Shown here: positions 1-64,000 of the stretch, piece by piece
Numbering within the stretch: position 1 is the first letter of the stretch
Layout: each line of letters opens with the position of its first letter
Origin: Caproiciproducens sp. CPB-2
GTDB lineage: Bacteria; Bacillota; Clostridia; Oscillospirales; Acutalibacteraceae
Direction of reading: 5' to 3'
DNA length: 64,000 nt
Assembly: GCF_036287215.1 (NCBI RefSeq)
Contig: NZ_CP142860.1
Location: forward strand, 2,666,001-2,730,000
The notes under the pieces: generated by a model
Told to the model about the DNA's origin: nothing
Databases searched by the model: none
The model's input: the letters and a program-made list of their open reading frames with translations, nothing else
Program-made: the position numbers and the translations under genes

Positions 1-611
1 GACCACATTTTCTGCTGGTTTTGGCTGGCCACCGCCTTGTTGATATCGTCATAATAATTTCCCGTGCTGACATACCAGCCGTAGGGTTCAAATTTTTGGG
101 TAAAGGCACGCTTCTGGAACGTTCCCTGCTGTCCGGGCTTGGTAAAATAAAACTCGGTATATCCGCCGCCGTCCTGATCGCCCGCGGCAATCACATTCCG
201 TATGTAATAATTGCCCGCCAAGTCCTTGGCGTCATAGCGCATGGCGCCCTCATATTCCTTGTTCATATGCACCGCGCACAGCCCGTTGGCCTCGTCCGCC
301 CAAAAATACCCTTCCCCGTTGTTATAGCGGGTATCCCGGACAATTTTTTTGGCATTGTCAAGCGCCTGCCGCTCCGTGATTGTCCCGTCCTGATAGCTCT
401 GGTAGTTCGCATTCAGGGCGCTGATGATGTTTTCAACCGCGACCTTGATTTCCTTGTCATACGCCTGTTTGGTGGCGGCAATGGAAAGATTGAACGCCCG
501 GTCCATGCAGAGATAGGAAATACCGGACAGCACCACGATCAAACTAAGCAGCAGACCTCCGATAAACAGGACCAATTTCCCTTTCAGGTGCAGCGAATGT
601 TTTTTTGTCAT
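1..611 (-). CDS. Cache-domain membrane sensor (probable methyl-accepting chemotaxis protein), C-terminus outside window
   Basis: Reading leftward from an ATG at 611 (preceded by AAGGGG) the frame stays open to the window edge. The protein starts with a basic stretch and a transmembrane helix (about residues 10-35, rich in L, I, V and G). An extracytoplasmic region follows with features of single Cache domains: a YNNGEGYFWADE-like segment, an MRYDAKDLAGNYY-like segment, and a YGWYVSTGNYYDDIN-like ending. In this family the Cache domain binds small organic ligands and is followed by HAMP and signalling domains; those lie beyond the edge, so chemoreceptor versus kinase or cyclase output cannot be decided. 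It lies just past the terminator of the microcompartment operon, so it could sense the same substrate; that is inference. Confidence 0.75.
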   Translation of the reverse strand, partial: MTKKHSLHLKGKLVLFIGGLLLSLIVVLSGISYLCMDRAFNLSIAATKQAYDKEIKVAVENIISALNANYQSYQDGTITERQALDNAKKIVRDTRYNNGEGYFWADEANGLCAVHMNKEYEGAMRYDAKDLAGNYYIRNVIAAGDQDGGGYTEFYFTKPGQQGTFQKRAFTQKFEPYGWYVSTGNYYDDINKAVASQNQQKMW

Positions 612-840
612 TTTGAAATCCCCTTTTCAGTCTTTTCCTAAATATACGGCTATTGACAAAGCACTTTCCCGGATGCTTTTCCATTGCCGTCAGGATTGCT
701 TCCATTATTTGTGAGTTGCTTAAACGGATCGATTGAAATTTACCTTTTGAACAAACAATTGCCATTATTTTCTATATAATAGCATAAAACGCTTTCGCTG
801 TTGTTAAATTGCAAGAATATTAATGTGAAATTTTTACAAT

Positions 841-917
841 TTTCACAAAAAAAGAAGCCCGACTGCAGATCGTCCAAGCCTTCCGGCGTGGTCAATCTTT
901 CCAGTAAGGGCTTCTTT
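841..917 (-). terminator. Probable rho-independent terminator of the microcompartment operon
   Basis: Inverted arms AAAGAAGCCC (851-860) and GGGCTTCTTT (908-917) flank a 47-nt loop. On the minus strand the hairpin is followed by a run of Ts (850 downward). It sits 95 bp past the pduT-like stop codon, where the long minus-strand operon should end. The rest of the 400 bp between 612 and 1011 holds no gene I can support; it must contain the promoter of the Cache sensor gene, but I could not place it confidently. Confidence 0.65.
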
Positions 918-1011
918 CCGCGGGGCACAAAGATGGATTCAAGCCTGAAAGATTAAAAAAAGGATGTATTTGTTGATGCTGCGAATGGAAAGGGAACGGA
1001 ACGATGGGAAA

Positions 1012-1551
1012 CTAAAGCAGCGTTTCGTAAAGCTTGGGAGACGGCTTCGGAATCACCGTTGTCTGCACCAGAAGCTCGCACTGCTTTTTTGCCGCCTCCA
1101 CGGCGGTGCGCACGGCCCCCACGTCTCCGGTCAGGACGACCACGCCTTTTCCGCCGATGGAATAACCGATCTTGATTTCAATCAGCGTAACGTTCGCCGC
1201 TTTTGCCGCCACATCCCCGGCCGTTACCGCCGAAGCGACGGAATAGAACTCCAGCACGCCGACCGCCCCCGGATTTTCCACCTGGTTCGTCAGGCAGATC
1301 GCGGGAATCAGCTGGGAGTGGATGTTCGGAATCAGCAGGGTATCCACCAGATACTCTCCGGCGTACTTCTCTCCCACGGCCATGGAAACCTTGACGTCCC
1401 CGGTCGTCCCGCCGATCAGCACAATATACTTGCCGGGGCAGACGGTGGACGCTTTCAGCAGGTCCACGTTCGCGGCCTTGATCATATAATCGCTTGTTTC
1501 AATTCCTCTGGCAATACTGGAAAATTCAATCATACCGATTGCCTTGCTCAT
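1012..1551 (-). CDS. pduT: PduT-like trimeric shell protein with iron-sulfur cysteine
   Basis: About 179 residues with two tandem BMC domains, the usual size of PduT. In PduT the trimer holds a [4Fe-4S] cluster at its central pore, bound by Cys38. Here the equivalent cysteine in an STVCPGKY segment is also residue 38 when the ATG at 1551 is used. That start has GGAGGAG 8 nt upstream; the in-frame GTG at 1560 does not. The gene follows the pduS-like gene with a few bases of overlap between the signals. Known role: relay electrons between the compartment lumen and the cytosol with PduS, regenerating NAD+ or re-reducing enzymes. Confidence 0.9.
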   Translation of the reverse strand: MSKAIGMIEFSSIARGIETSDYMIKAANVDLLKASTVCPGKYIVLIGGTTGDVKVSMAVGEKYAGEYLVDTLLIPNIHSQLIPAICLTNQVENPGAVGVLEFYSVASAVTAGDVAAKAANVTLIEIKIGYSIGGKGVVVLTGDVGAVRTAVEAAKKQCELLVQTTVIPKPSPKLYETLL

Positions 1552-1556
1552 GCTGC

Positions 1557-2912
1557 TCACTCCTCCATGCTCCGACGGATGACCGCGCCGGTCCCGTCGA
1601 TTTTTTCTATCACACCGTCAATGCTCGCGTGGATGTTCGCGGACAATCCGCCCTGCGCCGCCGCAGCCAGCAGCTCGCCCTTTGCGACGCGGTCATTGAC
1701 CTGTTTGACCGGAGCAGCCGGTTTGCCAATGTGCTGCTGGAAAGGAATGAACACCCTTTCCGGGGCAAGCTCACAGCATTCCTTTGCATGAAGCCGGTAA
1801 TAGTCCATAATATTCAGCCGGGCCGCCAGCCTGCCGGTAGGCACCTGGCCGTACCGGGCAGCCTCGCTGGGAACGGGATTCCTGTTCTGCTCCACCTTGA
1901 TGCCGCGTTCCCTGAGCCGGCCCTTCAGATAAATATTCACCTTCCGGGGAGACAGCCCCATGGGGCAGGAAAACATCTCGCAGACGCCGCATTCCGAGCA
2001 GTTCACCGCCGTTCCGAAGGCTTTCTGATATTCCTCGTTATCGGTGATAAAGGGCTCCCGGAAGAGGCTGCGCATGACAAGATGCGGCTTCATATTGTGG
2101 CCGATCAGATTCCGGGGGCAAAGGCTCGTGCACATCCTGCACTGGACGCACGCGCTTTTTGCCTGCAGCCGGATGCGGCGGAGCGGCATGGTCGCCCGGC
2201 GGATCAGATAATGATCCTTCGGCAGGACGATGATATTTCCCGTCGTCTTGGTAACGCTCAGTTCTTTTATCCGGACGGGGTCCGTAAACACCTTCCCCAT
2301 CATGGGCCCGCCCAGAATGATATCGTAATCGGAAACAGTGGGCTTTGCTTTGTCAATGCATTCGGTTACGGGGGTCCCCACAGGCACATGGAGAAGGACC
2401 GGTTCCCTGACCTCCCCCACAACGGACAGATATTTGTCCGTTACCGGCCTGCCCTGCAATGCGTCGTAAATATTGAGCATCGTGCCCACATTGTCCACGA
2501 CCGCTCCCACATCCAGGGGAATCCCCCGTTCCGGGACGGATTTTCCGCAGATCAGCTGCACCATTACCTGCTCGTCTCCGGCAGGATAAAAAGCGGGCAT
2601 TTCAAACAGCTCGACCGGCGCTCCCGCTTTTTCAATCGCGCCCCTGAGCGCGGCGATCTCCGCCGTATATTTTCTTTTCAGGGCAATCACCGTACGCTTT
2701 GCGCCCAGATGGGCGGAAACGGCCTGCGCGGCCTCGACAATCCTGTCGGGATAAGTACGGGAAATATATTTGTCCGTCTCGATCAGCGGTTCGCACTCGG
2801 CGGCGTTGATAATAAAGCAGTCCGCTTTCGCCGAAAGCTTCACATGGGTGGGAAAACCCGCTCCGCCCGCTCCGACGACGCCGGCGTCCTTGATCGCTTC
2901 TGTCAGATTCAT
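1557..2912 (-). CDS. pduS: PduS-like flavo-iron-sulfur electron-transfer protein
   Basis: 451 residues, the usual length of PduS/RnfC-like proteins. The N-terminal half has the glycine-rich GAGGAGFPTHVKL motif for NADH/FMN binding. A SLBB-type segment lies in the middle. Two cysteine clusters follow at roughly residues 255-315: CVQCRMCTSLCP and CSECGVCEMFSCP, each able to bind a 4Fe-4S cluster. The C terminus resembles a barrel-sandwich hybrid domain. In B12-dependent Pdu systems PduS is called cobalamin reductase. In a B12-independent system such as this it more likely works with PduT to shuttle electrons across the shell. The gene is co-directional with, and upstream of, pduT. Confidence 0.9.
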   Translation of the reverse strand: MNLTEAIKDAGVVGAGGAGFPTHVKLSAKADCFIINAAECEPLIETDKYISRTYPDRIVEAAQAVSAHLGAKRTVIALKRKYTAEIAALRGAIEKAGAPVELFEMPAFYPAGDEQVMVQLICGKSVPERGIPLDVGAVVDNVGTMLNIYDALQGRPVTDKYLSVVGEVREPVLLHVPVGTPVTECIDKAKPTVSDYDIILGGPMMGKVFTDPVRIKELSVTKTTGNIIVLPKDHYLIRRATMPLRRIRLQAKSACVQCRMCTSLCPRNLIGHNMKPHLVMRSLFREPFITDNEEYQKAFGTAVNCSECGVCEMFSCPMGLSPRKVNIYLKGRLRERGIKVEQNRNPVPSEAARYGQVPTGRLAARLNIMDYYRLHAKECCELAPERVFIPFQQHIGKPAAPVKQVNDRVAKGELLAAAAQGGLSANIHASIDGVIEKIDGTGAVIRRSMEE

Positions 2913-2953
2913 GGTATCACCGTCCTAAATAAAACATTCCAGACCTGCTTTCA

Positions 2954-3607
2954 TTATTCCCGGATGATCCGCATCCCGTTGACCCGGGCATAGTCCCAGG
3001 CCTCGGAAGAAATGATGCTGTCGGCCGCCACCCGCATGACAAGAATATTGTCGTTGTTCAGCAGGGCCAAATCCCTTGCCGTCACAATTTCCCGTCCTGT
3101 TCCGCCCGGCCGTTTCCGCCGCGGACCCGGCTGCGCGGCAGGCGCCTCGGCGGGCGCCGCGTCCGTCGTCTCGCCCAGCACGCCGTCTTCCAGCTGACTC
3201 AGCGGGCAGAAAATCACGCCGGATTCTTTCAGGAAATGGATCTTCTCCAGCATCATGTTGTAATAAACCGCCGGGGCCGTCCTCTTATAATCGAACAGCT
3301 CGACTTCTTCCTCGACCGCGAAGACGGTCTTCCCCTTCAAAATGGCCTGAACCGCCGCTTTCGAATACGGAGTGTCCTCCGTTCCGCCCGCGATCCGGAC
3401 CAGCATATCGTTCGTCAGGTTGAAAAGAACGACCGCCGAAAATTCGTCCACGGAACAGCCGTATTCGTCCTTCAGGGCGCACTCCGTCCGGTAGCGGGCC
3501 GTCAGCCGGCCGCTCTCCAGCATCCGGTGGCACCCGGTGCTTTGGTCATGCTTCTGCGTCAATATCAGAAGGCCGGGCCTTGTATGGTTTCCCCCCTGAA
3601 TGTCCAT
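2954..3607 (-). CDS. Microcompartment accessory protein (TIGR02536-like), function unknown
   Basis: 217 residues. Similar small proteins occur in ethanolamine and propanediol microcompartment loci of Firmicutes and have no settled function. Residues about 1-145 form a mixed alpha/beta domain with ILTQKHD near the start. A Pro/Ala/Arg-rich linker (about 148-172) follows. The last 45 residues (REIVTARDL ... NGMRIIRE) form a separate module that resembles the end of the flavoprotein encoded at 14694-15440. The start is uncertain; the ATG at 3607 is used, 15 bp downstream of the EutJ-like stop. The linker-plus-module layout suggests docking to the shell or to an enzyme, which is inference. Confidence 0.6.
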   Translation of the reverse strand: MDIQGGNHTRPGLLILTQKHDQSTGCHRMLESGRLTARYRTECALKDEYGCSVDEFSAVVLFNLTNDMLVRIAGGTEDTPYSKAAVQAILKGKTVFAVEEEVELFDYKRTAPAVYYNMMLEKIHFLKESGVIFCPLSQLEDGVLGETTDAAPAEAPAAQPGPRRKRPGGTGREIVTARDLALLNNDNILVMRVAADSIISSEAWDYARVNGMRIIRE

Positions 3608-3622
3608 AGCTCCTCCTATCTT

Positions 3623-4444
3623 CTACCTGCTTTCGCAGTTCATCGCGATACCCGCCGGAGTAATCAGGAACGGATAATGGGGTTTGATCGTCTGAATGCC
3701 CGTTTCCTTCTCAAACACCTTTTCAATATCCGTCATGCAGCAGGTTCCTCCGCAGAGATAGATTGCCTGTGTATCGTCTTTTTGAATGTACTTGTTGACA
3801 ATCGCCGCCATTTTTTCAAGAACGGCCTTGATCACCGGAAAAATTTCACGGTGGCGGGCGTAATCCAGCTTGATCTGCTCGGCTTCTTCAAAGGAAATAT
3901 GCATATTCCCCGCCAGAACCAGCGTCAGATGGGTTCCCCCCGTCGGTTCGTCCTCGATTTCGGCCACCTTGCCGTCTTTGAAGATGGCAAGCCCGGTCGT
4001 CCCGCCGCCGATATCCACGACAACGCCGTCGCTGATCTGAAAAACGGAATTCGCCGCCGTCGGCTCATCCAGCACGTTGACCACCTCCAGCCCCGCGCCC
4101 TCCGCCACATAAACGTGGGTTTTGGTGCTGGACTGGGTCCCCGCGGGCATGGCAATCGCGCAGTGGGCAAGCTCCCTGCCCAGGCGTTCTTCGAGCTTCG
4201 CTTTCAGCTCCTTGACAATGCGCTGCGCTCCGAGGTAGTCCACGACAACGCCGTCCCTCAGGACACGCGCCGCCTTTTTTTCACACGCGACAGGATTGTT
4301 TTCTTCGTCCAGAACGACGAGGACGATGTACGCGGTGCCGAGGTCGACGCCGACCTTCAGTTTATCGCCGACGGGCTGAAAGGTTTTGGTCTCGGACTCC
4401 TCCACCCGCGCCATATAGCTGTCCACTCTGTCTAAATCCATCAT
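3623..4444 (-). CDS. eutJ: EutJ-like actin/Hsp70-fold ATPase of the microcompartment
   Basis: About 273 residues. Phosphate-binding motifs of the actin/Hsp70 superfamily are visible: GVDLGTAYIVLVVLD near residue 35 and VVDIGGGTTGLAIF near residue 150, then a CGGTC adenosine loop near residue 230. EutJ proteins occur in many microcompartment loci and are proposed to act as chaperones or reactivases; the role is not proven. I chose the ATG at 4444 (ATGATG pair) rather than the ATG at 4480, because the extra twelve residues are not family-like and the purine-rich stretch before 4444 can serve as ribosome site. Confidence 0.85.
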   Translation of the reverse strand: MMDLDRVDSYMARVEESETKTFQPVGDKLKVGVDLGTAYIVLVVLDEENNPVACEKKAARVLRDGVVVDYLGAQRIVKELKAKLEERLGRELAHCAIAMPAGTQSSTKTHVYVAEGAGLEVVNVLDEPTAANSVFQISDGVVVDIGGGTTGLAIFKDGKVAEIEDEPTGGTHLTLVLAGNMHISFEEAEQIKLDYARHREIFPVIKAVLEKMAAIVNKYIQKDDTQAIYLCGGTCCMTDIEKVFEKETGIQTIKPHYPFLITPAGIAMNCESR

Positions 4445-4550
4445 ATACAGGCCGCCTTTCCGCTTTTTCATGCTTCTCATTTAAAACCGCTCTTGCCGGT
4501 CAGACTCCTGAAACAATCAACATCACGCAGCGGAACAGGTTTCCTTTGCG

Positions 4551-4590
4551 GTTGGGGGCCGCAGCCTAACCGAACGCCGCGGCCCCCAAC
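4551..4590 (-). other. Strong GC hairpin between aldehyde dehydrogenase and eutJ-like gene
   Basis: Perfect 12-bp inverted repeat GTTGGGGGCCGC (4551-4562) / GCGGCCCCCAAC (4579-4590) with a 16-nt loop, in the 187-bp gap between the stop at 4668 and the eutJ-like start. No T-run follows on either strand, so it is not a standard terminator. It may stabilise or separate the 3' part of the operon mRNA. Confidence 0.5.
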
Positions 4591-4667
4591 GGATTCTATC
4601 TGTGATTTGTTTGCCGGTGAGACTAATCCCGCTTCAGCATATTTTAAATTCCATGTTGGGTCGTTAT

Positions 4668-6125
4668 TTATAATCCTTTGGAAAAATCCCTGATGTGGAA
4701 CGCGTCCGACAAAACACATCTGCGTTTTCTGCAGAAGGATTTCGCGCTGGTCAGGCCCTCGCCGGTCGGCCCCGCGATGGTAAAGGTGGTGTGGCCCTCG
4801 CCGCCCACTCCGATGCCCGCGTAGGACGGGGCGTTCTTGACAAAGATGGTGGTCTGCAAAAGCTTTGCCATCTTGGTCAGCTTATCGACATTTTTGGAGT
4901 GCATCATAGCGGTGTGGCGGTTGCCCCTTTCCGCGATGAGGGCAAGGTCGATCGCTTCGTCTACGTTTCTCGTCCGGACGATCGGAAGAATCGGCATCAT
5001 CAGCTCCTCCATCACGAACGGATGGTCCTTCGGCGTTTCCATGATGATGACCTTGACCTCCGGCCCGGCCTGAATCCCGATTTTATCAAGGATATAAACG
5101 GCGCTCTTGCCGACAAAGGATGTTTTGGGCCCGCCGCCTTCCTTCCTGACCAGATCGGCAAGCTTTTGGATCACGGCGGGATCCGTCACCTGATAGGCGC
5201 CGTTTTCCTTCATGCTGCGGATCAGCTCGTCGGTGATCCGGTCGACCGCGATGACCTCTTTCTCCGCGATGCAGGGAAGGTTGTTGTCAAAGCTGCAGCC
5301 GTTGACGATATCGATCGCCGCCTTTTTGACGTCCGCGGTTTCGTCGACCACGACGGGCGGATTTCCCGCGCCGGCGCCGATGGCCTTTTTCCCGGTGGAC
5401 ATGACGAGCTTGACGATTCCCGGGCCGCCCGTCGCGACCAGCATCCTGATTTTCGGATGCTTCATCATGACGTTGGTATTTTCAATGGACGGCTCCATGA
5501 CGGTAACGATCAGGTTCTTCGGCGCGCCGGCTTCTTCCAGCGCCCTGTTGATCATGGTGACCAGCCTGATGGTAACGTCCTTTGCCCTCGGGTGCGGGCT
5601 GAACACAATCGAATTTCCCGCCGCAAGCATCCCTATGGAATTGCAGATAATGGTTTCCGTCGGGTTGGTCGCGGGCGTAATCGCGCCGATGACCCCAAAC
5701 GGGCAATATTCCACGAGGGTAAGGCCGTCGTCTCCGGACAGGGCCGTTGTTTCCAAATCCTCAATGCCGGGTGACTTTTCCGCGGCCAGCCTGTTTTTGA
5801 TCAATTTGTGGGGATAATTTCCCATTCCGGTTTCTTCCACGGCCAGCCGGGAGATCAGTTCCAGATTCTCCTGTTTCAGGACCACGTCCCGCAGGGTCTG
5901 GACATATTTCTGCCTTTCGGCCATGGAACAGAACAAGTACTGCTTCTGGGCGATGTCACAGGCGTCGATCGCCTCTTCCATGGTATTGAAAATTCCGCAG
6001 GAACCGCCTTTTTCTTCCTTTTTTATTTCGGGAGCGGCGGTTTTTTCCGCTTTGGCTTTGCCCGCGTCCATTTCGTTCAGTACCTGTTTGACCATTTTTT
6101 CAATTAAATTCGCATCTATATCCAT
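4668..6125 (-). CDS. pduP: CoA-acylating aldehyde dehydrogenase with N-terminal encapsulation peptide (PduP-like, copy 2)
   Basis: 485 residues, matching PduP/EutE-type enzymes that oxidise aldehyde plus CoA and NAD+ to acyl-CoA. The catalytic cysteine is in SFDNNLPCIAEKEV. The glycine-rich NAD region and the family ending RRCVLSDAFHIR are present. The first ~18 residues (MDIDANLIEKMVKQVLNEM) form a short amphipathic helix, then a Lys/Ala/Glu-rich linker to about residue 45: the classic layout of an encapsulation peptide. Propionaldehyde is the likely substrate given the diol dehydratase. A second paralogue at 11750-13120 lacks the long linker, suggesting a division of labour inside and outside, or mixed cargo. 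Confidence 0.9.
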   Translation of the reverse strand: MDIDANLIEKMVKQVLNEMDAGKAKAEKTAAPEIKKEEKGGSCGIFNTMEEAIDACDIAQKQYLFCSMAERQKYVQTLRDVVLKQENLELISRLAVEETGMGNYPHKLIKNRLAAEKSPGIEDLETTALSGDDGLTLVEYCPFGVIGAITPATNPTETIICNSIGMLAAGNSIVFSPHPRAKDVTIRLVTMINRALEEAGAPKNLIVTVMEPSIENTNVMMKHPKIRMLVATGGPGIVKLVMSTGKKAIGAGAGNPPVVVDETADVKKAAIDIVNGCSFDNNLPCIAEKEVIAVDRITDELIRSMKENGAYQVTDPAVIQKLADLVRKEGGGPKTSFVGKSAVYILDKIGIQAGPEVKVIIMETPKDHPFVMEELMMPILPIVRTRNVDEAIDLALIAERGNRHTAMMHSKNVDKLTKMAKLLQTTIFVKNAPSYAGIGVGGEGHTTFTIAGPTGEGLTSAKSFCRKRRCVLSDAFHIRDFSKGL

Positions 6126-6184
6126 CGATTTTCCACCCCTTATTCATCAATAGCACAATATAGGACACGCCCTGCTCCATCCGC

Positions 6185-6841
6185 TTATGCGCGGGGGTCC
6201 GGCGCTTTGATCTTTCGCAGAATGACGAAGTCGTCATTCTTTAACGCGCACGCGTTTGCCTCATCCAAATCCACATGCATTTCCAGCGAGGATTTCTCGG
6301 AAACCCGCACAAGGACATTTCCAAGAACGCATCTGCGCTCCCCGCAGGTCTCCACCTCCACGATCTCCTTATCCTTTACGCCCATTTTCGCCGCCTGCAC
6401 GGGGGTCATATGAACGTGCCTGAGCGCCACAATGGTGCCGTAGGGCAGCGTAACGCTTCCTTTCGGCCCAATCAGCTCCAGTCCCGGCGTATGGTCCAGC
6501 CTGCCCGATTCCCGGATCGGGGCCTTGACCCCCAAACGGAACCCGTCGGCCAGGGAAATTTCGACCTGGCTCTCTTTTCTCAAGGGCCCTAAAATACGCA
6601 CATTCTGAAATTCACCCTTCGGTCCGCGGATATTGACCGTTTCCTTTGCCGCAAACTGACCGGGCTGCTTCAGCGTTTTCATATGCGTCAGCCGGTAACC
6701 CGGGCCGAATAATTTTTCCAGATCGCTTTGGTTCAGATGCACATGGCGGTTTGACACGCCAACCGGAATTTTGCAGTTTTCCAGATTCTGAATCTTTTCA
6801 ACGACCAGTTTTGCAATTGTTTCAAGGACATCCGTTTGCAT
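6185..6841 (-). CDS. pduL: PduL-type phosphate propanoyltransferase
   Basis: 218 residues from the ATG at 6841, which has AAGGTGG about 9 nt upstream. PduL converts acyl-CoA plus phosphate to acyl phosphate and recycles CoA inside the compartment. The two-zinc metal-ligand motifs are visible: GVSNRHVHL near residue 30, ALRHVHMTP near residue 140, and MHVDLDEANA near residue 190. The first ~22 residues (MQTDVLETIAKLVVEKIQ) form a plausible amphipathic encapsulation helix. The frame is open upstream to a TTG at 6997 that overlaps the metK stop, but that 52-residue extension has no clear ribosome site and is not family-like. No acyl kinase (PduW/AckA) is present in the window. Confidence 0.9.
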   Translation of the reverse strand: MQTDVLETIAKLVVEKIQNLENCKIPVGVSNRHVHLNQSDLEKLFGPGYRLTHMKTLKQPGQFAAKETVNIRGPKGEFQNVRILGPLRKESQVEISLADGFRLGVKAPIRESGRLDHTPGLELIGPKGSVTLPYGTIVALRHVHMTPVQAAKMGVKDKEIVEVETCGERRCVLGNVLVRVSEKSSLEMHVDLDEANACALKNDDFVILRKIKAPDPRA

Positions 6842-6882
6842 CTCTGTATCAGCCACCTTCTGCTTGATCTGCCGGTTTCTGT

Positions 6883-6939
6883 TCAGTCCCGGTCTGCCGG
6901 ACTTCGGTTGATTTGGTTGGGCGGAACGTATTTCCTCAT
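6883..6939 (-). CDS. Possible 18-codon leader ORF between metK and pduL
   Basis: An ATG at 6939 sits 8 nt downstream of a perfect AAAGGAGG, followed by 18 sense codons and TGA at 6883. The pduL start lies 42 nt further on. The frame differs from that of pduL. A ribosome loading here could couple translation into pduL or act as a control leader. No similarity to a known leader peptide is evident, and the ribosome site could instead be fortuitous. Confidence 0.3.
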   Translation of the reverse strand: MRKYVPPNQINRSPADRD

Positions 6940-6993
6940 AGGGGAAGCCTCCTTTGGAAAGATTGTTCAAAAAAATAGAAATCGGCTCTTCGG

Positions 6994-8193
6994 TCAATTA
7001 CAAATCAGCCTTGCGGCCGATTGAATTGCTTTTTCCTGCAGCAGCTGCACTTTGTCAAGCTTTTCCCACTGAAAATCCTGGTCCTCCCGGCCAAAGTGCC
7101 CGTACGCCGCGGTCTTTAAAAACTGCGGTTTCCGAAGCTTCAGCTGCTCCAAAATATCGGCTACGGAAAAGGAAAAGGTCTGCCTGACTGCGGAATCAAT
7201 ATATTTCTTTTTGATCCGCTCCGTACCGAACGTGTTGATGGTGACGGCAACGGGGTCGGCCATGCCGATCGCGTAGGCCAGCGCCACTTCGCATCTTCCG
7301 GCCAGCTTAGCCGCGACGATGTTTTTTGCCGCGTAGCGGGCCATATAGGCCGCCGAACGGTCCACCTTTGTCGGGTCCTTCCCGGAAAAGGCGCCGCCGC
7401 CGTGCTTTCCGACCCCGCCGTAAGTATCGACCATGATCTTGCGGCCGGTCAGCCCTACGTCCGCAGCCGGGCCGCCGATGACGAAGCGGCCGGTCTGATT
7501 AATGTAGATTTTGGTCTCGCCGTTCATCCATTTGGGGTCTACCTCGCTCTGGATGACTTTATGTAAAATGGTGTTGTATACGGTTTCATAGCCGACGTCC
7601 GCCTCGTGCTGCGCGGACACGACGATCCCGGTAAGGCAGAGGGGCTCTCCCTTTGCGCCGTACTTCATGGTCACCTGGCTTTTCCCGTCCGGGTACAGCC
7701 AGGGAACGGTTCCGTCCTTTCGGACCTGCGCAAGCTTCATAACCAGCCGGTGCGCCAGATCGATGGTCGCCGGCATGTAGTGCTCCGTTTCGTCGCACGC
7801 GTAGCCGTACATCATCCCCTGGTCCCCCGCGCCGAAAACTTTTTTTCCGCAATCCGCCGTCCGTGAAGAATCCACTCCCCGGGCGATATCCGGCGACTGG
7901 GAAGTAAGGTTGGTCAGAACGACGGCGTTTTGGCAGTCAAAGCCGGTACAGGGACGCGTGTAGCCGATCTTTTTCACGATTTCCCTTGCGACGCCGGGAA
8001 CATCCACCTTTGCTTCGGACGTTACCTCGCCCGCAATCATAATCGTGCCGGGTGAAATCATGGTCTCCACGGCTACCCGGGACTCCGGGTCCTCCGCCAG
8101 ATACGCATCCAATATCCCATCTGAAATCTGATCGCATATTTTGTCCGGATGCCCTTCCGTGACAGATTCCGATGTTACCAAATACTCATCCAT
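6994..8193 (-). CDS. metK: S-adenosylmethionine synthetase
   Basis: 399 residues, full length. The family motifs are intact: GHPDKICDQISD near residue 15 (ATP-binding His and Asp), GAGDQGMMYGYA near residue 120, and the P-loop-like GGGAFSGKDPTKVDRS near residue 260. MetK makes SAM from methionine and ATP. It lies 10 bp after the response regulator gene and its stop overlaps the first possible codon of pduL, so it is inside the microcompartment operon. The glycyl radical enzyme activase consumes SAM, which gives a direct reason for the placement. Whether this is the only metK of the genome cannot be seen. Confidence 0.97.
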   Translation of the reverse strand: MDEYLVTSESVTEGHPDKICDQISDGILDAYLAEDPESRVAVETMISPGTIMIAGEVTSEAKVDVPGVAREIVKKIGYTRPCTGFDCQNAVVLTNLTSQSPDIARGVDSSRTADCGKKVFGAGDQGMMYGYACDETEHYMPATIDLAHRLVMKLAQVRKDGTVPWLYPDGKSQVTMKYGAKGEPLCLTGIVVSAQHEADVGYETVYNTILHKVIQSEVDPKWMNGETKIYINQTGRFVIGGPAADVGLTGRKIMVDTYGGVGKHGGGAFSGKDPTKVDRSAAYMARYAAKNIVAAKLAGRCEVALAYAIGMADPVAVTINTFGTERIKKKYIDSAVRQTFSFSVADILEQLKLRKPQFLKTAAYGHFGREDQDFQWEKLDKVQLLQEKAIQSAARLICN

Positions 8194-8203
8194 TCTCTCT
8201 TCC

Positions 8204-9232
8204 CTACCTTGATTTCAAAGCGTTGTCCTGTTCCAGAGCCAGCGATTTTTTATACTGGAACACGGTCACATGTTCATATTTTTTAAAGACCTTGCTGAAA
8301 TAGCTGCTCTCGTTATAGCCAAGGCGGAACGCGACGTCGATAATGTTCAGGTCGGTAAAGGAAAAATACCCTTTTGCGATGGTCAGCTTCCGCATATGCA
8401 GATATTCAATGACGCTTACTCCCATCTGCTGCATAAAGATGCGGCTCAGGTACCCCTGACTGATATTGCAGTGGTCCACAATCTGGTTCAGGCCGATATC
8501 CTTTTTGATGTTTTCATCGATGTAGCGGAACACGGATTCCAGCACCTTGTACTTTTTAATGCTGACCTGCTGGAAAATGTAATTCATGACATTGAACAGC
8601 CAGAATTCCAGGCTCTTTTTTTCGGAGAGCAGAACCTCCGTCATCGGGAACAGCTCTTCGCATTTTATCTGCTCCTCATTCAGCCAGTCCAGCATGCTCA
8701 TCAGGCTCTGTCCCAGCTTCATAAACGTGGCTTTCAGCTGTTCGGGGTCACTGCCCGTATCGGAGTAAATTTCATTCACAATCTGCGGAATCCGGTAGTA
8801 CATTTTTTTGAAATCTTTTTCTTTAAGGATGGAGAAAAGGGAGTCCGTCTGCTTTCCGTATTTTTTATGAGATTCCGAATAGCCGTCGAGCAGGCTCTTA
8901 ATAAGGGCCCCGGTAACCGGCTTTGAAATATATTCCCGGACCTCCGCTTTCAAAGCCTCGCGTGCAAACTCGAAATTGTTATAGGCGGAAACAATATAGA
9001 TCGTAATGTTGTGGTTGCTCGTATAAATCTGTTTGCTCGCTTCGATCCCGGAGATCCCCGGCATCATAATATCCATAAATACAATATCGATTTTTTCCGT
9101 TTTGCAAACCTCTACGGCGTCCTCTCCATTGGCAACAGTGCGCACGACAGTAAAGCCACTCACGTCGGACACCATGATCCGCATGGCTTCTCTCATCAGT
9201 TCTTCATCATCAGCAATCATTACCCGATACAT
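8204..9232 (-). CDS. AraC-type response regulator (YesN-like) of the microcompartment locus
   Basis: 342 residues. The receiver domain (about 1-120) has the acidic pair ADDEE near residue 8, the phospho-acceptor Asp55 in VFMDIMMPG, the switch Ser in IVSAYN and the Lys in ISKP, so it should be phosphorylatable. A middle region of about 110 residues follows. The C-terminal ~100 residues hold two AraC helix-turn-helix motifs (IGLNQIVDHCNISQGYLSRIF and INIIDVAFRLGYNESSYFSKVF types). It starts directly after the PocR sensor stop codon, so the two form a pair, probably the substrate-responsive activator of the operon. Confidence 0.9.
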   Translation of the reverse strand: MYRVMIADDEELMREAMRIMVSDVSGFTVVRTVANGEDAVEVCKTEKIDIVFMDIMMPGISGIEASKQIYTSNHNITIYIVSAYNNFEFAREALKAEVREYISKPVTGALIKSLLDGYSESHKKYGKQTDSLFSILKEKDFKKMYYRIPQIVNEIYSDTGSDPEQLKATFMKLGQSLMSMLDWLNEEQIKCEELFPMTEVLLSEKKSLEFWLFNVMNYIFQQVSIKKYKVLESVFRYIDENIKKDIGLNQIVDHCNISQGYLSRIFMQQMGVSVIEYLHMRKLTIAKGYFSFTDLNIIDVAFRLGYNESSYFSKVFKKYEHVTVFQYKKSLALEQDNALKSR

Positions 9233-10531
9233 TTACAGTACCTTTTCATCAAAGTTTTTTGGATATTTAATCAGACACTTTGTTCCGCTTTTCTCGCTGT
9301 ATTGCATAACAACGTCGTACTGCGGGCCAAAGGAACTGACCAGCCTCTGTCTGATACTGGAGATCCCCGTTTCTATGGTATCTCCTTCGTAACCGCCTTC
9401 TTTATACGATTTGAACCTCTGCGAAATTTTTTCCTCGTTCAGTCCCAGACCGCTGTCCTCTATGGAAATAGCCACGTCGCTGTCCCTATAAGAAACCGAA
9501 ATCCGTACGGTGCCGCCTTCCCGCTTTTGGTCAATCCCGTAAAAAACCGCCTTTTCCACAAAGGGAAGAACGATAAATTTCGGAATCCGCTGCATATGTA
9601 TATTTTCCGCAATGCCAATGGAATAGTTCAGCCGCTCTCCCAGCCGGACCTTCTGTATTTTCAGATACCGTTCAATATTTTCCATTTCATCCGCTACGGA
9701 GATGGAATTTTGGGTATTGATAAGATTATACCGTAAGAACTCCGCGAACAGCGTCACCATTTCATTGGTCTTCGGGGCCTTTTCAATGACCGCCAGATTG
9801 GAAATGGAGTTCAGACACCGGAATAAAAAGGAGGGGTTCATCTGCGACTGCAGCGCGGTCAGCTCGGCGTTCTTAAGGCTGTACTCCAGTTCCATTCTTT
9901 TTCGCTTCTCACTCAGGTTTTCCATTTCCTTGTTTAAAGTTTCCTTGAGCATCAGCCTGGACAGTTCCTTTTCGCCAAGCTGGTTGACAATCAGAGAAAT
10001 CATGTCCGCTATATTGACAAACTGTTCGTAGGACATTTCCTGTATTTTATTGAACAGGTTGCTCTTGCTGACTTTATAATCCTCCGCGTGGTGCATCACG
10101 GTTTCCAGCCTGCATACATTCGTAGGGGCGTCGTTGCACCGGATTTGCCCCCCGATAAAGCCTCCGAGGTAGTGCCCCCGGACGATAATCGGAATGGCGA
10201 CCTCCATCAGCCCGCAGGGACAGAAATACACCGAGGTTTTCTGTGTCACCGCGGCCTGGATCGCGCCGAACGCATCAGAGGACCAGCAAAGGCGTTTTTC
10301 TCCTTCATTCCTCCTGATTTCTTGACAGAATTCGGTGAAAGAGGTCATTTCCGTGACCGGTTCGCCCTTAAAATCCACCGTGACAAACGCCAGACCCGTC
10401 GCTTTGGAAATCTTTTCCTGGATATCTTCTAACTTCTCTTTCCCAAAAAGATGGTTGATATCGAAATTATTGAACACACTGTCTTCATCCTGCACCAAAT
10501 CTTTAATTTTGGTATTTAAGAACTCATCCAT
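9233..10531 (-). CDS. PocR-domain sensor with LytS-like histidine kinase region lacking the phospho-acceptor His
   Basis: 432 residues, no membrane segment. Residues about 25-190 match a PocR ligand-binding domain, with CWSSDAFGAIQ and FCPCGLMEVAIPI and VRGHYLGGFIGGQ segments. PocR domains sense small hydrocarbon derivatives such as 1,3-propanediol. A coiled coil (about 190-228) leads to a LytS-type region. Its usual NPHFLFN phospho-acceptor motif reads NPSFLFR here, so Ser234 replaces His. The N-box VENAxxHG reads VEKAVFYG, so Lys327 and Tyr331 replace conserved residues. A partial G-box (DSGLGL) remains. It is probably a degenerate kinase that senses ligand but does not autophosphorylate in the usual way. 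The gene abuts the response regulator gene. Confidence 0.85.
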   Translation of the reverse strand: MDEFLNTKIKDLVQDEDSVFNNFDINHLFGKEKLEDIQEKISKATGLAFVTVDFKGEPVTEMTSFTEFCQEIRRNEGEKRLCWSSDAFGAIQAAVTQKTSVYFCPCGLMEVAIPIIVRGHYLGGFIGGQIRCNDAPTNVCRLETVMHHAEDYKVSKSNLFNKIQEMSYEQFVNIADMISLIVNQLGEKELSRLMLKETLNKEMENLSEKRKRMELEYSLKNAELTALQSQMNPSFLFRCLNSISNLAVIEKAPKTNEMVTLFAEFLRYNLINTQNSISVADEMENIERYLKIQKVRLGERLNYSIGIAENIHMQRIPKFIVLPFVEKAVFYGIDQKREGGTVRISVSYRDSDVAISIEDSGLGLNEEKISQRFKSYKEGGYEGDTIETGISSIRQRLVSSFGPQYDVVMQYSEKSGTKCLIKYPKNFDEKVL

Positions 10532-10618
10532 GAAAGCAACCTCCTAAATCAAGAATATACTACTCTAATATACCACACTGCCCATATTATATAATATATT
10601 CTTTGACTTTGGGGATTT

Positions 10619-11740
10619 TTAGTGTATTTTTTTCAATAATGTTTCGACATCCTGCTCTGTTATTCCCCTTGGGTTCATCGGAGTACATCCGTCCTGCACC
10701 GCATTTTGGGCCACATAATGGACATATTGGTCGAAATTCTCCTGCGACACGCCGCACTCGCTGAGGGTAAGCGGCATATTCATCAGCTTCTTCAGGGAGG
10801 TGATGCACGCGAGAAGGACCGCTACGGCAAGCTTGGGGTCGGCGCTTCTTTCCACCATCCCCGTCCGGTAGGCCATCTGCGCATATTTGGCCGCGACCCG
10901 GTCGTCCAGGCTGTTAAACAGAATCACTTCATTGAGCAGAAGGGCGTTTGCAAGTCCGTGCGCGATATGAAAGGTTCCCCCCACCTGATGCGCGATGCTG
11001 TGGCTCATGCCAAGTCCCGCGATGCTGAACGCGATGCCCGCGAGGCTGGAAGCCAAAAGCATTTCCACCCTTGCCTGCTCGTCGCCGCCGTGGCGGTAGC
11101 ACTGCAGGAGCGATCTCATAATCAGCTCCACGGCTTTTTCGGCCATTGCGTCCGTATAAACGCTGGAGCCCTTGGCCACATAGGCCTCCATCGCGTGGGT
11201 CATGACGTCCATGCCGGTGTTCGCCGTAATTTCCGGCGGAAGCGACAGTGTCAGCTTTGCGTCGAGAATCGCTTCGTCGGGATAGATGCTGTCGTCGAAA
11301 AAGATATGTTTTTTCTTGGTTTCGTGGTCCACCACGACCGTTGCGGCCGTTACCTCCGAGCCCGTTCCGCTTGTGGTCGGAATCGCAATCAGCGGCACGC
11401 CGGCGGCTATCTTCATCTCCCGCGCAAAATAGAGGATTCCCTTCGCGGTGTCGATGGCGGAGCCTCCCCCGAACGCGATCATGACCTCGGGCCGGAACTG
11501 CTTGAAAATCGCGACCCCTTTCCCGATGACGGTCAGGGGCGTATCGGGCAGGACCCCGTTAAACAGCTTTACCTCGTTGCTGTTGTCGATGACTTCCAGC
11601 ACTTTCCGGATGCTCCCGTTTTCAATCAGGAACCGGTCGCAGATGATCCAGATTCTTTTTCCCGTGATGGCCGCGAGATGTTCCAGCGAGTTTTCCCCGT
11701 AATAAATTTTGGTTCTCAGATAGATACGTTCCAATTTCAT
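10619..11740 (-). CDS. pduQ: Iron-dependent 1-propanol dehydrogenase (PduQ-like)
   Basis: 373 residues, group III iron-dependent alcohol dehydrogenase. The NAD-binding GGGSAIDTAKG (about residue 90), the IPTTSGTGSEVT segment, and the metal ligands in GMDVMTHAMEAY, SHSIAHQVGG and IAHGLANA are all present. In microcompartments PduQ reduces part of the aldehyde to alcohol and so regenerates NAD+ for the aldehyde dehydrogenase. The gene is 10 bp downstream of the first aldehyde dehydrogenase gene, consistent with paired expression. Propanol is the likely product, inferred from the diol dehydratase; ethanol cannot be excluded. Confidence 0.9.
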   Translation of the reverse strand: MKLERIYLRTKIYYGENSLEHLAAITGKRIWIICDRFLIENGSIRKVLEVIDNSNEVKLFNGVLPDTPLTVIGKGVAIFKQFRPEVMIAFGGGSAIDTAKGILYFAREMKIAAGVPLIAIPTTSGTGSEVTAATVVVDHETKKKHIFFDDSIYPDEAILDAKLTLSLPPEITANTGMDVMTHAMEAYVAKGSSVYTDAMAEKAVELIMRSLLQCYRHGGDEQARVEMLLASSLAGIAFSIAGLGMSHSIAHQVGGTFHIAHGLANALLLNEVILFNSLDDRVAAKYAQMAYRTGMVERSADPKLAVAVLLACITSLKKLMNMPLTLSECGVSQENFDQYVHYVAQNAVQDGCTPMNPRGITEQDVETLLKKIH

Positions 11741-11749
11741 CCCCGCTTT

Positions 11750-13120
11750 CTAACGAATGGTAAAGGCGTCCATCAGCGTGCATCTTCTCCTTCTTGCGAA
11801 ATGTCTTGCGGTCGTGGTTCCTTCCCCGGTGATTGTCGCAATGGTAAAGCTGGTGTCGCCCTCCCCTTTGTAGCCGATCCCGGCCAGGGAAGAGCCGTTT
11901 TTCACGAAGACGGAGGTCTGCATTTTCTTTGCCGCCCGGTTCAGCCGCTCAATGGATTGGGAGTGGATGGTCGCGGTGTGGCGGAACCCCTGTTCGATTT
12001 CAAAGGCGGTTTCCAGCGCTTCGTCGAAGTCGGCCACCCTGACAAGGGGGACAACCGGCATCAGCATTTCCAGCGTGACAAACGGATGATGCTGAATGGT
12101 GTCGACCACGATCAGCCGGACGGTTTCACTGCAGGGGATTTTGGCCGCCTTTAAAATTTCATTGGCGCTTTTGCCTTCAAACGCTTTGTTGATGCCCATG
12201 TCCTGTGTGACGGTCACGGAGGTCAGCTTCAGCATTTCTTCCTCGTTATGGATATAGTAAACGTTGTTTTTCTTAAGCTCTTCCACAAATTCATCCGCGG
12301 CAGCCGCGACGACGACGATGCTCTTTTCCGAGATGCACATGACGTTGTTGTCAAAGGAAGCGCCCTCGACGATATCCCTTGCCGCCTGCTTCAGATCGGC
12401 CGTTTCGTCGACGATGGCGGTCGGATTCCCCGGCCCCGCGCCGATCACTTTTTTGCCGCTGGCAAGCGCCTCTCTCAGAACGCCGCTGCCGCCCGTAGTC
12501 ACCACCATGGAGATATCGGGGTGCGTCATCAGCTCGCGGGTCACCGCCATGGAGGTATCCCCCAGCGTGACGACCAGATTGTCGATGCCGCAGGTGTCAC
12601 GGATGGCGACGTTGATCATTTCCGTTACGAACTGGGAAACCTTGATGGCTCTGGGGTGCGGGACATGCACGACGGCGTTGCCCGCGGCCAGCAGGCCGAT
12701 GGTATTGTTAATGAGTGTGGCGCACGGATTGGTGCAGGGATGCACGGCGCAGACGACGCCGTAGGAGGACAGTTCATACAGGGTCATCCCGCTGTCTCCC
12801 GTTTTCACCTCGGTGATCAAATCCTCCACGCCGGGCGTTTTCCGAATGGCCAGAAGGAGCTTTTTGACCTTATCTTCGACATTGCCCATTCCGGTTTCTT
12901 CCGCCGCCATTTCAGCGATCATATTCACCAGCGGCAAAAGCTCTTCTTTTATCGCGTCGATGACTTCCTGACGTTCATTCAGCGTAAACCTGGAATACTG
13001 GGCGTAGGCCCCCTGGGCTACCGCAACAGCATCATTCACCGAACGGAAGACCCCGCTTCTTACCGTATCGCTGCAGGTCAGGTATTTCTTCACCAATTCT
13101 CCAATTTGTGCAGTATTCAT
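11750..13120 (-). CDS. CoA-acylating aldehyde dehydrogenase (PduP/EutE-like, copy 1)
   Basis: 456 residues. The catalytic Cys is in SFDNNVMCISEKS, the NAD region has AGNAVVHVPHPRA, and the end is RRRRCTLMDAFTIR as in the PduP/EutE family. The N terminus starts with a short helix (MNTAQIGELVKKYL) fused to the domain with little linker, unlike the paralogue at 4668-6125. It oxidises an aldehyde to acyl-CoA with NAD+. Two acylating aldehyde dehydrogenases in one locus may differ in chain length preference or in location relative to the shell; the sequence alone does not decide which. Confidence 0.9.
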   Translation of the reverse strand: MNTAQIGELVKKYLTCSDTVRSGVFRSVNDAVAVAQGAYAQYSRFTLNERQEVIDAIKEELLPLVNMIAEMAAEETGMGNVEDKVKKLLLAIRKTPGVEDLITEVKTGDSGMTLYELSSYGVVCAVHPCTNPCATLINNTIGLLAAGNAVVHVPHPRAIKVSQFVTEMINVAIRDTCGIDNLVVTLGDTSMAVTRELMTHPDISMVVTTGGSGVLREALASGKKVIGAGPGNPTAIVDETADLKQAARDIVEGASFDNNVMCISEKSIVVVAAAADEFVEELKKNNVYYIHNEEEMLKLTSVTVTQDMGINKAFEGKSANEILKAAKIPCSETVRLIVVDTIQHHPFVTLEMLMPVVPLVRVADFDEALETAFEIEQGFRHTATIHSQSIERLNRAAKKMQTSVFVKNGSSLAGIGYKGEGDTSFTIATITGEGTTTARHFARRRRCTLMDAFTIR

Positions 13121-13437
13121 CTTAACCTCTCTTTCGCCCGATTCCTCAGGCTTTCAGTTAAATAAATTCAGGATATGACACTGCCTGTTTCTTGGCCTTG
13201 TTTATAAATCAAAAATCGACGGATTTCCGGACACAAAGTGTCTTACCCCGCCTACGGCGCCCACGACCGCAGCTTATTCCATACAGGTTTCTGTACGCCT
13301 CGTTTTGAATACGCTTCAAAGGAACCTTATGCGAAATGTGCATGCAGGCTCAGCCTGCCCGTATGCCGAGCATTTTTGACGCGGTCAGACGCGATTTTAG
13401 CCGAATAAGACAAGACTCTTGATTTTACAAGCAAAGC
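13121..13437 (-). other. 317-bp structured spacer inside the microcompartment operon
   Basis: No gene is supported here, although neighbouring genes are spaced by about 10-90 bp. It contains a perfect palindrome GACAC-AAA-GTGTC (13230-13242) and another, GCAGGCTCAGCCTGC (13344-13358). Several short frames are open for only 15-35 codons. It could hold a second promoter, an RNA processing site or a dispersed intergenic repeat; nothing identifies it with a known riboswitch. Confidence 0.4.
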
Positions 13438-13704
13438 CTAAATATCCATCGTATCGATAATGCCTACAATGGCCATGTCAACGGAGACATTATGCTTTTG
13501 AACACGCACGGCCGACCCGGAGCAGACCAGGACATACTCCCCGATGCCCGCCCCCACATAATCGGCGGCAACCTCTTCGGAGCCGATGTTGCGCTTCTGG
13601 GAATCGATTTTCTGAATAATCATCAGCTTAAAGCCGACCAGGGATTCTTCCTTCCGCGTCGCAACAACATTACCCACCACTTTTGCCATATAAATGGTAA
13701 TCAC
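13438..13704 (-). CDS. EutN/CcmL-type pentameric vertex protein (BMC-P)
   Basis: 88 residues, the standard size for EutN/PduN/CcmL proteins. It begins MITIYMAKVVGNVVAT and has the conserved VGFKLMIIQ and VGAGIGEYVLVCSGSAVR segments of the family. Five copies form the pentamers that cap the vertices of the polyhedral shell, so one BMC-P gene is needed to close it. It is the only BMC-P gene in the window. The spacing to the upstream BMC-H gene is 29 bp. Confidence 0.93.
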   Translation of the reverse strand: MITIYMAKVVGNVVATRKEESLVGFKLMIIQKIDSQKRNIGSEEVAADYVGAGIGEYVLVCSGSAVRVQKHNVSVDMAIVGIIDTMDI

Positions 13705-13733
13705 AATCCTTTCCTGACCTTAGTTCCTAAGGA

Positions 13734-14606
13734 TTATTTCTCTTTTTTGGCCCTTGGCTTTCTGGGCGGCTGTTTGGATGTCCCCTTTTCTTTCACTACC
13801 GTGTTCCTGGGGCCGGTGCTTCCCGCTGCCGTGGATTTTCTCGTCCCCGTTCTGCCGGACGGTTTGGCTTTGACTTCCGGCTGGGAAACGGCCGGTTCCT
13901 TCCCTGGGGAAACAGCGGGCGGATCCTGCGGCTTTTCTTCCTCCGCCGGGAATTTGGCGGGGGCTTTCCTCTCCGTTTTTGCTTCCGTCTGAATCGTCTC
14001 CGGCACCGGCGCGGGGATTTCCTTTGCCGGGACAACCGCTTCCGGTCCGGGCAGAGGGGCTGCTTCCACGGGCAAAACCGTTTCCGGCTCCGTCAGGACG
14101 GCTTCCTGCGCGGGAACTGCAGCCGCTTCCTGTGCGGGCTCCGGCGGAACAGTTTCTTCCGTTTGCGGTGCCGTGGGGGGCTCCTGAACAGGTTCTTCCG
14201 GCTTCGCTTCCGGAATTTCCGGCGCTGCAGGAACTTCCGGCTCCGGTTCGGGTTCGGGCTCCGGCGGCTTCGGCGGCTTCGGCGCGGGAGGTTCCGGCTG
14301 ATCCGGCGGCGTTTTTTCATCCTCTTTTTTCTCAGTCTGACAAAATACTCTTTCAACGCTGTCCGCAGGTCTGGGAATCACTTTGGAAGAAATATAGTGC
14401 TGGAAGGTCTCGCCGACTTGCTTGCCCGCGCTGACGGCGGCGTTTACGGCTGCCACATCGCCAGTGATCTTCACGGTAATCCAGCCGTGTCCTCTTGCTT
14501 TTTCGATCTGGATAATCGTCACATTCGCTGTTTTCACCATGGTGTCCGCTACTAAAACGGCCGTTGCCAGTCCCCGTATTTCTATTAACCCCAATGCGTT
14601 TTTCAT
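13734..14606 (-). CDS. BMC-H shell protein with long charge-segregated C-terminal tail
   Basis: 290 residues. Residues about 1-88 are a normal hexameric BMC domain (MKNALGLIEIRG, then ITVKITGDVAAVNAAV). The next ~160 residues are low complexity: Pro/Glu-rich with a PEPEPEPE run, then Pro/Ala/Glu/Val-rich. The last ~45 residues are strongly basic (Lys, Arg, Ser, Thr, Gly, ending RKPRAKKEK). PduK-like shell proteins also carry C-terminal extensions, but an acidic-then-basic disordered tail this long is unusual. It could face the cytosol and position the compartment, or act as a scaffold in the lumen. Start: ATG at 14606 with AAGGTG upstream. Confidence 0.9.
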   Translation of the reverse strand: MKNALGLIEIRGLATAVLVADTMVKTANVTIIQIEKARGHGWITVKITGDVAAVNAAVSAGKQVGETFQHYISSKVIPRPADSVERVFCQTEKKEDEKTPPDQPEPPAPKPPKPPEPEPEPEPEVPAAPEIPEAKPEEPVQEPPTAPQTEETVPPEPAQEAAAVPAQEAVLTEPETVLPVEAAPLPGPEAVVPAKEIPAPVPETIQTEAKTERKAPAKFPAEEEKPQDPPAVSPGKEPAVSQPEVKAKPSGRTGTRKSTAAGSTGPRNTVVKEKGTSKQPPRKPRAKKEK

Positions 14607-14693
14607 TTTGTCACCTTACTTCTTTTTTTCTTCTGAAAATATATAAAATGTAAACAAAATCAAATTTCGTTACCTGATTTTCCATTTTTCAAA

Positions 14694-15440
14694 TTACTGT
14701 CTGACGATTTCAATGCCCAGCCGGGACGCCTTCTCCTTCGCCAGAGCGGTCAGAAGATCACCCGGGCGCAGCACGATCCGTCCTTCCTGCGCAAATCTGT
14801 CGATATCGCCTTCCGTAATCACTTTGTGCCCGCTTCCCGCGCGCGGCGTCGGCTGGACCCGTGTGATCCCGGGATTTCTTGGAACCGGTTCTCCGTCAAA
14901 AAGTTCCTCTTTGATTTCAATGCCGTACTGAGCGATGATTTTGTAATATTCCCGTATTCTGGCGGCATACGCCGCGGGTTCCTTCCCCGTAAGCGGTTCC
15001 AGACCCGATTTCAGCAGCACGATTTTCTGGCCGTTCGCCATGCAGCTCTGTACCCATTTTGTCTCGAAGGTATCGCCGATGCACAGCGCGGTTTTGACTA
15101 CAAGCTCTCTCGGAGCGGCCGGGAAAACGGTCGTGCCGTCCGACAGCTTTGCCAGATCGGCTTCCTCCTGCCTGAGGACAGTGCCGCAGCCTTGGCATTC
15201 CCTGAGCTTTTTCATGTGATAGTCGTTTGTCATGGAAGGGGGAACCACCGTAACGACCCGGTATTCGCGCCGGTCCTTCAGCTTTTCAAAAAGGGAACGG
15301 TATTCCTCTCTCCATCCTTCGGTAAGGATGACATACAATTTCTGTCCGGGTACGGAGGAATTGGGCAGCAAATTTTCAGCCTGCATTTTCTGTATCACTT
15401 TTAAGATAATCTGATACAGATTGTTTTCATTGATTTCCAC
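14694..15440 (-). CDS. Microcompartment-associated flavoprotein-like protein
   Basis: About 248 residues from a GTG at 15440, which has AAAGGAGG at good spacing; an ATG further up lacks one. The core (about 35-190) has the layout of the FMN-binding flavoprotein (decarboxylase-like) family found in microcompartment loci, including LYVILTEGW and a CxxC pair in RECQGCGTV. The first ~22 residues form an amphipathic helix (ENNLYQIILKVIQKM), a likely encapsulation peptide. After a Pro/Arg linker the last ~45 residues (KVITEGDIDRF ... RLGIEIVRQ) resemble the end of the protein at 2954-3607. Its reaction is unknown; a redox or assembly role is possible. Confidence 0.65.
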   Translation of the reverse strand: MEINENNLYQIILKVIQKMQAENLLPNSSVPGQKLYVILTEGWREEYRSLFEKLKDRREYRVVTVVPPSMTNDYHMKKLRECQGCGTVLRQEEADLAKLSDGTTVFPAAPRELVVKTALCIGDTFETKWVQSCMANGQKIVLLKSGLEPLTGKEPAAYAARIREYYKIIAQYGIEIKEELFDGEPVPRNPGITRVQPTPRAGSGHKVITEGDIDRFAQEGRIVLRPGDLLTALAKEKASRLGIEIVRQ

Positions 15441-15592
15441 GGTACCCCTCCTTTGCTTTCCAAAACTTTTTATCCGGACTAATGAAAAGGCGGTCATGAT
15501 AGGAAGGAATCAGGGAAGAGCTTTCCCCGACCCTTCCGTACCATTAACGCCCTACACCGTCACGTGTGGAAGAAGAATTGAGTGGTGATGAA

Positions 15593-15871
15593 TTAGTCCA
15601 TATGAGGGATAATCTTCTCAGTGTCCGAATGAGGACGGGGAATGACGTGGATGGAGACCACTTCGCCGACCATTTTGGCGGAAGCCGCTCCGGCGTCCGT
15701 CGCGGCCTTGACGGCCCCGACGTCTCCGCGTACCATAACCGTTACCAGTCCGGAACCGATCTTTTCGTAGCCGACCAGGGTGACGTTCGCCGCCTTGACC
15801 ATGGCATCGGCTGCTTCAATTGCCGGTACGAGTCCATGTGTTTCGATCATACCCAGTGCATCAGAGTTCAT
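15593..15871 (-). CDS. Major hexameric shell protein (PduA/EutM-like BMC-H)
   Basis: 92 residues, a single BMC domain: [24 protein letters not shown] at the start, then [19 protein letters not shown] and SIHVIPRPH near the end. Such proteins form the hexameric tiles of the shell facets, and their pores admit substrate and products. The pore-loop region reads [10 protein letters not shown], as in small-metabolite-permeable PduA types. It lies between the flavoprotein and the PduB-like shell gene. Lack of any tail fits the main facet protein. Confidence 0.95.
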
Positions 15872-15901
15872 GTGTAAACCTCCTTCATTGTAGCGTTAGT
15901 G

Positions 15902-16690
15902 TTAAATATATGGATGAGTGGTTGATTTTGGCTCGGAGCCCAACGCGCCAAGCAGCTTCAGACCGACATCTCTGGCCGCTCTGACCGCCTGCCGTACGGC
16001 GCCGGAATCTCCCGTAAAGATAAGAATCACTTCGTTCGAGTAGCTGGTTCCGCCGTTGCCCGGAGAGCTGTAGCAGACCACGTCCACACTCGCCGCCTTG
16101 ACGGCCACATCCGCCAGAACCGTGCCGATCGCGGCGGGGCCCGCGCAGGTCATGCCGAACGCTTTGCCCAGAGGGGATCCGAACGCCTTTTCAAGGCACT
16201 GGCTGGCTCTTGCCGAATACTGGAATTCCAGATGTCCGGCATCGTTCCCGTAAACATCGCCGAAGTATTTCGGAAGGCTGGCCAGGGCGATTTCCACCGC
16301 TCTTCTCGCGTCCGAAACATCCTCCGCTCCGATATAGATCAAGTCGCCGTGACCGGCCCCGCCCTTCGTATCTCTGGGCAGCTCGATCGTGATCACTTCC
16401 GTATTGGTTGCTTTGACGGCGTCATCCACCGCCATAATCTGCGGGCCTGCCCCCGTTCTGCCGCCGATAATCCCGATTGAACGGTATTTACCGAGCTTCA
16501 TCACGTCGACAAGCATCGGGTCCACGCTGGCGATGACCAATCCGATCGTATCGCCTACAGAGGTACCCACAAATTCTGTCACTCCCAGTGAACTGCAAGG
16601 TGTACCGGTTTCCGCTGCTTTTTCCTCAGGTTTTATTTTCAGTTCATCGGCAACCTGCTGCACTACCTTATTGATTAATTGCTGGTCCAT
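15902..16690 (-). CDS. pduB: PduB-like tandem-domain trimeric shell protein (BMC-T)
   Basis: 262 residues with two permuted BMC domains, as in PduB/EutL-type pseudohexameric trimers that can form gated pores. The second domain ends VILIFTGDSGAVRQAVRAAR. The first ~20 residues (MDQQLINKVVQQVADEL) form an amphipathic helix, as in PduB, where the N terminus connects the shell to the enzyme core. This helix resembles that of the aldehyde dehydrogenase at 4668-6125 (LI-K-V-QV-E pattern). The gene lies 28 bp after the activase stop codon. Confidence 0.92.
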   Translation of the reverse strand: MDQQLINKVVQQVADELKIKPEEKAAETGTPCSSLGVTEFVGTSVGDTIGLVIASVDPMLVDVMKLGKYRSIGIIGGRTGAGPQIMAVDDAVKATNTEVITIELPRDTKGGAGHGDLIYIGAEDVSDARRAVEIALASLPKYFGDVYGNDAGHLEFQYSARASQCLEKAFGSPLGKAFGMTCAGPAAIGTVLADVAVKAASVDVVCYSSPGNGGTSYSNEVILIFTGDSGAVRQAVRAARDVGLKLLGALGSEPKSTTHPYI

Positions 16691-16717
16691 TGCCTATCCT
16701 CCGTTTCATTAAATTTT

Positions 16718-17638
16718 TTAACCACCAATAATACATTCGAAGCCCTGCTCTTCAACCACGGTTTTTAATGCCTGTATCTTATCAGGAGTCAGTGTCTTCA
16801 CATCCTTCATCAGATAGTCCCTGCCCAAAAGCTCGTATTTGTTTTCCCCGTAGGTGTGATACGGCAGCAAATGGATTGTCTTGATATTGTGTAATGTTTT
16901 CGCGAACCTGCTGATTGCGAGAATGTCCTCTTCCGTGGCGTTTACCCCGGGGATGGTGGGGACCCGGATCACTGTCTGGGTGATTTCGGATACCCTGACG
17001 GCGTTTCGCAGAATGAGCTCGTTGCTTACCCCCGTGTATTTTTTATGCACCTCAGGATTCATTGATTTGATATCCATCAGGGCCAAATCCACATAGGGAA
17101 GCACCTTTTCGATCGCTTCGCCGGCCGCATACGCAGTCGTTTCGATTGCCGTATGCCATCCCTGTTCTTTGGAGGCCCTGAGCAGTTCCATTGTAAAATC
17201 GGACTGCACCAGGGGTTCCCCTCCTGAAACGGTGATTCCGCCGCCGGAGCGCCGGTAGGTCGTCGCGTCCTTTCTCAGCTCCAGCACCACCTGCTGCACG
17301 GTCATTGCGGCGCCTTTCAGCACCAGCGCGCCCGTGGGGCAGACATTGGCGCATTCTCCGCATCCAATACAGAGCTCCCGGTTGATCAGGCCCTTGTTGT
17401 TTGGATCGATCGCTCCCTGCCTGCAGGCTTTGATACATCTTCCACAATGAATACAACGCATTTTCTGATAAGTAATCACCGGTTTCAGCTTTTGGGATTC
17501 AGGATTACAGCACCATTGGCATGACAAAGGACATCCTTTTAAAAATACGATCGTGCGGATACCAGGACCATCATGTACGGAAAACCTCTGTATGTCGAAG
17601 ACAAGTCCCGATGCGCTATAATTGATAGAATCCACCAC
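16718..17638 (-). CDS. Glycyl radical enzyme activase (radical SAM)
   Basis: 306 residues. The radical SAM motif CxxxCxxC is in GCPLSCQWCCNP near residue 35. Two ferredoxin-type clusters follow at about 60-110 (CIHCGRCIKACRQ and CIGCGECANVCPTG), as in activases of glycerol/propanediol dehydratase and choline lyase. A GGITVSGGEP motif binds SAM. It generates the glycyl radical on the enzyme encoded just upstream; the gap is 52 bp. The gene needs SAM, which the metK gene in the same locus can provide. Confidence 0.95.
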   Translation of the reverse strand: MVDSINYSASGLVFDIQRFSVHDGPGIRTIVFLKGCPLSCQWCCNPESQKLKPVITYQKMRCIHCGRCIKACRQGAIDPNNKGLINRELCIGCGECANVCPTGALVLKGAAMTVQQVVLELRKDATTYRRSGGGITVSGGEPLVQSDFTMELLRASKEQGWHTAIETTAYAAGEAIEKVLPYVDLALMDIKSMNPEVHKKYTGVSNELILRNAVRVSEITQTVIRVPTIPGVNATEEDILAISRFAKTLHNIKTIHLLPYHTYGENKYELLGRDYLMKDVKTLTPDKIQALKTVVEEQGFECIIGG

Positions 17639-17690
17639 CTACAACTCCCTTAGTTACATTTCATCAGCGCAGGGAGCAATATCACCGCAA

Positions 17691-20237
17691 TCAGAAGGTC
17701 TGCTCCGTACGGCTGATGATATCGTCCTGCACTTCTTTTGCCAGCACGACAAACTGTGCGCTGTATCCGGCAACGCGTACTACCAGGTCCTTATACTGGT
17801 CGGGGTTTTTCTGGGCGGCCAGCAGGGTATCCCTGTCAACAACGTTGAACTGCACATGCATGCCCTTGTGGTCGAAGTAGCTTCTGACAACGGAGGCGAA
17901 GTTTTGCAGCCCCGTGTCCCCTGCGAGCGCGGAGGGCAGGAATTTCTGGTTCAGCAGTGTTCCGTTCGACGCGATAAAGTGGTCCAGCTTGGCGACGGAA
18001 TTCAGTGCCGCGGTGGGTCCCTTTACGTCCTTGCCCTGTCTGGGCGACACGCCGTCCGCCAAAGGCTGCTTTGCAAGTCTGCCGTCCGGCAGCGCGCCGA
18101 CGTCTTTCCCGAACAGCACGTTGGCCGATACCGGGTATACGCCCGCCTGGAACTGGCCGCCGCGCGGATTGGTGTACTTCTGAACCTCTTCGCAGTAGAT
18201 TCTGGCGATCTTGCGGGAAACCATATCGACTTCGTCAATATCGTTTCCGAAGCATTCCGTGTTGTCCATCAGTCTGAAAATATTCTCATAGTCGCCGCTG
18301 CAGGAGGAGGTCGCGCAGGAATCCTTTACGCCGCACATCTTCTGCAGGTCGGCCATATCGATATTGCTGGAATTGCCGAGGACCTTTCTGACGGCCTCAT
18401 AGATCTTCTGCTCCGTAAGGGCATCCGCCGTGCTGCTGCAGGGATCCGCTCCGCCGGCTTTGGCGCCGACCGGGCGGCCGAAGTTCGCGTCCACAGCTTC
18501 TTTCAGCTGGGCGGCGGTGATGTCCCTGTCGCGGAACACGTGCTTATCCATCGCATAGACGGAGTCGCCGGAATCGGCGATACCAAACGCCTGCGGGCCG
18601 GTGAAGTTGTAAATGGCTCCGCCTTCCTGTACGGACTTGCCGCGCTTGATGCAGTCGTCAACCATAGCCGACTGGAACGGGAGCGGGCATCTTTCCGCAT
18701 GGGCCAGGTCGACGCAGTTGTCGGCTTCCGCCAGATGCCGTACGAAATAAGACATTTCCTTCTTGAATGCATCGTAGAACTCGTCAATGGATTTCCACTG
18801 GCTCATATCCGGGACGACCGGACCGAGCTGTTTGTCGCCGGCCTTGCCGCCGTGGATGGTGATATCCAGGACCTTGGCGACATTGAAGAACGCGGCGTCG
18901 TGCCAGCCCTCGGTCTTGTGCGGGCACTGCGGCTCGACACACCCGATGATGCAATAGTTGCGGGCGTCTTCCAGGGATACGCCCCTGTTTTCAAGCGCCG
19001 GAATAATGACTTCGTCATTGTACATTGCGGGGAAGCCCAGCCCGAGACGGGCAAGCTCGCACGCTCTGTAGAGGAATTCGTCCGGGGTTCCCTGCCACAC
19101 GCGGATGGAGAAGGAAGGCGCCGGCAACTTTGTGTGCGCGCACGCTTCCATCATCATGTAGGAAACGTCATTGGTGGCATCCAGCCCGTCTTCGGTCTGG
19201 CCGCCTGCGCCGATGTTCTGGAACACCGCGTAGCCGGCGAATGCCTGAGCGGAAATCTCGTCGCGGGTCTTGTTGACGTCGTTGAGCTTGATCCAGATGC
19301 AGTCGATCAGCTCCTGCGCGAATTCCTTCGAGATATTCTTGTCCGCGGCAAGATACGGATACATATACATGTCGAAGCGGCCGGGAGAAATGGAGTGTCC
19401 GCTGGACTCGATCTGCATCATGCTCTGGATAAACCAGAAGGACTGGCAGGCCTCGTAGAAATTGCGGGCGCCGTTTTCCGGCACTCTGTCGCAGTTGGCG
19501 GCGATCTGCAGAAGCTCGGCCTTTCTTGTGGCGTTTGTTTCCGAAGCGGCCAGCCTTCTTGCTTCGTCGGCATATCTGTGGGCGAAATTGATGGCCGCGT
19601 TATAAGTAATAATCAAAGCGTTGTAGAACTGCTGCTTCTTTATGTAGCTGGGGTCCGACAGGTCCATCTTCATCATGGCGTCGACCACTTCTGCAATGAT
19701 CCCGCGGAAGCCTTTTTCCAAAATCTTGCCGTAGTCCACGCACACATGGCCTACGCCGCCGTAGAAGTAATTGCCCACCGTAAATACGCCGGCCGCCTGG
19801 CAGTCCTTTGTTTCCTGGGACATGTAGGAAGAAGCAAGCTCGCTTGTCGTCTTCCCGGGCCAGTACTTGAAGGCCTCGTGCAGCTTCTGGGCGGTCTCCT
19901 TCGGAATCACGAACGGGTCCGCCAGTCTTGTGGCCATGGTGTCGAATTCCTTCTCGACCCAGTCAAAGGAAAATTCGGGGCAGATTTCCGTTGAGCGGGG
20001 ATGCTTGGTGATGGCGCCGACGATCAGCTCGTCGTCACGGATGGTAACGGGAAGATTGTTGAAGATCTTCTCGTCCGCCTTGGCGCGTCTCATAATCGGG
20101 GGAAGTCCTTCCGTTTCCTTATAAGACTCCGTAACCAGAACCGCTCTTTCCGACTCAACATAAGGGGTTGCGTCCAAAATCATTTTCTTTAGCTTTTCAA
20201 CCCTTGCCGTTGGTTTGGAAAATCCTTTTTCTATCAC
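17691..20237 (-). CDS. Glycyl radical diol dehydratase (B12-independent propanediol dehydratase type) with 61-residue insert
   Basis: 848 residues from a GTG at 20237 preceded by a perfect AAGGAGG; the longer frame to 20372 adds unconvincing sequence. The glycyl radical loop is VVRVAGYSA (Gly824). The thiyl cysteine and base are in GCVEPQ (Cys433, Glu435). Relative to Cys433, residues known from Clostridium butyricum glycerol dehydratase fall at the same numbers: His164 (GVGHVCVDY), His281 and Ser282 (SSGHSISPGRFD), Asp447 (GWHDAAF); its Tyr640 corresponds to Tyr701 after the insert. Choline lyase has Thr and Tyr at +13 and +17 from the Cys; here these are His and Phe. The insert (about 587-650) has Cys600, 635, 641 and 646 and an amphipathic helix. 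Likely reaction: 1,2-propanediol to propionaldehyde. Confidence 0.88.
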   Translation of the reverse strand: MIEKGFSKPTARVEKLKKMILDATPYVESERAVLVTESYKETEGLPPIMRRAKADEKIFNNLPVTIRDDELIVGAITKHPRSTEICPEFSFDWVEKEFDTMATRLADPFVIPKETAQKLHEAFKYWPGKTTSELASSYMSQETKDCQAAGVFTVGNYFYGGVGHVCVDYGKILEKGFRGIIAEVVDAMMKMDLSDPSYIKKQQFYNALIITYNAAINFAHRYADEARRLAASETNATRKAELLQIAANCDRVPENGARNFYEACQSFWFIQSMMQIESSGHSISPGRFDMYMYPYLAADKNISKEFAQELIDCIWIKLNDVNKTRDEISAQAFAGYAVFQNIGAGGQTEDGLDATNDVSYMMMEACAHTKLPAPSFSIRVWQGTPDEFLYRACELARLGLGFPAMYNDEVIIPALENRGVSLEDARNYCIIGCVEPQCPHKTEGWHDAAFFNVAKVLDITIHGGKAGDKQLGPVVPDMSQWKSIDEFYDAFKKEMSYFVRHLAEADNCVDLAHAERCPLPFQSAMVDDCIKRGKSVQEGGAIYNFTGPQAFGIADSGDSVYAMDKHVFRDRDITAAQLKEAVDANFGRPVGAKAGGADPCSSTADALTEQKIYEAVRKVLGNSSNIDMADLQKMCGVKDSCATSSCSGDYENIFRLMDNTECFGNDIDEVDMVSRKIARIYCEEVQKYTNPRGGQFQAGVYPVSANVLFGKDVGALPDGRLAKQPLADGVSPRQGKDVKGPTAALNSVAKLDHFIASNGTLLNQKFLPSALAGDTGLQNFASVVRSYFDHKGMHVQFNVVDRDTLLAAQKNPDQYKDLVVRVAGYSAQFVVLAKEVQDDIISRTEQTF

Positions 20238-20304
20238 TTTAAATACCTCCTTAAAAAAATTTGATCGACGAATTTTTAAACACCGAAGTCCGATTTCTTG
20301 TTTG

Positions 20305-20335
20305 ATTATATACCCGCGTCTGCTTGACCGCACAA
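20305..20335 (-). promoter_or_regulatory. Predicted promoter of the glycyl radical enzyme operon
   Basis: On the minus strand TTGTGC (20330-20335) and TATAAT (20305-20310) are spaced by 19 bp, 68 bp before the GTG start, in a 251-bp AT-rich gap after the DJ-1/PfpI gene. This would let the enzyme, activase and shell genes be transcribed apart from the upstream eutS-eutP-pfpI group. The -10 is perfect; the -35 and spacing are not. Confidence 0.45.
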
Positions 20336-20488
20336 TACTATCCAAACCCAAAAAATGTAAAATTGAAACCAAAATGTTTTTTAAAGCAGGTACATTTTAT
20401 GAAATATAGATAAAATTTTTGGCATTTTATCGTCTGCAAAGCCTTTCTTATTTTACAGAAAAATCTTTTCTTCCTAAAAATCCGACAT

Positions 20489-21076
20489 TTAAGAGGAAAA
20501 CGAAATTCCAAGCAAACCGACAAAATCCCTCAGGATAGCCGTATTTCCAGGCCACGCGGGCGAGGTCACCAGATTGGCGTCCGCAACCGATTCGTCCGCC
20601 TGCTTTTCGATATAAATCCCCCCCGCCATTTCCACTTCCGGCCGGACCGCCGGGTACGCCGTCAGCCTTCTGCCCCGCACCACGTCCGCCGCGGTCAGAA
20701 GCTGGACCCCGTGGCAGATGGCTGCCACCGGCCTGCTCAGCTTCATAAAATACCGTACAATGTCCAGCACCTCGTCGTTCAGCCGCAGATACTCCGGGGA
20801 CCGCCCTCCCGTCAGATAGAGCCCCGCGTATTCCTCGATCTGCAGGCCGGCAAAGGTGGCGTTGAGCACAAACCGGTGCCCCGGCTTTTCCGTGTAGGTC
20901 TGGTCGCCCTCAAAGTCATGGATGGCCGTTTTGATGGATTCCCCGGCCTTTTTGCCCGGGCACGCCACCTCGGCGTGAAGCCCGAATATGCCCAAGGCCT
21001 GAAAAGGAACCATCACCTCGTAGTCCTCTGTAAAGTCCCCCGCCAGAATCAGTATTTTTTTCTGCATTTTGTCCAT
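20489..21076 (-). CDS. DJ-1/PfpI family protein inside the microcompartment locus
   Basis: 195 residues from the ATG at 21076, which has AGGAGGAG upstream. The nucleophile elbow with the reactive cysteine is AAICHGVQLL near residue 110, and an early acidic residue (AGDFTEDYEV) matches the family's catalytic Glu/Asp position. DJ-1/PfpI members include glyoxalase III-type enzymes, deglycases and chaperones. It sits between the GTPase and the glycyl radical enzyme, where handling of reactive aldehydes such as methylglyoxal, lactaldehyde or propionaldehyde adducts would make sense. That role is inferred from context only. Confidence 0.85.
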   Translation of the reverse strand: MDKMQKKILILAGDFTEDYEVMVPFQALGIFGLHAEVACPGKKAGESIKTAIHDFEGDQTYTEKPGHRFVLNATFAGLQIEEYAGLYLTGGRSPEYLRLNDEVLDIVRYFMKLSRPVAAICHGVQLLTAADVVRGRRLTAYPAVRPEVEMAGGIYIEKQADESVADANLVTSPAWPGNTAILRDFVGLLGISFSS

Positions 21077-21105
21077 ATTTTTCTCCTCCTGACCCACAGG
21101 TAAAA

Positions 21106-21585
21106 TCAAGACTGATTTCCTGCAAAATTAAGACCTTCTTCCCACGGCAGAACGTCGCCGGGTTCCCTCAGATGGTTTAAAATGTCCGGGATGCCTTCCC
21201 CCGTTACGGAGCTGACGTGAAAGACCGTTTTGCAACCCGCAAGCCTCAGCCAGCTTTCCGCCAGATCGGGCCTCGCGCCCTCGGTGTCGATCTGCGTGAC
21301 GATCCCGATCACCTCTCTGGTCGCCCCCGCCACGATGTTGGGGCTGTACAGCGAGTAATTCTCCCTGGCGTTCAGCAGCATGCCCACCACGTCCGCCTCA
21401 TAGGAATAAATAATCAGCGCCCGCGCCAGCTCCCTGTTCTCCGCGTACTCTCCGGGCGTGTCGATGATGACGTCGTAACGGTTGACATACTGCGTTTTAT
21501 GGTACCGTATTTTTTCTCCCCTGAGCGCCTGCGTCAGGGTTGTCTTTCCGCAGCCGGTCCTGCCCACCAGCATGATTTTTTTCAT
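21106..21585 (-). CDS. eutP: PduV/EutP-like small GTPase
   Basis: 159 residues. P-loop GRTGCGKTT near residue 8, switch II DTPGEYAEN near residue 43 and a TQID base motif near residue 100 are visible. PduV in Salmonella associates with the outer surface of the compartment and with its movement; EutP may also have acetate kinase activity. The gene lies 7 bp after the EutS-like shell gene, a conserved neighbour pair in ethanolamine and propanediol loci. Confidence 0.92.
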   Translation of the reverse strand: MKKIMLVGRTGCGKTTLTQALRGEKIRYHKTQYVNRYDVIIDTPGEYAENRELARALIIYSYEADVVGMLLNARENYSLYSPNIVAGATREVIGIVTQIDTEGARPDLAESWLRLAGCKTVFHVSSVTGEGIPDILNHLREPGDVLPWEEGLNFAGNQS

Positions 21586-21592
21586 CCCGCGC

Positions 21593-21973
21593 CTACGCTT
21601 TCGTCAGATTGCACACGGTAAAGCCCATGACGTTTTCCGCGTAATCCAGGACGGCCTCCAGCGCGGTGGTCACGTCCGATATTTTCCCGGTAATAATCAG
21701 CGTGCCGCTGAACCGGTCTATAAAGCCGATATCGATGCCGGATTTTTTCAGGGCGATGTCCGCGGCGATAATGGAGGTTTCGCTGGGGGACATGGTCAGA
21801 ATGCCGATCGCCGCCTTGGCATAGTCGATTCTGGGGTCCAGTCCCAGTTTTTGATAGATCACCGTATTGGGGCTCGCGATCACATGCGCCATGGTAATCT
21901 GCTTGCCCGGTACAATCTCCTGCACGATCCGCATCAGCTTGCCGTTGGATTGCTCCAAATCAACCAGTTTCAC
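21593..21973 (-). CDS. EutS/PduU-like circularly permuted BMC-H shell protein
   Basis: About 126 residues from a GTG at 21973, which has AAGAAGG six bases upstream; the in-frame TTG at 21991 has no such site. The sequence RIVQEIVPGKQITMAHVIASP near the start is characteristic of EutS/PduU, whose N-terminal strands make a beta-barrel plug over the pore. The BMC fold follows (AIGILTMSPSE, then GTLIITGKISDVTTALEAV). It is the first gene after the FucO terminator, so it probably begins its own transcript. Confidence 0.9.
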   Translation of the reverse strand: MKLVDLEQSNGKLMRIVQEIVPGKQITMAHVIASPNTVIYQKLGLDPRIDYAKAAIGILTMSPSETSIIAADIALKKSGIDIGFIDRFSGTLIITGKISDVTTALEAVLDYAENVMGFTVCNLTKA

Positions 21974-22126
21974 AAAAATCCTTCTTTTCAAACGAAAATG
22001 GAAATCCTATTAATATATACTATCATGGAGCAAAATGTATCCATAACACAAAACAAACCAATTCCCAGTAAATTTAAAAGGTGCCGGATTCTGCAAAGGT
22101 TTTCCGCCGTCTTACAAAAACAGCAA

Positions 22127-22160
22127 ATCAGCGCGGCCGGAAAACTCCGGCCGCGCTGAT
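22127..22160 (-). terminator. Terminator of the FucO-like gene
   Basis: A 15-bp perfect stem (22127-22141 with 22146-22160, core GCGCGGCCGGA) closes a 4-nt loop 49 bp past the stop codon at 22209. On the minus strand it is followed by TTTGCTGTTTTT. It separates the reductase transcript from the shell genes. Confidence 0.8.
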
Positions 22161-22208
22161 GAATCCGGCTTTCACCGGAGCGTACTGCCTGAAGCGCTGG
22201 AAAAGCGC

Positions 22209-23360
22209 CTACATCATGGACTGATAGAGGGCGATAACATCCTCCACCGTGGGGTCCTTCGGATTGCCGCCCGTACAGGCGTCCGCCATGGCGGAGTGGG
22301 AAAGGAACAGGATGTCCTCTTCCCTGACGCCCACCTCGGAGACCTTCTGCGGAATCTCGACATCCCTGGAAAGCTGCCTGACCGCGTCAATGGCCGCCCT
22401 GCGGTATTCCGCCTGCGTCATGTCGTCCACACCCTGCACACCCATCGCGCGCGCGATTTCACGGTATTTCTCGCCGGTGCACTCCGCGTTGTACTCCAGC
22501 ACGGTGGGCAGGATGGTCGCGCAGGCCACCCCGTGGGGCGTATCGTACAGCGCGCTGAGCGGATGCGCCATGGAATGCACGATGCCGAGGCCCACATTGG
22601 AGAAGCCCATGCCCGCCACATACTGGCCCAGGGCCATCTCGCTGCGCCCCTCCGGGTCTCCGGCCACGGAGCTGCGCAGCGCGCGGGAAATGATTTCGAT
22701 CGCCTTCAGGTGCATCATGTCGGTCAGCTCCCATGCACCCTTGGTGATGTATCCCTCGATCGCGTGGGTCAGCGCGTCCATCCCGGTCGCGGCGCAGAGG
22801 CCCTTCGGCATGGAGGCGGACATCTCGGGGTCGATAACGGCGACCACGGGAATGTCATGGGGATCGACGCACACGAATTTACGGTGCTTTTCCTCGTCGG
22901 TGATCACATAGTTGATCGTCACCTCCGCGGCGGTACCGGAGGTGGTGGAAACAGCCAGAATGGGAAGACACTTGTTTTTTGTCTGCACGGCCCCCTCCAG
23001 GCTGCGGACGTCCGCGTGCCCGGGATTGGTCATAATCACGGCAATGGCCTTGCTGGTGTCGATGGCGCTGCCGCCGCCCACGGCGATCAGGCAGTCCGCC
23101 TTCATCTTTTTGCAGGCTTTCACGCCGTCCTGCACGTTCCGGATTGTGGGGTTCGCCTTGATGTTATCGAACACCTCGTAGGAAACAGAGGCGTCGTCCA
23201 GCACCTTCATTACCCGCGTGGCGACCCCGAATTTGATGAGATCCCTGTCGGTAACAAGCATCACCTTCTTCAGGCCGCGGTTCTTTACCTCCGGAGCCAG
23301 CTCCGCGATGGCCCCCGGGCCAAAATAAGACGTTTCATTCAACACGGTACGATAGGACAT
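22209..23360 (-). CDS. fucO: Lactaldehyde reductase / iron-dependent alcohol dehydrogenase (FucO-like)
   Basis: 383 residues from the ATG at 23360 with GGAGGG upstream; the frame extends further up without a ribosome site. The protein begins SYRTVLNETSYFGPGA, typical of FucO. The GGGSAIDTSKA nucleotide motif, STTSGTAAEVT segment and iron ligands (GMDALTHAIEGY, HSMAHPLSALY, PHGVACA) are present. FucO reduces lactaldehyde to 1,2-propanediol (and works in reverse), which would make the substrate of the diol dehydratase. It has its own terminator, so it is a separate transcript beside the microcompartment operon. A general 1,2-diol/ethanol dehydrogenase is the alternative. Confidence 0.88.
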   Translation of the reverse strand: MSYRTVLNETSYFGPGAIAELAPEVKNRGLKKVMLVTDRDLIKFGVATRVMKVLDDASVSYEVFDNIKANPTIRNVQDGVKACKKMKADCLIAVGGGSAIDTSKAIAVIMTNPGHADVRSLEGAVQTKNKCLPILAVSTTSGTAAEVTINYVITDEEKHRKFVCVDPHDIPVVAVIDPEMSASMPKGLCAATGMDALTHAIEGYITKGAWELTDMMHLKAIEIISRALRSSVAGDPEGRSEMALGQYVAGMGFSNVGLGIVHSMAHPLSALYDTPHGVACATILPTVLEYNAECTGEKYREIARAMGVQGVDDMTQAEYRRAAIDAVRQLSRDVEIPQKVSEVGVREEDILFLSHSAMADACTGGNPKDPTVEDVIALYQSMM

Positions 23361-23586
23361 AACATTCCCTCCAATTTCATATTCCATCGAAACGGCCCGG
23401 CAGCCTTTCGGCCGCCTGTCCGTAATGGTCACAGGCGTTTCCCGTCCCCGGCGGAGGTGCTGCAAAATGCTCGTATGCAATATTCCATGTCCAATATTAT
23501 AGCAGTGCGGACGGAAAGATGCAGGTAAATTTAAATACTCTGTCCCTTATTTTTCCTGAAAGATATTTCACGGCGGCAGAAAAACA

Positions 23587-23617
23587 GGGCCGTTTCAGCA
23601 TCACGCCGAAACGGCCC
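23587..23617 (-). terminator. Terminator of the ABC importer operon
   Basis: GGGCCGTTTC (23587-23596) pairs with GAAACGGCCC (23608-23617); on the minus strand CTGTTTTTC follows. It lies 16 bp past the binding-protein stop codon. Confidence 0.8.
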
Positions 23618-23632
23618 CGCGGAAGCTTCCGC

Positions 23633-24652
23633 TTATTTTACGTCTTTGATCGCCTGCTCGGCAAAAGAGGTATTGATCAGCTTGTCGTACGGTACCGTTT
23701 GTTTCAGCTCGCCGGCCTGGGTCATAACCTCCTGCAGAAGGGAGAATTCTTCCTGTTTTAAAATCGGATTGGGGCTCCACGCCTCGATATCCTTATAGTT
23801 CTTCGCGACCGTGGTCAGCAGCTTGACGTCCGAATCCGGGAAGGAGGGCGCGATTGCCTTCGCGATTTCCTCTGGGGTATGCGAGTAGACCCATTTCTGT
23901 CCCCTGTAGACCGCCCTTGTAAAACGGGCGATCAGGTCCGAATTCTTTTCGATATAGCTCTTTTTGGCACAGTAGCCCGTGTAGGGAATCTCCCCGCTTT
24001 CCTTGCCGATGGAAGCGACGATGTATCCTTTTCCCTGCGCTACGATCTGGGAAGCCGCCGGTTCAAACATCGTCACATAGTCTCCTGTGCCGTTGGTGAA
24101 CGCCGGCCCCATCAGCGCATACTGGATGCTGTCGTCCAGCTTGGTGTCCTTCTGCGGGTCCAGCCCGTTTTTGCGGATGACATACTGCAGGGTCATGTAC
24201 GGCACGCCGCCCTTTCTGCCGGGAAGCACTACCTTGCCCCGGATCTTATCCCAGGTAAAATTCGGGTCCGGCTCGCGTCCGAGCAGAAAAGAACCGTCGC
24301 GCTGCGTTACCAGCGCAAAAATCTCCGCGCTGTCCGCCTTTCCTTCGTTGTAAACATAGATGGCGGCCTCCGGCCCGGCCAGGCCGATGTCGGCGTTGTT
24401 GGACAGGACCGTCGACATCACCTTATCGGTTCCCTCCGCAGTGGCCAGTTCAAGGTCAATTCCTTCCTCGGCGAAAAATCCGAGGTTGATTGCCGCGTAC
24501 TGCGGCGCGTAGAAAACGGAGTGAGTCACTTCGCATACCCTTACTTTTACCTTCTCCTTATTTTCCGTCGCGGCCTTCCCGCATCCCGCGACCGCTGCCA
24601 GCATGACTGCAAGGCAGAGTGCTGCGGCGGACCATTTCAACACCTTCTTCAT
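23633..24652 (-). CDS. Substrate-binding lipoprotein of a NitT/TauT-type ABC importer
   Basis: 339 residues. A lipoprotein signal peptide is clear: MKKVLKWSAAALCLAVML then the lipobox AVAGC at about residue 24. The rest matches the NMT1/THI5/SsuA-like fold: VCEVTHSVFYAPQYAAINLGF near the start, a GGVPYMTLQY segment, and the EIPYTGYCAKK region. Such proteins bind sulfonates, nitrate, thiamine precursors or aromatic acids. The substrate cannot be told from sequence. It is the last gene of a three-gene operon with permease and ATPase and lies next to the microcompartment locus, but no evidence links the two. Confidence 0.88.
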   Translation of the reverse strand: MKKVLKWSAAALCLAVMLAAVAGCGKAATENKEKVKVRVCEVTHSVFYAPQYAAINLGFFAEEGIDLELATAEGTDKVMSTVLSNNADIGLAGPEAAIYVYNEGKADSAEIFALVTQRDGSFLLGREPDPNFTWDKIRGKVVLPGRKGGVPYMTLQYVIRKNGLDPQKDTKLDDSIQYALMGPAFTNGTGDYVTMFEPAASQIVAQGKGYIVASIGKESGEIPYTGYCAKKSYIEKNSDLIARFTRAVYRGQKWVYSHTPEEIAKAIAPSFPDSDVKLLTTVAKNYKDIEAWSPNPILKQEEFSLLQEVMTQAGELKQTVPYDKLINTSFAEQAIKDVK

Positions 24653-24738
24653 ACTCTTGACCCCTTTCGTAAACTGTATTCGGGGAAATTCCCCTTTCCT
24701 ATCGAATAATCTGCTTTGTACCAGATTACGGTATTCTT

Positions 24739-25545
24739 TTAATGGCCGTACCAGTTCAGGACCAGCTTTTCCAGAAGCGCCACCGCCTCATACATCACCG
24801 CCGCAACAACGGAGAGAATAATCACGCTGGCCATCACAAGATCCAGCTTGAAAACCTGGCCGCCGTAGACGATCAGATAGCCCAGCCCGGCCTTTGACAC
24901 AAGGAATTCGCCGGCAATAACGCCCACCAGGGAAAGTCCGATATTGATTTTCAAAGAATTGAATAAAGTGGAAATATTGTAGGGAAAGACCACTTTCGTA
25001 AAAATCTGCCTTTTGTTGGCGCCGAAGGTCGCGGCCATCCGGATATATTCGTTATCGGTATGGCGGAATCCGTTGAGCATTTCCAGCACGGTGACAATCA
25101 GCGAAATGGCCAGAGCCATAAAAATAATGGCTCTCGTCCCCGCGCCGACGATCACAATGATCACCGGGCCGAGCGCGATTTTCGGCAGGCTGTTCAAAAC
25201 CACCAGATACGGTTCGCTCACCTTGGACGCAAAGCTGCTCCACCACAGGGCAATCGCCAAAAGGGTGCCGAAAACGACCCCCAGCAGAAAGCCAACCAGC
25301 GTTTCATAAACCGTTACGCCCATGTGCAGGAACAGGTCGTTCTGCGCCATGTTCAGAAAGGTCTGCCAGATGCGGGACGGCTGGCTCAGAATAAAGCTGT
25401 CGATCCAGCCCAGCCTTGCGGTGATTTCCCATTGGGCAATAAAAATGACCAGAACGGCGATCTGACAGAAGCGGATCATCTGCTTCCTGCGTTTTTTTTT
25501 CTTCAGGTATTTTGTACGCTCTTGAGAAAGGACAGGTTTATTCAT
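24739..25545 (-). CDS. ABC importer permease (NitT/TauT type)
   Basis: 268 residues with about six predicted membrane helices (first at about 23-42). The cytoplasmic EAA loop that contacts the ATPase is visible as RMAATFGANKRQIFTKVVFP near residue 170. It matches SsuC/TauC/ThiX-type permeases. Its start overlaps the end of the ATPase gene by 8 bp, so the two are translationally coupled. A very basic N terminus (KKKKRRK) precedes the first helix. Confidence 0.9.
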   Translation of the reverse strand: MNKPVLSQERTKYLKKKKRRKQMIRFCQIAVLVIFIAQWEITARLGWIDSFILSQPSRIWQTFLNMAQNDLFLHMGVTVYETLVGFLLGVVFGTLLAIALWWSSFASKVSEPYLVVLNSLPKIALGPVIIVIVGAGTRAIIFMALAISLIVTVLEMLNGFRHTDNEYIRMAATFGANKRQIFTKVVFPYNISTLFNSLKINIGLSLVGVIAGEFLVSKAGLGYLIVYGGQVFKLDLVMASVIILSVVAAVMYEAVALLEKLVLNWYGH

Positions 25546-26311
25546 CGGCTGACAGCTCTTTCCATATATGATCGAAATACACTCTGAATTTTGGGTTGTT
25601 TCTGCAGCTCAGAGGCGTTCTGTTTTCGTCCTCAAAATCGACTTCAAGGATTTCCTTTACCCGGGCGGGCCGGGCGCTCAGAACCATGATCTTATCGCCC
25701 ATGCTGATGCTTTCGGGAATGTCGTGCGTCACCATGACGGTCGTAACCTTTTCCTTTTTTAAAATCCGGTAGACGTCGTCGGTTACAGTCAGCCGCGTCT
25801 GGTAATCCAATGCGGAAAAAGCCTCATCCAGCAATAAAATATCGGGATTGATCGCCAAAGTGCGGATCAGCGCCACTCTTTGCCGCATTCCTCCCGACAG
25901 CTGCGCCGGATATTTATCCCGGAACTCATAGAGCCCGTAGGTTTTTAAAAGCTGGACCGCCCTTTCCCTGTTTTCGGGGGAGAGCATCTTCCTTACTTCC
26001 AGGCCGAAAAGCACATTCCTGTAAATGGTCCGCCAGTCCAGCAGATTGTCGCGCTGAAGCATATACCCGATGTGGGGAGAAGTCCCCACGATTTTTTCTC
26101 CGTTTACAAACACTTCGCCGGCAGTCGGTTTCAACAGGCCGGCGATAATTGAAAGCAAGGTGGACTTTCCGCAGCCGCTTGGCCCGACAATGCTGACAAA
26201 TTCTCCTTTTTCCACAACAAAGCTGATATTGTCCAGAGCGGTTATTTCTCCGTTTTCCGCCTGATAAGTCGCCTCTATATTCTGAACCCGGAGTACGTCC
26301 AACGGTATCAC
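25538..26311 (-). CDS. ABC importer ATPase (NitT/TauT type)
   Basis: 257 residues. Walker A GPSGCGKST (about residue 43), Q-loop YMLQRDNLLDW, signature LSGGMRQR and Walker B DILLLDEAFSALD are intact, as is the H-loop VTHDI. The sequence groups with SsuB/TauB/ThiZ ATPases. It is the first gene of the operon, ahead of permease and binding protein. The 311-bp region up to the divergent gene at 26623 holds the promoters of both directions. Confidence 0.93.
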   Translation of the reverse strand: MIPLDVLRVQNIEATYQAENGEITALDNISFVVEKGEFVSIVGPSGCGKSTLLSIIAGLLKPTAGEVFVNGEKIVGTSPHIGYMLQRDNLLDWRTIYRNVLFGLEVRKMLSPENRERAVQLLKTYGLYEFRDKYPAQLSGGMRQRVALIRTLAINPDILLLDEAFSALDYQTRLTVTDDVYRILKKEKVTTVMVTHDIPESISMGDKIMVLSARPARVKEILEVDFEDENRTPLSCRNNPKFRVYFDHIWKELSADE

Positions 26312-26522
26312 CTCATCTTTGCGTTCATTTTTTCAAGGGACATGTGCGCAGTAAAAATAGTTCGCCTTTGGTATAAAATATGTAAAATAGAGAGATTTGT
26401 GAAAATACATCTGCCCGCGCGTCCTCATAAAACGAAGAATTTCTCTTCCGTTTTTTATGCTCCCGGAAAAAACGACGTCGAAAGAAAGCGCTTTCTGCCG
26501 AAGGAGCGGGGGAAATATCCGG

Positions 26523-26556
26523 TTGAAAAAAATGAAATCCGTGTTACTATAGTAAC
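26523..26556 (+). promoter_or_regulatory. Promoter with overlapping palindromic operator before the cysteine desulfurase gene
   Basis: TTGAAA (26523-26528), 16-bp spacer, TACTAT (26545-26550). A perfect 14-bp palindrome GTTACTATAGTAAC (26543-26556) covers the -10 box, a good place for a repressor. The start codon is 67 bp beyond. The rest of 26312-26522 shows nothing I can name. Confidence 0.5.
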
Positions 26557-26622
26557 GTGTATAAAGTGTAAAAACTTGTCAAGCGTCGAGAAATTGCGCA
26601 CCTGGAAGAAGAGAGGACTTTT

Positions 26623-27744
26623 ATGATTTATCTTGACTATGCGGCCAACACACCGGCCTGCGAAGAAGCCCTGCGGACGTTCTGCGACGTGACGCGGGAG
26701 TATATTGCGAACCCGAATTCGCCCCACCCGCTCGGGCTGGCGGCAAAGGAACGGCTGGACAGGGCGACGGAGGAGATCGCCGGCATCCTGCATGTAAAAG
26801 CGGAGGAGATCATCTATACCTCCGGCGCAAGCGAGTCCAACAACCTTGCCGTGAAAGGCGCCGCCGGACAGTATCAGGCATACGGCAAACACATTATTAC
26901 CACATGGCTGGAACACTCTTCGGTAAACGGGGCGATGGCGGCCCTGCAGAACCGCGGCTTTGAGATCGAATATGTGGACATCGATGAAAACGGCCTTGTG
27001 GACCTGGAGCATTTGAAAGAGCTTCTGCGGGACGACACCATTCTGGTTTCCGTCTGCTATGTGGACAGCGAAATCGGAATCCGCCAGCAGATCGGCCAAA
27101 TCGCCGAAGCCCTGTCCGGCTATCCCCGCTGCCTGTTCCATGTGGACGCCACGCAGGCGGCGGGAAAAATTCCCTTGGAAATAGAAAACGTGGACCTAAT
27201 GACCTTTGCGCCCCACAAATTTTACGGGCTGAACGGCTGCGGCGTACTGGTGAAAAAGGGAAACGTGCTGCTGGAGCCGCAGATTCACGGCGGGACAAGC
27301 ATCACCCCGTTCCGCAGCGGCACCCCCGCGCTGGGCCTGATCGCCTCCACGGCGCAGGCGCTCAAAACGGCGGTGGAAAACGGGGAAGAACGCTACGAAA
27401 CGGTGTCGGGCATGAACCGGCAGCTGCGGGACGCTTTCAAAAAATACCCCAGGGTCCGCATCAACAGTACAAAGGAATCCGTCCCGTTCATCCTGAATAT
27501 CAGTATTGCGGGAGCGAAGGCGGAGCAGTTTCAGTCGGCGCTGGCCGGGCGGGGCATCTGCCTTTCCACCAAATCGGCCTGCTGCGCGGCAAACACCCCT
27601 TCCCGCCCGGTCTACGCGCTGACAAAGGACCGGCGCGCGGCGCTCTCGACCCTGCGCATCAGCCTGAGCCACCTGACCATGCAGGAGGAAATCGGGACTT
27701 TTTTGAAGGCCTTTGACGAATGCTACCGGCAATTTGTAAAATAG
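26623..27744 (+). CDS. Cysteine desulfurase (NifS/IscS-like)
   Basis: 373 residues, class V PLP aminotransferase fold. SGASESNNLAVKG (about residue 68), the HVDATQAAGK segment and the PLP lysine in FAPHKFYGLNGCG (about residue 193) are present. The catalytic cysteine lies in a CLSTKSACCA loop near residue 315. It takes sulfur from cysteine as a persulfide for cofactors or tRNA thiolation. The next gene, 10 bp downstream, is a TtcA-like thiolation ATPase, so tRNA modification is the likely use. It belongs to the group often annotated as cysteine desulfurase family protein rather than to the iron-sulfur-cluster IscS of an isc operon. Confidence 0.92.
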   Translation: MIYLDYAANTPACEEALRTFCDVTREYIANPNSPHPLGLAAKERLDRATEEIAGILHVKAEEIIYTSGASESNNLAVKGAAGQYQAYGKHIITTWLEHSSVNGAMAALQNRGFEIEYVDIDENGLVDLEHLKELLRDDTILVSVCYVDSEIGIRQQIGQIAEALSGYPRCLFHVDATQAAGKIPLEIENVDLMTFAPHKFYGLNGCGVLVKKGNVLLEPQIHGGTSITPFRSGTPALGLIASTAQALKTAVENGEERYETVSGMNRQLRDAFKKYPRVRINSTKESVPFILNISIAGAKAEQFQSALAGRGICLSTKSACCAANTPSRPVYALTKDRRAALSTLRISLSHLTMQEEIGTFLKAFDECYRQFVK

Positions 27745-27753
27745 AGGGACAAT

Positions 27754-28587
27754 ATGGAAAAATATCAACAGGTGGAAACCAGTATCATCAAAAAATACCG
27801 CAGGGCAATCTGGATTCCGTTCATCGCGGCCATTAAGGACTACCGTCTGATTCAGCCGGGCGACCGGATCGCGGTGTGCATATCCGGAGGAAAAGACTCC
27901 ATGCTGATGGCGAAATGCGTCCAGCATTTACAGAAGTACAGCGATTTTCCGTTCGGGGCGGAATATCTGGTGATGGACCCGGGCTACAATCAGGGAAACC
28001 GGCAGCGGATCGTCGACAACGCCGAAGCGCTCCGGATTCCGATTCGAATTTTTGAGACAAAAATCTTTGATATCGTGGCAAAAACGGAACAGTCGCCCTG
28101 CTACCTGTGCGCCAAAATGCGCAGAGGGCACCTGTATAAGCAGGCGCAGGAGCTGGGCTGCAACAAAATCGCGCTGGGGCACCATTTTGACGACGTCATC
28201 GAAACGATTCTGATGAGCATGCTGTACGGCGCGGAAATCAAAACCATGATGCCCAAGCTGCACAGCACCAATTTCGCCGGGATGGAGCTGATCCGCCCGC
28301 TGTACAGGGTCAAGGAGGCCGACATCCTTGCCTGGAGGCGCTACAACGACCTTCAGTTCATCCAGTGCGCCTGCCGGTTTACGGAAAACTGCGTGCTGGG
28401 CGACAACGGCGGCGTTTCCAAGCGGCAGGAGATGAAAGAGCTGATCAAAAAGTTCCGGAAGACCAGCCCGCACATCGATCAGAATATCTTCCACAGCATT
28501 CACAACGTCAATCTGGAAACGGTCATCGGCTACCGCAAAGGCGGAAAGCAGCACAGCTTTCTGGACGATTACGACAGCGAGGGCTGA
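27754..28587 (+). CDS. TtcA/TilS-type PP-loop tRNA thiolation ATPase
   Basis: 277 residues. The PP-loop SGGKDSMLMA is near residue 47. A CYLCAKMRRG motif (CxxC, about residue 115) and a later cysteine in CACRFT (about residue 205) match the three cluster-binding cysteines of TtcA, which inserts sulfur at tRNA cytidine 32. HHFDDVIETILM also fits the family. Translationally close to the desulfurase gene upstream. The exact nucleoside modified cannot be deduced; related ATPases act on other positions. Confidence 0.88.
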   Translation: MEKYQQVETSIIKKYRRAIWIPFIAAIKDYRLIQPGDRIAVCISGGKDSMLMAKCVQHLQKYSDFPFGAEYLVMDPGYNQGNRQRIVDNAEALRIPIRIFETKIFDIVAKTEQSPCYLCAKMRRGHLYKQAQELGCNKIALGHHFDDVIETILMSMLYGAEIKTMMPKLHSTNFAGMELIRPLYRVKEADILAWRRYNDLQFIQCACRFTENCVLGDNGGVSKRQEMKELIKKFRKTSPHIDQNIFHSIHNVNLETVIGYRKGGKQHSFLDDYDSEG

Positions 28588-28699
28588 GTTTCCCCTGAAT
28601 CAGCACTCTCACGAAAAATTCAACCCGGCTTCACCTTCCGGTCACAGCGGCAGGATATCCTAAACAGTATCAACATGGATTGGATTGTGAAGGGAAAGT

Positions 28700-30760
28700 A
28701 TGAAAAATCTACGGGTTTTCAGGGACTTTATCAGAAGCCCCTTTCAGAAAAAATACCGATACGTTTACGCGCTGGCGGCGATTGCCGCACTGTCCTTCGG
28801 ACTGAATTTTTACGCGATCTCCCGGCTGGGATACGGAAACGCCTACTACGCGGCCGCAATCAAAAGCATGACGCAGAGCTTTCATAATTTTTTCTTCGTC
28901 TCTTTTGACCCGGCGGGGATGGTGTCGGTCGACAAGCCGCCGCTTGCCCTGTGGATACAGGCGCTTTTCGTGCTGGTATTCGGCTACCACGGCTGGGCGA
29001 TGCTTTTGCCGCAGGCGCTTGCCGGAACCGGGGCGTGCCTGATGATGTACGTTCTGGTCTCCAGATATTCCGGCCGTCCGGCGGGTCTGATTTCCGCTCT
29101 GGTCCTTGCGCTGACCCCCGCCGTCGTCGTGGCTTCGCGCAACAACACTATGGATATGCAGCTCGTCTTTGTCCTGCTCCTTACGGTCCGGTACCTTTTT
29201 AAAGGAATCGAGACCGGAAAATGGCACAGCCTGTTTGCGGCCGCCCTGTTTGTAGGGCTGGGCTTCAACATCAAAATGCTGCAGGCCTATATGATCCTTC
29301 CGGCAATGGGTATCGTTTATCTCCTGTTCTCCAGAGAAAAGGTCTGGCGTCGGATTCTGGCGAGCGTCATCAGCCTTGTCATCGTCGCCGCCGTATCGTT
29401 TGCCTGGGTGATCGCGGTGGACCTGTATCCGTCCGAAAGCCGCCCTTACATCGGCAGCTCTACGGACAACACGGTCATGGAGCTGATCGTCGGCCATAAC
29501 GGCCTTGAGCGGATTTACGGCGGCGGGGACGGAAACTTTGGCGGAACCGGGACCGACGGCGGTTTCCAGGGCGGCGGCCGTTTTGACGGAAACGGACAGG
29601 GGGCGCCGAACCGCTCCCGGGACGGCAGCACGGGCAACGGCGCGCCGCCGTCCATGAACGGGCAGGACGGCACGGGCCGGACCGGCGGGATGGCGCGGGG
29701 CGGCCAGACACGGGGCGCGGTTGGCAATGACATCGGCACCGCGGGCGTGCTGCGGCTGTGGACCGACAGCATGTACGGTCAGGCTTCCTGGCTGATCGTG
29801 CTGGCTCTGTTCGGCATTGCGGCCTCCCTGCGGAAATGGAGCCTGAAAAGGCCGGACATCCGGCAGGGCGCACTGCTTTTCTGGGTCCTCTTGCTTGTTA
29901 CCATGCTGATTTTCTTCAGCTTTGCGAGTTTCTACCATCGGTATTACCTGTGCATGCTGGCGCCCGGAATCGCCGCGCCGGTCGGAATCGGCTTTGTTGA
30001 AATGCTGAAAGCTTACCGCTCGAAATCCGGCTGGAGGCAATGGCTGCTCCCCATCTCTTTTCTTGCGGCCTTCGCCATAGAAGGGTGGTATGTGTGGAGC
30101 TACTCCGATCTGAGGACATGGCTGATTCCCATTATGGTTGTCGCCGGCTCCGCCGCGCTGATTCTGATGCTCCTTTCTTTCTTCCGCCCGAAACGGCTTA
30201 CGCTTTTTGCCGCGGCGGGATGTATGCTGGCCGCCGTGCTGGCGGGGCCGCTCTACTGGTCGCTCACCGCGGTGCTCTATGTTCCCCAGAACGTGACCAT
30301 GCCCTACGCCGGGCCGGAGCTTGCCTCGACGGAAGAGACTTTGGGCATGACGCCGAACCAGGAGACCTTCACCGTAAGCGACAGTAATACCCTCGCCCTT
30401 GAAAACTATCTGGTAGCCCATTACAGGGAAGGCAGCTATCTGGTCGTTGGCCAGAAAGCGAACGACGTCGCGGCCTTTATCGTGGACACGGGGCTGCCCG
30501 CGGTCGCCTACGGCGGTTTTCTGGGATCCGATGAGGCGCTGACTCTCGACAAGCTGAAACAGCTGGTCAGCGAAGGGAAAGTCACCTACTTCCTTGTGTC
30601 GGAGCAAAGCGGTATGGCGAGAGGTTCCAACTCCGAAATCACCTCCTATGTGAAGGAAAATGCGGTGCTCGTTGACCCGTCCGAATACGGCGGTGACACC
30701 GGGTCCTCCGCGTCCGGCACACAGTCGTCTTACTCCCTCTACTGCTTTCAGCAGTCGTAA
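28700..30760 (+). CDS. GT39-family membrane glycosyltransferase (ArnT/PMT-like)
   Basis: 686 residues with about 12 predicted membrane helices in the first 530 residues. The extracytoplasmic loop 1 has the acidic pair and VDKPPLALWIQALF motif typical of GT39/ArnT-like transferases that use polyprenyl-linked sugars. A Gly/Asn/Arg/Asp-rich loop without structure lies at about 270-350. The soluble C-terminal part (about 540-680) resembles the end of YkcB-type proteins. It probably transfers a sugar to a cell-envelope acceptor. It appears monocistronic, with a 112-bp gap after the TtcA-like gene. Confidence 0.85.
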   Translation: MKNLRVFRDFIRSPFQKKYRYVYALAAIAALSFGLNFYAISRLGYGNAYYAAAIKSMTQSFHNFFFVSFDPAGMVSVDKPPLALWIQALFVLVFGYHGWAMLLPQALAGTGACLMMYVLVSRYSGRPAGLISALVLALTPAVVVASRNNTMDMQLVFVLLLTVRYLFKGIETGKWHSLFAAALFVGLGFNIKMLQAYMILPAMGIVYLLFSREKVWRRILASVISLVIVAAVSFAWVIAVDLYPSESRPYIGSSTDNTVMELIVGHNGLERIYGGGDGNFGGTGTDGGFQGGGRFDGNGQGAPNRSRDGSTGNGAPPSMNGQDGTGRTGGMARGGQTRGAVGNDIGTAGVLRLWTDSMYGQASWLIVLALFGIAASLRKWSLKRPDIRQGALLFWVLLLVTMLIFFSFASFYHRYYLCMLAPGIAAPVGIGFVEMLKAYRSKSGWRQWLLPISFLAAFAIEGWYVWSYSDLRTWLIPIMVVAGSAALILMLLSFFRPKRLTLFAAAGCMLAAVLAGPLYWSLTAVLYVPQNVTMPYAGPELASTEETLGMTPNQETFTVSDSNTLALENYLVAHYREGSYLVVGQKANDVAAFIVDTGLPAVAYGGFLGSDEALTLDKLKQLVSEGKVTYFLVSEQSGMARGSNSEITSYVKENAVLVDPSEYGGDTGSSASGTQSSYSLYCFQQS

Positions 30761-30801
30761 GTAAGGACTGTGCCTTATAAAAGACTTTCCGGACAAAAAA
30801 A

Positions 30802-30849
30802 CAGGCGCGGGCTTCGGGTGGTCCTTTCGGACTCCGGGGCCTGCGCCTG
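30802..30849 (-). terminator. Terminator after the holin gene
   Basis: CAGGCGCGGGC (from 30802) pairs with GCCTGCGCCTG (to 30849), and on the minus strand seven Ts follow (30801 downward). It lies 17 bp past the holin stop codon. It may also slow transcription arriving from the convergent GT39 gene. Confidence 0.8.
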
Positions 30850-30866
30850 ATCTGTTATAAACGGTT

Positions 30867-31301
30867 CTAATCGATTTTGCTTTCCACCTGTGATTTTAAG
30901 GCGCTCGCTATTTTCATCAAAAACGGCGGCAGCGCCACGCCGATATCGGATATGTTTTCCAGAATGCTGATGACCTCGTTGCAGATCAGCCACACCGCGG
31001 CAAGCGACGCGACAGCAAAGCCGAAATGCAGCTCCGTTCCGGCCCGCTGCGCCGCATACGCAAGCAGGCAGTCCAGAATTGCGCCCACCGCCACCAGAAG
31101 CCACATGCTTATCTTTTTCGCAATCCCGCGAAAGCTTTTGTAGCTGCTGATCTTCTGGTCGCGGAATTTCGCCGCGGCCAGGCCGGTAGCGTAGTCAATG
31201 ACGTTTACCGCTGCGAGCAGCAGCACCGGAACGGCCAGCACGCCCAGCCATGCGGACAGCGCGGCGAATATCGCGATCACGGCCGCTTTCCATTTTTCCA
31301 T
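30867..31301 (-). CDS. Phage-type holin (Phage_holin_4/TcdE-like family)
   Basis: 144 residues. Starts MEKWKAAVIAIFAALSAWLG and has three to four hydrophobic segments, with the family landmark VIDYATGLAAA near residue 37 and RGIAKKISMWLLV near 60. Holins make membrane holes that release endolysin. It follows the lysozyme gene by 14 bp on the same strand. No other phage structural gene is nearby, so the pair may be a prophage remnant or a recruited release module. Confidence 0.88.
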   Translation of the reverse strand: MEKWKAAVIAIFAALSAWLGVLAVPVLLLAAVNVIDYATGLAAAKFRDQKISSYKSFRGIAKKISMWLLVAVGAILDCLLAYAAQRAGTELHFGFAVASLAAVWLICNEVISILENISDIGVALPPFLMKIASALKSQVESKID

Positions 31302-31315
31302 TTCTTATCCCCTCT

Positions 31316-32221
31316 CTACTGAATTTTGAACTTGAATCGCCGCAGGGGCTTTTCGCCGGATACGGAGGTATAGATCCCCGTCTCCTGTCCGGACTGTCCC
31401 ACGGCCACCACCGCAAACAGCTGAATGTTCCCGGTGCGGGGGAACGGCACGATGGCCGCGACCCCGCCCGTCCCGGCGGTAAGAGTCACCGGCTGGGGGG
31501 AGGCGGTTTTTACAACATAGTACGTCCCGTGCGCGTAGGAAATATCCATTGTGGTATCGATCTCCACAATGGTACTGACCTGCACCGGATAACCGTTATA
31601 GCCCCCGGCGGGGATGATGGCCGGATAATTCTGGAAGGACTCATCCGTGTCCACTTTTCCGCCGATGCCCGGAACCGTTCCCGTCGAGCCGGTCTGCCGG
31701 ATGGCGCAGGGGTAATCCGGCTCCCCGCTGTAATCGGCGAGCCACACGTCATAGGCCTTTAAAGTAGCCGCGCTGAATCTGCCGGACCGGATGAAATCAT
31801 TGTTCGTATAAAGCGCGGCATACCATCCGTCCGCCTTCATCCGCTCCAGAAACGCGCGGCCCATGCCGTCGATCTGAGCATTGTCCGGATCGACGCCCTG
31901 TTCGTTTGCGTAGCGGATCGAATCGTACTCGTAATCAAACGCGATCGGAAAGTCCAGCTTCCCTTTATAGGACGCAAGGACCTTCTTACAGACCTCCGCC
32001 TCGGTCTGAGCGTCCGCCGCGGACACCGCGTAACTGAACCAGTATGCGCCGACATGCAGACTGTGGGAAAGCGCACCCCGGACATTCTCTTCAAATTTTG
32101 GGTCCTTCTGGCTGATCCGGTTTCCGTATCCGGCGCGGACCATTACAAATTCGATTCCGGAAGCCGCCACCCTGCCCCAGTCAATGGTGCCGTTATGCTT
32201 GCTGACATCGATACCCCTCAT
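31316..32221 (-). CDS. GH25 family lysozyme (endolysin-like)
   Basis: 301 residues. Residues 1-200 are a GH25 muramidase domain: RGIDVSKHNGTIDW at the start, and the catalytic acids in FDYEYD near residue 95. The last ~100 residues form a beta-rich tail ending RRFKFKIQ that could bind cell wall; I do not recognise it. There is no signal peptide, which fits export through the neighbouring holin. Start: ATG at 32221 behind GGAGGG. Confidence 0.9.
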   Translation of the reverse strand: MRGIDVSKHNGTIDWGRVAASGIEFVMVRAGYGNRISQKDPKFEENVRGALSHSLHVGAYWFSYAVSAADAQTEAEVCKKVLASYKGKLDFPIAFDYEYDSIRYANEQGVDPDNAQIDGMGRAFLERMKADGWYAALYTNNDFIRSGRFSAATLKAYDVWLADYSGEPDYPCAIRQTGSTGTVPGIGGKVDTDESFQNYPAIIPAGGYNGYPVQVSTIVEIDTTMDISYAHGTYYVVKTASPQPVTLTAGTGGVAAIVPFPRTGNIQLFAVVAVGQSGQETGIYTSVSGEKPLRRFKFKIQ

Positions 32222-32364
32222 GGTTGCCCTCCATTCAAATCACTCTATATCACAGTAATATTCAGGATAAAATGGTACTGTTCAGGCTAATTTTTGAAAT
32301 GTTTTTTATCGCTTACAAAGAATGGCATGCCGTAATTTTCAGAGGGAAAACATCGCATAAAAAA

Positions 32365-32400
32365 CGCACCCGGACGGGTTTTCAGGCCGTTCCGGGTGCG
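32365..32400 (-). terminator. Terminator after the YbaK-like gene
   Basis: CGCACCCGGA (32365-32374) pairs with TCCGGGTGCG (32391-32400); TTTTTT follows on the minus strand. It lies 69 bp past the stop codon at 32469. The remaining part of 32222-32468 shows nothing else. Confidence 0.75.
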
Positions 32401-32468
32401 GTTGGATTTCATGAAATTTTATAATGTGAATTTTTTTCACTTATGTGATACACAGGCAGATTGCAAAA

Positions 32469-33026
32469 TTACAGTGTGACAAAGACCGGTTCATGCTCCA
32501 CAAAGGGAAGGAATTTTTCAAGCAGGTCGGCCGTCCTGATTTTCAGGCTGGAGGTATTGATGCACGGATGGCACCCGAAATATTCAGACTGCGCCACCTC
32601 CCGGTCAATCAGGAGCCGGACTCGCTTTCCGGCGTCGTTCATCAGGCCCATCACGCTGACGGAACCCGGCGTGACCTTCAAATATTCCTCCATGCGTTCG
32701 GCGTCCGCAAAAGACAGGCGGGAACTGCCGATCTGCGCGGAAAGATCTTTCGTTCGAAACTCCTTCTTGCCCGGCATCATCAGAAGGTAAAAGTCCGTTT
32801 TCTGCCGGTTGCACAGGAACAGGTTTTTGCAGATATCCACCCCGAGGATTTGCCCTACCTCGTCGCAGAAGTCCACATGACCGGCGGCGTCGTGGTCAAT
32901 GCGGGTATAAGGGATTTCCAGCCTGCCAAGCAGGTCATAGACCGCCGTCTCTCTCGGAAGCCGTTCATCCGCGGGCTTTGACGTATACAGGACGGGGTCA
33001 ATTCGTATCGAACGCAAGGTTATCAT
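32469..33026 (-). CDS. YbaK/ProX-type aminoacyl-tRNA deacylase
   Basis: 185 residues, a single YbaK-like editing domain (GIPYTRIDHD-type opening, NLFLCNRQKTDFYLLMMPG, and PGSVSVMGLMND with the conserved GxxxP region). ProX/PrdX proteins hydrolyse mischarged Ala-tRNA(Pro). The ATG at 33026 directly follows GGAGG with no spacing; the in-frame TTG at 33017 has nine bases of spacing and may be the true start. The gene is divergent from the TetR operon. Confidence 0.85.
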   Translation of the reverse strand: MITLRSIRIDPVLYTSKPADERLPRETAVYDLLGRLEIPYTRIDHDAAGHVDFCDEVGQILGVDICKNLFLCNRQKTDFYLLMMPGKKEFRTKDLSAQIGSSRLSFADAERMEEYLKVTPGSVSVMGLMNDAGKRVRLLIDREVAQSEYFGCHPCINTSSLKIRTADLLEKFLPFVEHEPVFVTL

Positions 33027-33120
33027 CCTCCGGTTTTGCCGATCAGCGGCGTACTGCCATAAATTTTACGGCAATTTTGCAGATTAGTCAAGAAAAGGGG
33101 CTTAAAAGTGTTCTGCCTGC

Positions 33121-33149
33121 TTGACAGAATCCATTTGCGGCTATATAAT
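33121..33149 (+). promoter_or_regulatory. Consensus sigma-A promoter of the TetR operon
   Basis: TTGACA (33121-33126), 17-bp spacer, TATAAT (33144-33149): both boxes are perfect. The ATG is 34 bp downstream. Regulation by the TetR product itself would be expected near this site. Confidence 0.85.
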
Positions 33150-33182
33150 GACTGTAAATTCACTGATTCAGGAGTCATTGAA

Positions 33183-33779
33183 ATGAAAAAAACAGCCCGC
33201 CAGCTGCAAAAGGAGCAGACAAGGGAGCTTTTAATCAAAACAGCCTTTGAAATGTTTTCCGAACGCGGCTTTCTCAGCACCAGAATTTCCGACATCGCCG
33301 GGGCAGCGGGAGTTTCCCACGGCACGGTATTCGTTCATTTCCCGTCGCTGGACGCCCTCATGGCGGAAGTGATCGAAGTGTATGTCGGGAAAACAGCACA
33401 GCGTACACATGAGCTTGCGGATTCCGGCCAAACCCTGCGGGAAGTGCTCCGCGCCCACCTGGACGGCATTCGGGAATACGAGCCGTTTTACACCGCGCTT
33501 GTCACGGAAAACCGTCAGCTTCCCACACAGGCCCGGGACGCCTGGATTTCTTTGCAGTCCGTGATCTCCCTGCATTTCAGCCGTGCAGCGGAGCGGGAAA
33601 TGGAAGCCGGAAAAATCCTCCGGATGCCTGTTTCCCTGCTTTTCAATCTATGGCTGGGGCTGATCCACCACTATCTTGCCAACGCGGACCTGTTCGCCCC
33701 CGGCGGGAAGGTCATCGACAGGTACGGCGAAACGCTGATCGACAGCTATCTGAAAATGGCACAAACAAAAAGGAGCTGA
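33183..33779 (+). CDS. TetR family transcriptional regulator
   Basis: 198 residues from the ATG at 33183. The N-terminal helix-turn-helix (LIKTAFEMFSERGFLSTRISDIAGAAGVSHGTVFVHF, residues about 18-55) is typical. The C-terminal ligand domain is not assignable. It heads a four-gene operon of small proteins (33183-34562). Autoregulation through the promoter just upstream is likely for the family. Confidence 0.92.
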   Translation: MKKTARQLQKEQTRELLIKTAFEMFSERGFLSTRISDIAGAAGVSHGTVFVHFPSLDALMAEVIEVYVGKTAQRTHELADSGQTLREVLRAHLDGIREYEPFYTALVTENRQLPTQARDAWISLQSVISLHFSRAAEREMEAGKILRMPVSLLFNLWLGLIHHYLANADLFAPGGKVIDRYGETLIDSYLKMAQTKRS

Positions 33780-33784
33780 AGACA

Positions 33785-33988
33785 ATGAACGAACATTCCC
33801 CGGAAATGCTGAAAGCAAAATCCTGTTACGGGCACCTTGGCGGCACGCTGGGCAACCGGCTTTTTTCGCGGCTGCTGGAACTGGGATGGTTTGAACGCGA
33901 CGCCGGCAAAGCGACCGTCTTTTCCCTGACGGAGCTCGGAAAACGGGAGCTCCGCAAGCTGAATGTCGATATTTATAAAAGGAGGTAA
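33785..33988 (+). CDS. Small protein resembling the C-terminal part of ArsR-type regulators
   Basis: 67 residues. The segment CYGHLGGTLGNRLFSRLLELGWF followed by FSLTELGKRELRKLNVD resembles the region after the helix-turn-helix in a class of ArsR-like regulators, where CxxHLxG is typical. The DNA-binding part itself is absent, and the start (ATG 33785) is 6 bp after the TetR stop codon. It could be a stand-alone ligand or dimerisation domain, or the residue of a shortened regulator. No function is claimed. Confidence 0.6.
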   Translation: MNEHSPEMLKAKSCYGHLGGTLGNRLFSRLLELGWFERDAGKATVFSLTELGKRELRKLNVDIYKRR

Positions 33989-33993
33989 CCGGC

Positions 33994-34311
33994 ATGATCA
34001 ATCAAAACCCGTTTGCAGTACTGAAAGAGGAGGCGCCCCAGGTCTCCGAAGCGTTTGACGGACTCATTAGGGCGGTCTCTTCCGGTGCGCTCGACGCCAA
34101 AACCCGGCAGTTGATTTATATCGGAATCAAGGCGTCCCAGGGAGACGCCAAAGCCGTTGCCGCTCATGTTCCCATGGCCAGAATGGCCGGCGCATCGCGG
34201 GACGAAATCAGGGATACGATTCTGATGACAATGACCGTATCCGGCGTACAGGGAATCACCCATTGCCTGATCCCCGCGCTGGAAGCCTATGAAAGCGATC
34301 GAAAGGTGTGA
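33994..34311 (+). CDS. Carboxymuconolactone decarboxylase/AhpD-fold protein without the CxxC pair
   Basis: 105 residues with the helical AhpD-like fold (LDAKTRQLIYIGIKASQGD, HVPMARMAGASRDEIRDTILMTM). In peroxidase-type AhpD the active site is ExxxCxxCxxxH. Here that stretch reads SQGDAKAVAAH, so both cysteines are gone while His remains. Peroxidase activity is therefore unlikely. A ribosome site (AAAGGAGG) lies 7-8 bp upstream of the ATG. Confidence 0.8.
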   Translation: MINQNPFAVLKEEAPQVSEAFDGLIRAVSSGALDAKTRQLIYIGIKASQGDAKAVAAHVPMARMAGASRDEIRDTILMTMTVSGVQGITHCLIPALEAYESDRKV

Positions 34312-34562
34312 AAAATATGAAAACATGTATTGCCTGCGGAATGCCCATGACAAAGCCGTCCGATTATCCCCTGCAGGACGAAAGCAGGGATTACTGCATT
34401 TACTGTGCCAGACCGGACGGTTCCATGCAGTCCTACCCGGAAAAGCTGGAGGGTACCGTCCGGTTCCTGATCCGCACACAGGGGATCGACGAAAAAGCCG
34501 CCCGCGAGCTGGCGGTCAGAACGCTGGCGAAGCTGCCCGCGTGGAAGGGGCGGACTCCTTAA
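34308..34562 (+). CDS. Small zinc-ribbon protein
   Basis: 84 residues. CIACGMPM near the N terminus and CIYCARP about 25 residues later form a four-cysteine zinc-ribbon pattern, followed by a helical region. The GTG start overlaps the previous stop codon by four bases; an ATG three codons later is the alternative. Families like this (putative zinc ribbon) have no defined role. It ends 12 bp before the convergent radical SAM gene. Confidence 0.7.
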   Translation: MKNMKTCIACGMPMTKPSDYPLQDESRDYCIYCARPDGSMQSYPEKLEGTVRFLIRTQGIDEKAARELAVRTLAKLPAWKGRTP

Positions 34563-34574
34563 CGGCACCGCCGG

Positions 34575-35402
34575 TCAGCAGTTTCCCACATAAACGTACC
34601 GCAGATGCCCGCGGGCGATTTCCGCCAGCCGGTAAACGGTTTCCACCGGAGTCGGGCCGCGGTCGGTCATCTGAAAGCACGGGAAGAACCGGGTGACGTG
34701 CAGCGGGATTTCCGCATCCACTGAAGCAAGCCATCCGGAGAGCGCGTCCATTTCCCCGTCGCTGTCATTTTCCCCGGGAATCACCAGAGTGGTCACTTCC
34801 GTGTGGCAGCTTTGTGCCGACAGCTCAATCGCGCGCATCACCGTTTTCAGGTCGCCGCCGACCATCCGGTAAAAACGTTCGGTAAAGCCCTTCAGGTCGA
34901 TATTCACCGCGTCGATCAGCGGGAGCAGGTCTTTCAGCGGCTCTTCACAGATGCAGCCGTTGGTCACGGCGACATTTTTCAGCCCGCGCGCCCGGACGAG
35001 GGCGGCGCAGTCCCGGACAAACTCATAGCCGACAAGCGGCTCGTTGTAGGTATACGCGGCGCCGATATTCCCGCGCGGCACGAGCTCCTCCGCCTTTTCG
35101 GCCAGAGCCGCGGGCGAAACCGCGGCGGTTTCCGCGTGTTCCCCGTCCGCCATGGAAATGGAGCTGTTCTGGCAGAACGGACAGCGCAGGTTGCAGCCGT
35201 AGCTGCCGACGGACAGGATTTTCCCGCCGGGGCAGAACCGGCGCAGCGGCTTCTTTTCGATGGGGTCAAGCGCAAGGCCGGTCACTTTTCCGTAGTTGTC
35301 ACAAATCACTTTGCCGCCGCTGTTTCTGCGCGCGCGGCAAAGGCCGGTCTGCCCTTCCTCCAGCGCGCAGTGATGGGGACAGATTGCACAGATGGTTTTC
35401 AT
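34575..35402 (-). CDS. amrS: AmmeMemoRadiSam system radical SAM enzyme
   Basis: 275 residues from the ATG at 35402; the frame is open further upstream but that part overlaps the previous gene out of frame. The radical SAM motif is GCNLRCPFCQN near residue 70, with a preceding cysteine-rich start (CAICPHHC). YTYNEPLVGYEF and VNIDLKGF match the AmrS family, related to pyruvate formate lyase activases. Its substrate is unknown. The ATG overlaps the stop of the AmrB-AmrA fusion (ATGA), so the two are translationally coupled. Confidence 0.9.
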   Translation of the reverse strand: MKTICAICPHHCALEEGQTGLCRARRNSGGKVICDNYGKVTGLALDPIEKKPLRRFCPGGKILSVGSYGCNLRCPFCQNSSISMADGEHAETAAVSPAALAEKAEELVPRGNIGAAYTYNEPLVGYEFVRDCAALVRARGLKNVAVTNGCICEEPLKDLLPLIDAVNIDLKGFTERFYRMVGGDLKTVMRAIELSAQSCHTEVTTLVIPGENDSDGEMDALSGWLASVDAEIPLHVTRFFPCFQMTDRGPTPVETVYRLAEIARGHLRYVYVGNC

Positions 35403-36784
35403 TTGTGGCGCACCACCTCGAACCGTTCCAGAGAGCAGGGCTCCCCTTTGCGGATCCCTGCTTTTTGCATGGCGATGGACACCTGCCGCTCCGGGGTATC
35501 GACCCCTTCCAGATTCGGCAGCAGCAGTCCGCGCTTGTACCCGCTGGTGACAATGACGCCGTAGCGCCCGGCATCCAGTTCCTCCATTGTGTCGATCGGT
35601 TCCGGGCGCGCCAGCACGTCCACACTGTAGACAAGGCTCGGCAGCTCCTGCTCCGTCACGGGCGCAAAGCGAGGATCCTCCGTGCCGGCGCTGACCGCGT
35701 TCCTTACGATTTCCTCCGCTACGCAGGACGTCACCGGCCCGATGGTGCCGATGCACCCCCGAAGCTCCCCGTTCTTTTTCAGCGACACGAAAGTCCCCGC
35801 CCGGTGACGCAGCATTTCTTCCGGCAGCCCGGCGGGAAGCTCCGCCCTTTTCCCTGTCCGGACATGGGTTTCCAGCGACAGCCGGGCCAGCCTGACATAT
35901 TCATCCTCCTGCGACTGGATCAGCTCCAGTCTTTTTTTCTCTTCAGCTTCAAAGGCCGAATCAAACCGGCGGCTTTCGTCGTCTCCGGTGATCCGGAAAG
36001 CACAGACGCCGTACCCGACCCCGAACGGCCCTTCATATGAAAGCAATTCGGGCTGGACGGCCTTTCCGTCCAGCGCGCCCGCCATGATGATAAACGAGCG
36101 CAGCCCGCACTCCGCCGCCGCGTCGCAGAAATCGGGGTCAAAAGTCAGGAAGCGCAGGAAATCCCCCTTTGCCATCGCGTCGGTCACCCGGCTGTCAAAT
36201 TCGGGGCCTTCCTTTGCAAAGCCGTAGGGCCCGTCCTCTCTGAGCCGGTGGGAGAGGTCCCCGCTCGCGATAAAAACGACCTTCCGCCCCAGGGTCTCCG
36301 CCGTTTGGGCGATGCATTTTCCCAGCCGGTAATGGTCCGGCCCAGGCAGCCCGGAAAGCCCGATGCGCACCAGCCGATAGTCGGCGCAGCGTTCGTTTAA
36401 AAAGCGGAGCGGGATCATGGTGCCGTGGTCAAGGGATTTTTCCCGCTCGCCAAAGGTTCCGGCGGGCAATCCCGCTTTCCCGGCCGCGTCGGTCAGCGCC
36501 CGTACAAATTCGCTGTCGTACGGGGCGTCGACGGCGGCCTGCGGCGCGCCGAAACGCGCAAAATCCCCGTGGGCGCGCTCACCGGGAGAAATATGGAAAT
36601 AATCCGCGTACAGGACGGAATGCGGCGAAGTCACTACCACCGTATCCGGTTTCAGCGCCGCGATCCTGCCCGCGGCCTCCCGGCACGCGTCGGCGGTCCT
36701 CTGAATTTTCCGTTCCTCCCCTTTCCCCACCTCCGGCAGGATAATGGGAGGGTGCGGCATAATAAACGCACCTGCAATCGACAT
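35399..36784 (-). CDS. AmmeMemoRadiSam fusion protein: Memo-like domain plus AMMECR1 domain
   Basis: 461 residues, two domains. Residues about 1-260 are Memo-like (class III extradiol dioxygenase fold): MPHPPIILPEVGKGEE, SPHSVLYADYFHI and SGDLSHRLREDGPYGF with potential metal-ligand histidines. Residues about 285-461 are AMMECR1-like, with the signature GELRGCIGTIGP. In many genomes these are separate genes AmrB and AmrA; here they are fused. Together with AmrS they form a conserved but functionally undefined trio. Confidence 0.92.
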   Translation of the reverse strand: MSIAGAFIMPHPPIILPEVGKGEERKIQRTADACREAAGRIAALKPDTVVVTSPHSVLYADYFHISPGERAHGDFARFGAPQAAVDAPYDSEFVRALTDAAGKAGLPAGTFGEREKSLDHGTMIPLRFLNERCADYRLVRIGLSGLPGPDHYRLGKCIAQTAETLGRKVVFIASGDLSHRLREDGPYGFAKEGPEFDSRVTDAMAKGDFLRFLTFDPDFCDAAAECGLRSFIIMAGALDGKAVQPELLSYEGPFGVGYGVCAFRITGDDESRRFDSAFEAEEKKRLELIQSQEDEYVRLARLSLETHVRTGKRAELPAGLPEEMLRHRAGTFVSLKKNGELRGCIGTIGPVTSCVAEEIVRNAVSAGTEDPRFAPVTEQELPSLVYSVDVLARPEPIDTMEELDAGRYGVIVTSGYKRGLLLPNLEGVDTPERQVSIAMQKAGIRKGEPCSLERFEVVRHK

Positions 36785-36805
36785 AAAACATCCCCCTTTC
36801 CAAAT

Positions 36806-37327
36806 TCACAATGCTACCTGTAAGGCGGCCGCCAGCGCGCGGTCGTACGCCGCCTTGGTTGCCGGGTCAAAGCAGACCATGGTGACCGTTTCCACAGCGT
36901 TGCTCCCGCCCAGAAATTCCAGAATCGTCCTTACGGCGATTTGGGCCGCAAGTTCCGGCGGAAAACGATAAACGCCCGTGCTGATGGAAGGAAACGCAAC
37001 CGTGCGGCACCGGTATTCCTCCGCCAGCGCAAGGCAGGAACGGTAACAGCTTTCCAGCAGCTCCGGTTCGCCGCTTTTTCCATCCCGCCACACCGGGCCG
37101 GGCGTATGGATGACGTACTTTGCGGAAAGGCGGTACCCCTTTGTGATTTTCGCCTTTCCGGTCTCACAGCCGCGCAGGGTCCGACATTCCCTGAGAAGCT
37201 CCGGCCCCGCCGCGCGGTGGATGGCCCCGTCCACTCCCCCGCCGCCCAGCAGGGAAGTGTTTGCCGCGTTTACAATAGCATCTGCCGTTTGCTTTGTAAT
37301 ATCTCCCTGAACAATTAAAAATTTCAT
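36806..37327 (-). CDS. Macrodomain protein (O-acetyl-ADP-ribose deacetylase-like)
   Basis: 173 residues, single macrodomain: [36 protein letters not shown] carries the ADP-ribose-binding NAAN and GGGVDGAI motifs, and [12 protein letters not shown] the second phosphate loop. Family members hydrolyse O-acetyl-ADP-ribose or remove ADP-ribose from targets. It lies 22 bp upstream of the AmmeMemoRadiSam genes in the same direction and may be co-transcribed. Confidence 0.93.
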
Positions 37328-37413
37328 GACGTCTCCTTTCCGCGGCCTCAGCCGTTTCTTTTCTTAAATTCTATTCTTTCCGCAAGAATTTTTCAAGAGC
37401 CGGAAAATGCCCG

Positions 37414-37455
37414 AAAGAGCCCTGCTTTCGTACACTCACGCAAGCAGGGCTCTTT
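37414..37455 (-). terminator. Hairpin after the ABC exporter operon
   Basis: AAAGAGCCCTGCTT (37414-37427) pairs perfectly with AAGCAGGGCTCTTT (37442-37455), loop 14 nt, about 68 bp past the exporter stop codon at 37523. The T-run is poor, so termination is likely but not certain. Confidence 0.6.
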
Positions 37456-37522
37456 CGCATTTACGCATCGATTTGGAGGATATGCCGGTCTATGAAACAG
37501 CCGAAATCTGGGGTCGGACCTC

Positions 37523-39382
37523 TCAGGACAATTCAAACTGACCGGTGTACAATTGATAATACCGCCCTTTCTGGGCAATCAGCTCCTCGTGGCTGCCGCG
37601 CTCCAGAATTTCGCCGTTTTCCAGCACGATGATGGCCTTGGCGTTGCGCACGGTGGAAAGCCGGTGGGCAATGACAAAAACCGTCCGGTTTTCCATCAGG
37701 TGATCCATGCCGGTTTCAATCAGCTTTTCCGTGTGGGCGTCCACGGAGCTGGTCGCCTCATCCAGAATCAGCACCGGCGGGTCGGAGACCGCGGCGCGCG
37801 CGATGGCAAGCAGCTGGCGCTGGCCCTGGCTCAGGTTTCCGCCGTCGCCGGAAAGCATGGTGTCGTAGCCGTCCGGCAGCCTCTGGATAAAGGAGTCCGC
37901 GTTCGCCAGCTTGGCGGCCCTGATCACCTGCTCCCTGTCCGCGTCCGGATTGCCGTAGCGGATATTGTCGGCGATCGTGCCCGTAAACAGATGGGTATCC
38001 TGCAAAACGACGGCGAGCGAATGACGCAGGTCGTCCTTTTTGATCTTCCGGACGTCGATCCCGTCGTAGGTAATGCTTCCGGAGGTGACGTCGTAAAAAC
38101 GGTTGATCATGTTGGCAACGGTCGTCTTTCCCGCGCCGGTCGAGCCCACGAAGGCGATTTTCTGGCCCGGCTTCGCGTAAAGGTTGATTCCCTTCAAAAC
38201 GGGACGGCCGGGAACGTAGCCGAACACCACATCGTGAAAACGGACGTCGCCCAAAAGAGGCACCAGCCGGGCGGTCCCGTCCGCGTCCGGCACGCGCCAG
38301 GCCCACCGGCCCGTGCGCTCCACGCATTCCTTCAGCTCGCCGTTTTTCCCTTCCGCGGTACGCACAAGGGTTACGTTGCCGTCGTCCGTTTCCGGCGCTT
38401 CCTGCATGACTTCAAAAATCCGCTCCGCCCCGGACAGGGCGGCCAGAATAAAGTTGAGCTGCTGGGAGAACTGGTTGACGGGCATCGCCGTCTGGCGGAC
38501 ATAAACAAGGTAGGAGGCAAGGCTTCCCAGATCGATTCTGCCCGCAATGGCAAAGAAAGCGCCGATACAGGCGGAAAGCGCGTAGTTGAAATAGGAAATG
38601 CTGACCACCACCGGAATCAGAAGCCCCGAATAAGTCAGCGCGCCCGTGGCGGCATCCAGCAGCTTGTCGTTGCGGTCGCAGAATTCCTCAAAGTTTTTGT
38701 CCTCGCGATTAAAAACCTTGACGACCTTCTGCCCCTCCACCATCTCCTCCATAAAGCCGTTCAGCCTGCCCATAAACTTCTGCTGGCAGGAAAAATACGC
38801 GTGGCTTTTCTTTCCGCTGTACCGCAGAAACAGGAACATGCCGAGGAAGGACAGAAGCACGATCGCCGACAACTCGGCATTCAGGATAATCAGCACCGTA
38901 AACGTGCCGACGATGACGATGAAGCTCTGGATCAGCACCGCAAGGCTGTTGTTCAGGGCCTCGGCGATGGTATCGATATCGTTTGTAAACCGGCTCATCA
39001 GTTCGCCGTGCGTCTTCGCGTCGAAAAAGCTCAGGGGCAGCGTCTGCACCTTACGGAAAAGGTCGTCGCGGATTTCCTGTACGATCTTCTGCGCGATCTT
39101 TACCATCAGCTGGGAATATCCGTAGGACGCGGCCACGCCTGCGAAATAAACGGCGGCCATAAAGATCAGGATTTTCATAAGCCCCCGGATGTCCCCGGGG
39201 AGAATGTAGTCGTTGACGGCCGGTTTCAGCAGATAGGTGCCGAAAACGTTCGCCCCGGCGCTGACGGCCACCATGACGGTAATCAGCAGCAGAGCGGTTC
39301 CGTGCTTTTTCAGGTAGCGCCGGAGGAATTTCAGCGTTTTCCGAATATCCTTGGGCTTTTCATACAGCGTTGTTCTCGCCAT
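37523..39382 (-). CDS. ABC exporter, heterodimer half 2 (membrane plus ATPase)
   Basis: 619 residues: six-helix exporter membrane domain (about 30-330), then an ATPase domain with Walker A GSTGAGKTT, signature LSQGQ and Walker B VLILDEATSS. An extra ~40-residue segment separates the two (about 345-385). In this type of pair one ATP site is often degenerate, and both halves are needed. Start ATG shares a base with the stop of the partner gene (TAATG), so they are translationally coupled. Drug or lipid export is the usual role; the substrate is unknown. Confidence 0.92.
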   Translation of the reverse strand: MARTTLYEKPKDIRKTLKFLRRYLKKHGTALLLITVMVAVSAGANVFGTYLLKPAVNDYILPGDIRGLMKILIFMAAVYFAGVAASYGYSQLMVKIAQKIVQEIRDDLFRKVQTLPLSFFDAKTHGELMSRFTNDIDTIAEALNNSLAVLIQSFIVIVGTFTVLIILNAELSAIVLLSFLGMFLFLRYSGKKSHAYFSCQQKFMGRLNGFMEEMVEGQKVVKVFNREDKNFEEFCDRNDKLLDAATGALTYSGLLIPVVVSISYFNYALSACIGAFFAIAGRIDLGSLASYLVYVRQTAMPVNQFSQQLNFILAALSGAERIFEVMQEAPETDDGNVTLVRTAEGKNGELKECVERTGRWAWRVPDADGTARLVPLLGDVRFHDVVFGYVPGRPVLKGINLYAKPGQKIAFVGSTGAGKTTVANMINRFYDVTSGSITYDGIDVRKIKKDDLRHSLAVVLQDTHLFTGTIADNIRYGNPDADREQVIRAAKLANADSFIQRLPDGYDTMLSGDGGNLSQGQRQLLAIARAAVSDPPVLILDEATSSVDAHTEKLIETGMDHLMENRTVFVIAHRLSTVRNAKAIIVLENGEILERGSHEELIAQKGRYYQLYTGQFELS

Positions 39383-41106
39383 TACGCCGTGGCCCCCTTC
39401 CGCTGAAATTCATAAATATCGCGGTAAATCGGATTGTGCGCCAGCAGGCTTTCATGCGTGCCGGCCTCGTTGATTTTCCCGTCCTCCAGCACCACGATCA
39501 GATCCGCGTTTTCAATGGAGCTGATGCGCTGGGTAATCATGATCTTTGTCGTATCCTTCAGGTTTTCCGCCAGCCTTCTGCGGATTTTCGCCTCGGTGGC
39601 GGTGTCCACCGCGCTGGTGGAATCGTCAAAAATCAGCACCTTAGGACGTTTCAGCAGCGCGCGGGCAATGCAGAGCCGCTGCTTCTGCCCGCCGGAAACA
39701 TTCACGCCGCCCTGCCCGAGGTCGGTGTCGTAGCCCTCCGGCATCCGGGAAAGGAATTCGTCCGCGCAGGCGATCCGGCACGCCCAGTCCAGCTCTTCGT
39801 CGGTGGCGTTTTCATTGCCCCATTTCAAATTTTCGCGGATGGTCCCGCTGAAAAGGGTATTTTTCTGCAGCACCATGCCCACGGCGTCGCGCAGATGCGC
39901 AAGCGGGTACTCCTTTACGTCGCGGCCGTCTATTTTCAGGCTGCCGGAGGTAACGTCGTAAAGCCGGGGAATCAGCTGTACCAGCGAGGATTTCGCGGAG
40001 CCCGTTCCGCCGATGATGCCCACCGTCTGACCGGCGCCGATATGCAGGCTGATGTCGGACAGCACATATTCCCTGGCCGTCTTTTGATATTTGAAGTACA
40101 CATGCTCAAAGTCGATGCTTCCATGCTCCACCGTCCCGCTGCCTGTGCCGCCGGTGATTCCCACCGGTTCGTCCAGCACCTCCGCAATACGGTAAGCGGA
40201 GGTCATGGAACGGCTGAGCATCAGAAATACGTTGGAAATCATCATCAGCGAATTCAGGATCTGCAGAACATAGCTTAAAAATCCGGTCAGCTGTCCCACC
40301 TGCATGGTACCCGTGTGGATAAAGTTTCCCCCGAACCAGAGGATGCACAGAATGGTGGAATACATGACAAGCTGCAAACAGGGCATGTTCAGGGCCGCGT
40401 AGCGGAAGGCCGTTTCCGAGGAAGCCCGGAACGTTTCGTTGACGGCTTTGAATCTCAGGCATTCGCTGTCGCCCTTCACATAGGATTTTACCGTACGGAT
40501 CGCCGTCAGATTTTCCTGTACAATGGAGTTCACCCGGTCCAGCGCCTTCTGCATCTTTCCGTACATCGGACGAAGCTTGCGGAGAATCAGGGCCAGGCAG
40601 ATGGCCAGCACGGGAATCGCTGTCAGAAAAACCACCGCCAGCTTCGCGCTCATCCTAATCGTCATAGCCAGCGCCATCACCAACATGACCGGACTACGGA
40701 CCATCGGCCGGATCCCATTGCAGATTGCGTTCTGTAAAATGGTGATGTCGCTGGTAAGGCGGGTAATCAGCGACGGGGTGCTGAAATGATCCATGTTGGA
40801 AAAAGAGAAGTCCTGTATCTTGCGGTATTCCGCTTTTCGCAGCTCCGCTCCGAAGCCTTGGCCCGCTCTGGCTGCCAGATGTGCGTACAGCGCGCCCAGG
40901 AGCAGAGAAATCAGCGCGCAGCCAATCATGGTAAGGCTTTTCCGCAGGATATAGTTCGTGTCACGGTTGGCAACGCCCACGTCGATAATATCGGCCATAA
41001 TGAGCGGTATTACCAATTCAAATACGGTTTCCAAAACGACACAGACGACTGCGCCAATCAAATGCCTGCGATACTTATCAAAATAAATGAAAAAACGGTT
41101 TAACAC
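39382..41106 (-). CDS. ABC exporter, heterodimer half 1 (membrane plus ATPase)
   Basis: 574 residues: membrane domain with six helices (about 1-310) and an ATPase domain. Walker A reads GGTGSAKSS, with Ala in place of the last Gly, a variation I recall in this exporter subgroup; signature is VSGGQ and Walker B VLIFDDSTSA, with Asp instead of the catalytic Glu. The non-canonical DD in Walker B suggests this half carries the degenerate site. Downstream of the MarR gene by 30 bp and upstream of its partner. Confidence 0.92.
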   Translation of the reverse strand: MLNRFFIYFDKYRRHLIGAVVCVVLETVFELVIPLIMADIIDVGVANRDTNYILRKSLTMIGCALISLLLGALYAHLAARAGQGFGAELRKAEYRKIQDFSFSNMDHFSTPSLITRLTSDITILQNAICNGIRPMVRSPVMLVMALAMTIRMSAKLAVVFLTAIPVLAICLALILRKLRPMYGKMQKALDRVNSIVQENLTAIRTVKSYVKGDSECLRFKAVNETFRASSETAFRYAALNMPCLQLVMYSTILCILWFGGNFIHTGTMQVGQLTGFLSYVLQILNSLMMISNVFLMLSRSMTSAYRIAEVLDEPVGITGGTGSGTVEHGSIDFEHVYFKYQKTAREYVLSDISLHIGAGQTVGIIGGTGSAKSSLVQLIPRLYDVTSGSLKIDGRDVKEYPLAHLRDAVGMVLQKNTLFSGTIRENLKWGNENATDEELDWACRIACADEFLSRMPEGYDTDLGQGGVNVSGGQKQRLCIARALLKRPKVLIFDDSTSAVDTATEAKIRRRLAENLKDTTKIMITQRISSIENADLIVVLEDGKINEAGTHESLLAHNPIYRDIYEFQRKGATA

Positions 41107-41136
41107 TCATTCCCCTCCAAACGGCGAAACAGGCCT

Positions 41137-41565
41137 TTATTCAATCTCTTTCCCAGTCAGGTTCCAATACATGCGATAGAGGTAATCCAGAAATTGCTCC
41201 TGTTCCTCCCGCGTGAACCCTTTCATGGACACATCCTCGATTTCCTTACAGAGCTGCTGCCATTTTTCCAGATATTCACGGCCCTTTTCCGTTATGGATA
41301 CCGACTCCGCCCTTCTTCTTTCCGCGGGGTTGGACCGCCGGATCAGGCCGGCCTGCACCATATTGTTCAGAATCTGCGACACGGTGGCTGGTTCAATGTC
41401 CAGCGCCGAAGCAATATCCTTCTGCATGCAGTGGTTCTGCCGTGAAAGGTGGTTCAGAATTTTCGGCTGTCCGGGCGAAAGGCCGATTTTCGCCATTCCG
41501 GGCCGCGTCACATTTTTCTGCGCGTGAAATACCCGATGGATTGCCATATGCAGCGTAACCGGCAT
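41137..41565 (-). CDS. MarR family regulator of the ABC exporter
   Basis: About 142 residues from the ATG at 41565, which has AGGAGG upstream; a TTG at 41583 lies before the ribosome site and is unlikely. The winged helix-turn-helix (NHCMQKDIASALDIEPATVSQILNNMVQAGLIRR) is at about residues 45-80. It is the first gene of the exporter operon and is probably autoregulated by binding the palindrome at 41591-41603. Confidence 0.9.
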   Translation of the reverse strand: MPVTLHMAIHRVFHAQKNVTRPGMAKIGLSPGQPKILNHLSRQNHCMQKDIASALDIEPATVSQILNNMVQAGLIRRSNPAERRRAESVSITEKGREYLEKWQQLCKEIEDVSMKGFTREEQEQFLDYLYRMYWNLTGKEIE

Positions 41566-41590
41566 AAAAACTCCTCCTGTCAATTAGGAA

Positions 41591-41603
41591 ACTAACTGTT
41601 AGT
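41591..41603. promoter_or_regulatory. Palindromic operator before the marR-type gene
   Basis: ACTAAC-T-GTTAGT is a perfect 13-bp palindrome 26 bp upstream of the MarR start codon, within a longer imperfect repeat. Size and position suit a MarR dimer. Confidence 0.55.
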
Positions 41604-41658
41604 AAGCTAATATTAATCCCGTGTATTGAAAATGTCAAGTTACGAAATAAGCAATTAC

Positions 41659-41686
41659 ACCATTTGAAATCCTAATACATAATATA
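41659..41686 (+). promoter_or_regulatory. Sporulation sigma-factor-type promoter before cotJ
   Basis: AC (41659-41660), 17-bp spacer, CATAATATA (41678-41686). This fits the sigma-K pattern AC-N16/17-CATAnnnTA; sigma-E promoters share the CATA -10, and cotJ of Bacillus subtilis is sigma-E dependent. Either way the site agrees with mother-cell expression of the coat genes 40 bp downstream. Confidence 0.45.
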
Positions 41687-41725
41687 TTGTGAGATAATAC
41701 CAATGCTCACGAGAGGAGAAAAACA

Positions 41726-41923
41726 ATGACAGATAATATGATGGATATGGACGGACAGGGCTGTGAAATGAATCCGACTCCCCTTCCGGCGATGCCGGTC
41801 GTAGCAATGGCCTATGTTCCATTCCAACAATTCAATTCCACTTACACTCCTGAAAAAGGGCTGGAGATGGGAACCATCTTCCCTGAGCTTGACAAACCGT
41901 TTTTGGGAGGCAGGAGGAAATGA
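41726..41923 (+). CDS. cotJA: Spore coat protein CotJA-like
   Basis: 65 residues, small and Met/Pro-rich at the start (PTPLPAMPVVAMAYVPFQQF), with the family ending YTPEKGLEMGTIFPELDKPFLGGR. CotJA is made in the mother cell and assembles into the inner coat with CotJC. The stop overlaps the next start by four bases (ATGA). Ribosome site GAGAGGAG precedes the ATG. Confidence 0.88.
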   Translation: MTDNMMDMDGQGCEMNPTPLPAMPVVAMAYVPFQQFNSTYTPEKGLEMGTIFPELDKPFLGGRRK

Positions 41924-42180
41924 GCGAACAGGAAAAGCTGATGCGCAGGATTAACGCCTACCGTTTTGCGACCTGGGAGCTTCATATTTTTTTGGACACC
42001 CATCCCGGCGATTGTAAGGCAGCAAAGCAGCAAGAGGAATACCGCAGGATGGCAGAGGAATTAACCGCACAGTACGAAGCGGCCTACGGGCCGATGAATC
42101 AGAACAGTTCAGACACCAGCCGCTGGGCATGGATCAGCAACCCATGGCCGTGGGATGTTAACAAGGGGGGAAACAAATAA
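41920..42180 (+). CDS. cotJB: Spore coat protein CotJB-like
   Basis: 86 residues: RINAYRFATWELHIFLDTHPGD is typical of CotJB, and the end has the family's NPWPWD segment. Its stop overlaps the cotJC start by one base (TAATG). Function in the coat is poorly defined; the three genes are always adjacent. Confidence 0.9.
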   Translation: MSEQEKLMRRINAYRFATWELHIFLDTHPGDCKAAKQQEEYRRMAEELTAQYEAAYGPMNQNSSDTSRWAWISNPWPWDVNKGGNK

Positions 42181-42716
42181 TGTGGAATTACCAGAAGAAC
42201 CTGCAGTATCCGATCAATATCAAAAATACCAATCCGAAGCTGGCGCAGATTATCATCGCCCAGTACGGTGGTCCGGACGGAGAGCTGGCAGCCTCGCTGC
42301 GCTATTTGAGCCAGCGCTTCAGCATGCCGTATCCGGAGTTGAAAGCAATTTTGACAGATATCGGGACTGAAGAGCTCGCTCATCTGGAAATGGTCGGAAC
42401 CATTGTCCACCAGCTTACCAGAAATCTGACGGAAGAGCAGATCAAAGAAGGGGGATTCGACGCATATTTTGTGAATCATACAACCGGGGTTTACCCCGCC
42501 GATTCCAGCGGAACTCCGTTCACCGCTGCTTATTTACAGGTAAAGGGCGACCCGATCACCGATATTCACGAGGACCTTGCCGCAGATGCTGCGATTGCGA
42601 AAGAACGACTTATAAAAAAATTTATGATAGGACAAGCCGTTTCCGCCACAATCCGAATCCGTAAATTAATGGAGTCAACAATTCGCGTTTCCGATAAAAA
42701 TATAAGATTTTCGTAA
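42180..42716 (+). CDS. cotJC: Spore coat CotJC-like (manganese-catalase family) with aberrant C terminus
   Basis: 178 residues. Residues 1-~138 match CotJC closely (MWNYQKNLQYP, EQYGG-like AQYGGPDGELAASLRYL, LTDIGTEELAHLEM with metal-ligand Glu and His, and DIHEDLAADA). After that the family normally continues with a helix carrying REREVVHFxRF, including the last metal-ligand His. Here it is replaced by an unrelated Arg/Ile/Lys/Ser-rich end (...RVSDKNIRFS). No remnant of the usual end is readable in the other frames. The catalase centre would be incomplete. Probably a recombination or deletion altered the 3' end; coat assembly could still work. Confidence 0.85.
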   Translation: MWNYQKNLQYPINIKNTNPKLAQIIIAQYGGPDGELAASLRYLSQRFSMPYPELKAILTDIGTEELAHLEMVGTIVHQLTRNLTEEQIKEGGFDAYFVNHTTGVYPADSSGTPFTAAYLQVKGDPITDIHEDLAADAAIAKERLIKKFMIGQAVSATIRIRKLMESTIRVSDKNIRFS

Positions 42717-42737
42717 GAAATTTATCAAAATTTCTTA
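42714..42737 (+). terminator. AT-rich hairpin at the end of cotJC
   Basis: TAAGAAATTT (42714-42723) / AAATTTCTTA (42728-42737), perfect 10-bp stem, 4-nt loop, starting at the stop codon. There is no T-run on the plus strand, so efficiency is doubtful. A perfect 16-bp palindrome GCATCCCCGGGGATGC follows at 42811-42826. No gene is supported between 42738 and 42920. Confidence 0.45.
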
Positions 42738-42920
42738 AAACAAAAAACAGTTTCATCTGATATAATAAATCAATTGGTTAGGAACCTATCCCCGCTCAAG
42801 TCCCGCGGAAGCATCCCCGGGGATGCAATGGATTATATCGCTACAGAAATATACTCAAGAAGGGAAGTTGCAATTTGGACAACCGGAATAAATGTCAAGG
42901 CTCATATTCGTATTCTCATG

Positions 42921-43217
42921 TCATAAAACATAGCGAACTACCATGTAGCTGTTCGTTCCAGACACGAAATCACGCCGAACCGCCTCCCATGAAAAGCCCG
43001 GCAAAGCGGAAAAAGGGGAAAGCATCATGGCCACTTCGTCCAGTGTTTCGTTTTCACAGCAATGGACGCAAACCGCTACAGATTTTACCGCGTTCCGGCG
43101 CAAATAATCCGCCAGCTTTCCCGCTTCGTCTTCTCTGATCTTTCTTTCCGAGGGGTGGGCTTTCCTGTCGCTGCTCAGTGTTTTTTGCTCCGATTGCTCA
43201 ATGCGCTCAAAAGCCAT
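42921..43217 (-). CDS. Unrecognised small protein, last gene of the WG/MBL cluster
   Basis: About 98 residues from the ATG at 43217 (GGAGCT upstream). The N-terminal third is Lys/Glu/Arg-rich and hydrophilic, then comes VKSVAVCVHCCENETLDEV with three cysteines in a CxxCC pattern, and a hydrophobic end. It overlaps the membrane protein gene by about 43 bp in another frame, which fits tight packing. I do not recognise a family. It could be a shadow, but codon use and ribosome site favour a gene. Confidence 0.45.
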   Translation of the reverse strand: MAFERIEQSEQKTLSSDRKAHPSERKIREDEAGKLADYLRRNAVKSVAVCVHCCENETLDEVAMMLSPFSALPGFSWEAVRRDFVSGTNSYMVVRYVL

Positions 43218-43528
43218 GTGATAGCTCCGCCAATTAAAATCAGCCACAGTGTCATGAGAAAAGCGTGCAGTACGCTTTTGGAGTCCTGGTAGTTCACTAA
43301 AAACAGCAGAAGAAAAATGCCCGCCGCAATCAGGAACAGAATAATCCCATGCATGGTGCTGTCGGCATCAAGCACAGCCAGCCACAAAACCAAGTCTGCA
43401 ATGCCGCCGATCACCCGCCAAAAAGTGAGCGCGGAGCACCCGCGGGTACGCTGTAACCATGAATTATAATACACACCGAACGATACGACACCAATCACTG
43501 ATAAAATTGCAAGCCAGCCTTCCAGCAT
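43175..43528 (-). CDS. Small membrane protein of the WG/MBL cluster
   Basis: About 117 residues from the ATG at 43528, which has GGAGGT six bases upstream. Four hydrophobic helices are visible: LEGWLAILSVIGVVSFGVYY, the IADLVLWLAVLDAD region, GIILFLIAAGIFLLLFLV, and FLMTLWLILIGGAITWLL. It ends with a short basic tail. No family recognised. It overlaps the end of the metallo-hydrolase gene by 34 bp, so the two are probably coupled. Confidence 0.7.
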   Translation of the reverse strand: MLEGWLAILSVIGVVSFGVYYNSWLQRTRGCSALTFWRVIGGIADLVLWLAVLDADSTMHGIILFLIAAGIFLLLFLVNYQDSKSVLHAFLMTLWLILIGGAITWLLSALSNRSKKH

Positions 43529-44763
43529 TTTGATACCTCCCATCTTTCGCCATCGCGTACCATCAGGCAGTTCGGATGAAGTGCCTTGAATTGCTCCCGG
43601 TCTTGTGCTTCACAATGAATGGGAATCAGCGCTTGAGGATTGAGTACGCCAATCAACTCTTGTATGGCGTTTCGGTAAGCGTGTCCGCTGCAATGCAGGT
43701 CTGCTACCTCGATTCCATGAGTGCCGCAAAAGGCCAGCAGGTCTTTGACAGGGCGAGTTTCCCGGTATCCCTGCCATATGGAATAGATGAGCAGATTTTT
43801 TTCATCAGGGCGGCAAGCCAAATAGCTCTTTAAAAAGGGAAGCATAGAGGTTCGCACAAAAATCACCTTTTTCCCCGAAATCTTTGCAAGGCTCTCTGCG
43901 CCCAGGAGTTTACGCCGTTCAAAATAACGCTGAAAATAGGCGTATGTACGCGGCGTTTTTTCCTCGCTGGTATAATGTGCTACAAAGCGCAGGGTATTTT
44001 CCTCCCTTTGCGTGCGAACCGCCGTTAAAAACAAATCCTCGCATACAGCTCGTCCGGCGCTCTTTGCCGCCCGGTGTATCGCGCGGATTCGTTCTTCATT
44101 CGTAGAGGAACACAGGACAAACACTGTGCCCTCATATTGCTTCATCAACTCGCAGGCACGCTGCTCCACCTGGTTTTCGTTCTGCGGGGCGTTTCTGCCC
44201 TGTTTTTCTATACGGACATTGGTTCCCTCGCTGATCAGGAGATCCAGCTTTTGTCCCCCAAGCAACTGCCGGATTTGTGTGGGAATAGAGTCCGCTGCCC
44301 GGTAATCCCCGGTATAAAGCACGCTCTTCCCATCCGCCTGAACCAAAAACATATAGGCATCTGCTGCAGAATGCTCTACCCCAATCGGTGTTACCCGTAT
44401 ATCATCCAGTTGAATCGGCTGACCGCTTTTGAAATGAAGATGGATTTCCGGGCGGGGCGAACCGGTAAAGTCGGAGATCACATCCAAAATACGGTGGGTC
44501 TCTTCTCCCGAAAGAATCGGAATGCCGGGCAAAATCCGATCCGCCAGCCCACAATGATCGTTATGATGATGACTGAGAAACACCCAGTCAAACGCAGATT
44601 TGCCGCAAGTAAGTCCTTCTATTTCGATAGAATCTTCTGCTCCTTTTCCGTCAAGAGGCGGCAGGTTGGCTCCCACGTCAAACAAAATTCTGGTCTGATC
44701 GGTTCCGATTTCAATCAGGTTTCCGCCGATTTGTGCTGTTCCACGATGAATTTTTATGTACAT
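43495..44763 (-). CDS. RNase J-like metallo-beta-lactamase/beta-CASP hydrolase
   Basis: 422 residues. The metallo-beta-lactamase motif is LSHHHNDHCGL near residue 63, followed by a further motif in YTGDYRAAD, and a C-terminal HCSGHA and PIHCEA typical of beta-CASP ribonucleases. Length is shorter than RNase J (about 550) because the C-terminal dimerisation domain is missing. Similar short proteins are annotated as MBL-fold exonucleases. RNA or DNA cleavage is likely but unproven. It is the fourth gene of a minus-strand cluster. Confidence 0.85.
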   Translation of the reverse strand: MYIKIHRGTAQIGGNLIEIGTDQTRILFDVGANLPPLDGKGAEDSIEIEGLTCGKSAFDWVFLSHHHNDHCGLADRILPGIPILSGEETHRILDVISDFTGSPRPEIHLHFKSGQPIQLDDIRVTPIGVEHSAADAYMFLVQADGKSVLYTGDYRAADSIPTQIRQLLGGQKLDLLISEGTNVRIEKQGRNAPQNENQVEQRACELMKQYEGTVFVLCSSTNEERIRAIHRAAKSAGRAVCEDLFLTAVRTQREENTLRFVAHYTSEEKTPRTYAYFQRYFERRKLLGAESLAKISGKKVIFVRTSMLPFLKSYLACRPDEKNLLIYSIWQGYRETRPVKDLLAFCGTHGIEVADLHCSGHAYRNAIQELIGVLNPQALIPIHCEAQDREQFKALHPNCLMVRDGERWEVSKCWKAGLQFYQ

Positions 44764-44806
44764 TCACTACTCTCCTTTTTGTCAGCATTGCCTTTCTCCC
44801 TCAATT

Positions 44807-45253
44807 TTACGTCTGATTCGCTTCATACTGCTTTCTCATTTCCTGCTCCCGCAGGGAGGCCTTTCGGTACTCCTCTGCGAAATCCGCACCAAAGTAGCCC
44901 TGCATTTCCGTCCACAAAACCTCCGGTGTCTGGCAGGCTTGCAGAAGCAAAAATCCCTCTAACACGATCATTGCCTGCAAACAAGCCTTGCCGTGGTAAT
45001 CACCTGCTGCCAGATAACCTTCAAAGCGTTGTTCCAGTTCCGCGCCATCCAGTCCGTCCAGAATGTCCAGCAAGCAAGCCTTCATCAGCGGGTCTGTTTC
45101 CTGCTCCAGAAAAGGCTCCAGAGCTAAAAAACCGTCTGCCCGCGCCACCATAAGAAAATGGCTGAGCTTTCTTATGGTTTGCAGACATTCAGCTTTTTCT
45201 TCATGACTGCACGGCAGCCTTGCGGAAAAGTAGGATAAGTCTTTCATCAGCAA
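44807..45253 (-). CDS. MotA-like cytoplasmic domain protein, function unknown
   Basis: 148 residues, all helical, no membrane segment. The stretch FLMVARADGFLALEPFLEQETDPLMKACLLDILDGLD resembles the cytoplasmic part of the flagellar stator MotA (ARxEGxLALE, then DPxxxxxLxxxxDGxD). The pore helices of MotA are absent. The start overlaps the end of the WG-repeat gene by 7 bp. A role in flagella is unlikely without the helices; the domain may serve as a scaffold. Confidence 0.6.
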   Translation of the reverse strand: MLMKDLSYFSARLPCSHEEKAECLQTIRKLSHFLMVARADGFLALEPFLEQETDPLMKACLLDILDGLDGAELEQRFEGYLAAGDYHGKACLQAMIVLEGFLLLQACQTPEVLWTEMQGYFGADFAEEYRKASLREQEMRKQYEANQT

Positions 45254-45987
45254 GCTCCCTCCAATTTCCGAATCAAATGCATGGCTTCCCGTTTGAGCAT
45301 CGTAATGTTGGTAATGAGCCGTCCATCCCGGCAGGCCACGCCGAATTTTCGCTTGCGCTGTAGCAGCATATAATCTCCAAACCCGTGCGTACTATATCCG
45401 CATGGCTGGGCGGTCAGATGATCCTCCAATATCTCACCATCCATATCGAACAGAACCATGTATCCATCTCGAATGGCGCTGATTCCTGCATAAGGCTGAA
45501 GCCCCCCTGCATAGCGGTCAAAACAGCTATCCAGGTCAATTCTATCGAAAACAAAGGGGAGTATCGGCTCATTTTCCCTATTCACCACCCCCCATTTTCC
45601 ACGTTTGACCGCAAAATATCCATTTGAAGAAGCATAGTGACAGGCATCTTCATACACAAACGGAATTACCGTCTCTCCCAGTACATTGATATATCCGTGC
45701 AAAGCATTTTTTACAGCGTGGCTCGTTTTTGCATGGTTGGTTTTTGGAGGGTTCTTAGCACTGAACATCGGGTGGATATAGTCAAATTGCAGGGAAATCG
45801 CAAGTTCATTGGTCTCAACGTTCATCAAGCCCCATTTTCCGCCGGATTCTATCTGCAGCAAATAGAGACTTAAAAATTCATGATATAGATCAACTTCTGA
45901 ATCCGGGTAAACGTGGCTGCCGGAAAGGAACCCGCCGACAGCTTCTCCGGTCATTGTGTAAATACGGCACTCTTTTCTATGATCCAT
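45247..45987 (-). CDS. WG-repeat protein
   Basis: About 246 residues from the ATG at 45987, one base after the stop of the HTH gene. Several WG-type beta repeats are visible (GGKWGLMNVETNELAISLQFDYIHP, then YINVLGETVIPFVYEDA, then RGKWGVVNRENEPILPFVFDRID, then RKRKFGVACRDGRLI). The longer frame to 46113 overlaps the upstream gene and is not used. WG repeats form protein-interaction propellers or sheets; no enzymatic role is known. Cytoplasmic, no signal peptide. Confidence 0.8.
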   Translation of the reverse strand: MDHRKECRIYTMTGEAVGGFLSGSHVYPDSEVDLYHEFLSLYLLQIESGGKWGLMNVETNELAISLQFDYIHPMFSAKNPPKTNHAKTSHAVKNALHGYINVLGETVIPFVYEDACHYASSNGYFAVKRGKWGVVNRENEPILPFVFDRIDLDSCFDRYAGGLQPYAGISAIRDGYMVLFDMDGEILEDHLTAQPCGYSTHGFGDYMLLQRKRKFGVACRDGRLITNITMLKREAMHLIRKLEGAC

Positions 45988-45988
45988 A

Positions 45989-46477
45989 CTATCTCCTCCT
46001 AAAGGTTTCCAAGCCATAGGTGTCTGGAATCTCATAATCATAATGACCGGGTTCGCCCCAAGGGTCCGCCGGCATGTAGCGGATATGGTATCCGATTTTG
46101 AAAAGCTCGGCAAAGTCCCGCTGCCGTGTGCGGTCTGATAAAGCCGGGTAATGCTCCCGGTACCAAACCACGGGATTTGCTCCGTCCATCTCTACCATTA
46201 ATGTGCATAACCGTATGATTTTTTCAAGGTACAATTTGCGCGTTTTGTTTTCAGGAAACTGCGGCGCATGAAACTGCGTATCGGTTAAAACAAACGCCTT
46301 TCTCTTATTGGAGTAGCGGATGTGCAAGACCCCCGCCTGCTTAAGCAGCAGAATATCCCGTGAAACGGTCTTTTCGCTGACCGGCAGTAAATCGGTGATT
46401 TCTTGGAAACAAACCTCGCTGCAATACCGGAATAAATGAAAGACGGAAAGAATGCGGGAGGTCTTGGTCAATTCCAT
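45989..46477 (-). CDS. HTH regulator of the WG/MBL cluster (DeoR/WYL-like N-terminus)
   Basis: 162 residues. An N-terminal winged helix (SEVCFQEITDLLPVSEKTVSRDILLLKQAGVL) is like that of DeoR and WYL regulators, but the following ~100 residues are too short for a WYL domain and I do not recognise them. It is the first gene of the six-gene minus-strand cluster and abuts the WG-repeat gene, so it is a candidate autoregulator. Confidence 0.75.
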   Translation of the reverse strand: MELTKTSRILSVFHLFRYCSEVCFQEITDLLPVSEKTVSRDILLLKQAGVLHIRYSNKRKAFVLTDTQFHAPQFPENKTRKLYLEKIIRLCTLMVEMDGANPVVWYREHYPALSDRTRQRDFAELFKIGYHIRYMPADPWGEPGHYDYEIPDTYGLETFRRR

Positions 46478-46573
46478 GAGGTTTTCCTCCTTGCTGTTAT
46501 GAGTTTATCATACCACATTTACTAATAAAAGACATACGTATTGTCGCAAAATTTATCCTTCATTGCACAACCC

Positions 46574-47377
46574 CTACAAATATTGCTGAAGAAACTGAAG
46601 CTGCATTTTCTGTAAATCGCTGTATTCCTGACCATCATGCGCTTCAAGCTCACTCTCATGAATATGATCATAGTCTGGTATACAATCGCATTCGATTTGT
46701 TCGAAGGGATATAAAAGATATTCATTTTCCCATGTAAACACATTTTTAGCATCGCAAAGGCGTCCTGCGTTCGCGGCCACCAAATAAAGTTTTTTCGGCT
46801 CGTTTTTCAGGCGAACGACCTGTCCGACCGCGAATTTCACTCCGGCGTCTTCCTCGTAATCCGAGGGCATGCGATAATATCCGCCCCCGCCTCTCGATTC
46901 TAAACGGCTGATTAAAGCGCCGGTATAATCGAGCCGGTACTCTATGTATTCGCTCTGCTGGCTGCAAAGCTGATACAGATCCGTTTCCGGTGTGATTGGA
47001 AAAGGGGTGCTGGAACAGATGAACTGCCTGCTCCAATTTTGGCATTCCTTGATCCGCTCTTGGGTTTCTATGTCATTACTGGGATCTGAAAACAACACGC
47101 GTTTGGGATATTGCTCTTTGACCATAAACAAATAATTAACCTTGTCCTTGACAAAAACATCGAATGATTTGTTTTGATCTGCGGTGAATTCTTCTTTCAG
47201 CCGTTCGATTTGACGGGTAAGCTCCTCCTTTCCCGCCTGAACGGCAAGCTCCATCCGATCATATACTTCGCAGAAAAAAGATGAAGGATCACACCGCTCG
47301 CACATACAATCGTTGTATGCCCAAAGAAATACGGTGAATATTTTTGTGCTGTACGCCGCAAAGGGATTGTCCATCAT
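46574..47377 (-). CDS. Unrecognised protein
   Basis: About 267 residues from the ATG at 47377, which has GGAGG seven bases upstream. Features: an ERCDPSSFFCEVYDRM region, Gln/Glu-rich helices, an arginine-glycine stretch (SRGGGGYYRMP), and a C-terminal part AVGQVVRLKNEPKKLYLV that looks like a small beta-barrel. The end is acidic and Gln-rich. No family recognised. Codon use is more AT-rich than in the flanking core genes, suggesting transfer. It is divergent from the nuclease-like gene at 47536. Confidence 0.6.
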   Translation of the reverse strand: MMDNPFAAYSTKIFTVFLWAYNDCMCERCDPSSFFCEVYDRMELAVQAGKEELTRQIERLKEEFTADQNKSFDVFVKDKVNYLFMVKEQYPKRVLFSDPSNDIETQERIKECQNWSRQFICSSTPFPITPETDLYQLCSQQSEYIEYRLDYTGALISRLESRGGGGYYRMPSDYEEDAGVKFAVGQVVRLKNEPKKLYLVAANAGRLCDAKNVFTWENEYLLYPFEQIECDCIPDYDHIHESELEAHDGQEYSDLQKMQLQFLQQYL

Positions 47378-47535
47378 TTGATATCCTCCAATAGCAAAAA
47401 TCATTAGCTTTTGAAGGGAGTATACCACAGGCTGTTTCCTATCTTCAGACACACGTAATGGCGCGATACAGATTGCTTTTTTTGCAGAATATGATAAACT
47501 TTTGTCATAATATCTTACATACTGGGGTTGTTAAT

Positions 47536-48393
47536 ATGAAAAAGTTTGAGCGTTCTTTTTATCAAACGGCATGTGATCGGCGTAAAGGAATTGAGCAATT
47601 ACAGAAAATGCCTTGGTTTAGACTGCTGAAAGAAGATGTCGAACGGGGAGAGGTGTTCCCGGCTCTCCGATATGGTGGAGAAATTCACTTTTATTACCAG
47701 GGTTCGCGAATTTATGCCTTTCAAGGAAACACCAGTGGTGAGCTGCTTTTGGATAGTATGGATCAGAATGCTTATAGAAAGAGAAAAGAAGAGAGCGACT
47801 CATGGGCGAAAAAGACGAGCGGTGACTCCAGGGAACGCGCAGAACTCTCCACGCTTTACAGAAAGTTTACGCCCTATGTCCAACCGGCTCCCAGTATGGT
47901 TTTATTGGATGTTGAGGTTGGGTTCCCCTGTCTTTACATAGAAAATAAAAAAATTTATAACAATACACAGGTCGATTTGCTTTTTCTTGACAAGGACACC
48001 GGTATGCTCTACTTTATCGAAGCAAAGGATGCCGGAAATCCGGAAATCAAACGGAGATTTACGGGACAATCTGAACCCGAATTGTATAACAGCTTGAAAA
48101 TTGCAAAGCAGCTTGAAAAGTATGATGCAAATCTGGCGGCAAGAGAGGATCAAATTCTTACTGCCTATCAAGACTATTTTGATATTATGCGAGAGATTTT
48201 CGGTTGTGAGATTTATTCGGGAAAGCTTTCACTATATAAACGTACCAAACTGCTGGTTTATGGGAAGTGCAATTCTACCAATAGCCGTAAATCACTTGAG
48301 GCAATACATACAAAGCTTGGCGATGATTTAATCGTTTATGAAAACGGCCTTGATGCGGTTGATGATTTACCCGAAAAGATCACTGCCGGCTAA
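47536..48393 (+). CDS. PD-(D/E)XK nuclease-like protein, unrecognised family
   Basis: 285 residues from the ATG at 47536. The core QVDLLFLDKDTGMLYFIEAKDA matches the PD-(D/E)XK pattern: an Asp in a first strand and ExK in the next. An upstream Glu (LDVEVGF) could complete the site. The rest is mixed alpha/beta with many Tyr, Lys and Glu. AT-richer than neighbours. It might be a nuclease of a mobile or defence island, but no partner gene (methylase, helicase) is visible. The gene 46 bp downstream runs in the same direction. Confidence 0.6.
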   Translation: MKKFERSFYQTACDRRKGIEQLQKMPWFRLLKEDVERGEVFPALRYGGEIHFYYQGSRIYAFQGNTSGELLLDSMDQNAYRKRKEESDSWAKKTSGDSRERAELSTLYRKFTPYVQPAPSMVLLDVEVGFPCLYIENKKIYNNTQVDLLFLDKDTGMLYFIEAKDAGNPEIKRRFTGQSEPELYNSLKIAKQLEKYDANLAAREDQILTAYQDYFDIMREIFGCEIYSGKLSLYKRTKLLVYGKCNSTNSRKSLEAIHTKLGDDLIVYENGLDAVDDLPEKITAG

Positions 48394-48438
48394 TTTTGTA
48401 ATAAATCACAACTTCTGATAGAAAGAAGAGGTAAACGA

Positions 48439-49218
48439 ATGAATACCGCATGGATGATTCGCAATGACGGCAAGGCCTTTCCTTGCCCACAGTATATTTG
48501 CGCGAACCCCGAAAATATGGGCGAGACTTTACTTGCGGCGGAATGGCTGTATGCCAATACACGGCATGAGGAATCCCAGCAGCTTGCGCTGGAAACGATC
48601 GCAGCATGGATAACTTCTGTTTCTGTTGACGGCGATGTTATCTCTAATGCGCCTGACTCCCTTTTTCAAAAGCCCGATTGCCCCCTGTCGCAGGAATTTG
48701 TCAAAGCACACGCAGAAGAAATCAAGGCAATTCCCACAGAAAAACTGGATTTAGCCGCCTTGTGCGGCGAGGTTGCCGCTGAACTAAACCAAGAGTTTCT
48801 GCGGGCTCGCTATGGTGGTATGTATCATACGGATGCGTCAACTAAAGAAATGTTTTTCCGTATCTTTTCGGCTGGATTTGATTGGTATAGAATCATGTAT
48901 GATTTTATCACCGCTGCTAATTTCCCAATAGAATTCATTATCATTGTCCGGGGTGAGGAAAGTACTGGCGCAGAAAGCAAGCTCTGTCTTCGGTTACCGG
49001 CAGAAACATTTCTCGCGGAGCAGCCAATTCAACTTGTACCTCCGAGTCTGAGTAAACTGAAAGGCGGCGTAATGATACGTGAAATATTTGCGCATCTGTC
49101 GTATGGAAGTTCCCTCAGACACATTTCTTGGGATCTGGCGATTGGTGCAGGCGCGCTTTCCAATGCTCTGACAGTTATTTCGGATTGGGAAAATCAGCGA
49201 AGAAAACTGAATTACTGA
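48439..49218 (+). CDS. Unrecognised protein
   Basis: 259 residues, globular, no signal peptide or membrane segment. The N-terminal part (MNTAWMIRNDGKAFPCPQYICANPENMGETLLAAEWLY) and the C-terminal MIREIFAHLSYGSSLRHISWDLAIGAGALSNAL are distinctive but not familiar. Ribosome site GAAGAGG precedes the ATG. It lies in the AT-richer accessory stretch and follows the nuclease-like gene. Confidence 0.6.
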   Translation: MNTAWMIRNDGKAFPCPQYICANPENMGETLLAAEWLYANTRHEESQQLALETIAAWITSVSVDGDVISNAPDSLFQKPDCPLSQEFVKAHAEEIKAIPTEKLDLAALCGEVAAELNQEFLRARYGGMYHTDASTKEMFFRIFSAGFDWYRIMYDFITAANFPIEFIIIVRGEESTGAESKLCLRLPAETFLAEQPIQLVPPSLSKLKGGVMIREIFAHLSYGSSLRHISWDLAIGAGALSNALTVISDWENQRRKLNY

Positions 49219-49326
49219 TTCTTACAGCAACAGATCAGCAGTCATAGCAAAAAGAAACAAATATGCCTTTCCGGGCTGAGCGATGGTTCAAGCAGAGAAA
49301 ATGGCTTTCATAGAGGAGGCGCTCCG

Positions 49327-50871
49327 GTGGCAACAAAACGAGAAATTTACGAATTTGCGATCAAGTGGTTTGAAAAGTATCGCGGTGAGAAAACGACCGA
49401 GCATGAAGTCGCGGAAGGCTTTTCCGAAGAGTGCTTTTCTCTCGGCTTTGAAATGGACTGCGGACACTCTTTCAAGAATGCGTTTCCGGATGCGAATGCG
49501 TTTCAAGATTATGAGTCATTGGATAGAATGATCGGGCAAGTAGACGACATTGACCTTTTGGGTTCGGCGATTTTTTCACAGTGGAGGTATATTACCCATT
49601 GGTCTTACGGAGAATCTCTGCTTTCCGATAAAAACCGTCCGTGGTTCATTCTTGCTTTCTCCCGTTTGATCGTTCTGACCTCAGAGGACGGAGCCAGTCC
49701 GTTTGTATTTCGGGGACAAGTCCAAAAGATACGGATCGAGTCAAATAACATCGGCTTTGGCCTCTTCCCGGCGCCGTACAAGGAAGTGGAGCAGCATCTC
49801 ACCATCGCCGCCGACGGCCGGGTGTGGTTCTCCGGTTACAATTACGGTCAGGGCGGCGGGAGGTATGAACGCGGGCGCACAAAGGGTTTCAGTATCGGGC
49901 GGGACGCCGCCGCACGTATTCTGAATGCGGTCGGCGCATATTTCAGCAATGAGTATCAGACCGAATTTGCAACTGATATCGGGACTTGGGAGATGATTAT
50001 CACCAATACAGACGGAAAGCCGTATCGGTTCGAAGGCTCTCTTTGCTGCAATTTTGACGTTGACGGCGTCGATCTGTCCGATCTCATCCGCGGCACGCTG
50101 GATATGCCGGATCTATTTTTGTTTGACGGGAACTGCAAGCCGGACAGAGTGGACAGAATCGCCTTGAACTACCATCGGGTGACAAAAATCAGGCCCAAGG
50201 TGCCCATCAGCGACACAGCAGAATATTGCCTCTGGGATTATTCCGAGCAGCTGATCATCGACAGGGAGACGGAAACCATCGAGCAAACCCAGCGGGTCGG
50301 TTCCGGCTGCGTCATCTCGCACAAGTATTCTGTTCCGGGCGGCGTTTCCGACCTGCTGGATGGGCTTGATGCCGACAGCTTGTTCGAGCATATTATTGGC
50401 AACGGCCCGGATGTCGTGACAGACCCCAACGAAACGAAAGATTATGAAATTACCGCAGACTTTTATAAGCGGCCGCAACTTGTCATCCGCGGCACATACG
50501 ATAAAAACGGCCTGCCGGAAGACTGGCCGGAGCTGGCGGAGCGTATTTCCGACTTCATTCGTTTCTACGGCCTCGGTGAAAGCCTTAACCCCTCCGTGTA
50601 CGGGAAAGCAAGGCGCAAAACCGGCGACTATATTTTTTGCAGTGTTGAATTTGAAGACAGCGGCAAAAGCTATTACTACCTCACTGACGACGATACGCTT
50701 TCCGTCGGCGATCTGGTAGTTGTTCCCGTGGGAAAAGACGACCATTCCGCTGTTGTGGAAATCGTGAATATTGAGTATTTTTCGGAAGATAAGGTTCCGC
50801 TTTCGCTGGATAAAGTGAAAAGCATTCTTCGGAAATGTACGGAGGATGACTTCAAAACGCAGGAGACATAA
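49327..50871 (+). CDS. Unrecognised large cytoplasmic protein
   Basis: 514 residues from a GTG at 49327 with GGAGG upstream. Region about 1-60 is helical; 90-230 is beta-rich with WFSGYNYGQGGGRYERGR; the last ~170 residues contain two strand-rich parts, one ending SYYYLTDDDTLSVGDLVVVPVGKDDHSAVVEIVNIEYF, which resembles a small beta-barrel found at the C terminus of many hypothetical proteins. No catalytic motif seen. GC content is higher than that of the gene before it. Confidence 0.65.
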   Translation: MATKREIYEFAIKWFEKYRGEKTTEHEVAEGFSEECFSLGFEMDCGHSFKNAFPDANAFQDYESLDRMIGQVDDIDLLGSAIFSQWRYITHWSYGESLLSDKNRPWFILAFSRLIVLTSEDGASPFVFRGQVQKIRIESNNIGFGLFPAPYKEVEQHLTIAADGRVWFSGYNYGQGGGRYERGRTKGFSIGRDAAARILNAVGAYFSNEYQTEFATDIGTWEMIITNTDGKPYRFEGSLCCNFDVDGVDLSDLIRGTLDMPDLFLFDGNCKPDRVDRIALNYHRVTKIRPKVPISDTAEYCLWDYSEQLIIDRETETIEQTQRVGSGCVISHKYSVPGGVSDLLDGLDADSLFEHIIGNGPDVVTDPNETKDYEITADFYKRPQLVIRGTYDKNGLPEDWPELAERISDFIRFYGLGESLNPSVYGKARRKTGDYIFCSVEFEDSGKSYYYLTDDDTLSVGDLVVVPVGKDDHSAVVEIVNIEYFSEDKVPLSLDKVKSILRKCTEDDFKTQET

Positions 50872-51018
50872 GTAAGACACGTTGAAAACGGTAACTGCGA
50901 ACCGTAAAAAAAGGGCGGTTTCACAGTGTAGCACTTTTTCAGTTTTCAGTTTTTCGTACAATTCTTTGGGCTGTACTGTCCATAAACGCATTGTCTCACC
51001 TCGAGCAGAACAATATGG

Positions 51019-51330
51019 TCACCACCAATAGCCTTTGTACTCTAATTTCTTTTTCTCAGCGTTCGTCAGTGCGAGGGTTCGGTCGACCTCAACATTGTAG
51101 CGCTTTCGGCGCTCTTCTTCACGAAGTTCTTCCTCCTGTCGCTTGCGTTCCGCTTCTTCGCGGGCCTCACGAGCCTTCTTTATTTCTTCAGCCGCTTCGT
51201 ACAGTTCGATCATGATATCGCCGAGACGATCTTCCAAAACGTAGGATTTGCAATCGCGGAAGCTCGACAAACCGGGATTTGGAACATCGGTATGGGCGGT
51301 ATCTTTTGAATATGAGAATAAACTCCGTGT
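51019..51330 (-). pseudogene. C-terminal remnant of a coiled-coil protein
   Basis: An open frame without a proper start runs leftward from about 51330: FSYSKDTAHTDVPNPGLSS, then YVLEDRLGDIMIELYEAAEEIKKAREAREEAERKRQEE, then a strongly charged coiled coil and TLALTN. This reads like the C-terminal part of a conserved accessory-element protein whose N-terminal region is missing, and the last residues (KKKLEYKGYWW) look like run-on sequence. A TTG at 51270 allows 83 residues but has no ribosome site. Confidence 0.5.
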
Positions 51331-51331
51331 T

Positions 51332-52264
51332 TTAGTTTTCGTATAAGGCAGCTATATCGTATATCCTGCGCTTCATTTCTGTGCGGATATGTAGCGGCTC
51401 TAAACATTCGCATTTATCCCCAAAACCCAAAAGAATATTGTAGTAGTAATCGTTCTCTATGAACGGGAAACGAACAATGTAATGCTCATCGCCGTCTGGC
51501 CAAAAGTGTTCATAAGAGCAAAAATCAAGTACCCGATCCATCACAGATCTATGAATACGGATTTTAATTTCTGTTTGCATCGATTCCAAAATATCAGCGA
51601 AGTCTAAAGTCGGTTTTTGATAATCTCGCGGTGTAAAAGTTTCCTCTTGCATTTGCAGGCTTGACATGCGGGATAGCTTGAATAAGCGGTAATCATTTCT
51701 TTTATGGCAATACCCTTGCAAATACCAATGATTGCTTTTCAATACAAGCTGATATGGCTCGGCTGTTCGTGAGGTTCTATTCCCGTAGCGGTCTGCATAT
51801 TCAAACGAAAGCAGCTTGCTTTCCTGCAGTGTTGTTTTGATAATTTCTAAATATGGTTGTATGTTTCTGTTACCCATCCACGGACTTAAATCTATATAGA
51901 TTTGATTTGCTTTTAATTCAATGTCTTTTGCTCTGTCGGCGGGGATAAAGCTCTTGACTTTCGCAAGGGCGTTTACCAGTTCATCACCTCGTATCACGTT
52001 TGAAAGGCCGGAAAGTCCCATCAAGATAGCGGAAAGGTCGGAAGTCGAAAAAACTTTTTTATCAATTTTGTATTTCTGCATAATTTCAAAGCCGCCGCCA
52101 ACTCCCGGGGTTGAGCGGATAGGAATGCCCGCCATGTTGATCGTGTCTATGTCACGGTAGATTGTGCGGGGCGAAACTTCAAACATATCTGCTAACTCCT
52201 GTGCGCCTATCCGCTCTTTATCAAGGAGTATCATAATAACGCTGACAAGCCTGTCTACTTTCAT
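51332..52264 (-). CDS. YafY/WYL-type transcriptional regulator
   Basis: 310 residues from the ATG at 52264. N-terminal winged helix (IGAQELADMFEVSPRTIYRDIDTINMAGIPI) and a WYL domain in the middle (LLSFEYADRYGNRTSRTAEPYQLVLKSNHWYLQGYC), then the WCX-like C terminus. WYL domains bind nucleotides or nucleic acid and control transcription. It is divergent from the DJ-1/PfpI gene with a 122-bp gap, the usual arrangement for a regulator and its target. Confidence 0.92.
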   Translation of the reverse strand: MKVDRLVSVIMILLDKERIGAQELADMFEVSPRTIYRDIDTINMAGIPIRSTPGVGGGFEIMQKYKIDKKVFSTSDLSAILMGLSGLSNVIRGDELVNALAKVKSFIPADRAKDIELKANQIYIDLSPWMGNRNIQPYLEIIKTTLQESKLLSFEYADRYGNRTSRTAEPYQLVLKSNHWYLQGYCHKRNDYRLFKLSRMSSLQMQEETFTPRDYQKPTLDFADILESMQTEIKIRIHRSVMDRVLDFCSYEHFWPDGDEHYIVRFPFIENDYYYNILLGFGDKCECLEPLHIRTEMKRRIYDIAALYEN

Positions 52265-52386
52265 CTGACAGCCGCCTTTCAAATAATCTTTTCATCATTC
52301 CCATTGTTTCCACAACGCTGTCAACAATTACATAGTACAATAAGGACGCAGACAAATCAATATAACAATGAAAACGGAGGAACTAT

Positions 52387-53025
52387 ATGTTTACGATCTA
52401 TGTTTACGTTCTTGATACTTTAGCCGACTGGGAACTGGGGTACGTAACTTCGGAGCTGAATTCTGGTCGATTTTTTAAAAAGGGCGCGCAGCGTGTATCG
52501 CTCAAAACGGTCAGTTATTCCAAAGAGCCGATCCATACAATGGGCGGGCTGACAATCGTGCCCGATTGCTTAATGGATGATATTGTTGTGAGTGAAACAA
52601 GCATGTTGCTATTACCGGGCGCAGATACGTGGAACGACCCAAAGCATGGCGCGATCATCGAAAAAGCAAGCGAGCTTCTCTCTGCAGACGCTACGGTGTG
52701 TGCAATATGCGGGGCTACCGCTGCGCTTGCGAACTTTGGAATACTGGATAAGCGTCCGCATACCAGTAATGGAGCGGGATTTTTTGAAATGGTTTCTCCC
52801 TGTTATAAAGGGCAAAGCTTTTATATAGACAAGCCGTCTGTGGAGGATAACAACCTGATTACTGCAAGTTGCACCGGAGCCTTGTTGTGGGCGAAACAAA
52901 TAATTGAACATTTAGGCGTTTTTCAATCAAACACACTGGAAGCTTGGTATGAATATTTCAGTACCGGTGAGCCTGAACATTTCTTTGCCCTCATGCAAAC
53001 TTTGCCGTCTGGGAATGAAAACTGA
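52387..53025 (+). CDS. DJ-1/PfpI family protein (type 1 glutamine amidotransferase-like)
   Basis: 212 residues. The nucleophile elbow is VCAICGATAALA near residue 102, and a LLLPGADTW segment precedes it. The C terminus matches the subgroup with FFALMQTLPSG. It differs from the microcompartment DJ-1 protein and is not a close paralogue. Probably controlled by the divergent WYL regulator. Ribosome site GGAGG is 7-8 bp upstream of the ATG. Confidence 0.9.
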   Translation: MFTIYVYVLDTLADWELGYVTSELNSGRFFKKGAQRVSLKTVSYSKEPIHTMGGLTIVPDCLMDDIVVSETSMLLLPGADTWNDPKHGAIIEKASELLSADATVCAICGATAALANFGILDKRPHTSNGAGFFEMVSPCYKGQSFYIDKPSVEDNNLITASCTGALLWAKQIIEHLGVFQSNTLEAWYEYFSTGEPEHFFALMQTLPSGNEN

Positions 53026-53162
53026 TACACCTTTGTCATAAGCAGAACAGGTGTTTAGACCACATGTACCTTATTGAAGTTATTGATAAAATGCATGTGC
53101 ATGTGTCTTGTTATTCATGTACAGGGTATGAGCATACCCCCTGCTACGCTAAATTTCGAAGT

Positions 53163-53201
53163 ATTAATGCGCATTCAGACTTTCTCTGAATGCGCATTAA
53201 T
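53163..53201. terminator. Bidirectional hairpin between PfpI gene and V-ATPase operon
   Basis: ATTAATGCGCATTCAGA (53163-53179) pairs perfectly over 17 bp with 53185-53201; loop CTTTC. It lies between two convergent transcripts (stop at 53025 on plus, 53247 on minus). T-runs are weak on both sides. Confidence 0.7.
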
Positions 53202-53246
53202 CTTATCAATTTTATCACTTTGTTTGTAAAAGCCTTAATATGCTTC

Positions 53247-53909
53247 TTATCCAAGCTTTTCTTTGTAATGATGTGCCTGTTCCAGCATCATGTCCTTGAC
53301 CTTCATCAGGCGTATTTGGGTACTGCGCTCGTTTTCGTCCAGCTTCATCGTAATGTAGCGGATGCTGTCCTGCATTTCCGGAATCATCACATGCTCAAGG
53401 GCGTTGACCCGGCGCCGGGTCTTTTCGATTTCCGCCGCGAGCAGCTGGCAGGCTTTCTCACATTCCGCCAGCCGGAGCATATCCGGCAGCAGGTCGGACA
53501 GGGACTTTACCGCCGAGTCAAGATCGCCGGAAGTAAAGGCATACCCGTAGGAATAAATATCATTGGCGTCGGATGTCCTTGTTTTGTAGTGATATTTTGG
53601 AATTTCCACACTCATCACATTTTGGGTCTCCAGTTCCAAGGTGACCTCCTGTTTGGGGGTCATCAGCGCCACATTCAGAATTTCATCCGACATGACGGAC
53701 CGCGCCAGCACAAAATTCCGGTTGGCCGCCGCAATCCCCTGCTCCACTTTTTCCCGAAGCGTTTTGTTTTCCCGAACAAGATCAAGAAAGCGGCGCATCA
53801 GTTCATCGCGTTTGTCTTTCAAAAGCTTATGCCCGCGCAGCGCCGTGATTAGCTTCTTCTTCAAACGGGTCAGTTCCATTCGCGTTGGATTTACATGAAC
53901 AGTTGCCAA
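53247..53909 (-). CDS. ntpD: V-type ATPase subunit D (central stalk)
   Basis: 220 residues, two long helices flanking a short head: VNPTRMELTRLKKKL at the start and LEHVMIPEMQDSIRYITMKLDENERS near the end, as in AtpD/NtpD. It forms the rotating shaft inside the A3B3 head. Last gene of the nine-gene operon. Confidence 0.96.
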   Translation of the reverse strand: MATVHVNPTRMELTRLKKKLITALRGHKLLKDKRDELMRRFLDLVRENKTLREKVEQGIAAANRNFVLARSVMSDEILNVALMTPKQEVTLELETQNVMSVEIPKYHYKTRTSDANDIYSYGYAFTSGDLDSAVKSLSDLLPDMLRLAECEKACQLLAAEIEKTRRRVNALEHVMIPEMQDSIRYITMKLDENERSTQIRLMKVKDMMLEQAHHYKEKLG

Positions 53910-53944
53910 AAGTGAGCCCTCCTTTGCAAGTGTTTTCCGGACGG

Positions 53945-55315
53945 CTACTTTCCGTAGTATTGATCCAGAAATTCATCTTTAATTCTCTTCAACTCGCTGC
54001 GGGGAAGGATGGAGAGCAGCCTCCAGCCGATGGCAAGCGTTTCCTCAATATCACGGTTGGCCTGATATCCCTGGGACACATATTCCTTCTCAAATTCGTC
54101 GGAGAACTTCGCGTAAAGCCGGTCAATGTCAGTCAGAGCGGCTTCGCCCAGAATGACCATGAGCTCCTTTGCTTCTTTTCCGCGCGCATAGGCGGCGAAC
54201 AGCTGATTCATGGTGTTCGCGTGGTCGGCGCGTGTCTTTCCTTCGCCAATTCCTTTGTCCTTCAGCCGGGAAAGCGACGGCAGAACGTCGATCGGCGGCG
54301 TAACGCCCTTGCGGTACAGTTCGCGGCTGAGGATGATCTGTCCTTCCGTAATGTACCCGGTAAGGTCCGGGATGGGGTGCGTCTTATCATCTTCCGGCAT
54401 GGTCAGAATCGGAATCAGCGTAATACTGCCGGGTTTTCCTTTCTGTCTGCCAGCGCGCTCATAAAGCGAGGCAAGATCGGTGTACATATATCCGGGATAC
54501 CCGCGTCTGCCGGGGACTTCCTTCCGCGCGGCGGAGACCTCGCGCAGGGCGTCCGCATAGTTGGTAATATCGGTCAGAATGACCAGAACGTGCATATCTT
54601 TTTCGAAAGCAAGGTATTCCGCTGCGGTAAGGGCCATTCTGGGGGTCGCGATGCGTTCGACGGCGGGGTCGTTCGCGAGGTTTACAAACAGTACCGCACG
54701 GTCGATCGCGCCCGTTTCCCGGAAGCTCTCAATAAAGAAGTTGGATTCCTCAAAGGTGATACCCATGGCCGCAAACACAACGGCAAACGGTTCCGAAGTA
54801 CCGCGCACCTTTGCCTGACGGGCGATCTGGGCGGCCAGATTTGCGTGAGGCAAACCGCTGGCCGAAAAGATCGGCAGCTTTTGCCCGCGTACGAGCGTAT
54901 TCAGCCCGTCGATGGCGGAAACCCCGGTCTGGATAAATTCCTGCGGGTAATTGCGCGCGGCTGGATTCATGGGAAGCCCGTTAATATCCATGCGGCGGTC
55001 CGGCAGTATTTCCGGCCCCCCGTCGATAGGACGGCCAAGGCCGTCGAATACGCGGCTGAGCATATCCCGCGACACGCCCAGTTCCATGCTGCGGCCCAGA
55101 AAGCGCACGCGGCTGTTGCTCAGGTTGATGCCGGTCGAGCTTTCAAACAGCTGTACCAGCGCGTTTCCGCCGTCTATTTCCAGCACCTTGCAGCGGCGCT
55201 TTTCCCCGTTGGCAAGCTCGATTTCGCCCAATTCGTTATAGTTTACATTTTCCACGCCCTGTACCAGCATCAGAGGGCCGGCCACTTCCTGGATAGTTCT
55301 GTATTCCTTCGGCAT
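53945..55315 (-). CDS. ntpB: V-type ATPase subunit B (regulatory)
   Basis: 456 residues. Starts [24 protein letters not shown] and carries [20 protein letters not shown], where the P-loop lysine of the catalytic subunit is absent, as expected. [21 protein letters not shown] is characteristic. It forms the non-catalytic nucleotide site with subunit A. The start overlaps the end of the A gene. Confidence 0.97.
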
Positions 55316-57084
55316 CAGTACTCCTCCTTCTGCTCAAGGCTCTGGATTTCTTTGTGCATAACCTGCAGAATATCCTTGTATTCCTGCTCCATGCGGTCGG
55401 CAGGAATATATTTAAAGCGGCCGATCCGCTCGCGCACCGCCATAGAGACCAGTTTGTCGGCGGAAACACCCCGCGCCAGCGCCTCCACGGCTTCCTGATA
55501 ATATTCGAGCACCAGCTTCATCATGGTGTACTGCTTTTCCAGCGGCGTGTAGGTGTCCACCTCATGGAAAGCGTCCTGATGCAGAAAGTCCTCACGGATG
55601 GAACGGGCGGCCTCCAGCTTTAAGCGGTCCGGCGCGGAAAGGGCGTCCATACCGACCAGCTTCACAATTTCCTGCAGCTCGGCCTCTTCCTGAAGCAGAC
55701 GCATGATCCGGCTTCGCTGCTCCATCCAGTCGGGATGCACATGGGAGTTAAACCACTTTTCCATTGCGTCCACATAAAGGGAATAGCTGGTCAGCCAGTT
55801 GACCGCCGGAAAATGCCTGCGGTACGCCAGCGCGGAGTCAAGGCTCCAGAACACCTTGACGATACGGAGCGTTGCCTGGGAAACCGGTTCTGAGATATCG
55901 CCTCCGGGAGGCGAAACGGCTCCGATGACCGAAAGCGCGCCCTCTCTCGGGGCGTGGCCAAGCGAGCGTACCCGGCCCGCCCGTTCGTAGAACTGCGCCA
56001 GACGGCTGCCCAGATAAGCGGGGTAGCCTTCTTCGCCGGGCATCTCTTCCAGACGGCCGGACATTTCACGGAGCGCTTCCGCCCAGCGTGAGGTGGAGTC
56101 CGCCATCAGCGCCACGGAATATCCCATGTCACGGAAATACTCCGCGATCGTAATGCCCGTATAAATAGAAGCTTCACGGGCGGCAACCGGCATATCGGAG
56201 GTATTTGCGATCAGGACGGTGCGCTTCATCAGCGAATAACCCGTTTTCGGGTCCTTCAGCTCGGGAAACTCATTCAAAACGTCTGTCATTTCGTTGCCGC
56301 GCTCCCCGCAGCCGATGTAGACAACGATATCCGCCTCCGCCCACTTGGCCAGCTGATGCTGCACAACGGTTTTTCCGCTGCCGAACGGGCCGGGGACCGC
56401 CGCCACACCGCCCTTCGCAATGGGAAACAGCGTGTCGATCACGCGCTGTCCGGTGACGAGCGGCATTTCGGGCGACAGCTTTTCCAGATACGGCCTGCCT
56501 ACACGGACCGGCCATTTCTGCATAAGCGGCACCGCATGTTCTTCTCCGTCGGCAGAGCGTATAGTCGCAATAGAATCCGTTACGGTAAAATCGCCTTCCG
56601 AAATACCGGAGACAGTTCCGCTCACACCGTTGGGAACCATAATCCTGTGTACCACGATTTCCGTTTCCTGCACGGTGCCCAGAATGTCTCCGGCTGCTAC
56701 TTCGTCTCCCGCGGAAACGCAGGGAACAAAATGCCACGCTACTTCGCGCTTGAGCGCGGGAATTTCCACACCGCGGTGCAGGTTGTTGCCGGAAGCTTTC
56801 ATAATATCGTCCAGCGGGCGCTGAATCCCATCGAAAATACTGCCGATCAGTCCAGGCCCAAGCTCCACACTCAGCGGGGCCCCGGTGGATTCAACCGGTT
56901 CTCCCGGACCCAGACCGGAGGTCTCCTCGTAAACCTGTACGGAGGCGCGGTCCCCATGGATTTCTATAATCTCGCCGATCAGCCGCTGATCGCTGACACG
57001 CACAACGTCGAACATGTTGGCGTCGCGCATTCCCTCCGCAATGACCAGCGGCCCGGCGACTTTCCGGATTGTCCCTTTACTCAT
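55315..57084 (-). CDS. ntpA: V-type ATPase catalytic subunit A
   Basis: 589 residues from the ATG at 57084 (AGGTGA upstream); the frame is open further up without a ribosome site. The P-loop GPFGSGKTV is near residue 230, then [13 protein letters not shown], and [26 protein letters not shown] with the catalytic region, plus the A-type insert (non-homologous region) after residue 110. Hydrolyses or makes ATP. Confidence 0.97.
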
Positions 57085-57088
57085 ATTG

Positions 57089-57424
57089 TCACCTGCTCTT
57101 TTCGTTTTCATCGTTAAAGATAATATCGGAACCAACAGCCTGTTCCACCGATTTGCGGACATGCGCCATTCCGGCTCCCGTATTTCTCGAAATGCCGGGA
57201 ATCAGAATAATCGCGGGGACACGCTGCGCGCGGTACCGGTCGACTTCCGGTTCCAGCGCGGCGGCGAGCGCTTCTGTTATATAAATGACCGCATATCCGC
57301 TTTCCGCCAGCCTGCGCAGGGTTTTCGCAGCCTGTATGGATTCCGCCTCCGGGTAAACGTCAAGTCCAAGGGCCGCAAAACCATAAACGCTGTCGCGGTC
57401 GCCCATCACTGCAATCTTATACAT
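57089..57424 (-). CDS. V-type ATPase subunit F
   Basis: 111 residues, beginning [22 protein letters not shown], with the alternating helix-strand pattern of AtpF/NtpG. It binds the central stalk with subunit D. The stop is 4 bp before the A start; the start overlaps the C gene by 8 bp. Confidence 0.93.
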
Positions 57425-58388
57425 ACATTTCCCTTAACCTTTCCCGCACGGATTGCTCCGGCAGCCGATTCCGCTTGCCGGACAAAATAATGCGCACCGC
57501 ACGGATTTCGTTTTCCCGTGCGAGGAAATAAGCCGCGAGCGGCCCTATGGTGAGCGGATTGTATTTCTGCGGACGGATCGCCCGCATGATCCGGTCGTCG
57601 CACCAGCGCTCAAACGCGGATACCGATTCCCGAAGCGCGTCTTCCGCCTGTGCATAGGGGGTGGAGCGCAGGTATTGATAAAGCTTCTCTCCTCCCTGCG
57701 CGGCGGCCTGTGCAAGCTCCTCGATATTCACAGAATCACACGGCGCCAGGGCGCGAAGGATCACCGAATACGGTTTTCCGGTAGCGCAGGCGCGCGCGGC
57801 GACTTTAATATCCGCGGCGGCGACCGTCATCTCCGCGTATTCGCGCATAAGCTCGTTTTTGGAACCTTCTCCCGCACTTTTCACAGCCAGAAGAGCCGCC
57901 CTGTCCAGAATAAAATCGCACAGCTGGCCGTCGCCGGTGTGAAGGAGCACATCAAAAGCCTCCTGTGCCGGGGCGCGCATCGGTTCCGGCAAAAGCGAAT
58001 AGTCGCGCTCCCTGACAGCCTGCAGGACCGTTTGCGTTTCCAACGTTCCGCCGCTTTGAAAAATCCCCTGCGGATCCGTGCCTGAATAGACAGCCTTGAT
58101 GGCGGCTTTCAGGTTATGGTAATCGTTCGCACAGAAAAACACCGAAAAATCGGACAGGTCATCCAGCAACTCCTTTAATAGAGCCCACGTCTTTTCCCTC
58201 TCCGCCTTTAGCATCTTTTCCGGGCTGTCGTAGCTTTCCGAGTCTCCCCAGCCCCTGCTGTGGAGCAGTGAAAGGCACTCTTCCTCGTCTTTGGCGGAAA
58301 GAAGCTGTTCCAGTGCCTGTGCGTTCAGCAGAGAAAGTTCCTTTGAACGAATACGCGCCACCGCATAAGCGTACTGCGTGTCGGACAT
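57417..58388 (-). CDS. ntpC: V-type ATPase subunit C (d-type)
   Basis: 323 residues, mostly helical: QYAYAVARIRSKELSLL at the start and the ending REMYV. The funnel-shaped subunit couples the rotor ring to the central stalk. Position between E and F genes matches the ntp order. Confidence 0.93.
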   Translation of the reverse strand: MSDTQYAYAVARIRSKELSLLNAQALEQLLSAKDEEECLSLLHSRGWGDSESYDSPEKMLKAEREKTWALLKELLDDLSDFSVFFCANDYHNLKAAIKAVYSGTDPQGIFQSGGTLETQTVLQAVRERDYSLLPEPMRAPAQEAFDVLLHTGDGQLCDFILDRAALLAVKSAGEGSKNELMREYAEMTVAAADIKVAARACATGKPYSVILRALAPCDSVNIEELAQAAAQGGEKLYQYLRSTPYAQAEDALRESVSAFERWCDDRIMRAIRPQKYNPLTIGPLAAYFLARENEIRAVRIILSGKRNRLPEQSVRERLREMYV

Positions 58389-58408
58389 CAGATCACCCTC
58401 CTTTGCTT

Positions 58409-59002
58409 TCAGCGAAACAGCAGCTCATTGACCCGGTCGGTCAGCCGCTCGTGCTCCGCTGCAAATAAGGCGTCGAAGGAACAGTTCTCCTCAACACCGC
58501 CGTAAACCAATACAAATCCCCCGCTTAAATTGCGGGTTTCCTCGGAAATTTTCAAGGAACCACCCCTATCCCTTGCCGTTTCTTCCAGCCGTTGGGCAAA
58601 GCCCTCCGGTACCCTGCTGCGATCCTCCGGAGAGAGAATCATTTCTCCCTCCTGTGGCAGGACGGCTTTGGCGGCTACCTTCAGAATCACATCGAAATAG
58701 GAGTCATCCGGCAGCTCGGACAGGGTCCGACGGGCCTTTCCGATAACGTCACGGATCATCTCCTGCTTGGCCTGCAGCACCTTCTGCCGTTTTTTCAGTT
58801 CCGCCGAAGACTGCGCCCGTTTCAGAATTTCCGCAGCAGCCTCTTTGGAGCCCCGGACGATCTTTTCGGCCTGCCGGCCGGACGATTTCCCGGCTTCTTC
58901 CTCAATGCCGGCTACTTCCCGCTCCGCCGCGGAGATGGCCTGCCCGGCGGCGGATTCCGCTTCGTTCAGAATCTCCTGGACGATTTTCTCTAATCCTGTC
59001 AT
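58409..59002 (-). CDS. ntpE: V-type ATPase subunit E (peripheral stalk)
   Basis: 197 residues from the ATG at 59002, which has AGGAGA eight bases upstream; the in-frame TTG at 59008 has too little spacing. A long charged helix (IVQEILNEAESAAGQAISAAEREVAGIEEEAGK) and a C-terminal globular part with GGFVLVYGGVEENCSFDALF are typical. Forms the stator with the G/H-type subunit. Confidence 0.93.
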   Translation of the reverse strand: MTGLEKIVQEILNEAESAAGQAISAAEREVAGIEEEAGKSSGRQAEKIVRGSKEAAAEILKRAQSSAELKKRQKVLQAKQEMIRDVIGKARRTLSELPDDSYFDVILKVAAKAVLPQEGEMILSPEDRSRVPEGFAQRLEETARDRGGSLKISEETRNLSGGFVLVYGGVEENCSFDALFAAEHERLTDRVNELLFR

Positions 59003-59017
59003 TGACAAGTTCTCCTA

Positions 59018-61511
<2,494 letters not shown>

Positions 61512-61541
61512 AATGCAATCCCTCCTTTTATCAAAATAAAA

Positions 61542-61850
61542 TCAGATCAGCTCCGACAAAACAGTCTGTACCGTCTGTGCCTCCCTCTCCCTGACCGTTT
61601 CGCGCAGAGCGGCGATCTCCTGTTCGGCCTGTTCAAGAGCCTGCCGGAACACGTCCGTTTCCTGCCGATGGGCATTCTCCAATTCCTCTTTCGCCTGTTC
61701 CCGTGCCCGGGACACAGCTTTTTCGGTCAAAGCCGAAGCCCGTTCTTTCGCAGAGCGGATGACTTCCTCTGCCCGAAGAGCGGTCTGCTGCTCAAGCTCC
61801 TGAGACTTACGCTCGGCCTGACGAATGGTTTCTATCGCCTGATTAGCCAA
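61542..61850 (-). CDS. ntpF: V-type ATPase peripheral stalk subunit (NtpF/G-H type)
   Basis: 102 residues from a TTG at 61850, which has GGGGGTGA just upstream; the longer frame starts in unlikely AT-rich sequence. A single long heptad-containing charged helix (IETIRQAERKSQELEQQ, then AKERASALTEKAVSRAREQAKEELENAH). Pairs with subunit E as peripheral stalk. First gene of the operon. Confidence 0.85.
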   Translation of the reverse strand: MANQAIETIRQAERKSQELEQQTALRAEEVIRSAKERASALTEKAVSRAREQAKEELENAHRQETDVFRQALEQAEQEIAALRETVREREAQTVQTVLSELI

Positions 61851-61938
61851 TATATCACCCCCAAATTCAGTGTCTTCATTACCTGATATTCTCAGTTTAC
61901 AAAAAAAGAAAAAACATATAAAGATTTCATTAAGATTT

Positions 61939-61967
61939 ATAATAAACGAAAACGAACAGTATATCAA
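61939..61967 (-). promoter_or_regulatory. Promoter of the V-ATPase operon
   Basis: On the minus strand TTGATA (61962-61967), 17-bp spacer, TATTAT (61939-61944), 89 bp before the TTG start of the first gene. Good sigma-A match in an AT-rich region. Confidence 0.65.
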
Positions 61968-62020
61968 TGTGGAATACCCGTATTTAAAGGTAAATTAATA
62001 AAAAATATTATAATAGTTAC

Positions 62021-62048
62021 CCCTGTAGTGAGCTGCACCCCAAAAGTT
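62021..62048. repeat. Sequence like the end of an IS3-family element
   Basis: TGTAGTGAGCTGCACCCCAA followed by AAGTTTG resembles the terminal inverted repeats of IS3/IS150-group elements (TGTA...ACCCCAAAAGTT). No transposase is readable next to it, so it would be a solo end. Confidence 0.25.
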
Positions 62049-62262
62049 TGAATCGGTGTTGACGAGCCCGGTACTTTATGTCTCTACTTTTTAGAAAGTC
62101 TGTATGGAGGTTTTGGAAAAGTTCTTCCCCGACAATCCGGATGGCAGTAAAATGGCGTGAAAAGAAATGAAAGTGAAAAGTTTTGCGATTCACATGTAAA
62201 TCCCCACATGCTATACTGAACATGCTCAAGGATTTATCCAAAACCGAATACGGGAATGAAGG

Positions 62263-62287
62263 CACCTTTTGACGAAGGTGTTTTTTT
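62263..62287 (+). terminator. Rho-independent terminator on the plus strand
   Basis: CACCTT (62263-62268) / AAGGTG (62275-62280), then seven Ts (62281-62287). It ends whatever short transcript arises from 62100-62260, where I see no protein gene. Confidence 0.6.
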
Positions 62288-62462
62288 ATTGCCCAGCGGT
62301 CAGCTCCACACTTTCCCGCATTCCAACGTAATTTACAAGGCTCATAACGACATCCTTTGTCATGACATGTTTTTCGTCCGCTTTCTCGCCGGCTCGGGCA
62401 ATGTGAAAGTAGCGGGAGTTTAAGACGGTTCTTGCTCCGGGCGAAATAATCCCTCCATAAAA
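62286..62462 (-). pseudogene. Fragment resembling the N-terminus of a MobP-type relaxase
   Basis: In one minus frame the translation is FYGGIISPGARTVLNSRYFH, then DEKHVMTKDVVMSLVNYVGMRESVEL, then a stop at 62286. The pattern SRYFH ... LVNYVGxREGVEL is like the start of MobP2/MobP3 relaxases (xYxxYIATREGVE). Everything after it is lost. No start codon with a ribosome site. Low but real similarity; a database search would settle it. Confidence 0.35.
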
Positions 62463-62564
62463 GAGAGCGCAAATGATTTCTCATCTGCGCTCTAAAAATT
62501 AATAATAACTCTTTCTAACCAAATCAGTTAGTTTACTCGTAGCAATTCTTTTGTAGGCATTAGT

Positions 62565-62649
62565 ATGACTTATCAATTCAGTACGCCGCTGGATTTTGAC
62601 AAGGTCGAAAAAATCGCGGTGGGTAATGTGGAGATTCCCTTAAAATAAC
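62565..62649 (+). pseudogene. Short ORF remnant in the mobile-element graveyard
   Basis: An ATG at 62565 opens 27 codons (MTYQFSTPLDFDKVEKI...) and stops at 62649. The coding-like composition and lack of a ribosome site suggest a surviving gene start or fragment. No family recognised. Confidence 0.2.
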
Positions 62650-62700
62650 GCAACTACATTTTGTAATATAACCGAAGGGAAAGGCTTCCGTTTGCTGACC

Positions 62701-62921
62701 AGACGGAGGCCCTTCTCCATTAGGAAAATCGCCGAGCGTGACGGCGTTTCAATGGAATACGTAAGAAAGCAGATTAGATTGCCATGCTGAACGGCCTGTG
62801 CAGCACCGATCCGAAGGTCAAGGTGTTTTGGGACGCAGTCCCATGCGAAAAAGATATCCCTACGCCTGAAGAACTGATTTTATATATTTCCGAGATGGTA
62901 AGACGCAAGAAAATAATCTGA
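62701..62921 (+). pseudogene. Frameshifted remnant of a Spo0A-C-domain-like protein
   Basis: One frame gives FSIRKIAERDGVSMEYVRKQI then a stop. Continuing in another frame from the ATG at 62784, MLNGLCSTDPKVKVFWDAVP, then PTPEELILYISEMVRRKK, ends at TGA 62919-62921. Joining the two by adding one base near 62778 restores a continuous protein. Small Spo0A C-terminal-domain proteins of this kind occur in conjugative elements of gut Firmicutes. A single-base deletion appears to have killed the gene. Confidence 0.45.
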
Positions 62922-62978
62922 GGATAGCGTTAGCCGCAGCGTTAAGGGAGTGGTCATTACCGCTCCCTCTCTTGCGCT

Positions 62979-63127
62979 TTAGGGTTCTTCCAGAAAGCTG
63001 TCGTTATCAATATGAATCCGCTTGGCGTAGCTGAGCTGCCTGTCCAACCAGGACAAATAATCTGATTTGACCTGCTCGTATGCCTGACGATCCGCCCAGC
63101 TTTTTTCCTCTGCCTTATGGGAGCGAC
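62979..63127 (-). pseudogene. C-terminal remnant of a conjugative-element protein
   Basis: A minus frame without a start reads SRSHKAEEKSWADRQAYEQ, then VKSDYLSWLDRQLSYAKRIHIDNDSFLEEP and stops at TAA 62979-62981. It has the look of real coding sequence and of a C terminus, but the upstream part is missing or scrambled. The parent family is not certain. Confidence 0.35.
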
Positions 63128-63201
63128 TATATAAGAGAAACGAGCAGTTACCCTATCACAATAGGACTTAAGCGGCAAATAAGGCCTGATTTCTTAAACG
63201 G

Positions 63202-64000
63202 TTACGACTGACCGCCGACCCGGATTATCCGCTGACCGTTGACACGCTCCTGCAGACGGTGAGAAATGGAGAGCACTGTCCGGCCCTTGGCGGCGCGCTC
63301 CAGCGCGTCAAGTACGCGCTGTTCCGTGTTGCTGTCGAGATTCGCGGTGATCTCATCCAGCAGCAGAATCTCCGGCGAGGCCGCAACGGCCCGCGCAATA
63401 GAGAGAAGCTGGAACTGCCCCTGCGAAAAGGCAGCTTCCGAAGCGGGCGTATCGTATCCGTCCGGGAGGGCAAGGATACTTTCATGCAGTCCCACCAGTC
63501 TGGCCGCATTTTCAACCTGCTTTCGAGCAACGGCTGGGTCAAACAGCGAAATCTGCTCCGCAACCGTGCCCTCTACCAGATGGAAGGACTGCTCCACATA
63601 GCCGATCAGACGACGCTTTTTTTCGTCCGGAATGGCGGAAGCCCTCGATCCTTTAATAAGCACCCGCCCCTCAAGCGGTCGGTACAGCCCCAACAGCAGG
63701 CGGAAGACGGTGCTCTTGCCCGCGCCTGTTCGGCCGACAAACGTAACCGCTTCTCCTTTGCTCACTGTGAAGCTCAGATCTTGCAGCACGTCGCTGTCAT
63801 CACCATATCCAAAACGTACATGGTCGAAGCAGACAATGGGAGCCGCTTCTGAACTTTTTCCTGTGTTGGAATCGTCCGGCACCTCCCGTTCCGCCTCGGC
63901 CAGAACCTCGTTGATCCGTTTCACTCCGGCCACGGCGGACTGGATGTTCTGAATTTCCATGCCGAGGCTCTCCAGCGGCGCAAACACCTGGCCTACATAG
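63202..64000 (-). CDS. ABC exporter ATPase domain, N-terminus outside window
   Basis: At least 266 residues; the frame remains open across the right edge (YVGQVFAPLESL precedes the first listed residue), so the gene is cut. The ATPase domain has Walker A GRTGAGKST, the Q-loop region GYVEQSFHLVEG, signature FSQGQFQ and Walker B ILLLDEITANLD, with an SHR H-loop. The FAPLESLGMEIQNIQSAVAGVKRI part is the end of an exporter membrane domain. It resembles MdlB-like or peptide/drug exporters. Substrate unknown. Confidence 0.88.
   Translation of the reverse strand, partial: YVGQVFAPLESLGMEIQNIQSAVAGVKRINEVLAEAEREVPDDSNTGKSSEAAPIVCFDHVRFGYGDDSDVLQDLSFTVSKGEAVTFVGRTGAGKSTVFRLLLGLYRPLEGRVLIKGSRASAIPDEKKRRLIGYVEQSFHLVEGTVAEQISLFDPAVARKQVENAARLVGLHESILALPDGYDTPASEAAFSQGQFQLLSIARAVAASPEILLLDEITANLDSNTEQRVLDALERAAKGRTVLSISHRLQERVNGQRIIRVGGQS

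Follow-up and report, generated by a model that had tools for sequence, protein, structure and literature searches.

The propanediol dehydratase locus

The window analysed here, a stretch of 64,000 nucleotides of the Caproiciproducens sp. CPB-2 genome, contains a gene for a glycyl radical enzyme (GRE), a 1,2-propanediol dehydratase of the GRM3 type, at positions 17691..20237 (-). The 848-amino-acid product is read from a GTG start codon at 20237, with GGAGG ahead of it, and matches the Pfam domains PF02901 (PFL-like, E 5e-239) and PF01228 (glycine radical, E 1e-37). The nearest solved structures are 9rco (75% identity) and 5i2g (53%), both titled 1,2-propanediol dehydratase, and 1r8w (60%), the C. 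butyricum glycerol dehydratase. Cys433 and Gly824, which we take to be the active-site cysteine and the radical glycine, are invariant in an alignment of 58 sequences.

The adjoining ORF (16718..17638 (-)) was assigned to the GRE activating enzyme from its position, its homology across loci and inspection by eye, which revealed a ferredoxin-like Cys-rich stretch. Of the 77 loci L007-L083, 76 gave a homologue of this activase, and only the partial locus L074 did not. Microcompartment shell genes follow at 15593..16690 (-), a PduA-like gene (15593-15871) and a PduB-like gene (15902-16690), both with PF00936 matches. The PduB-like protein begins with a helix, followed by a linker that contains cysteine; at 16589-16690, the encapsulation-like helix reads MDQQLINKVVQQVADEL, and the linker ends in PCSS, four residues also present in the GRE insert described below. 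An ORF at 14694-15497 had no Pfam match. Two more genes at 13438..14606 (-) code for a EutN-type protein (13438-13704, PF03319) and a BMC-H protein (13734-14606, PF00936), the latter with a Pro/Glu/Ala-rich low-complexity tail of about 200 residues; 61 BMC-H-like ORFs of the loci fetched for comparison have a tail of more than 40 residues. An aldehyde dehydrogenase (AldDH; 11750..13120 (-), PF00171) has a short N-terminal helix-like stretch, MNTAQIGELVKKYL. A second AldDH-like ORF starting near 6125 (-) opens with MDIDANLIEKMVKQVLNEMDAGKAKAEK, by eye an encapsulation-like helix.

With the GRE and its activase next to an AldDH and to shell genes of the BMC-domain and EutN types, the window has the layout of a GRM3 locus. 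SAM synthetase, flavoprotein and two-component genes are named as GRM3 ancillary genes in passages of PMC4207490; a SAM synthetase-like ORF (6994-8193) and a regulator-like ORF (8204-10531) were recognised by eye in the window. All seven BMC-domain matches of the genome fall inside the window.

Alignment of the GRE with 1r8w is gapless over residues 2-586 (on 2-586 of 1r8w) and resumes with residues 650-846 on 589-785. The net excess is thus 61 residues, exactly the figure of the original prediction. The insert comprises residues 588-648, RPVGAKAGGADPCSSTADALTEQKIYEAVRKVLGNSSNIDMADLQKMCGVKDSCATSSCSG, and lies at 18294..18476 (-), as computed from the GTG at 20237. The net excess in the alignment of Roseburia inulinivorans propanediol dehydratase (5i2a) is 49, in agreement with the original prediction. 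The sequence of 9rco is devoid of the insert, which may have been removed by design. The start of the GRE is level with that of 1r8w, and there is, as predicted, no N-terminal peptide.

Two short helices can be recognised in the insert. Helix 1, LTEQKIYEAVRKVL (residues 607-620; 18378..18419 (-)), is amphipathic and resembles an encapsulation peptide. Helix 2, IDMADLQKMC (residues 626-635; 18333..18362 (-)), had not been named in the original prediction. An AlphaFold model of the GRE, built on an alignment of 58 sequences (the window GRE and 57 loci), has a mean pLDDT of 86.4 and a pTM of 0.87 and places the helices, with low confidence, at 609-621 and 628-634. Ten-residue means of pLDDT within the insert are 34-49, which points to a module that is probably mobile or else of undefined placement. 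The original prediction had proposed surface exposure of the helix; burial of the helix was not seen in the model, although the low pLDDT leaves its placement undefined.

Conservation and genomic context of the insert

In order to compare homologues, 77 loci were collected, of which four (L073, L074, L078 and L079) were dropped as broken or partial, leaving 73 full-length homologues. Three of these (L066, L070 and L071) are mis-trimmed at their N termini, which affects N-terminal alignment columns alone; a GRE of the CPB-2 genome itself (L006) is absent from the alignment. The insert is present in 70 of the 73 homologues, 66 of them GRM3-like and four GRM5-like (L064-L067, with inserts of 44-48 residues), and is missing from L070, L071 and L077. 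Conservation was assessed in 67 rows, i.e., the 66 GRM3-like loci and the query, excluding the three insertless and four GRM5-like sequences and own-genome paralogues. As can be seen, helix 1 is kept: Glu609 recurs in 65 of the 67 rows, and hydrophobic residues occupy positions 612, 616, 619 and 620 in every row and position 615 in 66. Helix 2 has Leu, Ile or Val at position 631 in 61 rows. The linkers on either side of the helices vary in both length and sequence. From the sequences, such a pattern would be expected of a binding helix that is amphipathic and carried by free linkers. Helix 1 has a hydrophobic moment of 0.66, at the 98th percentile among 12-mers of the GRE; amphipathicity by itself is weak evidence, since 3 of the 19 core helices score higher.

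Shell homologues were searched for in the fetched flanks with tblastn, using the shell proteins of the window (E <= 1e-3), and were found at 62 of the 70 insert-bearing loci and at none of the three insertless ones. The genomes of the eight insert-bearing loci without a shell gene in the fetched stretch (L051-L055, L062, L068 and L069) do have BMC domains. The exception of L055, which has just 387 bases on one side, may represent a contig end. The other seven are metagenome-assembled genomes, several from ruminants, with a split GRM3 arrangement. One split case, G007, has its GRE, the sole match of the window query in that genome, beside activase-, SAM synthetase- and regulator-like ORFs, with no shell gene among them. 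As for the three insertless GREs, one comes from a genome without BMC domains and two from genomes whose BMC domains are distant from the insertless GRE.

The genome of CPB-2 itself codes for a second insert-bearing GRE (G000:C1:2369763-2372285; L129 9758-12331), 72% identical to the first and about 311 kb away. No activase or shell homologue was detected in the surrounding 5-kb stretch (L001), and none was seen by eye in 20 kb. Its insert has a diverged helix and, between the helices, a Cys-His-Cys arrangement (GCHC). Lying that far from the only BMC locus, this GRE is possibly a cargo in trans.

The original prediction named inserts in genomes without microcompartments as grounds for its refutation. 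We considered 196 genomes of the same class, retaining GRE matches at E <= 1e-150. Matches were obtained in 27 genomes, 24 of which, besides that of CPB-2, carry the insert as judged by unbroken alignment; BMC domains are present in 23 of the 24, in at least 15 on the contig of the GRE. Of the two GREs in genome G082, one is without the insert and the other has a short insertion of a different kind; the match in G209 is cut off. The expected association holds in all insert-bearing genomes of this sample but G130, listed as 100% complete, where the best PF00936 match has an E value of 0.08, below the cut-off, and no PF03319 match was obtained at E <= 1. The GRE contig of G130 spans 7783 bases (L162, G130:C9:1-7783), and the GRE adjoins ORFs that by eye resemble an IS3-type transposase pair; with so short a contig and such neighbours, shell-gene loss and an assembly gap are both possible. 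Activase- and regulator-like ORFs accompany the GRE on L162.

Encapsulation peptides are described, in passages of PMC8217296, as amphipathic helices of about 15-20 residues joined by a flexible linker to the N or C terminus of a cargo protein. The insert has the helix and linker features but, unlike the peptides so defined, is internal. The original prediction held that its helix looks like the helices at the N termini of the AldDH, PduB and flavoprotein. Profile searches with helix 1 (62 rows) or with both helices (64 rows) retrieved only GREs at E <= 1 from a set of 3325 ORFs, taken from the loci and from part of the window. After the profile search, the helix 1 score was used to rank the N terminus of each protein among its 45-residue windows, with ten control profiles for comparison; the sequences are related and unweighted, and their start sites are uncertain, those of AldDH most of all. 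The N terminus ranked first in 37 of 61 PduB proteins (at most 23 with any of the ten controls) and in 21 of 32 flavoprotein-like proteins, which had no Pfam match (controls, at most 16). The likeness thus appears to extend to these two groups but not to AldDH as a group, where it was the top window in 11 of 74 proteins (controls, at most 12). In the comparison groups, where no peptide is expected, the counts were 3 of 30 for PduA (controls, at most 9) and 2 of 77 for activase (controls, at most 6). Single AldDHs do score well, for example that of L014 (MMNDGQIAAAVAKVLEAYG).

The proteobacterial AldDH N termini of L014, L021, L036, L042, L044 and L072 are extensions of about 100 residues in which at least two encapsulation-like helices can be seen by eye. 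In several proteobacterial extensions of this kind the cysteines are clustered, for instance as NCSCCKxxDC or SKRCCW.

Role of the insert

We consider that the insert is, with a probability of about 85%, an intramolecular encapsulation peptide of the GRM3-type propanediol dehydratase. As the model and the conservation suggest, two short helices on flexible linkers would project from a loop on the surface of the enzyme core. The insert would bind shell or cargo, the hydrophobic face of helix 1 contacting the inside of the shell, other encapsulation helices, or both, and the dehydratase, with its activating enzyme carried piggy-back, would be drawn into the microcompartment. In a relative, removal of the helices has been shown to yield a more soluble enzyme that is still active, and the truncated enzyme to bind its activase. 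The four cysteines of the insert would then be variable linker residues that form no conserved site. Against encapsulation stand genome G130, which has no detectable shell genes, the score that does not favour AldDH, the profile search that retrieved nothing but GREs, and the core helices whose moment tops that of helix 1. A targeting helix in a flexible loop, as originally proposed, is supported by the conservation, the gene context and the model confidence; it is not novel, the packaging-loop idea for the insert of GRM GREs having been published by 2017. No packaging assay for this insert was found in the mainly open-access literature searched.

The closest described counterpart is the GRM3 enzyme of Rhodopseudomonas palustris BisB18 (Zarzycki et al. 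2017, PMC5311937). According to passages of that paper, it is an enzyme of the same type, with an insert that is absent from C. butyricum glycerol dehydratase. Compared by description, it likewise has two helices, a short loop, flexible linkers and no obvious terminal peptide. C. butyricum glycerol dehydratase (1r8w), which shares the core fold at 60% identity and has no insert, is described there as having no microcompartment association. Passages of a later paper (Ferlez et al. 2019, PMC6325248) describe an insert of about 60 residues as a class trait of GRM3, GRM4 and GRM5 GREs. In the window GRE, about 60 residues absent from 1r8w contain two short helices, predicted with low confidence, and there is no N-terminal extension; size, enzyme type and the missing N-terminal peptide agree with the class as those passages describe it, and no departure from it was found. 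The window GRE is a well-formed and unexceptional representative of a class already on record.

Alternatively, the main function of the insert could be oligomerisation, the linking of GRE dimers into larger assemblies, with only an indirect part in packaging. Such a role for self-assembly is suggested by the GRM5 enzyme of R. inulinivorans (5i2a/5i2g), which is 53% identical overall and has, at the same site, an insert (net 49 residues) that aligns poorly in sequence with that of the window GRE: as told in passages of PMC5311937, the R. inulinivorans insert contributes to an oligomer interface unseen in other GREs. Chain 5i2a_B has 837 residues and chain 5i2g_B 796, as would be expected if the insert were ordered in just one of the two crystals, and the retention of the insert where shell genes sit elsewhere points in the same direction. 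However, the GRM5-like inserts of L064-L067 differ in sequence from the GRM3-like ones, and the co-occurrence of insert and shell genes is near complete. Oligomerisation as the main function thus appears unlikely, while the oligomerisation and packaging roles are mutually compatible.

Linker cysteines and implications

The insert contains, as originally stated, four cysteines, Cys600, Cys635, Cys641 and Cys646 (18300..18440 (-)), for which a metal or redox-sensing site had been proposed. Their number speaks for such a site, with four in 61 insert residues against 16 in the 787 residues of the core, a slight enrichment (binomial P = 0.036, uncorrected for the cluster having been chosen by eye). 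So do the 40 non-proteobacterial inserts, which are richer in cysteine than their cores (102 in 2599 residues against 696 in 31524); cysteine is present in 37 of the 40. Their positions, however, are not conserved. Same-column recurrence among 73 homologues, with the query excluded, is limited to 3 rows for Cys600, 3 for Cys635, 7 for Cys641 and 3 for Cys646, and on these counts a conserved metal-binding or redox site was rejected. In addition, L007, 98% identical to the window GRE, is devoid of Cys646; the 27 proteobacterial inserts have no cysteine in 1545 residues against the four of the window GRE; and cysteine density over all clades is 2.4% in the insert and 2.1% in the core. A metal or redox-sensing site made up of these four cysteines is thus very improbable.

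The clades were split by record titles into 27 proteobacterial sequences (one of them from Deltaproteobacteria) and 40 others, including the query and some titled no more than "bacterium". Cysteines are similarly divided in the N-terminal linkers of PduB, with 44 in 1216 residues on the non-proteobacterial side (23 of 34 proteins with cysteine) and 6 in 1135 in Proteobacteria (5 of 27). The split is reversed at AldDH N termini, with 11 in 1271 non-proteobacterial residues (10 of 49 with cysteine) and 87 in 2356 proteobacterial ones (26 of 27), where the sets of 49 and 27 are ORFs rather than loci. The N termini were counted up to 90 residues ahead of the domain and may reach back beyond the actual start of the protein. 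The low-complexity tails of the 61 BMC-H proteins have 9 cysteines in 7478 residues and, being very different in composition, provide a weak control. Among 30 non-proteobacterial loci with both proteins, cysteine is present in the GRE insert and the PduB linker in 17, in the GRE only in 10 and in PduB only in 3, with no locus free of it in both; the numbers of cysteines in the two do not correlate (rho -0.05, n = 30). Since the sequences are related, none of these clade-split counts is a significance test. The clade-split linker cysteines, which Firmicutes have in PduB and the GRE insert and Proteobacteria in AldDH, form a pattern without explanation and are not taken as evidence of a site. 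It is improbable that encapsulation-peptide linkers of GRM3 carry functional, position-free cysteines through which, upon oxidation, disulfides or metal would lock the core, the protein that bears them (GRE insert and PduB in Firmicutes, AldDH in Proteobacteria) differing by clade. Insert cysteines are not mentioned in the passages of PMC5311937 and PMC6325248 consulted, and the main text of PMC5311937 is free of the terms "cysteines", "cysteine residues", "disulfide" and "metal".

The idea that the insert is a functionless, neutral spacer is hardly credible. In its favour, the linkers are free to vary in length and sequence, and a close relative has a core that folds and is active when the insert is missing (passages of PMC5311937 describe the R. 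palustris enzyme deleted for the insert as still active). Against it, helix 1 has near-invariant positions across Firmicutes and Proteobacteria as the linkers drift, and the deletion is reported in the same passages to have a phenotype, increased solubility.

The cysteines of the insert no longer count among the probable conserved sites. The helix of the insert, not its linker, is what is kept in 67 sequences and is therefore the part to transplant for packaging via an internal loop. The genes of insert-bearing GREs can lie at a distance from those of the shell, so that packaging in trans has to be taken into account.
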